From Oscillospiraceae bacterium (lineage in GTDB: Bacteria > Bacillota > Clostridia > Oscillospirales > Oscillospiraceae), in NCBI GenBank assembly GCA_902761635.1, contig CACWLG010000038.1:1-37927 (forward strand): a stretch of 37,927 bases of DNA. Direction: 5' to 3'. The position numbers were made by a program, and so were the translations under genes. This document shows positions 1-37,927 of this stretch, one piece after another. Position 1 is the first letter of the stretch. The number at the start of each line of letters is the position of its first letter. The notes under the pieces are model-generated. The model searched no databases. It worked only from the letters and a program-made list of their open reading frames with translations, and was not told the origin of the DNA.

Positions 1-126
1 AGCTCCTTTTGTTAGTTTGGTGGTGTGGTAGCTTCATTCTAACAAACTCAACCGCTTTTTTCTATTCCCTTAGTCTCACATCTATTGTAACGCTACAGCG
101 GGCAGCGAAAAAATATGCATGCTCTC

Positions 127-154
127 TTGACAAAAATTCAGGTCCGGATATAAT
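127..154 (+). promoter_or_regulatory. Sigma-A promoter for the NhaC antiporter gene
   Basis: A perfect TTGACA (127-132) and a perfect TATAAT (149-154) are separated by 16 bp. The start codon at 190 lies about 35 bp downstream, behind AGGAGG at 175-180. Nothing else recognisable occupies bases 1-126, except a weak inverted repeat TTTGTTAG/CTAACAAA (8-15 and 39-46) that could be the tail of an upstream terminator. Confidence 0.85.
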
Positions 155-189
155 GAGGGGCGATTTCTTTTTTCAGGAGGAACAACATA

Positions 190-1686
190 ATGGCTGGAAC
201 CTTCTGGGCTCTTGTGCCGCCCATCGTGGCCATCGTCCTGGCCCTCATCACCAAAGAAACCTACTCGTCCCTATTCATCGGCATCGTGGTCGGCTCGCTC
301 TTTGTGGGCGGCTTCAACCTCGTCAATTCCCTGGACGTCATGATCAACGACGGCTTCATCGGCGCCATTGCCGACGGCTGGAATGCGGGCATCTTCATGT
401 TCCTTGTCCTGCTGGGCATCATGGTAGCGCTGGTCAACGCCGCCGGCGGCTCCGCCGCCTTCGGGCGCTGGGCCGTCAAGCACGTGCACTCCCGCGTGGG
501 CGCCATGCTCGCGACCTTCCTGCTGGGCGTGCTGATTTTCATTGACGACTATTTCAACTGCCTGACGGTCGGCTCGGTCATGCGTCCCGTCACCGACAGC
601 CACAAGATCTCGAGAGCGAAGCTTGCGTACATCATCGACGCCACCGCCGCTCCCGTGTGCATGATCGCCCCGGTCTCCTCCTGGGCGGCTGCCGTCTCCG
701 CCACGGCGCAGGATCTGGACTCCGGCATCTCCGGCATCCAGCTCTTTATCCGGGCCATCCCCTATAACTTCTACTCCCTGCTGACCATCATCTTCGTCAT
801 CGCCCTGGCCATCATGGACTTTGACTACGGCCCCATGGCCAAGGCGGAGCTGCGCGCCGCTCAGGGCGAGACCGGCTCTCTCGGCAACGAGAACGAGCAG
901 AATGTCCCCGGCGCATCCATCTGGGACATGCTGATCCCGGTCATTGCCCTCATCGTCAGCTGCATCGCGGGCATGATGTATGTCGGCGGCTACTGGTCCG
1001 GCGCAAGCCTCATCGACTCCTTCGCCGATACCGACGCCTCCGTCGGTCTCCCCTGGGGCAGCATCATCGCCGTCATCTTCACCTTTATCTATCTGCTGTG
1101 CCGCCGCGTCATCACCTTCAAGGACGCCACCGGCTGCATCACCAAGGGCTTCATCGCCATGGTGCCCGCCATGCTGATTCTGACCTTTGCCCTGACGCTG
1201 AAGAACATCACGGGTCTTCTGGGCGCTGCCGACTACGTGGCCGGTCTTGTGGAGGGTGCAGCCTCGGGTCTGTTCTCCATGCTGCCCGCCGTGATCTTCC
1301 TTGTGGCACTTGGCCTTGCCTTCTCCACCGGTACAAGCTGGGGCACCTTCGGCATCCTGATCCCGATCGTGCTGCCCGTCTTCAAGAACAGCCCCGAGCT
1401 TCTCATGATCGGCATCTCCGCCTGCCTTGCGGGCGCCGTCTGCGGCGACCACTGCTCGCCCATCTCCGACACGACCATCATGGCCTCTGCCGGCGCAAAT
1501 GTGGACCACATCCAGCACGTGTCCACGCAGCTTCCCTACGCCCTCACGGTTGCGGGCATCAGCTTTGTCTGCTACATTATAGCAGGCTTTGCCAGAAACG
1601 CCGCCATCTGCCTTGCAGTCGGTGCCGTCCTTGTGCTTGCGACTCTCTTCATCCTGCGCTCCCGCCAGACGAAGGTGAAAGCGTAA
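190..1686 (+). CDS. Na+/H+ antiporter, NhaC family
   Basis: This 498-residue protein is hydrophobic throughout, with about 11-12 predicted membrane helices, and fits the NhaC-type antiporter family that exchanges sodium (or in relatives malate/lactate) for protons across the cytoplasmic membrane. Family-like features are the N-terminal helix run starting MAGTFWALVPPIVAIVLAL, the polar intramembrane segment FIDDYFNCLTVGSVMRP near residue 120, and the late segment GDHCSPISDTTIMAS near residue 420. AGGAGG lies 9 bp before the ATG, which fixes the start. The gene is monocistronic, with its own strong promoter and a hairpin terminator after the stop. The transported substrate cannot be told from sequence; sodium/proton exchange is the family default. 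Confidence 0.9.
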   Translation: MAGTFWALVPPIVAIVLALITKETYSSLFIGIVVGSLFVGGFNLVNSLDVMINDGFIGAIADGWNAGIFMFLVLLGIMVALVNAAGGSAAFGRWAVKHVHSRVGAMLATFLLGVLIFIDDYFNCLTVGSVMRPVTDSHKISRAKLAYIIDATAAPVCMIAPVSSWAAAVSATAQDLDSGISGIQLFIRAIPYNFYSLLTIIFVIALAIMDFDYGPMAKAELRAAQGETGSLGNENEQNVPGASIWDMLIPVIALIVSCIAGMMYVGGYWSGASLIDSFADTDASVGLPWGSIIAVIFTFIYLLCRRVITFKDATGCITKGFIAMVPAMLILTFALTLKNITGLLGAADYVAGLVEGAASGLFSMLPAVIFLVALGLAFSTGTSWGTFGILIPIVLPVFKNSPELLMIGISACLAGAVCGDHCSPISDTTIMASAGANVDHIQHVSTQLPYALTVAGISFVCYIIAGFARNAAICLAVGAVLVLATLFILRSRQTKVKA

Positions 1687-1694
1687 GCAAACCC

Positions 1695-1744
1695 AAAGAA
1701 AAGCATCGGTCAGATCCAAACGGACCTGGCCGATGCTTTTCTTT
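1695..1744. terminator. Bidirectional terminator between convergent genes
   Basis: A 15-bp perfect inverted repeat (1695-1709 with 1730-1744; arms AAAGAAAAGCATCGG and its complement) continues inward through GGTCAGATCC/GGACCTGGCC with one wobble and one mismatch, closing on a short AAAC loop. A-rich and T-rich flanks give a U-tract on either strand, so it can end both nhaC (+) and the glycosyltransferase gene (-), whose stop codon begins 2 bp away. Confidence 0.9.
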
Positions 1745-1746
1745 GC

Positions 1747-3279
1747 CTATCGCCACAGGACATCGAAGCAGCCGTGGCGTTCCACGGAGAAGCCCCGCCG
1801 GATCAAGTCTTCGGTGGACGCGCCGTTCCAGAGTACATAGACGCCGAACATATCTGTCGGCGGGGCGGCATCCTCACAGTAGACAAAGCGCCCGAAGCGC
1901 AGGGGGCTCAGATACGCAGCGGGGTAAACGGCGTATTCCACGCTGTCGTGAAACGCCTGCGGGGGCAGCTCTGCCTTGAGCAGCAGCTTGGGATAGGACA
2001 GGGCCTTCGTGACATAGACCGTTCCCTCATGGCCGAGGGCGGCATCCAGCGCCTCCTCCCAGCCGAGGGTGAACTCCCCGTTTAGGGACGTGCTGTAATC
2101 CGTAAAATAATAGCGCGCGAAAAAGCCGAAGAACACGAGCAGCACCGCCAGCAGCGCGGGGGCTGCGGCGCCGGCACAGCGGCCCGTGAGCCGAAGCGCC
2201 GTTTCCATGCCGAGCCCCACGGTCAGGCCGACGGGCATGAGCAGGAAGTTCATGCGGTTGACGTTCACGGAGATGAGGGCCGCGAGCACAAGCCCCGCAA
2301 AAAGCCAGATCAGAAGCAGCACCGCCGGGTCAAACTGCCGCGACCGCAGGGATTTACCCGTGCGCCAGAGCAGCGCCCCAAGGCCCGGAAGTCCGAAGGC
2401 CGGCAGCACCACGGGGTAGAAAAGCCCGTAGAGCCCGGGGCTGTTCCACTTGAGCTCGTCCGACTGCCGCAGGAGGATACCCAGCATGGTTTTGAGATTC
2501 TCCGGTACATTATGGAGCGAAATTTCTCCCGACCGCGCCGCCACAAGCTTCGGCACTGAGAAGGGGCCGATGGAAAACTCGTCCACGACTCCGTAGTTCA
2601 CCGCGAGAAACGCCACAAGCGGCAGGGCCAGCACTGCAAGCAGCAGGCCCGCAGGCAGCAGGAAGCGGTCAAGGCGCGGCCTTGCGCAGAGGAGCATCAG
2701 CCCCAGCAGCCCCGGCATCACCGGCCAGATGGCAGAGTAGGCATAGAGGGCAAGGCCATAGCACAGGGCCGAGAGCGGCAGGAAGCGTCCGTCCTCCCGC
2801 CCCTTCAGGAAAAAGCAGAGGCCTAAAAGCAGCAGGTTCGGGGCCATGTTGGACTCCAGCGCCCAGCGGGAGAGCATGATGTGCCAGGGGCAGAGCGCCA
2901 GCACCGCAAGGGTGCAGAAGCCGCCGCGCCTGCCCGCCATACGATGACCGACGGAGAAGGCCGCAGGCAGCGCCGCGAGACCCAGCAGAAGCTGCGGCAG
3001 GCGGATGACCCAGGTCTTCACCCCGAAGACGGCGAGGAAGGGGATCATCAGGTAGCTTTCCAGCGCGTTCATGCCGCTGCCCCAGGCGGTGAGATAGACC
3101 GGCCAGGCGTGCAGAGAGCTGTCCTGCCCATAGTGCAGCAGGGCCCAGGACTCATAGGCGGCAAAGGCCTCATCCTGATTGAGCCCCGGCGGCACGGAGC
3201 CGTAGCGGTACACCCGCGCAAAAAGCCCCAGAGCCAGCAGGACGAAGAATATACATTTTTCCGTTTTGGTAAGCTTCAT
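1747..3279 (-). CDS. GT39/ArnT-like membrane glycosyltransferase
   Basis: This 510-residue polytopic membrane protein resembles the PMT_2/GT39 (GT-C fold) group, which transfer sugars from polyprenyl-phosphate donors on the outer face of the cytoplasmic membrane. After the first helix (MKLTKTEKCIFFVLLALGLF) comes a loop with NQDEAFAAYE, the acidic pair expected at a GT-C catalytic site. About ten further helices follow, then a soluble C-terminal segment from about residue 410. The start is the ATG at 3279, not an upstream in-frame codon: it overlaps the preceding gene's stop as ATGA and has AAGGA just before it, implying translational coupling. Donor and acceptor are unknown. It could modify teichoic acid, a lipid or a surface protein. 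Confidence 0.8.
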   Translation of the reverse strand: MKLTKTEKCIFFVLLALGLFARVYRYGSVPPGLNQDEAFAAYESWALLHYGQDSSLHAWPVYLTAWGSGMNALESYLMIPFLAVFGVKTWVIRLPQLLLGLAALPAAFSVGHRMAGRRGGFCTLAVLALCPWHIMLSRWALESNMAPNLLLLGLCFFLKGREDGRFLPLSALCYGLALYAYSAIWPVMPGLLGLMLLCARPRLDRFLLPAGLLLAVLALPLVAFLAVNYGVVDEFSIGPFSVPKLVAARSGEISLHNVPENLKTMLGILLRQSDELKWNSPGLYGLFYPVVLPAFGLPGLGALLWRTGKSLRSRQFDPAVLLLIWLFAGLVLAALISVNVNRMNFLLMPVGLTVGLGMETALRLTGRCAGAAAPALLAVLLVFFGFFARYYFTDYSTSLNGEFTLGWEEALDAALGHEGTVYVTKALSYPKLLLKAELPPQAFHDSVEYAVYPAAYLSPLRFGRFVYCEDAAPPTDMFGVYVLWNGASTEDLIRRGFSVERHGCFDVLWR

Positions 3280-4901
3280 TTTCCTTCCGTGTGAAGTTGA
3301 TAATACAGTTTTAAACTCCAAACTCCCGACTCTTTCATCACGGCCTCGGCGCACCGCAGCCCGTCCACTGCGGCGGAGGTGATGCCGCCGGCGTAGCCCG
3401 CCCCCTCGCCGCAGGGGTAGAGGCCGGGCAGGGATGGGCTCTGCAGATCCTCATCCCGCAGGATGCGCACCGGGGAGGAGGATCTTGTCTCCGGCCCGGT
3501 GAGCACCGCCTCGGGATCGTCAAAGCCCCGGAGCTTTTTGCCGAGCGCCGGGATCGCATTCTGCATCACGTCTGTGATACGCGCAGGCAGAATCTCCCGG
3601 AGATCACCCCAGTGCACACCAGGCTCATAGCTTGGTACAACGGAACCGGGCCCCGTGCTGGGGCGGTTTTCAAGAAAGTCCCCCACGAGCTGGGCAGGGG
3701 CATTGTACGAGTCTGTACAGGCATAGGCCGCCCGCTCGATCTCCCGCTGCCAGCGCATCCCGGCCAGGACCCCCTCGCCGGGGAAATCCTCCGTGTGCAG
3801 GGTGACGAGCAGGGCAGCGTTGGCGTTTTCGCCGTCGCGTTTGGAGTAGCTCATGCCGTTGGTGACCACGCCGCCCGCCTCCGAGGCCGCGGCGAAGACC
3901 TTGCCGCCGGGGCACATGCAGAAGGTGTAGGCGCTTGTGCCGTCCGGCAGATGGACATTCAGGCTGTAGTCCGCCGGGGGCAGCTCCCCGCGCGCCCGCC
4001 CATACTGGGCAAGGTCGATCGCCGCCTGCTTATGCTCGATGCGCACCCCCATGGAAAAGGGCTTGCGCTCCATGGCGATGCCGGTCTCGTACAGCCAGGT
4101 GAAGCTGTCCCGGGCGGAGTGGCCGATGGCGAGGATGAGCTGCCGGCAGGGAAGCGTCTCCGTCACGCCTGCACGGGTGATCCTTGCCCCGCAGAGGGCG
4201 CCGTTTTCCATGACGAGGCCGTCAAGCCGCGTCTCAAAGCGCACTTCCCCGCCGAGAGCGAGGATCTCCTCCCGGATCTTTTTCACCACGTCCACCAGCA
4301 CGTCGGTGCCGATGTGGGGCTTTGCGTCAAAGATCACGCTCTCCGGCGCGCCGTGGGCGGCAAACTCTTTCAGCACCCAGAACATGCGCTTGTCGTGGGT
4401 GCCCGTGTTGAGCTTCCCGTCCGAGAAGGTGCCGGCCCCGCCCTCGCCGAACTGGACGTTGGACTCCGGGTCCAGCACCCCGCCCCTGCGAAAGGCCTCG
4501 ACCGCGGCGGCGCGCTGTTCGACCGCCTGACCGCGCTCGAGGACGATGGGCTTTGTCCCGGCCCTGGCCAGCACCAGCGCCGCGAACATGCCCGCCGGGC
4601 CGAAGCCCACGACCACGGGCCGCTCCGCCGTTTTGACCGTCGGGATCTCATAGACCGGCGGCGTATAAGGCGCCGCGTCCTTCCCCGCCCTCTGCAGAGC
4701 CTTGTCCTCCCCGCGCCGGAGTGTCACGGCGGCGGAGCAGGTATAGTGAATGTCGTTTTTCTTCCGCGCGTCCAGGGAGCGCTTCACGGGAGCGCATTCC
4801 GTGATCTCGCTCTCCGCGACGCGCAGCTTTTTTGCCGCCTTTTGCCGCAGAGCCTCCAGCGGCTCGCCCGGTTCAAGGCGGAGATTGCGTACCAGGATCA
4901 T
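3276..4901 (-). CDS. FAD-dependent dehydrogenase-like protein (NAD(FAD)-utilizing family)
   Basis: This 541-residue flavoprotein has an N-terminal ~90-residue domain (MILVRNLRLEPGEP...), then a dinucleotide-binding site GFGPAG at 99-104 and an acidic residue ending the second strand (IVLERG). The signature FGEGGAGTFSDGKLNTG at about 151-167 and a C-terminal FAD contact (PCGEGAGYAGG) are typical of a widespread, poorly characterised family of FAD-dependent oxidoreductases. The substrate is not known. The chosen ATG overlaps the upstream gene's stop by ATGA and has GGGAGG in front; an earlier in-frame start would overlap more and lacks this site. It is the middle gene of a three-gene coupled unit. 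Confidence 0.85.
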   Translation of the reverse strand: MILVRNLRLEPGEPLEALRQKAAKKLRVAESEITECAPVKRSLDARKKNDIHYTCSAAVTLRRGEDKALQRAGKDAAPYTPPVYEIPTVKTAERPVVVGFGPAGMFAALVLARAGTKPIVLERGQAVEQRAAAVEAFRRGGVLDPESNVQFGEGGAGTFSDGKLNTGTHDKRMFWVLKEFAAHGAPESVIFDAKPHIGTDVLVDVVKKIREEILALGGEVRFETRLDGLVMENGALCGARITRAGVTETLPCRQLILAIGHSARDSFTWLYETGIAMERKPFSMGVRIEHKQAAIDLAQYGRARGELPPADYSLNVHLPDGTSAYTFCMCPGGKVFAAASEAGGVVTNGMSYSKRDGENANAALLVTLHTEDFPGEGVLAGMRWQREIERAAYACTDSYNAPAQLVGDFLENRPSTGPGSVVPSYEPGVHWGDLREILPARITDVMQNAIPALGKKLRGFDDPEAVLTGPETRSSSPVRILRDEDLQSPSLPGLYPCGEGAGYAGGITSAAVDGLRCAEAVMKESGVWSLKLYYQLHTEGK

Positions 4902-6109
4902 GTGCCGAGCCTCCCTGCCATCCGTCCGCTTGCCCAGGCCCACTGTAAATTATAGCCGCCGCAGTCGCCGTCGATATCCAGCACCTCCCCGCAGGCGAAG
5001 AGGCCGGGGACAAACCAGCTCTCCAGCGTCTCGGGGTTGAAGCCGGAGGTCTTCACGCCGCCCGCCGTGACCTGGGCCTTGTCAAAGCCCTCCGTCCCGC
5101 GCAGGGCCAGGCGGAAGTCCTTGCAGGCCGAAGCGAGCCTTTGCAGCGCCTCGTCGCCCAGCGTATGCAGCGGGGCGTTCGCGTCCAGTCCCGCGTATTT
5201 GACCAGCATCCGTCCGAGACGGTTGTGGACGATGCCCGTCAGCATGTCCCCGGTCGGGAGATCGGGCAGATTCGCCCGGCGGGATTTTAACAGCTCGAGG
5301 ACGGCAGCCTCGCCGTATTCTCTCAGAAAATCCGCCGCGAGGACGAGACCCTTGCCGCCCGTGGCGACGGCGCGGGAGAGGTCGAAGACCGCCGGACCGG
5401 AGACGCCCGTCTCCGTAAACTGTAATTCTCCCGCGCTTTCGGCGAGGGCTTCCCCGCCTGCGTACAGCTTCAGGGCGCAGTCGGCCCGCACCCCCTTGAG
5501 GGCGCGGGGATAGTCCGGCGCGGTGAGAAGCTGCACCAGCGAGGGATAGAGCGCCGTGCGCTTGTGGCCCAGGGCTTTCAAAAGCTCATACCCGTCCATC
5601 ACGCCGCCGAGCTTCTCGCCCGCCGCGCCCCCGCAGGCAACGATCAGCTTATCGGCATGCAGCGTTTCGGGTTCGGTGACGACGGTGAAGCCCTGCTTTT
5701 CCCGGCGGATTTCCCGCGCGGGACTGGCGGCCTTCAGCTCCACGCCCCGGGCTTCGAGGGCAAAGCGCAGCACGTCCACCACGCTGTTGGCGGAGTCGGA
5801 CAGGGGATAGACCCGCCTGCCGTACTCTTCAACAGTCACAAGACCAAGCTCATGGAAGAAGTCCAGCGCCGCCTCCGGCGGGAAAGCCGCGAGAGCGGGC
5901 GCGGCAAAATCCCGCTCCGCCCCGTGGTAATGCTCTATTGTCGCGCCGGTGTTGGTGAGGTTGCAGCGCCCGTTGCCGGTAGCCAGCAGCTTGCGCCCGA
6001 CGCGCTGCTGCCGTTCAAGCAGCACCACGCGCCGCCCCGGCATCTCCGCTGCCGTCAGCGCGGCCATCATGCCGGACGCCCCGGCGCCGATGATGATTAC
6101 AGTTTGCAT
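4898..6109 (-). CDS. BaiN/HI0933-family FAD-dependent oxidoreductase
   Basis: This 403-residue flavoprotein has the FAD-binding motif GAGASG at 8-13 and the family hallmark GRKLLATGNGRCNLTN at 38-53. The C-terminus carries GLFACGEVLDIDGDCGGYN, which closes the FAD site, and AWASGRMAG. The HI0933 family includes BaiN, reported in bile-acid 7-dehydroxylating clostridia, but most members are of unknown role, so no pathway is assigned. AAGGGA lies before the ATG. It is the first gene of a unit in which each following start overlaps the previous stop (BaiN-like, FAD dehydrogenase-like, GT39-like). A weak CATAAT box lies in the 49-bp gap upstream; read-through from the asparaginase operon is equally possible. 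Confidence 0.88.
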   Translation of the reverse strand: MQTVIIIGAGASGMMAALTAAEMPGRRVVLLERQQRVGRKLLATGNGRCNLTNTGATIEHYHGAERDFAAPALAAFPPEAALDFFHELGLVTVEEYGRRVYPLSDSANSVVDVLRFALEARGVELKAASPAREIRREKQGFTVVTEPETLHADKLIVACGGAAGEKLGGVMDGYELLKALGHKRTALYPSLVQLLTAPDYPRALKGVRADCALKLYAGGEALAESAGELQFTETGVSGPAVFDLSRAVATGGKGLVLAADFLREYGEAAVLELLKSRRANLPDLPTGDMLTGIVHNRLGRMLVKYAGLDANAPLHTLGDEALQRLASACKDFRLALRGTEGFDKAQVTAGGVKTSGFNPETLESWFVPGLFACGEVLDIDGDCGGYNLQWAWASGRMAGRLGT

Positions 6110-6158
6110 ATTGATTCCCTTTTTCTATTATGTTTGGGGTCGGCGTGTCGCTAAAAAT

Positions 6159-6818
6159 TTACCGCAGGCCCAGCCGGAGGGCGAGGCTGTCCAGACTGGC
6201 GAGATGGCCTTTCAGATGCTCCTTGCCGCCCTTGCGGTATTCGTCAAGGACGCCTTGATAATACTGTTCAAACAGCACCTTCGCCTCCCTCGACTGACCC
6301 CGGCGTCCATAGATCATGGCCTCTTCCAGCGGGATGAGGTGGCGGTATATCATATCAAATCGCGGATAGTCCCGGCGGCGCAGAAGGATCGCCTCACGGG
6401 AATCAAGAGCGTCAAACACCGGCAAAACCTTGGTTTCAATGTCCCGCGTGATTTCTGCTTCAATCCTGTCAATATCTCCCCGAAGGTCGAAATTTGCTGC
6501 TTCTTCCCCGTCGCTCTCTCCCAGGCGGGAGCGGATATTGCACTCATATTCGTGGTAATATTTCTTCGGCTTTTCTGTCGGCGTAAAGCTTTTCTCAAAG
6601 CACTCCGGAACGCGGATGCCGAGATTGACCGTCATCATGTGCGTCATATTCAGATAAGCCTGGCCGCATTGAAAGCTGATGACCTGGGAGATGTCCCCGG
6701 AGACAAAGCGGTGCAGCGACCGTCCGTGCCTGCGAAAGCCGCAGGGCTTCACGAGCTGATACACGCCCGCCTCGATCCGATCAATTTTCAGGATGATTTC
6801 GGATTTTTCCTTTTCCAT
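6159..6818 (-). CDS. DUF4304 domain protein
   Basis: This 219-residue soluble protein matches the DUF4304 pattern: a 'full-length of unknown chain' opening (LVKPCGFRRHGRSLHRF), the strand GDISQVISFQCGQ and MTVNLGIRVPE, followed by a charged helical C-terminal half. The biochemical role of DUF4304 is unknown. The ATG at 6818 is preferred over a GTG five codons earlier because GGAG stands 9 bp before it. It begins 22 bp after the asparaginase stop, so it is probably cotranscribed with that gene. Parts of the gene, especially around 6540-6660, are noticeably richer in A and T than the neighbours, hinting at a different origin or relaxed composition. Confidence 0.7.
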   Translation of the reverse strand: MEKEKSEIILKIDRIEAGVYQLVKPCGFRRHGRSLHRFVSGDISQVISFQCGQAYLNMTHMMTVNLGIRVPECFEKSFTPTEKPKKYYHEYECNIRSRLGESDGEEAANFDLRGDIDRIEAEITRDIETKVLPVFDALDSREAILLRRRDYPRFDMIYRHLIPLEEAMIYGRRGQSREAKVLFEQYYQGVLDEYRKGGKEHLKGHLASLDSLALRLGLR

Positions 6819-6839
6819 ATCTCCACACTCCACACTGAG

Positions 6840-7838
6840 TTACGGGCTTCTCAGCATATCGTGCGCCACAGGGGTGTAGAAGAGCTTCGTCACCTCGCGC
6901 GGCTCCTTCGTCTGGCCGAGAATCCACATCATTTTGGCGTAGAGGGACTCGCTCGTCATGTCATAGCCCTCGAGCACCAGGGGATTCTGCTTGAGGCTGT
7001 GACCCACGGAGTAGACCGAGAGATCCGAGCCCTCGTTCTGCACCTGGGTGGTGACGACGATGAACTTGCCTGCCGCCGTGTGCTTTTCCACCAGGCGGAG
7101 GATGCGGTCATCCTCGTATGCGGGAAGGCCGCCGACGCCGAAGCACTCCATGATGAGCGCGTCGTTTCGCTCCAGAAGGAAGTCCAGCACCGCAGGGTCA
7201 AGGCCCGGCACCATTTTAACAAGCGCCACCTTCTCATCCAGCACATCGAAAAAACGCGGGGCGTAGAAGGCGTCCGGCGCGATGTAGCGCACCAGATGAT
7301 GGTCCAGCAGGATGCCCACGTCGGGGTAGTTGATGCTGGAGAAGGCCGCGAAGCTCTTCGAGCAGGTCTTGCGCGCGTGGGTGCCGAGGATCACGCGCCC
7401 GCTGAAGACAATGTTCACGCCCGCAAGAAGCCCGGAGGCGGCGCAGACAAAGGCGTCGGTCAGGTTCAGCTTGGAGTCGGTGGAGTCGTAGTTGATGGGC
7501 TTTTGCGCCCCGGTGATCATGATGGCCTTGTCCGCCCCCTGCACCAGATAGCTCAGGGCCGCCGCGGTATAGGCCATGGTGTCGGTGCCGTGGCTGATGA
7601 CAAAGCCGTCGTACTCGTCATAGGCCTTCCGGATGGCCGCGGCGGTTTTGACCCAGTGGGCCGGTGTGATGTTGGTGGAGTCCAGAGAAAAAAGATTCAC
7701 GCAGTCCACATGGCAGAGATCCCGGATCGCCGGCACACAGCGCAGAAGCTGTGCCGGGCTGAGCTCCGGTGCAAGGCCGTCCGGCGTCATCTCCGAGGCG
7801 ATGGTCCCGCCGGTCCCGATCATGAGGATGTTTTTCAT
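6840..7838 (-). CDS. ansA: L-asparaginase, type I (cytoplasmic)
   Basis: This 332-residue enzyme hydrolyses L-asparagine to aspartate and ammonia. It carries both family signatures: GTGGTIAS at 8-15 with the nucleophile Thr12, and SHGTDTM at 82-88 with Thr85 and Asp86. The usual catalytic Lys lies in GTHARKTCSK. There is no signal peptide, so a cytoplasmic type I enzyme is likely. GGAGA precedes the ATG by about 9 bp. It is the first gene of a short unit with the DUF4304 gene and has its own promoter, divergent from the CotH gene. Confidence 0.92.
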   Translation of the reverse strand: MKNILMIGTGGTIASEMTPDGLAPELSPAQLLRCVPAIRDLCHVDCVNLFSLDSTNITPAHWVKTAAAIRKAYDEYDGFVISHGTDTMAYTAAALSYLVQGADKAIMITGAQKPINYDSTDSKLNLTDAFVCAASGLLAGVNIVFSGRVILGTHARKTCSKSFAAFSSINYPDVGILLDHHLVRYIAPDAFYAPRFFDVLDEKVALVKMVPGLDPAVLDFLLERNDALIMECFGVGGLPAYEDDRILRLVEKHTAAGKFIVVTTQVQNEGSDLSVYSVGHSLKQNPLVLEGYDMTSESLYAKMMWILGQTKEPREVTKLFYTPVAHDMLRSP

Positions 7839-7873
7839 GGCTTCACTCTCCGTATTTCGCTTTTCTTTTTCTC

Positions 7874-7902
7874 ATTATACCCTCTTCCCAGATTTTGCAC
7901 AA
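7874..7902 (-). promoter_or_regulatory. Putative promoter of the asparaginase gene
   Basis: Reading the minus strand, TTGTGC (7902-7897) and a perfect TATAAT (7879-7874) are separated by 17 bp, about 35 bp ahead of the ansA start. The -35 box is poor and the -10 box is perfect. Confidence 0.6.
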
Positions 7903-7911
7903 GCATTGTAT

Positions 7912-7941
7912 TTGACAGAGAAGCGCTCCGCGCGGTATAAT
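7912..7941 (+). promoter_or_regulatory. Sigma-A promoter for the CotH/lamin-tail gene
   Basis: A perfect TTGACA (7912-7917) and a perfect TATAAT (7936-7941) are separated by 18 bp and lie about 50 bp before the start at 7994. It is divergent from the asparaginase promoter, and the two -35 boxes are only about 10 bp apart. Confidence 0.85.
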
Positions 7942-7993
7942 TATTTAATACGTATTGTTTTTCACCGACTGTCGATTGTTTCCGGAGGTGCCC

Positions 7994-10468
7994 ATGCGCA
8001 AGCGCAATCACCCCATGTTGTATATTCTCGCCGTGCTGATGCTGACGGTGATCGCTTTTGCTGCTCTTCTTGAGCGGAGGACCCATCCGTTTGCCCAGGC
8101 GGACGAACCGGCGCCGCTGAGCCCTGCGCCCGCACCGACGCCTACGCCGGAGCCCGTCTCCTCCCTGATGGGCAGGCTGCGCATCACGGAGCTGATGGAA
8201 AAAAACCGCAGCGTCATCCGGGATGAGGACGGGGATTTCTCCGACTGGATCGAGCTTGCCAACGTCTCTGATGAGGCGATCAATCTCGAGGGCTGCCGCA
8301 TCGCCGACCGGGTGGGCCGCTACGGCTGGACCTTCCCGGCAATCGAGCTGGAGCCCGGTGAAAAGCTGGTGCTCTTTGCCTCTCGGAAAAACCGCTTCGA
8401 CGATGAAATGCATATGGACTTTGCCCTGTCAGAATACGACTGCGTCTATCTCTATGACGCCGCCGATAACGCTGTGGACTGTGCCGCCTGCGGCGGCTGC
8501 GCGGCGGACGTGTCCATGGCTCTGGACGCAGAGGGGAACTGGGTAGCCAGTCTCTATCCGACGCCGGGCTATGCCAACACCCCCGCCGGGTATGAGGCCT
8601 GGCAGCAGAGCCTTGTCCCTGCCGGTCCCCTGGTGATCAGCGAGGCGGCGGTGCGGAACCTGGGCCTCACGGTGGCGGGCAATTCCAGGGAATGCGACTG
8701 GGTGGAGATCAAAAACATCTCCGACGAGGCGGTGCGCCTTTCGGATTACTGCCTCTCCGACAAGGAGGCCGAGCCCTTCCTCTGGCAGATGCCGGATGTG
8801 GAGCTGAAAAGCGGTGCCGTTATGCTCTTCGTGTGTGAAGAGCCGGGCTCGGACTTCTACGGCAATACGCCCTGCACGGGCTTTTCCCTCAATGCCGCGC
8901 ACGAGCAGCTCTATATTACGAACAAAGCAGGCGAGCTGGTGGACGCGGCAAGCCTGCGGGACATCCCTGCAGGCGGCAGCTACGGCCGTATGGACGGGGA
9001 GGACGGCTTCTTCTATTTTGCAAATCCATCGCCCGGAAAGGAGAATGCCGGCGGCTTCCGCCGCGTCAGCGCAAAGCCGCGCAATCTCACGCCGGACGGC
9101 GTCTTTGAGGGTGTGGAGAAAATCACGCTGGAGCTGGAGGGCACGGGAGAGCTGCGTTATACGATCAACGGCTCCGCCCCTACGGAGGAGAGCACGCTTT
9201 ACACCGGCCCCATCGAGATCGACAAGACCTGTGTGGTGAGCGTAAAGAGCTTTGAGCCGGGCGCCCTGCCCAGCCGCACCCTGGCCCTGAGCTTCATCGT
9301 CAACGAGGGACATACCCTGCCGGTGGCAAGCTTCGTGGCCGAAAACTTCAAAGAGTTTCACGGTATTTACAGCGTGGGCAGCAAGCTCTATGAGCTGCCC
9401 GGCACCCTGGCCCTTTACCGCGAGGACGGGGAGAGCTTCAACATCAACTGCGGCGTCACCCTCAACGGGGAGACGAGCCTGATCCTGCCGAAGAAGAACC
9501 TCGCCGTACACATCAGCGGCGGGTACGGGGATGAGGTGCTCGACTGCGATCTTTACGGGGGCGGCGCGACGTCCTTCACAGCGCTGCTGCTGCGGGCAGG
9601 ACAGGATCAGTATCAGGGCGTCATCCGCAACGAGCTTGCCCAGCGCATGGCGGAGAAGGCGGAAACCGCCGCCATCAACCAGCGCAGCCTCTACTGTGTG
9701 CTCTATCTCAACGGCGAGTATGAGGGCATCTATACCCTCAAGGAGCGACCCAACGCCTCGCTCTATGCCAATGTGGCCGGGGTGGAGAAGGACAGCGTGG
9801 AGTGCTTTGAGGCCCCGGCCCCTTACGGGACAGCGTTTTATAAGCAAACCGTGGACTTTATCAACGACCACGACATGAGTCTGGAGGAAAACTACGCTCA
9901 GTTCTGCAAGGTCGTGGATATCGACAGTCTCATCGACTGGCTCATTCTGGAGGGCTTCTGCGCCAATACCGACGTGACCAGCGGTAACCTCCGCTATGCC
10001 CGCTCCGACCAGGCTGACGGCAGATGGCACCTGCTGTTCTACGATCTGGACGCGGCCTTCCGCAGCTTCGACAGCATCCAGAGCCACCTGCTCAACGACT
10101 ACAGCGCAGGCCGCATCCAGGTGGCAGCAATCTCGGTGCCGCTGATGAAGAACGAGAGCTTCCGCACGCAGTTCCTCACCCGGGCGGCCGCGCTTCTGCA
10201 AGGCCCCCTGTCCAACGAATCCGTTCTGGAGGAGATCGACCGCATGGCCGACGAGCTCCGCCCGGAGATCCCCCGGGACTACGGAAAGGTCGGGTCGAGC
10301 GAGGCTTCCTGGGAGCGCTCCATCCGGGATCTGAAGAGCATGATCGCGGACAAGGACTGGTGCCAGGCCAACATCGACAATCTCTCCCGCATCTTCGGCC
10401 TGAGCAGTGATGAGCGGGCAGCATACTTCGGCGAGATCGACAAAAACCCGCCACAGCCGAAAGAATAA
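7994..10468 (+). CDS. Cell-surface protein with lamin-tail domains, chitobiase-like domain and CotH domain
   Basis: This 824-residue protein begins with a basic stretch and one membrane helix (about 8-25), with no lipobox, then a Pro-rich spacer (APAPTPTPEP), so it is anchored or secreted. Two lamin-tail-like domains follow (about 60-190 and 210-355; each has an 'ITEL/ISEA' strand, then DWIEL or DWVEI). A short chitobiase-C-like segment (about 370-435, LRYTINGSAPT) precedes a CotH domain (about 445-790) with NGEYEGIYTLKERP and LLFYDLDAAF. CotH of Bacillus is a spore-coat protein kinase; whether this one phosphorylates anything is unknown. GGAGGTG before the ATG at 7994 decides the start over one 13 codons upstream. 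It is followed at 16 bp by a membrane-protein gene, probably the same operon. Confidence 0.85.
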   Translation: MRKRNHPMLYILAVLMLTVIAFAALLERRTHPFAQADEPAPLSPAPAPTPTPEPVSSLMGRLRITELMEKNRSVIRDEDGDFSDWIELANVSDEAINLEGCRIADRVGRYGWTFPAIELEPGEKLVLFASRKNRFDDEMHMDFALSEYDCVYLYDAADNAVDCAACGGCAADVSMALDAEGNWVASLYPTPGYANTPAGYEAWQQSLVPAGPLVISEAAVRNLGLTVAGNSRECDWVEIKNISDEAVRLSDYCLSDKEAEPFLWQMPDVELKSGAVMLFVCEEPGSDFYGNTPCTGFSLNAAHEQLYITNKAGELVDAASLRDIPAGGSYGRMDGEDGFFYFANPSPGKENAGGFRRVSAKPRNLTPDGVFEGVEKITLELEGTGELRYTINGSAPTEESTLYTGPIEIDKTCVVSVKSFEPGALPSRTLALSFIVNEGHTLPVASFVAENFKEFHGIYSVGSKLYELPGTLALYREDGESFNINCGVTLNGETSLILPKKNLAVHISGGYGDEVLDCDLYGGGATSFTALLLRAGQDQYQGVIRNELAQRMAEKAETAAINQRSLYCVLYLNGEYEGIYTLKERPNASLYANVAGVEKDSVECFEAPAPYGTAFYKQTVDFINDHDMSLEENYAQFCKVVDIDSLIDWLILEGFCANTDVTSGNLRYARSDQADGRWHLLFYDLDAAFRSFDSIQSHLLNDYSAGRIQVAAISVPLMKNESFRTQFLTRAAALLQGPLSNESVLEEIDRMADELRPEIPRDYGKVGSSEASWERSIRDLKSMIADKDWCQANIDNLSRIFGLSSDERAAYFGEIDKNPPQPKE

Positions 10469-10484
10469 GGGGGAGGAGCCCTTT

Positions 10485-11663
10485 ATGACCGAAAAACACG
10501 AGGCGCGAAAGCGCTTCTGCCTCCTGTTCTGTGCCGTGCTGACAGCTTTTCTCTGCTGGCGCTGGCAGCGGATCTTCTATCTCATGTGCGCCGATTATAT
10601 CCTCTCAGACATGCCGGCCCACGTGAAGCTGGCTCTGGGCCGCAACGACTACAGCCTGGCGTCCTGGTTTGTGCGCCTGCTGTGGGGCCTTTTGGGCGAG
10701 GCGCGGGGTCAGACGGCCCTGTCGCTGCTGCTCACGGCAAACCAGCTTCTGGGCCTTGTGACACTGTGGCTTCTGCTGCGGCGCATGTTCCCGCGGCTCG
10801 CGGGCGTGTATGCCTGCCTTGCGGTATTGCTTGCCCACCTCTGCGGGCCCTGGATCTTTCCGGGACAAACGGGCATGTACCTCGGCGTCTATAACGGCAA
10901 CATCTACCACAACATGACCCTGCTCTTCAGCCGCACGCCCATTCCGCTTGTGCTGCTGTGCTTCTTCCGCCTCTGGGATGGCCGGCGCGCTGCGCTGCGC
11001 TTCGGCGACTGGCTGGGTCTTTCCGTGTGGCTGCTGCTGTCAACGCTCTTTAAGCCCAGCTTTCTCGGCGCCTTTGCCCCGGCCGTCTTCGTCATGCTGG
11101 TGTGGGACTTTTTCAGGACCCGCGCCCGCGGATTTAAAAACGAGCTGCTGATCGGCCTTGCCTTCATCCCCGCGCTGCTGGCTCTGGTATGGAGCTCCAG
11201 CGCCCTCTTTGCCGAGGACTTTGCCGGCACAAGCTCGGGTGTTGCCCTGCGAAGCTGGACTCTTGCAGGGCTTTTGGCTGCGCTTGTCATGTATCTTCGA
11301 GGCCTGCTGCTGCCGATCTGGAGCTGGAGCACCCAGGGGGTTCGGGAAAAGGAGCAGCACGACCACCTCGCCATCCTCGCGGGCGTGCTGGGCGTGTCGA
11401 TCCTGGAGGCGCTGGTCCTCACGGAGACGGGCTTTCGCGCAAACGACGGCAACTTTGAGTGGGGCAGCCTCTCCCTCTATCCCACAATCTTCGGCGTAGC
11501 CGTCACCCTGCTGCTTCTCCTTCTCAATGAGACGGACTGGAAAAAGCGGCCGGAGCGCATCCGCGCCATTGTGGGCATCGTTCTGCTCCTCGGCCACCTC
11601 ATCGTCGGGGTCTACTGCCTGAGCCGCCCGGGACATGCCGGGTACGACTGGTTTTACTTCTGA
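10485..11663 (+). CDS. Polytopic membrane protein of unknown function, GT-C-like topology
   Basis: This 392-residue protein has about nine or ten hydrophobic helices. I do not recognise a named family. The first extracytoplasmic loop contains DYILSDMPAHVKLAL and a later one NGNIYHNMTLLFSRTP. An acidic residue plus His in loop 1 and an aromatic/His/Asn loop are reminiscent of GT-C sugar transferases or polymerases, but this is inference from layout only. The start at 10485 is set by GGGGGAGGAG just upstream. It begins 16 bp after the CotH gene and is followed by a strong terminator, so the two form a bicistronic unit, and the membrane protein may act on or with the CotH protein. Confidence 0.7.
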   Translation: MTEKHEARKRFCLLFCAVLTAFLCWRWQRIFYLMCADYILSDMPAHVKLALGRNDYSLASWFVRLLWGLLGEARGQTALSLLLTANQLLGLVTLWLLLRRMFPRLAGVYACLAVLLAHLCGPWIFPGQTGMYLGVYNGNIYHNMTLLFSRTPIPLVLLCFFRLWDGRRAALRFGDWLGLSVWLLLSTLFKPSFLGAFAPAVFVMLVWDFFRTRARGFKNELLIGLAFIPALLALVWSSSALFAEDFAGTSSGVALRSWTLAGLLAALVMYLRGLLLPIWSWSTQGVREKEQHDHLAILAGVLGVSILEALVLTETGFRANDGNFEWGSLSLYPTIFGVAVTLLLLLLNETDWKKRPERIRAIVGIVLLLGHLIVGVYCLSRPGHAGYDWFYF

Positions 11664-11719
11664 GCGTGCGGAGCTTTTGGCGTGTGGAGTTAACGCGTCC
11701 GCTTTGCGGGCTGCGTAGA

Positions 11720-11863
11720 TGCGCCGCGCCCGGCGCAAGGAAGAAAAAGGCCGCTGATACGCGATCAACATTTTCGCGTATCAGCGGCCTTTTCTCTCGC
11801 GGCAAGCACGCTTCCGCTAATCGGGTCGCAAGGACGACGCACCGTTGCGCAGCCGTCCCTTGC
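11720..11863. other. Two further stem-loops flanking the terminator in a 215-bp gene-free gap
   Basis: Between the stop at 11663 and the greA stop at 11879 no gene was found. Besides the terminator there is a 7-bp perfect hairpin TGCGCCG/CGGCGCA (11720-11726, 11731-11737) and a longer imperfect stem-loop starting GCAAGGACG and ending CCGTCCCTTGC (11828-11863) that is followed by TTTCCTCTTT on the plus strand. They may add to termination; a small RNA cannot be excluded. Confidence 0.4.
11745..11793. terminator. 20-bp perfect bidirectional terminator
   Basis: Perfect 20-bp inverted repeat, 11745-11764 with 11774-11793, loop of 9 bases; outer bases AAAA and TTTT supply the U-tract in both directions. 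It lies between the membrane-protein gene (+) and greA (-). Confidence 0.92.
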
Positions 11864-11878
11864 TTTCCTCTTTAAGAT

Positions 11879-12382
11879 TCAGTACCCCAGCAGCGGGACG
11901 GAGCCGTCGTCCTCACCCTTGGTGATAGCGCGGATCTCGGCCTCGTAGCTGTAGCTGTCGTTCACATGGACAGTGATCACGTCACCCACCTTCCGGCCGA
12001 GAACGGACTTGCCGAAAGGGGAGTCCATGCTGATCAGCCCCTTGCGCGGGTCGGTGCGCACAGTGGACACCACCTGGATGACCTGTGTCTCGTCATCCTC
12101 AGGGATGTAGATCTCCACCTTGTCAAAAAGCCCCACCTCATCCGCCGCCGAGCGGTCGTCGATGATGCGGGCAGTTTTGATCATGCCCTCCAGATAGCGG
12201 ATGCGGCTGCGGTTTTTGTTCTGGGCCTGCTTGGCGGCCTTGTATTCAAAATTCTCGCTCAGATCTCCGAAGGCGCGGGTGCGCTTGACCTCCTCGATGA
12301 GGCCGGGCATCAGCTCGAGCCGGCGGTAATCCAGCTCTTCCTGCATCTTTTTGATGTCTTCTCTTGTCAGTTCGTCGTGCAT
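11879..12382 (-). CDS. greA: Transcription elongation factor GreA
   Basis: GreA binds in the RNA polymerase secondary channel and stimulates cleavage of backtracked transcripts. The 167-residue protein shows the N-terminal coiled coil with the loop signature FGDLSENFEYKAAK and acidic tip residues, then an FKBP-like C-terminal domain with ISMDSPFGKSVLGRKVGD. The ATG at 12382 (MHDELTREDIKKMQ) matches the usual start of Clostridia GreA and has GAGGA before it. A longer form from 12433 (17 extra residues, MPRRRDEEDMK...) has its own GGGAGA site and cannot be ruled out. It lies downstream of the small acidic protein gene and probably shares its promoter. Confidence 0.93.
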   Translation of the reverse strand: MHDELTREDIKKMQEELDYRRLELMPGLIEEVKRTRAFGDLSENFEYKAAKQAQNKNRSRIRYLEGMIKTARIIDDRSAADEVGLFDKVEIYIPEDDETQVIQVVSTVRTDPRKGLISMDSPFGKSVLGRKVGDVITVHVNDSYSYEAEIRAITKGEDDGSVPLLGY

Positions 12383-12492
12383 ATCGTCCTCGCAAAATGT
12401 TTTCATATCTTCTTCGTCACGGCGCCGCGGCATTGCCTTGGCTCTCCCTGCGGGAGAACTGTCAGCGCGGTATACGGCGATGACTGAGAGGG

Positions 12493-12900
12493 TTAAAGAT
12501 CAATATTGATCGTGCTCAGGCCGTTTTTCTCAAACTCCTGCATGTACTCCTCCATCCGGGCGGACAGCTCCGTAAAATCCTCGGGGTCACAGTCCTCCAG
12601 GCCCAGGTCGCGCCTTGCCAGTTCCTCGGCCAGAATGTTGAAGAAAACCGCGTCCTCATAGTCGGCGATCGCCTCGTGGATGCCGCCGTCCTCATAAGCC
12701 TGGGACGGGAAGACATGCCCGTGCCAGCGCTGCACGAGCGAGCGCATCCCCTGTCCCGGCGCCAGGGCGAAGAGCTTTTCCTGCAGCAGGTCATAATCCT
12801 CAAACCGGTCGTCACCCCTGGCCGAGTTCAGGATCCAGTTGCCGATATACACCATGTCCAGCAGCCGCCGGTATTCCTTGTCGCTCAGTTCGATGTTCAT
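12493..12900 (-). CDS. Small acidic protein of unknown function
   Basis: This 135-residue soluble protein opens MNIELSDKEYRRLLDMVYIG and is rich in Glu and Asp, with mainly helical character and no membrane segment. I recognise no characterised domain. AAGGAGGGGAGC before the ATG at 12900 is an excellent ribosome binding site; an in-frame start nine codons earlier is not needed. It is the first gene of a two-gene unit with greA (gap 59-110 bp depending on the greA start). Function not assigned. Confidence 0.75.
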   Translation of the reverse strand: MNIELSDKEYRRLLDMVYIGNWILNSARGDDRFEDYDLLQEKLFALAPGQGMRSLVQRWHGHVFPSQAYEDGGIHEAIADYEDAVFFNILAEELARRDLGLEDCDPEDFTELSARMEEYMQEFEKNGLSTINIDL

Positions 12901-12943
12901 GAAGCTCCCCTCCTTGCATCCCCGCATATATTGTGCTCAAAGC

Positions 12944-12952
12944 ATTATAGCA
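12944..12952 (-). promoter_or_regulatory. Extended -10 promoter for the small acidic protein/greA unit
   Basis: On the minus strand TGC-TATAAT (12952-12944) forms a consensus -10 with a TGn extension, 44 bp ahead of the start at 12900. No good -35 box is seen at the right spacing. Confidence 0.6.
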
Positions 12953-13078
12953 GAACAGCCAGTACAATTCCACAGGAAAAGGATACAAATTTTATTGCGT
13001 GCGCGCATGCTTCTTCATGTTCTCTCGTTATTGTTCCGCGCTGTACGGCTCAAAATGCCGCTGCGGTGTATTTTTTTC

Positions 13079-13107
13079 TTGCCATGCGCCACGCTTTGGG
13101 TTATAGT
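13079..13107 (+). promoter_or_regulatory. Sigma-A promoter for the murI-DUF1934-argS operon
   Basis: TTGCCA (13079-13084) and TATAGT (13102-13107) are separated by 17 bp, 35 bp before the murI start. The rest of the 12953-13142 gap shows nothing recognisable. Confidence 0.7.
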
Positions 13108-13142
13108 ATAGTGAAATTTTTCTTTGCGGGGAGGCGACGCAT

Positions 13143-13949
13143 ATGGATGCACGGCCCATCGGGGTGTACGATTCCGGCGTGGGGGGCCTGACCGGGCTGC
13201 GGGCGCTGATGCGCATGCTGCCGGGTGAGGATTTTCTCTACTTTTCGGATTCCGGGCGCATGCCTTACGGTCCGCGGCCGCTTGGGGATCTGCGCCGCAT
13301 CGCCGTGCAGGACATGGATTACCTGGCCTCCTTCGGCGTCAAGGCCATTCTTGCCGCCTGCGGCACCATCTCCAGCGCGGCGAAGGAAGAGATCAGCGCC
13401 TATCCCATCCCCGCCTTCGGCGTGCTGACCCCCGCGCTCGATGCCATGGCGGCCGTCCCGGGGGACGGGCCTCTCGCCGTGCTTGCCACAGCGGCGAGCA
13501 TCAAGAGCGGGGAATTTACCGAAGCGCTCCGGAAAAAGTGCGGCATGCGCCGGGAGATCGTGGGCCTTCCCTGCCCGGAGTTTGCCCCGCTCATTGAGTC
13601 CGGCCACATCTGCCGCAGCGACCCCGTGGTGCAGGAGAGCGTTCAGCGTGCCCTTGCGCCTGTCCGGGGGAGAAAATTTGACGCGATTTTGCTCGGCTGC
13701 ACCCATTACGGCTTTATAGAGGACGCCATCCGGGACTATCTCGGGGAGGACGTGAAGCTTATGTCCGCCGCCGACTGCGGAGCGCAGGCGCTGCGGGACT
13801 ATCTGGCGGCGCACGGGCTCACCGGCGGAGAGCGCCATGCGCTGCGTTATTTCGTCAGCGGTGATGTGCGCGCCTTTGATGCCTTTGCCGAACCCTATTT
13901 ACAAGCGGGCCCCGTTCATGCCGAACAAGCCCCGTTCATGGAGATTTGA
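13143..13949 (+). CDS. murI: Glutamate racemase
   Basis: This cytoplasmic enzyme interconverts L- and D-glutamate for peptidoglycan. The 268-residue protein has the N-terminal DSGVGGLT (10-17), a SDSGRMPYG loop (35-43), catalytic Cys73 in AACGTISS and catalytic Cys186 in GCTHY. The first cysteine motif is usually AC-N-T; here Asn is replaced by Gly74, so this is a divergent subgroup and substrate choice is slightly less certain. Aspartate racemase is the main alternative. GGGGAGG precedes the ATG. It is the first gene of an operon with DUF1934 and argS; its stop is separated from the next ATG by one base. Confidence 0.85.
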   Translation: MDARPIGVYDSGVGGLTGLRALMRMLPGEDFLYFSDSGRMPYGPRPLGDLRRIAVQDMDYLASFGVKAILAACGTISSAAKEEISAYPIPAFGVLTPALDAMAAVPGDGPLAVLATAASIKSGEFTEALRKKCGMRREIVGLPCPEFAPLIESGHICRSDPVVQESVQRALAPVRGRKFDAILLGCTHYGFIEDAIRDYLGEDVKLMSAADCGAQALRDYLAAHGLTGGERHALRYFVSGDVRAFDAFAEPYLQAGPVHAEQAPFMEI

Positions 13950-13950
13950 T

Positions 13951-14403
13951 ATGACAAAAAAAGATGTTGTGATTTATATCCGCAGCCTCTACGGCTACGG
14001 CGAGGAGGAAGAGGATTCCATCGACTTCACTACCGACGGTCTCTATACCTTTGACGGGAACACCGCCTCCCTGACCTATCAGGAGAGCGAGGTCACCGGC
14101 ATGGAGGGCACCGAGACGAACGTGGTGGTGAGCGCGGACAAGGTGGTCGTCGACCGCAACGGCACCGTCACGAGCCGCATGGTCTTCCAGCCGGGAGCCA
14201 AGCATGCCTTCCTCTACGATACGCCGGTGGGCTCAGCCACCATGCACATGAATACTCGCGGTCTCTCCAGCCGCTTCAATGAACACGGCGGCCATGTTGA
14301 GATCGACTATGTGCTCGATATGGAGCATGCTTTCGTCAGCCGCAACCGCTTTAAGCTCACGGTGAAAGAACAGAAAAAGATGGAGGACAGAAGCAATGGC
14401 TAA
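13951..14403 (+). CDS. DUF1934 family beta-barrel protein
   Basis: This 150-residue soluble, strand-rich protein matches DUF1934 (YwiB-like), small calycin-type barrels of unknown function. Features are the strand LYTFDGNTASLTYQESEVTG, paired glycine/threonine turns and the C-terminal IDYVLDMEHAFVSRNRFKL. The gene is found next to argS in many Firmicutes, as here, where it overlaps the argS start by 8 bp; a link to arginyl-tRNA supply is inferred from position only. The ATG at 13951 follows GGAG and directly abuts the murI stop; longer in-frame starts inside murI are unlikely. Confidence 0.85.
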   Translation: MTKKDVVIYIRSLYGYGEEEEDSIDFTTDGLYTFDGNTASLTYQESEVTGMEGTETNVVVSADKVVVDRNGTVTSRMVFQPGAKHAFLYDTPVGSATMHMNTRGLSSRFNEHGGHVEIDYVLDMEHAFVSRNRFKLTVKEQKKMEDRSNG

Positions 14404-16135
14404 TATGATCCAGAACGCGAAGGACAGCATCGACGCCCTGCTGCAGGCCGCCTGCGCGAAGGCGGCAGAGAGCGGACAGCTCCCTGCGGGGGCTGTTCTC
14501 AGCGGCACGGTAGAGATCCCGAAGGACACTCAGAACGGCGACTTTGCCGCAAACCACGCCATGACCGGGGCTCGCGCCCTGCACATGCCCCCCCGCAAAA
14601 TTGCAGAGGCGCTGGCGGAGAATCTGGATCTTGCGGGAAGCTGGTTTTCCTCCGTGGAGGTGGCCGGCCCCGGCTTCATCAACTTCCGCCTGGCTCCCTC
14701 CTGGTATGCAGACGTTCTGAAGACCGTCGCGGAGGAAGGGGAGGATTACGGCCGCGTGGACGAGGGCCACGGGAAATCGCTGATGGTGGAGTTTGTCTCC
14801 GCCAATCCTACGGGCCCCATGCACATGGGCAACGCCCGCGGCGGCGTGCTGGGCGATGCGCTGGCGAGCGTTCTGGACCGGGCAGGCTACAAGGTCTGGC
14901 GCGAGTTCTATGTAAACGACGCCGGCAACCAGATCGAAAAGTTCGCCTCCTCCATCGACGCCCGCTACCGCCAGCTCATCCTGGGCGAGGACGCGGTGCC
15001 GTTTCCCGAGGACGGCTATCAGGGCGAGGATATCAAGGAGCTGGCCGCGGCCTTCCGCAGCGAATACGGCGACAGCTGCCTTGACAAGGATGTTGAGACC
15101 CGCCACGCGGACATGGCAAAGTTCGGCCTCGAGCGGAACATCCCCAGGATGCAGGCCGACCTCAAGCGCTACGGCGTGAACTATGACCAGTGGTTCTTTG
15201 AAAGCTCCCTGCACGAAAGCGGCTTTGTGGCCGACACGGTGGCAAAGCTTACCGAGCGGGGCTACACCTACGAAAAGGATGGGGCACTTTGGCTCAAGAC
15301 CGCGCAGATCCTGACGGAGAAGATGCTGAAGGCCGGCAGGAAGCCGGAGGAGATCGAGAAGCTCGAGCTCAAGGACGATGTGCTGAAAAGGGCCAACGGC
15401 TTCTACACCTACTTTGCCGCCGACATCGCTTATCACCGCAACAAGCTGGAGACGCGCGGCTTTGACTATGCTGTCAATGTCTGGGGCGCGGATCACCACG
15501 GCCATGTCGCCCGTCTCACCGGAGCGCTGGATGCCCTGGGTCTCGACGGGGAGCACCGCCTGCACATCGTGCTGATGCAGCTTGTCAAGCTCATGAGCGG
15601 CGGCCAGGAGGTACGCATGTCCAAGCGTACCGGCAAGGCCATCTCTCTCACGAACCTGCTGGATGATATCCCGGTGGACTCCGCCCGCTACTTTTTCAAC
15701 TCCCGGCCCGAGTCAGCCGTGCTCTTCGATCTGGAGCTTGCCCAGCGCCAGGACAACGAAAACCCCGTCTACTATGTCCAGTATGCCCACGCGCGCATCT
15801 GCACGCTGATCGCGAACCTTGCCGCGGAGGGCCACACACTGCCCGCGCATGCCGACGCGGAAAAGCTCACCGACGAGACGGAGAAGGAGCTCATCAAGCA
15901 GCTCGCCGCCCTGCCGGAGGAGATCCGCCTGTCTGCAAGAGACTACGACCCCAGCCGCATCAACAAGTATGTGACGGAGCTGGCCGGGCGTTTCCACCGC
16001 TTCTACACGGTCTGCCGCATCAAGGATGCCGAGCCCGGCCTGCTGGAAGCGCGCCTCAAGCTCTGCGACTGCGTGCGCCGGGTCATTGCGATCTCACTCG
16101 CCATCATCGGCGCCTCCGCTCCGGAGAAAATGTAA
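14396..16135 (+). CDS. argS: Arginine--tRNA ligase
   Basis: This class I aminoacyl-tRNA synthetase charges tRNA-Arg with arginine using ATP. The 579-residue length is normal. Visible are the N-terminal Add1-type tRNA-binding region, the signature EFVSANPTGPMHMGNARGG with HMGN as the HIGH motif, the KMSKS-equivalent RMSKRTG, and the C-terminal helical DALR anticodon-binding domain (HFYTV-like RFHRFYTVCRI). The ATG at 14396 follows GGAGG and overlaps the DUF1934 stop, indicating coupling. No T-box leader is seen; the operon promoter lies before murI. Confidence 0.97.
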   Translation: MANMIQNAKDSIDALLQAACAKAAESGQLPAGAVLSGTVEIPKDTQNGDFAANHAMTGARALHMPPRKIAEALAENLDLAGSWFSSVEVAGPGFINFRLAPSWYADVLKTVAEEGEDYGRVDEGHGKSLMVEFVSANPTGPMHMGNARGGVLGDALASVLDRAGYKVWREFYVNDAGNQIEKFASSIDARYRQLILGEDAVPFPEDGYQGEDIKELAAAFRSEYGDSCLDKDVETRHADMAKFGLERNIPRMQADLKRYGVNYDQWFFESSLHESGFVADTVAKLTERGYTYEKDGALWLKTAQILTEKMLKAGRKPEEIEKLELKDDVLKRANGFYTYFAADIAYHRNKLETRGFDYAVNVWGADHHGHVARLTGALDALGLDGEHRLHIVLMQLVKLMSGGQEVRMSKRTGKAISLTNLLDDIPVDSARYFFNSRPESAVLFDLELAQRQDNENPVYYVQYAHARICTLIANLAAEGHTLPAHADAEKLTDETEKELIKQLAALPEEIRLSARDYDPSRINKYVTELAGRFHRFYTVCRIKDAEPGLLEARLKLCDCVRRVIAISLAIIGASAPEKM

Positions 16136-16150
16136 TATATATACGAAATT

Positions 16151-16184
16151 TCGGCGGCCCCAAACCGGGCCGCCGATGTGTTTT
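16151..16184. terminator. Terminator between argS and the zinc-ribbon gene
   Basis: Ten-bp perfect GC-rich stem TCGGCGGCCC/GGGCCGCCGA (16151-16160, 16167-16176) with a 6-base loop, followed by TGTGTTTT on the plus strand and by AAATTT on the minus strand. It probably serves both convergent units. Confidence 0.8.
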
Positions 16185-16959
16185 AAAAGAGCTCCATCAG
16201 GAAGGGAATCACGTGCAGGGCCGTGCCGATGATGAGCCAGATTTTGGCCGAGTTCAGGAGCCGGTATTTCATGGCCCCGTCCATGGTCTTGCGGGCTTTG
16301 ATGGTTTTGACCAGGCCGACGATGCCGCAGACGCTGCAAAACGACGTGAGGATGATGCTCCAGATCAGCATCAGCGTCTCATCGGGCGTCTTCTTCTCCT
16401 GCTCCGGCGGGGTGCGGGACATGGTGTAGTCATGCGGCAGCTCCGTCTGCCGGTCCGTGCTCTGCTGCGAGCTGTAGTGGACCTGGCCGCCGCGTGCCGG
16501 GCCGTGATATTCTGCGTCTGGCCGCTCGTAGTCACGGTCCTCCGTCTTGTTGGCGACCTCCCTGGCATCCGGGGCCGCTGCCCGGGCCGGGTCCGGTGCG
16601 GCTGCCGCGGCGGCGGCTACAGTTGCTGCGGCGGCGGCCGCTGCACTGCTTTTTTTCAGAGAATCCGGCTCCAGGGTGAGCTCCGGCATCTTGTCGGCTT
16701 GTTTCGGCTCCGGGGCAGGCGCGACGGCTGCCGCGGCAGAACCGGAACCCCAGAGGTCCGGCTCCAGGGTGAGCTCCGGCACCTTCTCCTCCTTCCTGGG
16801 CGTCGGGCCCGGTACGGCTTTGTTCAGCGCGGGGTCCTTCTTCCGGCGGTCGTCCTCGGTATACACCGGCTCGGGCGGCAGGTTGAGCTGGGCGCCGCAT
16901 TCGCCGCAGAAGCGCTGGCCCTCCTCGATCGGAGTGCCGCAGTTGGGACAGGTTTTCAT
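16183..16959 (-). CDS. Zinc-ribbon membrane protein with Ala-rich linker
   Basis: This 258-residue protein has an N-terminal zinc ribbon (CPNCG at 4-8, CGECG at 18-22), a long low-complexity linker rich in Ala, Pro and Glu, and two C-terminal membrane helices (LIWSIILTSFCSVCGIVGLV and ending IGTALHVIPFLMELF). The linker has two PELTLEPD copies 31 residues apart. C-terminal helices resemble CD225/DUF4190-type two-helix modules, but this is tentative. AAAGGAGG lies before the ATG. It lies 32 bp after the DUF2752 gene and is the last gene of the ymdB unit. Function unknown. Confidence 0.75.
   Translation of the reverse strand: MKTCPNCGTPIEEGQRFCGECGAQLNLPPEPVYTEDDRRKKDPALNKAVPGPTPRKEEKVPELTLEPDLWGSGSAAAAVAPAPEPKQADKMPELTLEPDSLKKSSAAAAAAATVAAAAAAAPDPARAAAPDAREVANKTEDRDYERPDAEYHGPARGGQVHYSSQQSTDRQTELPHDYTMSRTPPEQEKKTPDETLMLIWSIILTSFCSVCGIVGLVKTIKARKTMDGAMKYRLLNSAKIWLIIGTALHVIPFLMELF
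16664..16781 (-). repeat. 25-bp direct repeat inside the zinc-ribbon gene
   Basis: TCCGGCTCCAGGGTGAGCTC plus GGCA... is repeated exactly at 16664-16688 and 16757-16781, 93 bp (31 codons) apart. It encodes the two PELTLEPD units and points to a recent internal duplication within the linker, next to a GCG-rich poly-alanine tract (about 16560-16650). Confidence 0.85.
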
Positions 16960-16991
16960 TGGGATCGCCTCCTTTGTTGATTGCTGTCAGC

Positions 16992-17459
16992 TTATGGACG
17001 GAATGATAGCTCATGGTTTGGCGCCAGAAACGCAAAGCCCGGGAGATTGCGCAGCAACCAGAAGCTCAGGATCAGCACCAGCGCCGTGCGCCCCGCCCAG
17101 GCGGGAAGCACGGGCTTTTTTAATGCAAGGGCAGGGAACACAAACCGCAGGTACTCCCACAGAAGGAGAGCGCCGCAGGGCAGGCCCAGCAGAAACAGCA
17201 GCGGGTTATAGCTCACCGCCTCCAAGGGATGCCCGCGCAGCAGGGCGATCGCCGCCCGCCCGGACCCGCAGCCGGGGCAGTAAAGTCCCGTCAGCTCCCG
17301 AAACAGGCAGCAGAGCCCGCCGCCATGCAGAAGCCAGCGGCAGCCGAGAAAGACGAAGAGAGGCGCGCCGAGCCCGACGGCGAGCCTTGCAAGGCGCGAA
17401 CCGGAGCCGCTTCCCAATCCGTCCCCGGTGGGGTGCTCTTTACTCTCCACTCTCGCCAT
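16992..17459 (-). CDS. DUF2752 membrane protein
   Basis: This ~155-residue protein has the DUF2752 signature LTGLYCPGCGSGRAAIALLR followed by YNPLLFL, with a helix before it and about three membrane helices in all. The family is common in Gram-positive and other bacteria; its role is unknown, though the paired cysteines (CPGC) suggest metal or redox function. The start is uncertain. ATG 17459 overlaps the end of the upstream ATPase gene by 20 bp and no clear ribosome binding site distinguishes it from an ATG at 17477 or internal GTGs. Coupled translation with the ATPase is likely. Confidence 0.75.
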   Translation of the reverse strand: MARVESKEHPTGDGLGSGSGSRLARLAVGLGAPLFVFLGCRWLLHGGGLCCLFRELTGLYCPGCGSGRAAIALLRGHPLEAVSYNPLLFLLGLPCGALLLWEYLRFVFPALALKKPVLPAWAGRTALVLILSFWLLRNLPGFAFLAPNHELSFRP

Positions 17460-19479
17460 TTTCACTGCTCTCTGCATTCTCTTCACTCTTGAGCTTCTCT
17501 TCCGCGTCCGCATCCTCCGCGATCTCCGGGACAGGTGCCTTCGCCGCTGCTTCCTCATGCGCGGGCAGGGCGTTGTCCTGGCGGCGGCAGCTGAAAAGGA
17601 TGACCTGCCGCTCCTTGGCGATCTCGCCCAGCAGCTTCATCGCCTGCTCAAGGCGTTCCTCGTCCAGGTTCACCAGCGCGTCGTCCAGGATCAGGGGGCA
17701 GGGCTCTCCCTCGGGGAGGGCCAGCTCGCACACGGCCAGGCGCACGGCGAGGTACATGATGTCCAGCGTTCCAGCGCTCAGATACTCCGCGCTGTGGGAG
17801 ACGGCGTCATCGCTCACCCGCGTCATGGCAGAGAAGTCCCGGTTGATGAGCACGTCGGAATAGCGCCCGCCGGTGACCGCCGACATGTAGCCGGAGGCCA
17901 CGCGCCCCAGCTCCGGCGAGAAGCGGCGCTGGATCTCCTCGTCCGCGTCCTGCAGGGTGTCGAGCGCAAGGGCGAGGGCGTCATACTCATCACTGAGCTC
18001 TTCATATTCGTTTTTCATATAAGTGAGGGAGCTCGAGAGCACGAGCGGGTCACCCATGGCGGCAAGGCGGCCGTTGGCGTTTGCCAGCTGCCGCGACAGG
18101 GTCTCGATCTCCGCCCGGCCAGCGGCGAGCTGCCGCGTGAGTTGGGCTGCCTCAGAGCTGCCGTCGGTGAAGTCCAGCTCCTTCAGGGCTGTCTCCTCCA
18201 CCTCATTGAGCTCGCCCCGGGCGCTTTCAAAATTCCTGCGGCATGCCCGTTCGGTCTGCTCGGCCTGGAGCATGTGCTGCCAGAGGGCGCAGTGCTCTTC
18301 GAGCGCCTCCCGTATTTCCGAGGCCGACTGGGCGTGGTATTTTTCCAGCAATTGCTGGCGTCGGCTTCGCGCCGCCTCCTGCTGCCGGTGGTCCCGGCTG
18401 AAGCGGAAGAGGAAGAAGATGGCCGCCGCGCACAGGATGCCCGATACCACGATCCATACGATGTTCTGGTAATTGGCGTACAGGGCCGCCGCTGCCATGG
18501 CCAGGGCCACAAACAGCACCGTGAGCAGGACGCTTGCCGATTTGGTCGATTCCATGCGCAGATTCGAGAGCGTTTCCAGATCCGCGGCGGTGTCTGCCTC
18601 CAGACGCTCCGGCGGCTGGAGACCGAAGCGGTCGTGCCGCAGCTCCTCCCGGATCTGGGAGAGGTTTTCCATGGCCTCGTCGTGGGCCGCGGAGCACTCC
18701 TCCATGCTGCTGCGGCTCTGGTTGAGACGGTCCAGCGCCTCCCGGCGCTGCCGCTTGCGCGCCTCGGCCACCTGCAGCTCCAGCTTTTCGCATTCCGCCT
18801 GGCGCTGCTCCAGCCGATCCTCCAGCTCCTCCACATTCTGGATAGAGCTGCTCATCTCCTCCAGGCGGCGCTGGGTATCGTCCATCTTTCCCTCCAGCGC
18901 CGGCAGCAGACCCTTGCGGTTATAGCGCCGCCGCCGCTGCCAGGCGCGCAGCCTTGCGTCCGCCTCAGAGTAGGAGCACTCCTCCTCTCCGGTGGTGACG
19001 ATGGCGCTGATGCGCTTTTCAAGCTCCGGGCTCCCCGTGACCCCTACGCCGCCCTGGGCGATAAAGGCGCTGCGGCGGAACACGTCCTTGCTGACGCCGG
19101 TCAGCATCTCCCCGGCGTTCTGGCCGGTGAGGCCCTTGACCGGCACATTGGTGCCGGTATAGACGGCGGAAAACTCCTGCATGGGGCCGTTTTTGCCCTT
19201 GGTGCGGCGGGAGATGGTGATGTCGCAGCGGTCTGCCACGAGGTCCATGCTGCCCTCCATCGGAGCGCCGGACCAGGGGGCATAGCGCAGCTTGTCCGGC
19301 AGATAGCCGGCCCGCACCCGCTCGGAGCTGTCGATGCCGTAGAGCATGGCCTGGATGAAGGCACACCAGGTGGATTTACCGCTCTCGTTGGGGGCGTAGA
19401 TCACGTTGAGCCCGTCACGAAAGCTGAGGCTCTCGTTTTCCAGCTTCCCGAAGGAAGCCGTGCATTTACGGATCATCAT
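17440..19479 (-). CDS. YhaN-like SMC/Rad50-type ATPase with a membrane hairpin
   Basis: This 679-residue AAA/ABC-type ATPase has its halves at the two ends. An N-terminal Walker A (APNESGKST, 29-37) and a C-terminal signature LSAGT (about 567-571) and Walker B LILDD (about 596-600) are separated by coiled coils. In the middle, where Rad50 has a hook, two hydrophobic helices (about 315-336 and 339-359) form a probable membrane hairpin. This layout matches YhaN of Bacillus, partner of YhaO. Relatives of Rad50-Mre11/SbcCD process DNA ends. ATG 19479 follows GAGGAGG and overlaps the nuclease gene by 14 bp. The C-terminus ends in an acidic, Ala/Glu/Ser-rich tail. Confidence 0.85.
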   Translation of the reverse strand: MMIRKCTASFGKLENESLSFRDGLNVIYAPNESGKSTWCAFIQAMLYGIDSSERVRAGYLPDKLRYAPWSGAPMEGSMDLVADRCDITISRRTKGKNGPMQEFSAVYTGTNVPVKGLTGQNAGEMLTGVSKDVFRRSAFIAQGGVGVTGSPELEKRISAIVTTGEEECSYSEADARLRAWQRRRRYNRKGLLPALEGKMDDTQRRLEEMSSSIQNVEELEDRLEQRQAECEKLELQVAEARKRQRREALDRLNQSRSSMEECSAAHDEAMENLSQIREELRHDRFGLQPPERLEADTAADLETLSNLRMESTKSASVLLTVLFVALAMAAAALYANYQNIVWIVVSGILCAAAIFFLFRFSRDHRQQEAARSRRQQLLEKYHAQSASEIREALEEHCALWQHMLQAEQTERACRRNFESARGELNEVEETALKELDFTDGSSEAAQLTRQLAAGRAEIETLSRQLANANGRLAAMGDPLVLSSSLTYMKNEYEELSDEYDALALALDTLQDADEEIQRRFSPELGRVASGYMSAVTGGRYSDVLINRDFSAMTRVSDDAVSHSAEYLSAGTLDIMYLAVRLAVCELALPEGEPCPLILDDALVNLDEERLEQAMKLLGEIAKERQVILFSCRRQDNALPAHEEAAAKAPVPEIAEDADAEEKLKSEENAESSENGESGE

Positions 19480-20587
19480 GTCGGACCGCCTCCTCTCTTC
19501 TGTCCAGCGCGGCCAGACCCCAGCGGGCTGCCTGCTCGACGGCGCGCCGCCCGGCTTCGTCGGGAGCTTCGTCATATTTCCTGCGCAGCTTTTTCAGGAA
19601 CAGGCCGCGCAGGGTGTCGTCCCCGGCCTTTTCCCAGAGGCTGCGTCGGATGCGCGTCTCGTCCCGCAGCTGCAGCTCAAAAAACAGCTCGCTGAGATTG
19701 ACACGCAGGCGGTTTAAGTCCGGGGCCTCGTCCGTCTCCCCGGTGAGGGTGATGCGGTAGATGTCCCGCACCGTCTCGTCCGGCAGCAGGGTGTGTACGG
19801 CGAGCAGCGGGTCCGCCCCTGTCACATCCACGCGCAGCTCCTCATAACGGCGCAGGGCGATGCAGCGCGTCTCCAACTGGCAGTCGCCGCTGTCCGAGAG
19901 GGTGATGAGGTTCACACTCTTCTCTCCGGTCTCGTCAAAGCCCCGCCCCTCGGGGCAGCCGGGCCAGGAATACCAGGTCTCGCCCGCGCGCAGAAGGCCG
20001 CTGGCCTTGTGGATGTGCCCGAGGGCTACATAGTCCATGCCGCACTCGCGCAGATCCTGCTCCGTGATGGGGTTATAGGGCGAGTCCTGCCGGGCGCACA
20101 ACTCCCCGTGCAGGACCAGGAGGTTCCTGACGCCATGCACCCGCTCGGCATGGTAGCCGCTGAGCAGGGAGCCGCTGCGTTTTTCGTTGAAGGCCGCGCC
20201 GTAGACCCTGAGGCCCAGGGCGGGCAGCTCCATCCCGCGGATGCGGTTTTCGGTGAAAAGGTAGACGTTCCCCGGCAGCTCCAGCCGTGTCCAGGGGGAC
20301 TTCTCCGTATAGAAATCATGGTTGCCGGGCGCAATGAACACCGGCGCGCCCATCCCGGCGAGACAGCGGCAGAGCTCCTCTCCGGTCTCGAAATAGCTGT
20401 GGTCGCTGTCCAGCAGGTCGCCCGCCAGCAGCACAAGCTGCACCCGCTCCTGCCGCGCAAGCTCGGAGAGTCTGGACAGAAGCGCGCGCTGCTCCTCCCG
20501 TCTGAGGGCGGCCTTGCCTGCCGGCAGCCCCTCAAAGGGGGAGTCCAGGTGCAGGTCGGCCGCGTGCAGAATCCGAATCTCGCTCAT
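19466..20587 (-). CDS. SbcD/YhaO-like metallophosphoesterase (DNA exonuclease-like)
   Basis: This 373-residue protein has all calcineurin-type metal motifs in order: DLHLDSP near the N-terminus, AGDLLD, PGNHDF, LHGEL and GHIH. These are the Mre11/SbcD-type two-metal active site, so DNA phosphodiester cleavage is likely. The C-terminal third resembles the capping/ATPase-binding region of YhaO. It is translationally coupled at both ends: its ATG overlaps the ymdB stop (ATGA) and its stop overlaps the YhaN-like ATPase start, as expected for subunits of one complex. There is no signal peptide. Confidence 0.87.
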   Translation of the reverse strand: MSEIRILHAADLHLDSPFEGLPAGKAALRREEQRALLSRLSELARQERVQLVLLAGDLLDSDHSYFETGEELCRCLAGMGAPVFIAPGNHDFYTEKSPWTRLELPGNVYLFTENRIRGMELPALGLRVYGAAFNEKRSGSLLSGYHAERVHGVRNLLVLHGELCARQDSPYNPITEQDLRECGMDYVALGHIHKASGLLRAGETWYSWPGCPEGRGFDETGEKSVNLITLSDSGDCQLETRCIALRRYEELRVDVTGADPLLAVHTLLPDETVRDIYRITLTGETDEAPDLNRLRVNLSELFFELQLRDETRIRRSLWEKAGDDTLRGLFLKKLRRKYDEAPDEAGRRAVEQAARWGLAALDRREEAVRHDDP

Positions 20588-21357
20588 CTCAGTCTGACCC
20601 CCTCGGCCTTCAGGCAGCGGCCGGTGTCGCTCTCGATCTCAAAAACACAGCCCTCCAGCTTGCTCGGGCCCTTGGCGGACTCATAACGCCTTGGCGGGTC
20701 GCCCAGGAACTTGCCGATGCTCTGCTCCGGGTCGATGCCGAGGACCGAGTGTACGGCCCCGGTCATGCCGAGGTCGCTGATATAGCCCGTGCCCTTGGGC
20801 AGCACCTCGGCGTCCGAGGTCTGCACATGGGTGTGGGTGCCCCAGACGGCGCTGGCCTTCCCGTCAAGCAGGAAGCCCATGGCGCGCTTTTCGCTGGTCC
20901 CCTCGGCATGGAAGTCCACCAGGATGATCTTCTCCTGGATCTCCGCCATATAGCCATCGGCGATGACGAAGGGGTTGTCGGTATTGCTGTCCAGGGTGAA
21001 GCGGCCCATCAGGTTCAAAACACACAGGTCCCCGAAGTCCCGGTGATAGACCGCGATGCCCCGGCCCGGGCACTGGGGGCCGAAGTTTGCCGGGCGCAGG
21101 ATGCGCGTGCGCTCTGCGAGGTAGGGCTGCATCTCCGTGCGGGTCCAGGTATGGTTGCCGAGGGTAATGACGTCGGCGCCGGCGCGGAAAATGAGATCCG
21201 CCTGCTTGGGCGTAATGCCCACTACATTTGCGTTCTCTCCGTTTACCACGGTGAAGGCAATATCGTTTTCCTTCTGAAAGGGCTTGAGCCGCTTCTCCAG
21301 ACAGTCCAATCCCGGCTGTCCGCAGACATCCCCTACCGCCAGTATTTTCACGATCAT
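20584..21357 (-). CDS. ymdB: YmdB-family metallophosphoesterase (TIGR00282)
   Basis: This 257-residue enzyme belongs to the TIGR00282/YmdB family; B. subtilis YmdB hydrolyses cyclic nucleotides and influences biofilm and motility choice. Metal ligands are visible in AVGDVCG (Asp8), NGENAN, GNHTW, DFHAEGTSEKRAMG and GTHTHVQTSD. Length is normal. GGGAGG stands before the ATG. It is the first gene of the minus-strand unit running to the zinc-ribbon protein and overlaps the next gene by ATGA. In other Firmicutes ymdB often follows rny; here rny is not adjacent and an SbcD-like gene is instead. Confidence 0.92.
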   Translation of the reverse strand: MIVKILAVGDVCGQPGLDCLEKRLKPFQKENDIAFTVVNGENANVVGITPKQADLIFRAGADVITLGNHTWTRTEMQPYLAERTRILRPANFGPQCPGRGIAVYHRDFGDLCVLNLMGRFTLDSNTDNPFVIADGYMAEIQEKIILVDFHAEGTSEKRAMGFLLDGKASAVWGTHTHVQTSDAEVLPKGTGYISDLGMTGAVHSVLGIDPEQSIGKFLGDPPRRYESAKGPSKLEGCVFEIESDTGRCLKAEGVRLR

Positions 21358-21396
21358 GACAAAACCCTCCCGGCATGCAGAATCCTTGATTTTATT

Positions 21397-21426
21397 ATTT
21401 TACCACAAATTGCATGGGAACAGCAA
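21397..21426 (-). promoter_or_regulatory. Putative promoter of the ymdB unit
   Basis: On the minus strand TTGCTG (21426-21421) and TAAAAT (21402-21397) are separated by 18 bp, 40 bp before the ymdB start. Confidence 0.5.
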
Positions 21427-21474
21427 GGCCTTTGCGCACATACTGATAGTATCTTCATGAAGGAGGCTTTTTTG

Positions 21475-21642
21475 ATGAACAAGCGCAATTTTTATGTCGG
21501 TATGGGTCTTGGCCTTGCGGTGGGCGGCGCGGCGATGTTCGCCATGCGCCCGAAGAAGAGCGGTGTCAAGACCGTGGTGGGCCGCACGCTCAAAACCATG
21601 GGTGAGGCGGCGGACGCCGTTTCGGATCTGATGGGATGGTAA
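21475..21642 (+). CDS. Small glycine-rich membrane peptide (55 aa)
   Basis: This 55-residue peptide has a basic N-terminus, one short Gly/Ala-rich helix (about 7-24, YVGMGLGLAVGGAAMFAM, with GxxxG-like spacing) and a basic then acidic tail ending DLMGW. It recalls small YtxH/glycine-zipper proteins, but function is unknown. Support for being real is strong despite the size: AAGGAGG lies before the ATG and a perfect terminator begins 2 bp after the stop. It is divergent from ymdB. No convincing promoter was found in 21358-21474. Confidence 0.8.
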   Translation: MNKRNFYVGMGLGLAVGGAAMFAMRPKKSGVKTVVGRTLKTMGEAADAVSDLMGW

Positions 21643-21643
21643 C

Positions 21644-21670
21644 AGGGGCGGCCATGCGGCCGCCCCTTTA
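21644..21670 (+). terminator. Terminator of the 55-aa peptide gene
   Basis: Stem AGGGGCGGCC/GGCCGCCCCT with ATGC loop (21644-21667), followed by TTTA. Its tail is directly joined to the first MITE-like element. Confidence 0.88.
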
Positions 21671-21671
21671 A

Positions 21672-21816
21672 GTCAACACCGCACAATCCGCCTTCGGCAT
21701 CTCCTGGAAAATTTGTGCCCTGATTTCGTCACTTTTTCTTGAGGTACACAAAGTACATCTGCGAAAAAGTGCAAATTTTCTCAGGATCTGCTCTTGCCGA
21801 ATTATGCGGTATTGCC
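21672..21816. mobile_element. MITE-like element, copy 1
   Basis: This 145-bp element has imperfect terminal inverted repeats (left GTCAACACCGCACAATCCG; right end reads GGCAATACCGCATAATTCG on the other strand; 15 of 19 match) and is flanked by TTAA direct duplications at 21668-21671 and 21817-21820. It has no coding capacity. The interior has an inverted repeat CACTTTTTC (21730-21738)/GAAAAAGTG (21763-21771), extended in this copy by AAATTTGTGC/GCAAATTT. Bases 21692-21772 are identical to copy 2. It lies between the peptide terminator and the end of the HAD gene. Transposition would need an enzyme in trans; none is in the window. Confidence 0.8.
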
Positions 21817-21829
21817 TTAATCGTCCTGT

Positions 21830-22654
21830 TTAATTCAGCACAAAGCGCTCCACCGCGCGGGCAAAGCCCGCCTCGTTGTTGCTCGCCGTCACATAGTCCG
21901 CGGCCCCGAGAAGCGCGGGGGCGGCGTTTGCCATGGCAACACCGATGCCTGCAAGCTCCAGCATATCGAGGTCGTTGGTCCCGTCACCGAGGGCCATGCT
22001 GTCCTTGGCCTCCACACCGAGGATGCGGCACAGGCTCATCAGGCACTGGCCCTTGGTGGCGCTCAGGGCATTGATCTCAATGTTGAAAGGCATGGAGGTG
22101 GAAAAGGCCAGGTTCGGAAAGCGCTTCGGCAGCTCCTCCAGCTCCCGCGCGCGCTGCTGCATGTCGGTGAAGTAGAGCTGCAGCTTCTGCACGCCGGTCC
22201 CCTTTTCCCGGAGAAAGGCCTTCAGCTCCGGCACGGGAGCGCGAAGACTGGTAATAAGCTTTCGCACACCGGGGTCCGGGATGATACCGGGGGCAACCTT
22301 CAGCATGTCGGCGGTCATATAGCCCCAGTTGTCCTGATAGCAGTCATAGAGCACCCCGAGGGTATCGGCATATTCATAGAAGGCCACAGCCTCCTCCACC
22401 GGGATCTCGGCCCGCGCGGCGGCACGATCCTTCTGGGCGTCGTAGAGGTAGGAGCCGTTGGCCGTGATGAACCAGCGCATGAAGGGCAGGCTCTTGAGCT
22501 CGTCGGGGATGCCCTTGTAAATGCGCCCCGTGGCGGGTACGATCTGTACGCCCCGCGCGGCGGCGCGTTTGATGGCGTCGAGATTGTCCTGCGGGATCTG
22601 CTTGCTGTCGTCCAGCAGCGTCCCGTCCAGGTCAAAGGCGAGAATTTTGATCAT
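21830..22654 (-). CDS. Cof-type HAD-IIB phosphatase
   Basis: This 274-residue haloacid-dehalogenase hydrolase has motif I DLDGTLLDD with the nucleophile Asp near residue 8, motif II in VPATGRIYKG, motif III Lys in SATKGQCL and motif IV GDGTNDLDML, plus the Cof-type cap inserted between. Family members dephosphorylate sugar phosphates or FMN; the substrate here is not predictable. The second ATG (22654, MIKILAFDLDG) is preferred, since GGAG is 8 bp before it and only 2 bp before the ATG at 22660. It starts 11 bp after the yifB stop and probably shares that transcript. Confidence 0.9.
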   Translation of the reverse strand: MIKILAFDLDGTLLDDSKQIPQDNLDAIKRAAARGVQIVPATGRIYKGIPDELKSLPFMRWFITANGSYLYDAQKDRAAARAEIPVEEAVAFYEYADTLGVLYDCYQDNWGYMTADMLKVAPGIIPDPGVRKLITSLRAPVPELKAFLREKGTGVQKLQLYFTDMQQRARELEELPKRFPNLAFSTSMPFNIEINALSATKGQCLMSLCRILGVEAKDSMALGDGTNDLDMLELAGIGVAMANAAPALLGAADYVTASNNEAGFARAVERFVLN

Positions 22655-22665
22655 GGCCATTGCTC

Positions 22666-24174
22666 CTAACTCAGCTCGTATGTCCTGTACTGTATCGCCT
22701 CGGCGATGTGGTCGGCGCGGATGGTGTCGGCGCCCTCCAGATCGGCGATGGTGCGGGCGACCCTGAGAATGCGGTCATAGCTGCGGGCCGAGAGGTTCAT
22801 CGTGTCGAAGGCCGCCTTCATCAGGGCGTCCCCCTCCGCGTCCGGGGCGCAGTACTGCCGGAGATCTTTGCCCTGCATGCGGGCGTTGCAGAGGGCCTTG
22901 TCCGTAAAGCGCGACCGCTGCCGCTCTCTTGCGGCGTTAACGCGCTCGCGGATCGCGGCGGAGCTCTCCGCCGGGGCGCGGCGCTTCAGCTCCTCGTAGT
23001 CCAGAGCCGGGACCTCCACAATGAGGTCGATGCGATCCAGCAACGGGCCCGAGATGCGCGAATGATAGCGGTGTACCTCCGCCTCCGAGCACTTGCATCT
23101 CCCCGAGGGGTGCCCATACCAGCCGCATTTGCAGGGGTTCATGGCGCACACCAGCATGAAGCGGCTCGGAAAGCTCACCGAACCCGCCACGCGCGAGACC
23201 GTGACCACCCCGTCCTCCAGCGGCTGGCGCAGGACCTCGAGGGCGTCATTGCGAAACTCCGGCAGCTCGTCCAGAAACAGGACGCCGTGGTGGGCAAGGC
23301 TGATCTCACCGGGTCTGGGGATCGCGCCGCCGCCGGCAAGGCCCGCCGCCGACACCGTGTGATGGGGCGAGCGAAAGGGCCGCGAGGCGACGACCGGCTT
23401 TTCATGGCTTGTGAGCCCCGCCACGGACCAGATCTCCGTGGCTTCGATGATCTCCTCGCGGCTCATATTCGGAAGAATGCCGGGCAGGCGCTTTGCCAGC
23501 ATGGACTTGCCCGCGCCGGGCGGGCCCACAATCAGGATGTTGTGACCGCCTGCCGCGGCGATCTCAAAGGCGCGTTTGACGTTCTCCTGCCCCTTCACGT
23601 CGGCAAAATCCAGCAGCGCGTCCTCCTCCGCCGTGAGGGCCGGGGCCGGCGTCGGGGAGAGCGCCTTTTCACCGCGCAGATGTCTGACAAGCTCTGTGAC
23701 TGTGCGCACCCCGTAGACCTCCAGCCCCTCGGCAAAGGCGGCCTCGCTGGCATTCTCCGCCGGGACAAAGAGGCGGCGCAGCCCCTCGCGCTTGGCGGCC
23801 AGGGCCATGGGCAGCGTGCCCTGCACGGGGCGCAGCTCGCCGGTGAGGCTGAGCTCCCCGATAAAGGCGGCGTCTTCCTCCGGCGGTCTGATGTCCCCGG
23901 AGGCAGCGAGGATGCCCACCAGGATCGGCAGGTCATACACTGTGCCGGTCTTTTTCTTGTCCGCCGGGGCCAGGTTCACTGTGAGGCGGGATACCGGGAA
24001 GCGGAAGCCGCTGTTTTTGACGGCGGCGTGTACCCTCTCCCGGGCCTCCTTGACCGCCGCATCCGGCAGGCCCACAATGTCAAAGTGGGGCAGGCCGTTG
24101 GAAATATAGACCTCCACCGACACCCCATAGCCGCCGATGCCGCTGACCCCGAGGCTTTTGACGGATGAAAACAC
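22666..24174 (-). CDS. YifB/ComM-family Mg-chelatase-like AAA ATPase
   Basis: This ~502-residue protein has an N-terminal Lon-protease-like domain (YISNGLPHFDIVGLPDAAVK), a Walker A GPPGAGKS near 217-224, Walker B GVLFLDELPEF, a cysteine-rich insert (CAMNPCKCGWYGHP...CKCS) and the C-terminal Mg-chelatase region. The family includes ComM, a branch-migration helicase acting in natural transformation; bacterial YifB without a competence context is of uncertain role. The GTG at 24174 (protein MFSSVKSLG...) is preferred: AGAGAGG lies 8 bp before it, whereas the GTG at 24183 has no room for a ribosome binding site, and the family usually starts a few residues before the SxxxLG motif. Confidence 0.92.
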   Translation of the reverse strand: MFSSVKSLGVSGIGGYGVSVEVYISNGLPHFDIVGLPDAAVKEARERVHAAVKNSGFRFPVSRLTVNLAPADKKKTGTVYDLPILVGILAASGDIRPPEEDAAFIGELSLTGELRPVQGTLPMALAAKREGLRRLFVPAENASEAAFAEGLEVYGVRTVTELVRHLRGEKALSPTPAPALTAEEDALLDFADVKGQENVKRAFEIAAAGGHNILIVGPPGAGKSMLAKRLPGILPNMSREEIIEATEIWSVAGLTSHEKPVVASRPFRSPHHTVSAAGLAGGGAIPRPGEISLAHHGVLFLDELPEFRNDALEVLRQPLEDGVVTVSRVAGSVSFPSRFMLVCAMNPCKCGWYGHPSGRCKCSEAEVHRYHSRISGPLLDRIDLIVEVPALDYEELKRRAPAESSAAIRERVNAARERQRSRFTDKALCNARMQGKDLRQYCAPDAEGDALMKAAFDTMNLSARSYDRILRVARTIADLEGADTIRADHIAEAIQYRTYELS

Positions 24175-24220
24175 GTTGTTCACCTCTCTATACAGTGTGG
24201 AGCTTTATTCCGTCCTATTA

Positions 24221-24250
24221 AAAAACCGGAGGCTTGCGTCTCCGGTTTTT
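24221..24250 (-). terminator. Terminator of aspS
   Basis: Eleven-bp perfect stem AAAAACCGGAG/CTCCGGTTTTT with an 8-base loop, lying directly after the aspS stop; on the minus strand it ends in six T. It separates the hisS-aspS region from yifB. Confidence 0.9.
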
Positions 24251-24254
24251 ATGT

Positions 24255-26039
24255 TCAGTCTTCCTCCACGTCGCCGACGACCGCGATGTGCAGCTCGTCA
24301 AGCTGCTTCTGCGTGACCTCGCCGGGAGCGCCCATGAGGATGTCCTGGGCGTTCTTGTTCATCGGGAAGGGGATGACCTCGCGGATGGAGTCCTCGCCGG
24401 CCAGGAGCATGACCATGCGGTCCACGCCCGGGGCGATGCCGGCGTGCGGGGGCGCACCGTAGCAGAAGGCGTTGTACATGGCGGGGAACTTCTTCTTCAC
24501 GTCCTCCTCGCCGAGGCGGACCATCTCAAAGGCCTTGATCATGATCTCGGGATCGTGGTTGCGCACGGCGCCGGAGGAGAGCTCCACACCGTTGCACACC
24601 AGGTCGTACTGGTCGGCGGTGATGGTGAGGGGATCAATCTCGCCGCGCTCTGCCTTGAGCAGCACATCCAGGCCGCCCGCAGGCATGGAGAACGGGTTGT
24701 GGCAGAATTCCAGCTCGCCGGACTCCTCGCCGATCTCGTACATCGGGAAGTCCACGATCCAGCAGAACTCGTAGCGCTCTTTATCCATATGGCCGGGGAC
24801 GGCGGCGCCCAGCATCTTGCGCATGACGCCCGCAGTCTTGAGGGCCTGATCGTGCTTGCCCGCGGCGACGCCCACGAGCGTGCCGGGCTTGAGGCCCAGG
24901 GCCTCGATGACGGCGTCCTTCTTTTCCGCGAGGAACTTGGCAACGCCGCCGGCAAGCTCACCCTTCTCGTCAAGCTTGAACCAGTAGGGCTTCGCGCCTG
25001 CCTGTACCTCCACGTCGGCGCAGAGCTTGTCGATCTGCTTGCGCGTCAGGTCGCAGCCGGAGACTGCGATGGCCTTGACGGTGTTGCCCTCGGCAAAGGG
25101 GGCAAACTCGGAACCCTTGACGAGCTCCGTGATATCCTGCAGCTTGAGGTCGATGCGCAGGTCCGGCTTATCCGAACCGTAGGTCTCCATAGCCTCGAGA
25201 TACGGGATGCGCTTGAAGGGGGCGGAGGAGGCGATATCGTAGGTGCCGTACTTGGCAAAGATCGGGGGCAGCACGTCCTCGAGCACGGCAAACACATCGT
25301 CCTGGGTGGCGAAGGCCATCTCCATGTCGAGCTGGTAGAACTCGCCGGGGGAGCGGTCACCGCGCGCGTCCTCATCGCGGAAGCAGGGGGCGATCTGGAA
25401 ATAGCGGTCAAAGCCGGAGGTCATGAGAAGCTGTTTAAACTGCTGTGGTGCCTGGGGCAGGGCGTAGAACTTGCCGGGGTGTTTTCTCGCCGGGACCAGG
25501 TAGTCGCGCGCACCCTCGGGACTGGAGGCTGTGAGGATGGGCGTCGTGATTTCCAGGAAGCCGTGCTCGGTCATGGCCTGACGCAGGGCCGCCACGACGT
25601 TGCAGCGGAGGATGATGTTCTTTTTGACGGCGGGGTTTCTCAGATCCAGGTAGCGGTACTTGAGGCGCTGGGTCTCATCGGCCTCGCGGCTGCGGTTGAT
25701 TTCAAAGGGCAGCTCGTTATAGCGGCAGCGGCCCAGAATCTCGATCTTCTCGGGCACGACCTCGATATCGCCGGTGGGGAGCTTGGGGTTTTTGCTGTCG
25801 CGTTCACGCACAACGCCCTCGACGGAGATGGTGGACTCCTTGTTGATGCCCTTGACGACGCGCATCATGTCCTCATTCTCGATGACCACCTGGGTGGTGC
25901 CGTAGAAGTCGCGCACGACGACGAAGGCGAAGTTATTGCCGACCTCGCGCACGTTCTCCATCCAGCCGACGATCTTGACCTTCTGGCCGACGTTCTCAAT
26001 GCGCAGCTCGCTGCAGGTGTGGGTACGGGATTGTGTCAT
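24255..26039 (-). CDS. aspS: Aspartate--tRNA ligase
   Basis: This class IIb synthetase charges tRNA-Asp (and tRNA-Asn if non-discriminating). The 594-residue bacterial-type protein has an N-terminal OB-fold anticodon domain, motif 2 with FRDEDARGDRSPGEFYQLD, a GAD insert and motif 3 GIAPGVDRMVMLL. Motif 2 reads RDEDARGDRSPGEF where most bacterial enzymes have RDEDLRADRQPEF, and the OB-fold carries WMENVREVGNNF rather than the common W-RRRD-G pattern, so this is a divergent branch. ATG 26039 follows AGAAGG. A longer upstream reading frame runs into the MITE and is an artefact. It lies downstream of hisS. Confidence 0.95.
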   Translation of the reverse strand: MTQSRTHTCSELRIENVGQKVKIVGWMENVREVGNNFAFVVVRDFYGTTQVVIENEDMMRVVKGINKESTISVEGVVRERDSKNPKLPTGDIEVVPEKIEILGRCRYNELPFEINRSREADETQRLKYRYLDLRNPAVKKNIILRCNVVAALRQAMTEHGFLEITTPILTASSPEGARDYLVPARKHPGKFYALPQAPQQFKQLLMTSGFDRYFQIAPCFRDEDARGDRSPGEFYQLDMEMAFATQDDVFAVLEDVLPPIFAKYGTYDIASSAPFKRIPYLEAMETYGSDKPDLRIDLKLQDITELVKGSEFAPFAEGNTVKAIAVSGCDLTRKQIDKLCADVEVQAGAKPYWFKLDEKGELAGGVAKFLAEKKDAVIEALGLKPGTLVGVAAGKHDQALKTAGVMRKMLGAAVPGHMDKERYEFCWIVDFPMYEIGEESGELEFCHNPFSMPAGGLDVLLKAERGEIDPLTITADQYDLVCNGVELSSGAVRNHDPEIMIKAFEMVRLGEEDVKKKFPAMYNAFCYGAPPHAGIAPGVDRMVMLLAGEDSIREVIPFPMNKNAQDILMGAPGEVTQKQLDELHIAVVGDVEED

Positions 26040-26083
26040 AGATACCAACCTTCTTCTATATGATTTGACGTTTTTATTCTTTA

Positions 26084-26225
26084 GGCAACACCGCGCAATC
26101 CGTCTTCGGCATCTCCTGGAAAATTTGTGCCCTGATTTCGTCACTTTTTCTTGAGGTACACAAAGTACATCTGCGAAAAAGTGCCTTTATCAGAACCCAA
26201 ATTTGCCGAATTATGCGGTATTGCC
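26084..26225. mobile_element. MITE-like element, copy 2
   Basis: This 142-bp copy has inverted ends GGCAACACCGCGCAATCCG (left) and the complement of GGCAATACCGCATAATTCG (right), flanked by TTTA at 26080-26083 and 26226-26229. Its core 26104-26184 is identical over 81 bp to copy 1; the next ~25 bp differ. It sits in the hisS-aspS gap: without the element and one duplication the gap would be 41 bp. The hisS stop codon (TAA on the minus strand, 26229-26227) is part of the right duplication. Confidence 0.82.
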
Positions 26226-26226
26226 T

Positions 26227-27582
26227 TTACTCTTTTATCACGCTGCTGGCATTCATCTCCGCAACGCGCGCTGCGATATGCCGCGCGGCCTCGTCCGGCG
26301 TGAGCTTGACCTGCTCGCCGGTGTGCATGTCCTTCACCGAGAGCATCCCCTCGTTCATCTCATCCTCGCCGATGAGCACCGCGAAGGGCACGCCGATCTT
26401 GTCGGCGTAGGCCATCTTGGCTTTGAACTTGCGCTTCTCGCCGTAGAGCTGCGTGCGGACCCCGGCGTTGCGGAGCGTGGTGGCCGCGGCAACGGCGAAG
26501 CCCAGTTCCTCCGTCATCGGCAGCACCAGCGCGTCGCAGGGGGCGGTGACAAGCTCGTCGGACAAAAGGCCCTGCTCACTGAGCACATAGAACAGCCGCG
26601 TCAGACCGATGGAAATGCCGACGCCCGGAAGCTGTTTGTCGGTGTAGTATTCCGCGAGGTTGTCATAGCGCCCGCCGGAGCAGACGGAGCCGATTTCCGG
26701 ATGCTCGGTCATTTCGGTCTCGTAGACGGTGCCGGTGTAGTAGTCGAGGCCGCGGGCGATAGTGAGGTCGACGGCGAAGTTTTCCTCCGGCACGCCGAAG
26801 TCCTTGAGGTACCTTGTGACGGCGATCAGCTCGTCCAGCCCCTCATCAAAGGTCCCGTCCATGCCGCGGTAGCGCTCCAGCGCCTCGATCACCTCGGCAT
26901 TCGTGCCGCAGATGGCCATGAAGTCCAGCACATTTTCCGCCTTGCAGGGGAGCATCTTCACCTCGTCAATGAGGAGCTCGCGCACCTTTTCCGCGCCGAT
27001 CTTGTCGAGCTTGTCCACGGTGCGCATGATCTCGCCGGCCTTCTCGCTCATGCCGTTCATAGCGTAGAAGCCGTTCAGGAGCTTGCGGTTATTCACGCGG
27101 ATGCGGAACTTTTTGAGCCCCAGCTTTGTGAAGGTGCTGTAGATGATGGCGGGGATCTCCGCCTCGTTTAAAATGTCCAGCTTCCCGTCGCCGATCACGT
27201 CGATGTCGGCCTGGTAAAACTCCCGGAAACGGCCGCGCTGGGCGCGCTCTCCCCGGTAGACCTTGCCGATCTGATAGCGGCGGAAGGGGAAGGCCAGCTC
27301 GGAATAGTGCTGCGCCACGTATTTTGCAAGCGGCACCGTGAGGTCAAAGCGCAGGGCCAGATCGCTGTCGCCCTTCTGGAAGCGGTAGATCTGCTTTTCG
27401 GTTTCGCCGCCGCCCTTGGCCAGCAGCACCTCCGCCGATTCGATGACCGGGGTGTCCAGGGGCGTGAAGCCGTAGAGGGCGTAGCTTTCCCGCAGGATCG
27501 AGAGCATGCGCTCCATTTTCATCTGCTGCCGGGGCAGCAGCTCCATAAAGCCGGACAGGGTCCGGGGACTGACTTTTGCCAT
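26227..27582 (-). CDS. hisS: Histidine--tRNA ligase
   Basis: This class II synthetase charges tRNA-His. The 451-residue protein shows motif 1 with YGFTPLDTPVIE, motif 2 FRRYQIGKVYRGERAQRGRFRE split across its usual Arg pair, the histidine-specific LDYYTGTVYE and GGRYDNL, motif 3 GISIGLTRL, and the C-terminal anticodon-binding domain. AGAAAGGAAAACC precedes the ATG. No T-box leader was found in the 122-bp upstream gap, which instead has two palindromes. A MITE copy abuts its stop codon, so aspS downstream may be partly insulated from hisS transcription. Confidence 0.96.
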   Translation of the reverse strand: MAKVSPRTLSGFMELLPRQQMKMERMLSILRESYALYGFTPLDTPVIESAEVLLAKGGGETEKQIYRFQKGDSDLALRFDLTVPLAKYVAQHYSELAFPFRRYQIGKVYRGERAQRGRFREFYQADIDVIGDGKLDILNEAEIPAIIYSTFTKLGLKKFRIRVNNRKLLNGFYAMNGMSEKAGEIMRTVDKLDKIGAEKVRELLIDEVKMLPCKAENVLDFMAICGTNAEVIEALERYRGMDGTFDEGLDELIAVTRYLKDFGVPEENFAVDLTIARGLDYYTGTVYETEMTEHPEIGSVCSGGRYDNLAEYYTDKQLPGVGISIGLTRLFYVLSEQGLLSDELVTAPCDALVLPMTEELGFAVAAATTLRNAGVRTQLYGEKRKFKAKMAYADKIGVPFAVLIGEDEMNEGMLSVKDMHTGEQVKLTPDEAARHIAARVAEMNASSVIKE

Positions 27583-27624
27583 ATGGTTTTCCTTTCTGTG
27601 GAAAAAAGTCCGTAAAATGCCTAT

Positions 27625-27686
27625 GGGCGCTTCACGAAGCGCCCGTCGACAATGCGCAGGTCAAACGGGCGATTCGTGAATCGCCC
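27625..27686. repeat. Pair of REP-like 20-bp palindromes
   Basis: GGGCGCTTCACGAAGCGCCC (27625-27644) and GGGCGATTCGTGAATCGCCC (27667-27686) each have 9-bp perfect arms, differ by a matched base pair that keeps pairing, have centres AC and GT, and are 22 bp apart. They lie between the mgsA-like gene and hisS. Compensatory change in the arms indicates a conserved cruciform or hairpin, like paired REP/BIME elements. Confidence 0.75.
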
Positions 27687-27704
27687 CTGCAGGAGCTATG
27701 GTTC

Positions 27705-28109
27705 TTATTTCTTTTGAGGGTTGACGATATTGCGCCAGTCAAGGTCGCCGCGTCTCAGTCCCTGCACCAGAACCTCGGCCGTGGCGGCGTTGGTGGCAAA
27801 GGGGATCTGATACTGGTCGCAGAGCCTCTCGATCTTGTTGATGTCGTCGAAGCCCTTGGGGTTCGTAGGGTCGCAGAAGAAAAGAACGAGGTCGATCTCG
27901 TTGAAGGAGATGCGCGCCCCGATCTGCTGGGCGCCGCCCTGCTCGGCATGGAGATAGAGGGTAATGGGCAGCCCCGTAGCCTCGGCCACAAGCTTCCCGG
28001 TGACATGGGTGGCGCAGAGGGAGTGCTCCGCCAGGATGCCGCAATAGGCGATACAGAACTGAACCATCAGTTCCTTTTTTCTGTCATGGGCCATTAAAGC
28101 AATGTTCAT
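27705..28109 (-). CDS. Methylglyoxal synthase-like protein, active-site residues altered
   Basis: This 134-residue protein has the methylglyoxal synthase fold signature: LMAHDRKKE at the N-terminus, GG-QQIGARI, FFCDP and IPFATNAATAEVL, close in length to true MgsA (which makes methylglyoxal from dihydroxyacetone phosphate). Key residues differ. By alignment to E. coli MgsA, the catalytic base Asp71 (GGDQQ) is Ala60 here, His98 is Phe87, Asp101 is Ile90, and the phosphate-binding SGP segment reads HAE. His8, Asp9 and Asp80 are kept. The normal reaction is therefore doubtful; another ligand or a regulatory role is possible. GGAG lies before the ATG, behind a good promoter. Confidence 0.75.
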   Translation of the reverse strand: MNIALMAHDRKKELMVQFCIAYCGILAEHSLCATHVTGKLVAEATGLPITLYLHAEQGGAQQIGARISFNEIDLVLFFCDPTNPKGFDDINKIERLCDQYQIPFATNAATAEVLVQGLRRGDLDWRNIVNPQKK

Positions 28110-28156
28110 CCGAATACTCCGTTTCTCATTTCACATCTTAATTCTCAAATCAATTC

Positions 28157-28185
28157 ATTATAAACACTTCGGCTTGAAACTGCAA
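28157..28185 (-). promoter_or_regulatory. Promoter of the MGS-like gene
   Basis: On the minus strand TTGCAG (28185-28180) and TATAAT (28162-28157) are separated by 17 bp, 48 bp ahead of the start codon. The gene probably heads a transcript that may run into hisS. Confidence 0.75.
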
Positions 28186-28218
28186 TACGGATTTTCCATT
28201 TTTTCGGGTACGAATCGG

Positions 28219-28258
28219 TGAGTTTTTCTGTGATGAGTTTTTCTGTGAAAACTCATTT
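28219..28258 (-). terminator. Tandem 15-bp repeat with weak hairpin after mrdA
   Basis: TGAGTTTTTCTGTGA occurs twice in tandem (28219-28233, 28234-28248). With the following AAACTCA (mirrored as TGAGTTTT on the minus strand) it can form the A/T-rich hairpin TGAGTTTT-CACAG-AAAAACTCA overlapping the mrdA end. This is a possible weak terminator and a likely slippage duplication. Confidence 0.4.
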
Positions 28259-30367
28259 CAACAGCGTCATTTCCGGCTCTGAGGTATCGCTGTAGCCGCG
28301 GATGGTGATGTAGGCGTCCATGATCTGCCGGGCGATGAACTGCACGTCGGCGCCGGCGCCGCCGCGCTCCACCACCACGAAGATGGCAACCTCCGGGTCC
28401 TTATAGGGTCCGTAGCACATGAAGATACCGTCATTCTGAATGCCTTCGCCCTTCTGGGCGGTCCCGGTCTTGCCGGCGCAGCGCCAGGCGCAGGGGACCC
28501 AGATGTTTGCGTTTGTCTCATTGGTATAGTCGTTGAGCACCATCCACATTCCCTCGTGCACCGCGTCCCAGTTATACTGGGCAGTCTCCACAGAGGACAT
28601 GATCTTCTTCTCGCGCTCGTAGAGCTTTTCGGAATAGTCGTAGTTGCGGATGGTTTTGATGATGGAGGCGGAGTAACGGGTGCCGCCGTTTGCGACGGTG
28701 GCACAGTATTCCGCCATTTGGATCGGCGTGAACACAGAGTCGGACTGGCCGATGGCGGCCTGCAGCGTGTCGCCGATGCGCCACTCGGAGCCCGCGTAGT
28801 CCTGGTGGTTTGCGCGGTTGGACATGTTGCCCTTGGCCTCCACCAGCTCGATGCCGCTGAACTGGCCGAGGCCGAAGGCGGCGGCAAATTCGCCCATGTC
28901 GTCAACGCCGAGGTCATTGCCCACGGTGTAGAAGAAGTAGTTGCAGGAATCGCGGATGGCGGTGGTGACGTTTTCCTCCGGGTGGGTCAGGTGCTCCTTC
29001 TTGTTGGCGTTCCAGATCCAGCATTCGGGAGCGTAGCCTTCAGCGGCGTAGCGGGTGTACACGCCCTGGCACTTGACCTTCTTCTCGGTGTTGATGATGC
29101 CCTTGGTCAGGCCTGCGATGGCGGTGCAGGGCTTGAAGGTGGAGCCGGGGGCGTAGGTGCCGAGCAGCGCCCGGTTGAAGAGCGGGGCGTTCTCCGCCGC
29201 CAGCAGCTCCTGATAATCCTCGATGATGCGCGACACGTCATAGGTCGGCCAGCTTGCCAGGGCCAGAGGAGAGCCGTCCTTCACGTTCACCACCACGGCG
29301 GAGGCGCCGGTGATGTTGTCCTTCAGATCCACATTGTAGTCGCCGCGTGCCGTGCCTTCGGCGCGCTTTTGGGCGATGTTTTTCTTCAGGATCTCCACGC
29401 CGTTGCCGAGGATGCGCTCGGTCTGCTCCTGCAGGACGCTGTCGATGGTGAGGTAGATGTGGTTGCCGGGCACCGGCTCCTTGGTGTAGACGGTGGCAAG
29501 GATGGTGCCGGCGGCGTTGCGGGTTTCCTCCACCTCCCCGTCCTGGCCGTGAAGGTAGTTTTCAAAGGCGTACTCGATGCCGTCCTTGCCCACCATGGCG
29601 TCGGTAGAGTAATCCAGCAGGGAGTATTTCTCAAACTCTTCCTGGGTCATGAGTCCCACGTAGCCCAGGATGTGGGCGGCATAGTCGGTGGAGTACTGGC
29701 GGATATAAGCCCGCTTGACTTCAATGCCGACGAGCTTGTTCTCCATGATGGAGGAGATGAGGTTCATGCTGGCGTCTTCAACGAAGACGTAGTCTGCGGT
29801 GTTGATGGCGTAGCGGACGTTGATGGAATAGCGCACCCCGGCTATCAGGCGCATCTCGGCGGCGGAATAGCTGTTGTCGATGTTGTAGCGGGTGCGCATA
29901 TAGCTCATCAGCTCCACAGCCGTGCAGTCGGGGCTCAGATCCTGGCGCTTATAGTAGGCCTCCAGCATGGTGCGCTGGATGGCGGTCATATTCTCATCGT
30001 ATTCAAAGGGCGGCTCGAGGGTGACGGGCAGATCATCGGTATACTCGTCGCCATAGGAGCGCACCATGCTCACCAGCTCCAGGATGACGGCGTTGGGGTC
30101 GTCGTTGGCAAAAAGCTTGTCCGTGTCGATCTTGAGGTTGTAGCACTCGGCGTTGGACACCAGCACGCGCCCGTAACGATCGAGGATGTTGCCGCGGGCC
30201 GCGGTGACGGTGCGGGTGGTCTTGGTCAGCTCGTTTGCACGGTTATAGTAGGCCTCGCCCTGGACGATCTGAAGCTGATAGAGAAAGTACATATAGACGG
30301 CCAGCAGCAGAGCCGCGATCACCGCGAGCGCCGCCACCCGGCCGGGCTTGATGAGTCTGCTGTTCAT
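28253..30367 (-). CDS. mrdA: Penicillin-binding protein 2 (elongasome transpeptidase)
   Basis: This 704-residue class B PBP cross-links peptidoglycan during lateral growth, working with MreC/MreD and RodA. One N-terminal membrane helix (about 10-31) is followed by the pedestal domain (ARGNILDRYGRVL) and the transpeptidase domain with the active Ser409 in STFK (409-412), SCN (474-476) and KTGT (633-636). Length and motif order fit PBP2. It starts 15 bp after mreD and is last in the operon U32-maf-mreC-mreD-mrdA. rodA is not in the window. Confidence 0.92.
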   Translation of the reverse strand: MNSRLIKPGRVAALAVIAALLLAVYMYFLYQLQIVQGEAYYNRANELTKTTRTVTAARGNILDRYGRVLVSNAECYNLKIDTDKLFANDDPNAVILELVSMVRSYGDEYTDDLPVTLEPPFEYDENMTAIQRTMLEAYYKRQDLSPDCTAVELMSYMRTRYNIDNSYSAAEMRLIAGVRYSINVRYAINTADYVFVEDASMNLISSIMENKLVGIEVKRAYIRQYSTDYAAHILGYVGLMTQEEFEKYSLLDYSTDAMVGKDGIEYAFENYLHGQDGEVEETRNAAGTILATVYTKEPVPGNHIYLTIDSVLQEQTERILGNGVEILKKNIAQKRAEGTARGDYNVDLKDNITGASAVVVNVKDGSPLALASWPTYDVSRIIEDYQELLAAENAPLFNRALLGTYAPGSTFKPCTAIAGLTKGIINTEKKVKCQGVYTRYAAEGYAPECWIWNANKKEHLTHPEENVTTAIRDSCNYFFYTVGNDLGVDDMGEFAAAFGLGQFSGIELVEAKGNMSNRANHQDYAGSEWRIGDTLQAAIGQSDSVFTPIQMAEYCATVANGGTRYSASIIKTIRNYDYSEKLYEREKKIMSSVETAQYNWDAVHEGMWMVLNDYTNETNANIWVPCAWRCAGKTGTAQKGEGIQNDGIFMCYGPYKDPEVAIFVVVERGGAGADVQFIARQIMDAYITIRGYSDTSEPEMTLLK

Positions 30368-30382
30368 AACAATCCTTTCCGT

Positions 30383-30883
30383 TCATTCTCTGCTCCACTT
30401 TGCCGGCAGCGGATAGGCCAGCGCGGCGGCAGGCAGAGAAAAGAGCGTCTGCAGCAGGGCGACCTTGAGCATCTCGAGGCTCCAGGCATCCCCTGCCAGG
30501 GTTTTGAGCATCTGCAGAAGCGCCGTAATGAGCAGGGCCAGCAGGGCAAGGCCCATGAAGGCAAAGAAACGGCGGTTGATGAAAAACTGGGAGATGAATG
30601 CGGACAGAAGGCTCAGCGCCGGCAGGAGGATGAGGAAAAACACCCGATTTTCCACAAAGCTCATGTCCGCAAAATAGCCCATCAGCAGGCTGAACAGCGG
30701 CCCCCAGGTAGCCCCCTCGAACATGCCGAGCGCGGCGGACACCGCGGGCAGCGCCAGGGGACAGACGTTCATGGGCCGTATATGGCTGAATATCATGTTC
30801 TGGGTCATCAGGGTCAGAAACATGAACAGCAGATAGCGCAGGACCTTGTTCAGGTCGATCTTTTCCAGTAAATCCTTCATCAT
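30383..30883 (-). CDS. mreD: Rod shape-determining protein MreD
   Basis: This 166-residue membrane protein has about five helices (RYLLFMFLTLMTQNMIF, LPAVSAALGMFEGATWG, and three later). MreD links MreC and PBP2 to the elongation machinery. Sequence conservation is low in this family; the identification rests on topology, the segment EGATWGPLFSLLMGYFADM and its place between mreC and mrdA. The start ATG overlaps the mreC stop (ATGATGA), with a second Met codon adjacent. The ribosome binding site is weak, so coupling is likely. Confidence 0.9.
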   Translation of the reverse strand: MMKDLLEKIDLNKVLRYLLFMFLTLMTQNMIFSHIRPMNVCPLALPAVSAALGMFEGATWGPLFSLLMGYFADMSFVENRVFFLILLPALSLLSAFISQFFINRRFFAFMGLALLALLITALLQMLKTLAGDAWSLEMLKVALLQTLFSLPAAALAYPLPAKWSRE

Positions 30884-31722
30884 TCCACCACGGTAAAATC
30901 CTTGATCACGAACACCTGCACCAGGGAGTCCAGGTTTGCCTGGGGCTCCACGATGCCGTATTCGATCTGGCCGCCGGCCTCGGTCTGCACGGCGGTGAGA
31001 GTGCCGATCATCAGCCCCGCCGGAAACGCGCCGCCGGAGCCGGAGGTCAGTACATCGTCGCCTACGAAGATCTGTGCCCCGTCGGCGAGATAGGTGAGCT
31101 TCGCGGTCTTCTCGCGCATGAAGGAAAATTCACCCACCACCATGCCGGAGTTGCCCGTGGCCCCGACGAAGGCGCCCACGGACATGTCCACGTCGATGAG
31201 GGTGGAGACTGTGGCCCAGTTGGTGCCGAGCTCCGTGATCTGGCCCACCACCGCACCGTACTCGGTCACGACGGGGTCGCCCATTTCGATGCCGCTGGAG
31301 GCGCCCTTGGAGATGGTGAAGGCGCTGGACCAGTTGGAGCTGGACCAGAGCACCACCTTGCACGACTCCATCACGTAGTCGGTGTGCTTCTCCCGCAGCT
31401 CCAGCAGCTTTCTGAGGCGGGAGTTCTCCTCCGAGGCCTCGATGCCCTCGCGGGCGGACTGCTGGGCGTCTGCAAGCTGAGAGCGCAGGGATTCGTTCTC
31501 CGCCAGAAGCGAGTCGTATTCATAGAGGTAGCCGTACATGCTGTCAAACCAGTTGACCGCGGAGGACAGCACCTTCTGGATGGGGGACTTGATGACGCCG
31601 GCCGCGTTCTGCACAAAGCCGATGCGACCGTCCCGGGCTGCGGCGCCAAGGCCGATGATGAGGGCCACGGCGGCAACGATGATGCCGATGCGCAGGCCGT
31701 TTTTCTGCAGATATTGCTTCAC
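30880..31722 (-). CDS. mreC: Rod shape-determining protein MreC
   Basis: This 280-residue protein has one N-terminal membrane helix (about 11-29), a coiled coil (LLAENESLRSQLADAQ to LRKLLELREKH), then an extracytoplasmic beta-barrel core (GDPVVTEYGAVVGQI, DVDMSVGAFV, GDDVLTSGSGGAFPAGLMIG). MreC scaffolds PBP2 at the membrane in the elongasome. Its ATG overlaps the Maf stop by 4 bp and its stop overlaps mreD. mreB is not next to it in this window. Confidence 0.95.
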   Translation of the reverse strand: MKQYLQKNGLRIGIIVAAVALIIGLGAAARDGRIGFVQNAAGVIKSPIQKVLSSAVNWFDSMYGYLYEYDSLLAENESLRSQLADAQQSAREGIEASEENSRLRKLLELREKHTDYVMESCKVVLWSSSNWSSAFTISKGASSGIEMGDPVVTEYGAVVGQITELGTNWATVSTLIDVDMSVGAFVGATGNSGMVVGEFSFMREKTAKLTYLADGAQIFVGDDVLTSGSGGAFPAGLMIGTLTAVQTEAGGQIEYGIVEPQANLDSLVQVFVIKDFTVVE

Positions 31723-32291
31723 AGCAGCGTCACCCCCAGTTCCTTGAGCATCAGCCCCAGGCGGCAGAGCGGCAGCCCCACGACGTTGAAGAAATCACCT
31801 TCGATCCCCTCGACGAAGAGCGAGCCCCTGCCCTGGATGCCGTAGGCCCCGGCCTTGTCCATGGGCTCGCCGGTGGCGATATAGGCGGCGATCTCCGCGT
31901 CGGTCAGCGTCCGAAAGCGGACAGCGCTCCGCTCGGCGGCCAGGAGCTCCTGTCCACCCCGCAGTACGCACACGCCGGTATATACCGCATGCGTGTCTCC
32001 GGACAGTCCGCGAAGCATACGCTCAGCGTCGGCTTCGGTATGGGGTTTGCCGTAAACCTGTCCGTTGTGCCAGACGATGGTATCCGCCGCTACGATGATA
32101 TCGTCCTTTTCGCATTTTTCCGCCACCTCGCGGGCCTTGTGGGCGGCCAGGGCTTTCACCAGCTCATCCGGCGGGAGCGCCCGCCCGGCTTTTTCCTCGC
32201 CGACGGCGGGGAGAATGACGAGATCCCTGACGCCCAGCATCTGCATGAGCTCACGCCGCCGCGGTGACGCGGAGGCAAGTATGATAGACAT
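31719..32291 (-). CDS. maf: Maf-family nucleoside triphosphate pyrophosphatase
   Basis: This 190-residue enzyme hydrolyses non-canonical or specific NTPs (dTTP/UTP in the Maf class) to monophosphates. It has the signature ASASPRRREL at the N-terminus, VAADTIV for the catalytic Asp and GKPHTEADAERML. The ATG at 32291 is chosen over a TTG five codons earlier, because GGAG lies 9 bp before it. In many Firmicutes maf precedes mreBCD, as here before mreC; it was linked to septum formation in Bacillus. It begins 31 bp after the U32 stop. Confidence 0.92.
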   Translation of the reverse strand: MSIILASASPRRRELMQMLGVRDLVILPAVGEEKAGRALPPDELVKALAAHKAREVAEKCEKDDIIVAADTIVWHNGQVYGKPHTEADAERMLRGLSGDTHAVYTGVCVLRGGQELLAAERSAVRFRTLTDAEIAAYIATGEPMDKAGAYGIQGRGSLFVEGIEGDFFNVVGLPLCRLGLMLKELGVTLL

Positions 32292-32322
32292 TTTAATAAT
32301 CTCCAAAAGCTTTCATTCAGTC

Positions 32323-34407
32323 TCATTCGACTCCCCGGTAGTACAGCCCTCTCGTCAGCACATTCGGCTGATAGTCGGACAGACCGAGATAGACCTTCGC
32401 CACCTCCAGGCATTCGCGCGGGGACTCGGTGGTGAACAGCATGCGCATGCCCCAGAGGCCCGCGCCGTAGAGATCCTGCGCCTTGTCGGCGAGGTAAAGC
32501 TTGTGGGCGTTGTAGATGACATTGCGGCAGCCGAACTCCTTGACCACCGGGAACACCGCGCCCATACGGTCGGACATCTGCGCCGGGGTCGCGCAGGTGC
32601 AGCGCCCCGAGGAGTGGCGGATCACACACTGGTCCGATACCATGAGAGGGAGCCTCCCGTATACGATCATCTCGGTATCGAGCGTCTTGGACAGATCCCG
32701 GATCTGCGCGATGCGCAGCTCAAAGGAGGCAGTGGCGGAGCTGAAGCCCGCCTGGCGCACCATCTCCATACTGAGGGAGTTGAACACATTCAGGCCGAAG
32801 TCGCCCCGGATGCGCATGCCGACATTCTTCGCGAGCATCGCGTGGCCGAGGTTTCCGACCAGCGCCTCGTTGATGCCGAAGTCGAAGAGCTTTTCCAGCA
32901 TCTCCCGGACATAGGGCTCCTCCTCGTCCGTGATGACGCGCGGCAGCACTGCCACCGGGACCGTACCCTGCTCCTCAAAGGGCTCAAGCAGGTCAAAGTA
33001 TTCGTTCATGACCGTGATGGGCACATAGAGATACCGGGGGTGCAGGGCCGCAAGCTCAGGCGTGAGCTGCTCGGCTGTGAGCACCTGGAAAATCATGGCC
33101 GGGTCCACCCCCGGCGCGTTGCCCTTCGGCTTTGCAGGGATGGTCCCCACGCGCCGCTTCGGCGGTCTGCCCCGCTGCTCGCTGAGCTCCGCCACCAGGC
33201 TGCGCCTGAGCTCATTGATGGCGGCGGCGGGCAGAAAGAGGCCTGGATCGGTCTGGGCCTTGTTCTCCACCACATTGTAGGGGGTGCCGCCGGTTTTGAA
33301 CATCTGGTCCGTGAGATAGGATGGCGTGAGCCCCTGGCCCCGTGCCTTCTCCGGCACCCGGCCCGCGGCGACGGCCTTGTGCCCGTCGTCGTCAAAGGCG
33401 ATGGCGCGGATGGGCTGGCCCTTCTCTGCCACGGTGTAAAAGTGCACCGGCACCCGCCGGAGCTCCCCTTCGGCGTAGCCCTTGCGGGCCTGGTCAAAGA
33501 GCTGCTCCGTATCCCGGTCGGCCTCTCCGCGCACGCCGAACATGTCCTCCCGGTCGCCGTTGAAGTAGCCCTGGGTAAAGCCCTGGCGGGAGAAGGCCCG
33601 CTCCAGATCCGCCATCTCCTCGGGCGTGGGCTGGCGGTGCTCCTTGAGGGCCTTGGCGTAGATTTTTGTGGTGATGGCGGTGTACTCCGGCCGCTTCATG
33701 CGCCCTTCGATCTTGAGACAGGCGACGCCCGCGTCCTCAAGCTCCTGGAGCCTGTCCACCAGGCAGTTGTCCTTGAGGGAGAGGGGGTAGTCGTCCATGC
33801 GCCCGCCGAGGGAATACTGCATGCGGCAGGGCTGGGCGCACATGCCGCGGTTGCCGCTGCGCTGGCCGATAAGGGCCGACATGTAGCACTGGCCCGAATG
33901 GCAGAAGCACAGGGCCCCGTGGACAAAGACCTCCGTCTCGATGGGGGAATTCCGGGTGATGTAGCGGATCTGCTCCAGGCTCAGCTCCCTTGCCAGCACC
34001 GCCCTCGTCATGCCGAGTTCCGCCGCTGCCTCCACGCCCGCAAGGTTGTGGATCGACATCTGGGTGCTCGCGTGCAGGGGGATATCCGGCAGGTACTGGC
34101 GGACAGCGGCAGCAAGGCCCAGGTCCTGGATGATGATGCCGTCGGTCCCGGTCTCGGAGGCGATGCGCGCTGCCGCAAGAGCCTCCTCCACCTCCCGGTC
34201 ATTGACCAGGGTGTTGAGCGTGACATAGACCTTGCAGCCGCGTATATGGCAATAGCGCACCGCGCGCTCATATTCCTCATCGGTGAAATTCTTCGCGCCG
34301 CGCCGGGCGTTGAAGTTGCCCATGCCCATGTACACGGCGTCCGCGCCGTTCTGCACCGCGGCGATCACAGCCTCGGGCGACCCGGCGGGGGAAAGCAGTT
34401 CGATCAT
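32323..34407 (-). CDS. U32 family peptidase-like protein (DUF3656 long form)
   Basis: This 694-residue protein has the U32 signature VHGALCFCHSGQCYMS at about 163-176 and RSGNRGMCAQPCR (183-195), with an N-terminal TIM-barrel-like region (LLSPAGSPEAVIAAVQNGADAV shortened) and a long C-terminal DUF3656-type extension. U32 members include RlhA and TrhP, which hydroxylate rRNA or tRNA, so RNA modification is more likely than proteolysis; the specific target is unknown. The conserved cysteines may bind an Fe-S cluster. First gene of the operon to mrdA. A good promoter region lies upstream; the ATG is the natural start. Confidence 0.88.
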   Translation of the reverse strand: MIELLSPAGSPEAVIAAVQNGADAVYMGMGNFNARRGAKNFTDEEYERAVRYCHIRGCKVYVTLNTLVNDREVEEALAAARIASETGTDGIIIQDLGLAAAVRQYLPDIPLHASTQMSIHNLAGVEAAAELGMTRAVLARELSLEQIRYITRNSPIETEVFVHGALCFCHSGQCYMSALIGQRSGNRGMCAQPCRMQYSLGGRMDDYPLSLKDNCLVDRLQELEDAGVACLKIEGRMKRPEYTAITTKIYAKALKEHRQPTPEEMADLERAFSRQGFTQGYFNGDREDMFGVRGEADRDTEQLFDQARKGYAEGELRRVPVHFYTVAEKGQPIRAIAFDDDGHKAVAAGRVPEKARGQGLTPSYLTDQMFKTGGTPYNVVENKAQTDPGLFLPAAAINELRRSLVAELSEQRGRPPKRRVGTIPAKPKGNAPGVDPAMIFQVLTAEQLTPELAALHPRYLYVPITVMNEYFDLLEPFEEQGTVPVAVLPRVITDEEEPYVREMLEKLFDFGINEALVGNLGHAMLAKNVGMRIRGDFGLNVFNSLSMEMVRQAGFSSATASFELRIAQIRDLSKTLDTEMIVYGRLPLMVSDQCVIRHSSGRCTCATPAQMSDRMGAVFPVVKEFGCRNVIYNAHKLYLADKAQDLYGAGLWGMRMLFTTESPRECLEVAKVYLGLSDYQPNVLTRGLYYRGVE

Positions 34408-34488
34408 ATCGTGTGGTCCTTTTTATCTCTGTAATAGCAGTAAACAAAGACGAAGCCTGTTTGCAGCTGAACATAAAAATACAGTGTA

Positions 34489-34497
34489 ATTATACCA
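34489..34497 (-). promoter_or_regulatory. Extended -10 promoter of the U32-maf-mreCD-mrdA operon
   Basis: On the minus strand TGG-TATAAT (34497-34489) is a consensus -10 with TGn extension, about 80 bp before the U32 start. A TTGACA (34506-34501) is too close to serve as its -35, but could pair with TGTATT (34483-34478) at 17 bp. Which is used cannot be decided from sequence. Confidence 0.55.
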
Positions 34498-34509
34498 CAG
34501 TGTCAAGGC

Positions 34510-34538
34510 TTGCGGCAAGGGGATTCTCGTGGTATAAT
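34510..34538 (+). promoter_or_regulatory. Promoter of the DnaD-like/DnaI-like pair
   Basis: TTGCGG (34510-34515) and TATAAT (34533-34538) are separated by 17 bp, with TGG before the -10 (extended). The start codon at 34582 lies 44 bp downstream. Confidence 0.8.
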
Positions 34539-34581
34539 GTGCCCACTGCGTAAACAAACCATGAACTTTGGAGGTGAGCAC

Positions 34582-35508
34582 ATGCAGGGGGAAGCGGAAG
34601 CCTTTCTTGTCGCCCCGGAGGAGGCGCAGCGCCTGATCGCCGCCCACGACGGGGACGTGGCCCTGCTGTGGCTCTTTCTGCGGCAACGCCCCGGCAGCAC
34701 GCTGGAGGATGCTGCGCGGGCCCTCTGCCGTACCCGGGCGGAGCTGGAAGCAGCCTATGAAAAGCTGCAGAGGCTGAGCCTGCCGGCTGTCAAGGCCGCG
34801 CCCGCCGCTGCCTCCACGGTCAAAAAAGCCGGGCCGAGCCTGCCGGTGCCCGAACCTGCACAGGAGCTGCCGCAATACACGTCGAAGGATCTGGTGCAGC
34901 GCAGCCAGGAGGATGCGCGCTGGACAGCGCTGCTCACCGAGGCGCAGCGCGCGCTGGGCCGCAAGCTCAACAGCAGCGAGATGAAAACGCTCTTCGGCCT
35001 GTACGACTATCTGGCCCTGCCGCCAGAGGTGCTGATGATGCTGCTCAACTACTGCGTTGCAAACGCCCCGTCTGGCAATTCCCCCTCCATGCGCTTTATC
35101 GAAAAGGAGGGCTACGCCTGGGCAAACCGTGAGATCCTGACCCTGGAGCAGGCAGAGGAATATATCGCCGCAAGTCAGCGGCGCAGGGAAAAGCTCAGCC
35201 GGACGGCAAAGATCCTCGGCATCAGCGGCCGGGCCCTGACGAATACCGAGGCAAAATATCTGGGCGCGTGGCTCGATATGGGCTTTGACGATGAGATGAT
35301 CGGCATGGCCTATGACCGGACCGTCACGAATACCGGCGCCCTCAAGTGGACCTATATGAACGGCATCCTCAAGAGTTGGCATGAAAAGGGCCTGCACACG
35401 CCGGAGGCGGTCCGGGAAAAGGATACCCGCCGGCCCAGAGGACAGGCGGGTAAGCAAGAGGCGCCGCGGGACATGGACAAGCTCCTTGCGGCCCTGGAAA
35501 AGCTTTAA
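34582..35508 (+). CDS. DnaD-domain replication protein
   Basis: This 308-residue protein has an N-terminal winged-helix-like part, an Ala/Pro linker and a C-terminal pair of DnaD/DnaB_2-type domains (KLNSSEMKTLFGLYDYL and ALTNTEAKYLGAWLDMG), each ending in the helical signature with YMNGILKSW. DnaD-like proteins help load the replicative helicase at origins and restart sites in Firmicutes. GGAGGTG five bases before the ATG at 34582 fixes the start; three earlier in-frame starts lack it. It is followed after 15 bp by the DnaI-like loader gene, a standard functional pair. Confidence 0.85.
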   Translation: MQGEAEAFLVAPEEAQRLIAAHDGDVALLWLFLRQRPGSTLEDAARALCRTRAELEAAYEKLQRLSLPAVKAAPAAASTVKKAGPSLPVPEPAQELPQYTSKDLVQRSQEDARWTALLTEAQRALGRKLNSSEMKTLFGLYDYLALPPEVLMMLLNYCVANAPSGNSPSMRFIEKEGYAWANREILTLEQAEEYIAASQRRREKLSRTAKILGISGRALTNTEAKYLGAWLDMGFDDEMIGMAYDRTVTNTGALKWTYMNGILKSWHEKGLHTPEAVREKDTRRPRGQAGKQEAPRDMDKLLAALEKL

Positions 35509-35523
35509 TGGGACGGTGATCAA

Positions 35524-36522
35524 ATGCCCTACGACGGAAAACTCCTGGCCCGGGCCAGGAGTGAGCTTGACAGTATCCGTGAAAAAAACCGGGAGGAACA
35601 GCAGCGCCGCTATGCCGCCGCCTGCGCAAAGATCCCGGAGCTGCGTCAGATCGACCAGCAGCTTCGTGCCCACATGGCTCAGCTTGTGCGCCTGACCCTG
35701 AGCAAGCGCCCCGATCTGAAGGAGCGTCTGGATGAGCTGCGGGACGAAAACCTGAGCCTGCAGATGCGCCGGGCCGAGCTGCTGACCGCCGCCGGTTTCG
35801 GCGGGGGCTACCTGGACGAGATCATCTCCTGCCCGGTCTGCCGGGATACGGGCTTTACCCAGGGGCGCGTCTGCCAGTGTCTCGACAGGCTCTACAACCG
35901 GGAGCTGACCAGGGAGCTCGGCACGCTCATGCGCCGGGGAGACGAGAGCTTCCAGCACTTTGATCTGAGCTATTATCCTGCCGAGCCCGACCCGGAAACG
36001 GGGCTTGTGCCGCGGGACGTCATGCGCCGGGTCTCGGAAGCCTGCAGGCGTTATGCGGAAAATTTCTCCGACACCTCCCGGAATCTGCTGTTCCAGGGGG
36101 GCACGGGCCTCGGCAAAACCTATCTCTCGGCCTGCATTGCCCGGGTGGTCTCGGCGCGGGGCTACTCAGTCTGTTATGAAACAGCCGCCGCTGCGCTGGA
36201 TAATTACGAGAAGGCAAAGTTCAACCGCGATACCGAGGAGGGGGAGGCCGCCGCCGTGCGCATCAAGCGTATGGAAAGCTGCGATCTCATGATCCTGGAC
36301 GATCTGGGCACCGAGATGCCCACGCCCATGGCCCAGAGTGCGCTGTACACCCTGGTCAACAACCGCCTCGTAAATGAGAGGCGGACCATCATCAGCACCA
36401 ATCTGTCAAATGACGAGCTGAACCGCCGCTACACCCCGCAGATCGCCTCCCGCATCCTGGGAGAGTTTCAGTGCCTGCCCTTCGTGGGCACGGACATCCG
36501 CCGTCTGAAGCGGGGCATATGA
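35524..36522 (+). CDS. DnaC/DnaI-like helicase-loader ATPase
   Basis: This 332-residue protein has an N-terminal coiled coil (residues 1-90), a zinc-binding region with CPVCRDTG (103-110) and CQC (117-119), then an AAA+ core with Walker A GGTGLGKT (192-199) and Walker B LMILDDLG. The zinc site and order match Firmicutes helicase loaders of the DnaI type, which place DnaB/DnaC helicase on DNA. IstB-like transposition partners are the main alternative, but lack the zinc module and lie by a transposase. A purine-rich GGGACGG site precedes the ATG. The stop is 4 bp from the convergent ttcA-like stop. Confidence 0.85.
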   Translation: MPYDGKLLARARSELDSIREKNREEQQRRYAAACAKIPELRQIDQQLRAHMAQLVRLTLSKRPDLKERLDELRDENLSLQMRRAELLTAAGFGGGYLDEIISCPVCRDTGFTQGRVCQCLDRLYNRELTRELGTLMRRGDESFQHFDLSYYPAEPDPETGLVPRDVMRRVSEACRRYAENFSDTSRNLLFQGGTGLGKTYLSACIARVVSARGYSVCYETAAAALDNYEKAKFNRDTEEGEAAAVRIKRMESCDLMILDDLGTEMPTPMAQSALYTLVNNRLVNERRTIISTNLSNDELNRRYTPQIASRILGEFQCLPFVGTDIRRLKRGI

Positions 36523-36526
36523 CGGC

Positions 36527-37273
36527 TCAGCGATTCAGCCGCCAGTTCTCCTTCGGCGCCCAGCCGGGGAGGGGCATGCGCTGCATGGCGCCGAAGATCT
36601 TGGACTTCATGTCCGGGTATTCGGCGCTCATTCCTTTTAAAAGCTGTTTGATCTCATAGCGCTTGCTGGCCTTGTCCTGGGGGCAGGGGTTTTCCACCAC
36701 CGGGACGTTGAGCTGCGCGGCGAGATTGGCGATCTTCTGTTCTCCGGCATAGATGAGCGGGCGGATCTGGGTCACGCCGGAGCGGTCCAGATAGGTCACG
36801 GGCCGAAAGCAGCTCAGCCTTCCCTCAAACAGCAGACTCATCATAAAGGTCTCCACCGCGTCGTCAAAGTGGTGGCCCAGGGCCAGCTTGTTTACGCCGT
36901 GCTGGCGGATAAGGTCGTTGATGGCGCCCCGGCGCATCTTGGCGCAGAGGGAGCATGGGTTTTCCTCCTTGCGCACATCGAAGACGACCTCCTTGATGTC
37001 TGTCCTGAGGCAGGTATAAGGGACCTCCAGCTCCTGGCACAGCTCCTTCACCGGCGTGAAATCCATGCCCTCAAAGCCGAGCTCCACCGTGACGGCCTCC
37101 AGCGTAAAGCGCCGGGGATAGAAGCGGCGCAGGTGGCTCAGGGCCAGCAGCAGAAGCATGCTGTCCTTGCCGCCCGAGACGCCGACCGCCACCCGGTCGC
37201 CTTCCAGGATCATATCGTAATCATCCACCGCGCGGCGCACGGTGCCTGTAAATTCGTTGAGCAGCCTGTCCAT
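36527..37273 (-). CDS. TtcA-family tRNA thiolation protein (PP-loop ATPase)
   Basis: This 248-residue PP-loop ATPase has SGGKDS at 33-38 and the TtcA-like cysteines PCSLC (Cys-x-x-Cys) together with a third Cys in NPCPQD, which together ligate a 4Fe-4S cluster in TtcA. TtcA makes 2-thiocytidine at position 32 of certain tRNAs; relatives act on other bases, so the exact tRNA site is inferred. Also seen: GHHFDDAVETFMMSLLFEG. The ATG at 37273 follows GAGGCGGGG; an upstream in-frame extension would begin inside the promoter. A perfect TTGACA/TACAAT promoter lies ahead. Confidence 0.85.
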   Translation of the reverse strand: MDRLLNEFTGTVRRAVDDYDMILEGDRVAVGVSGGKDSMLLLLALSHLRRFYPRRFTLEAVTVELGFEGMDFTPVKELCQELEVPYTCLRTDIKEVVFDVRKEENPCSLCAKMRRGAINDLIRQHGVNKLALGHHFDDAVETFMMSLLFEGRLSCFRPVTYLDRSGVTQIRPLIYAGEQKIANLAAQLNVPVVENPCPQDKASKRYEIKQLLKGMSAEYPDMKSKIFGAMQRMPLPGWAPKENWRLNR

Positions 37274-37310
37274 AGGAGTCCCCGCCTCTTTCCTGCGTTT
37301 TGTGCCGTCT

Positions 37311-37339
37311 ATTGTAACGGCAGAGCGCCCGAATGTCAA
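37311..37339 (-). promoter_or_regulatory. Sigma-A promoter of the ttcA-like gene
   Basis: On the minus strand TTGACA (37339-37334) and TACAAT (37316-37311) are separated by exactly 17 bp, about 37 bp ahead of the start codon. Confidence 0.85.
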
Positions 37340-37437
37340 AGCGTTTTGAAAACGAAAAATAGAAAATCAGAATACGGGAGTATTTTCGAGATTTCTTGAG
37401 CTTTTACGAGATTCCAAAATCAGAATCAAATTTTCTG

Positions 37438-37466
37438 TTGACAGCTTCCCGCCCCTGTGGTATAAA
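37438..37466 (+). promoter_or_regulatory. Strong promoter of rplM
   Basis: TTGACA (37438-37443), 17-bp spacer, then TATAAA (37461-37466) with a TGTGG extension. An A/T-rich tract upstream (37340-37437), with short repeats such as AAAATCAGAAT twice, may act as an UP element. Confidence 0.85.
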
Positions 37467-37472
37467 AGGGAA

Positions 37473-37547
37473 GCGCGCCGGACGGGACCCGTTAACCGCC
37501 CGCGCCCTGAAACAGCCAAAACATGATTTTAATATGGAGGCAAGACT
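37473..37547 (+). promoter_or_regulatory. Candidate ribosomal-protein L13 leader
   Basis: The expected 75-nt 5' UTR between the promoter and the rplM start is GC-rich and partly self-complementary (GCGCG... with ...CGCGC, and ACGG/CCGT). Firmicutes rplM transcripts commonly carry an L13-binding leader; I identify this one by position and fold potential only. Confidence 0.35.
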
Positions 37548-37927
37548 ATGTCCACAACCATGCTCACCAAGGAGACCGTTGAACGCAAATGGTACATCCT
37601 TGACGCAGCCGGCAAGCCCATGGGCAAGACCGCTGCCCTCGCCGCTGATCTTCTGCGCGGCAAGCTCAGACCCGACTACACTCCCCACGTCGACTGCGGC
37701 GATTACGTCATCATCATCAACGCCAAGGACGCTGTCCTCACCGGCAAGAAGCTGGAGCAGAAGTACTACCGCACCCACTCCGGTTATCCCGGCGGGCTGA
37801 AAGAGACCCAGTACAAGATCCTGATGCAGAAGAAGCCGGAGCTGGCCATGCGTCTGGCTGTGCGCGGCATGCTGCAGAAGAACACCATCGCCCAGTGGCA
37901 GCTCAAGCGCCTGCGCATCTTCGCCGG
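37548..37927 (+). CDS. rplM: 50S ribosomal protein L13 (3' end outside window)
   Basis: The reading frame starting at 37548 (MSTTMLTKETVERKWYILDA) and open to the window end encodes 126 residues of L13, an early-assembly protein of the large ribosomal subunit; complete L13 is about 142-147 residues. Recognisable are RKWYILDAAGKPMGKTAA, DYVIIINAK and the HSGYPGG loop followed by VRGMLQKN, all L13 hallmarks. GGAGG is 8 bp before the ATG. rpsI (S9) normally follows and would lie just beyond the window. Confidence 0.95.
   Translation, partial: MSTTMLTKETVERKWYILDAAGKPMGKTAALAADLLRGKLRPDYTPHVDCGDYVIIINAKDAVLTGKKLEQKYYRTHSGYPGGLKETQYKILMQKKPELAMRLAVRGMLQKNTIAQWQLKRLRIFA

Follow-up and report, generated by a model that had tools for sequence, protein, structure and literature searches.

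The hairpin MITEs ERIC, Correia (NEMIS) and RUP are imperfect palindromes of about 100–160 bp scattered between genes, and the element described here is of the same appearance. Other bacterial MITEs have been connected with insertion sequences (ISs), as for BrickBuilt and MITEPgRS of Porphyromonas gingivalis, which are described as IS5-derived (PMC4596501). The stretch analysed here, 37,927 nucleotides from an Oscillospiraceae bacterium (hereafter the window), contains two copies of what we propose, with a probability of about 0.9, to be a non-coding MITE family whose commonest form is 159 bp and which owes its mobility to a DDE transposase supplied in trans by IS5-group ISs. The family is new and ordinary in kind; among the papers listed for its end sequence or for MITEs in these bacteria, in a search with ISfinder and subscription journals outside its scope, no title is about it. 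The features of the two copies are as follows.

21668..21671, no strand: target duplication TTAA on the left of copy 1, within a T-run 3' of the hairpin GGGGCGGCCATGCGGCCGCCCC
21672..21816, plus strand: MITE copy 1, 145 bp, corresponding to the 159-bp form minus a 14-bp internal deletion after 21772
21672..21690, plus strand: left terminal inverted repeat of copy 1, with T instead of G at base 2
21692..21772, plus strand: 81-bp core of copy 1, identical to 26104–26184 and including the hairpin apex
21798..21816, minus strand: right terminal inverted repeat of copy 1, GGCAATACCGCATAATTCG
21817..21820, no strand: target duplication TTAA on the right of copy 1
26080..26083, no strand: target duplication TTTA on the left of copy 2
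26084..26225, plus strand: MITE copy 2, 142 bp, corresponding to the 159-bp form minus a 17-bp internal deletion after 26204
26084..26102, plus strand: left terminal inverted repeat of copy 2
26207..26225, minus strand: right terminal inverted repeat of copy 2, GGCAATACCGCATAATTCG
26226..26229, no strand: target duplication TTTA on the right of copy 2, whose minus-strand reading TAAA holds the hisS stop codon TAA

Compared with the 159-bp form, copy 1 differs by one base change and copy 2 by two, in addition to the deletions, which both lie in the right arm, and the two copies are best read as internal-deletion derivatives of that hairpin form. Copy 1 lies in a T-run after a G+C-rich hairpin that is itself 3' of a 55-aa reading frame without family match, and copy 2 is located between hisS and aspS. 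The coordinates, the lengths of 145 and 142 bp, the exact 81-bp core and the TTAA and TTTA flanks reported in an earlier note on this DNA were all confirmed on the sequence, as was the absence of coding capacity: each copy offers at most 48 codons, no ORF of 80 aa or more can fit inside either, and the listed ORFs 21739–22074, 24255–26144 and 26203–27171 each overlap a copy in part only. The ends given there as GGCAAYACCGC are exact at the left end of copy 2 and at both right ends, but copy 1 begins GTCAACACCGC. Allowing one mismatch, the window contains this 11-mer 13 times, where shuffled sequence gives a mean of 2.0 and a maximum of 7, and four of the 13 occurrences are the ends of the two elements; the element ends in the window are not chance.

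The assembly that contains the window (3.59 Mb in 176 contigs, 86% complete, with some contig ends falling inside the element) contains the exact 19-base end 125 times and its reversed pattern not once; for the exact 11-mer, some occurrences of which are inside genes, the corresponding counts are 171 and 2. BLAST gave at least 48 matches with 40 of 113 candidates scored, and 52 complete copies with both ends were found in the loci examined, so that the "two-copy" element of the earlier note was far too low a count. An exact 4-bp duplication flanks 34 of these 52 copies (strict YTAR in only 15 of the 34) and is missing from the other 18. A further 37 ends are unpaired: at least eight stop at contig ends, many of the remainder continue past the apex of the hairpin before changing to other DNA, and one (L053) resembles a chance match inside a gene. 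Some unpaired ends may have arisen when a repeated palindrome was assembled, and the missing duplications and unpaired ends together come from decay, assembly or both. Nine full-length copies are 77–99% identical (median 91%). The recent activity claimed earlier is partly supported by these identities and by an insertion site that differs between close relatives (see below), but no partner transposase is seen in the same assembly.

Several copies in this genome depart from the common form. Long variants of 225–238 bp were found at L043:1501–1725, L032:1501–1731 and L248:2481–2718; in L043 and in the partly masked L032, some 65–75 extra bases, partly palindromic, occupy the apical hairpin loop. 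At L216:2516–2575 (contig C12) two left ends with the same orientation are separated by 29 bp, apparently a copy inserted into a copy, and in L038 element ends stand in tandem. A second interspersed repeat (GCCGAAGGCTGTTATCATTTTATGAGGCT...) adjoins two element copies, in L216 and L047.

Among 60 genomes searched, the 19-base end is present in 11, the window's own included, all of the same genus, and absent from all 23 genomes of other families in the order. A scan of public genomes returned at least 114 stretches with element ends; among the 80 named matches listed, most are Clostridia assemblies from rumen and gut, many of them Ruminococcaceae, Ruminococcus or Clostridiales, with Gemmiger and Anaerotignum included. 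Single unpaired matches in one gammaproteobacterial and one Bifidobacterium record look like chance. Searches of plasmid and phage DNA with the MITE sequence gave no match, and a pattern scan of viral contigs for the ends gave one, apparently by chance. In Clostridia of rumen and gut, the MITE family is a very abundant interspersed repeat and a probable contributor to contig breaks in their assemblies. In a set of 126 distinct elements from related gut Clostridia, which retains a few chance pairings, the modal length is 159 bp (31 elements) and 83 have an exact 4-bp duplication, whereas 1000 trials with randomly re-paired flanks gave 19.3 on average and never more than 30. By sequence, the duplications divide into TTAA (34), CTAA/TTAG (17), ATAA/TTAT (11), TAAA/TTTA (10) and others (11), with YTAR in 52 of the 83; 48 of the 83 are non-palindromic and so cannot be outward continuations of the terminal inverted repeats. 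Elements of only 27–45 bp, scarcely more than two ends, occur at L101:5929–5955, L168:6984–7028 and L160:5560–5603, that of L168 flanked by a CTAG duplication. Separately, L154:1–862 (RUG12920) has a two-gene unit between two ends of the same direction, with a likeness, by eye, to RelB/RelE-type toxin-antitoxin genes.

PF01609 was searched for in 14 genomes, selected as carriers of the element, and gave 12 matches. One (L299) has both element ends and another (L306) one end, and a single end lies about 1 kb past a third (L309). L299 starts with GGCAACACCGCACAA at the contig start, has a near inverse, present twice, at its other end, and yields, from a single ORF, a protein of 325 aa that is an IS5-family transposase. 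Transposase P0001, from genome G099 of the same genus (same contig as G135:C128), matches NCBIfam transpos_IS5_4 (NF033581.1) with 310.7 bits for a cut-off of 140, as well as Pfam DDE_Tnp_1 and DUF772. The partner ISs measure 1.13–1.18 kb; three are complete on single contigs, namely L312 (1145 bp, flanked by CTAA), L313 (1135 bp, TTAA) and L314 (1134 bp, TTAA), and two further copies (L315 and L316) have two ends each and no matching duplication. The eight ends of L299 and L312–L314 agree with the MITE 19-mer at 14–18 of 19 positions, and BLAST of four MITE types against the four ISs aligned the terminal 11–29 bases, with three interior matches at E ≥ 0.08. The search proposed earlier for a full-length IS with the same inverted ends and 4-bp duplications has given a near-match, in sister species and not in the window's own assembly. 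In 24 homologue rows, which are not independent and in which near-matches in L318 and L332 are uncounted, an element-like end (at most two mismatches) lies nearby in 11 of 12 rows at 55% identity or more, against two of 12 below; the two are L334, which belongs to one element with L321, and L322 (43%), a fragment, and the one exception above is L329 (64% over 66 residues). Given the transposase profile and the 4-bp YTAR-like duplication of the three complete ISs, YTAR being the reported duplication motif for IS5 (PMC10359306), the partner is likely an IS of the IS5 family, IS5 group, which supplies an assignment for the family that the earlier note had not recognised.

Homologues of this transposase were found at E ≤ 1e-6 in 16 of 102 genus genomes, and at that threshold none in the window's own assembly (86% complete), nor in the MITE-rich genomes G035 and G027. 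Four PF01609 matches in the own genome are not flanked by element ends, although a complete MITE copy lies about 0.26 kb from one transposase fragment (L094). PF13586 gave one match in three genomes, without element ends, PF05598 gave 14 in 12 genomes, with no matching pair of ends, and the search for solved structures found none.

The hisS-aspS site was compared among relatives. Of 102 genus genomes, 96 gave an AspS match, and the comparison used 30 loci (L335–L364). The spacer between the hisS stop codon and aspS is readable in 29 of these, all except L341, which begins only 21 bases upstream of aspS. In 27 of the 29 there is no element end within three mismatches, and in the window the copy sits directly at the hisS stop. 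In G111 (L344, AspS 94% identical) two tandem elements occupy the spacer in the direction opposite to that of the window copy; the first lacks a left end and begins a few bases from the hisS stop, the second has CTAA on both flanks, and a single CTAA separates the pair. Because of the opposite direction, the G111 and window insertions look separate, at a favoured spot, and the hisS stop site seems to attract insertions. The window spacer is 190 bp with the element and 44 bp without it and one duplication; spacers of 21–55 bp are found in 13 of the 27 element-free relatives, and the range over the 29 readable loci is 21 to 432 bp. Other repeats, differing by species of the genus, occur in this spacer in several relatives. 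Conservation of the element at the same locus, put forward earlier as a sign of something other than a transposon, was thus not seen at hisS-aspS, and the transposon reading stands.

The position of copies was analysed for 46 of the 52 own copies, those with enough flank and no N, with ORFs taken on either strand and spurious ones in G+C-rich DNA included. On this basis, 31 of the 46 are no more than 60 bp from the stop of an ORF of at least 150 aa, compared with 61 of 460 points drawn at random from the same loci, and the joined sites are crossed by an ORF of at least 200 aa in 17 of 46 cases, against 288 of 460. This gene-end bias is expected both from a preference for TAA-containing target sites and from selection against insertions that disrupt genes.

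Folded as DNA, both window copies form a hairpin over their whole length (z of -6.4 for copy 1 and -5.7 for copy 2). Covariation was assessed on 26 of 28 distinct 159-bp elements, the two most divergent being left out and two more with other interiors dropped beforehand. Standard pairs fill 97.7% of cells, against 94.3% in shuffles; nine pairs changed on both sides, against 5.2, with 3 of 500 shuffles reaching nine; and both-side changes are seen in 58 cells, against 17.1. The covariation score, of a kind that related rows inflate and calculated on a structure predicted from the same alignment, is 0.145, against 0.080 shuffled and at most 0.063 when partners are slid, and further pair types (26) are not above shuffles (27.8). 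In the 49 mainly Watson-Crick pairs, departures comprise 19 G.U cells and 19 A.C cells, and neither strand is favoured as RNA by this equality; two other pairs are mostly wobble (24 and 20 G.U cells, 44 in total) and at face value favour the strand shown, the structure prediction permitting G.U and not A.C, so that wobble pairs are detectable in that direction only. Elements of the 157-, 161-, 167- and 172-bp classes also fold back (interior folding z of -2.0 to -11.6 for seven representatives), and interiors of different length classes have little similarity, with global-alignment z of 0 to 5.5 outside one family, values that leave weak homology possible. One might suppose that selection or self-correction maintains the hairpin as a DNA structure and that the ends recruit new palindromes, the family not descending from a deleted IS. 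This rather unlikely reading would draw on dissimilar interiors within IS5-type ends, on elements that tend to cluster at about 157–172 bp and to be mostly palindromic, and on the co-varying 159-bp arms, which show no RNA-strand bias at Watson-Crick pairs; the cause could be that the transposase prefers substrates of a certain length and structure, or that replication of the hairpin corrects one arm against the other. Because its arms co-vary in a selfish DNA element, the family is a good system for asking whether palindromic MITEs owe their form to selection for transposition or to an origin in replication.

Were the family a structured regulatory RNA or a set of dispersed terminators, its apparent ends being hairpin arms only, this would account for the full-length folding, the pairs maintained by both-side changes, the two wobble pairs and the many copies near gene ends. 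However, direct 4-bp duplications flank the element, no Rfam match was found in the window at gathering thresholds, the 49 other pairs show no strand bias and the hisS-aspS site is not conserved; we consider such an RNA highly improbable and reject it on the last three grounds. That the MITE is moved by a different transposase, for instance of IS1182 type, with a convergent match to IS5 ends, is suggested by the own genome itself, which has IS1182-type matches and no IS5-group homologue, and by a truncated IS1182-type transposase preceded there by AACAATACCGCATAAAG. Yet the intact relatives L277, L279 and L280 carry AAATTACCGCA-like sequence at that place and GGGGCTGTAGC-type sequence further out, neither being the MITE end, so that the motif before the truncated gene (L274/L276) is a chance resemblance; the IS5-group copies, on the other hand, match at both ends (14–18 of 19) and share the 4-bp duplications. 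An IS1182 partner was accordingly rejected, and its likelihood appears very slight indeed. A REP-like or recombination-born palindrome, spread without a transposase, would have the hairpin form and might leave several truncated one-ended copies, as observed, but precise ends and frequent direct duplications are unexpected without transposition, and we attach almost no probability to it. As a separate observation, L276 (own genome, C64:1062–1862) and L278/L297 (G100:C51) hold a near-identical IS1182-type transposase remnant in two species, and the sequence that follows it is also the same in both, which suggests a shared transferred region.

We thus retain the IS5-mobilised MITE as our reading. 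The family is short and non-coding, with terminal inverted repeats, target duplications, many copies and a partner with matching ends in sister species, and the non-autonomous transposable element with A/T-rich 4-bp targets proposed in the earlier note is borne out by the copy number, the often non-palindromic duplications and the likely sister-species IS with near-identical ends; the genome-wide search suggested there returned many copies, and not all of them without duplications. In the proposed mechanism, an IS5-group transposase would recognise GGCAAYACCGCAYAAT-like ends, excise or copy the MITE and insert it at A/T-rich YTAR-like tetramers, duplicated on insertion; such targets could coincide in part with TAA stop codons or with T-runs downstream of genes, and copies would later decay through internal deletions. 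The action of this transposase in trans, and the time of its latest activity in the window's genome, are matters of inference. This reading ties an abundant Clostridia repeat to a nameable transposase.

As in the IS5 group, the partner has a DDE_Tnp_1 transposase and a 4-bp YTAR-like duplication; a single ORF of such size, a comparable element length and short inverted ends beginning with GG are also features of that group. Against plasmid relatives, the partner transposase reaches at most 47% identity to the 10 listed, and all 5000 counted are below 60%, while 14 viral-contig homologues (40–50%) have no matching pair of ends and three of them single near-matches away from the gene. ERIC, Correia (NEMIS) and RUP, as generally described, are set apart by other ends and by other or no duplications. 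BrickBuilt and MITEPgRS are likewise non-coding and multi-copy, with terminal repeats resembling those of IS5-family ISs, but their ends are GAGACC..., unlike those of the present MITE, and BrickBuilt has a minisatellite and irregular duplications where the family described here has a hairpin and regular 4-bp duplications (PMC4596501).
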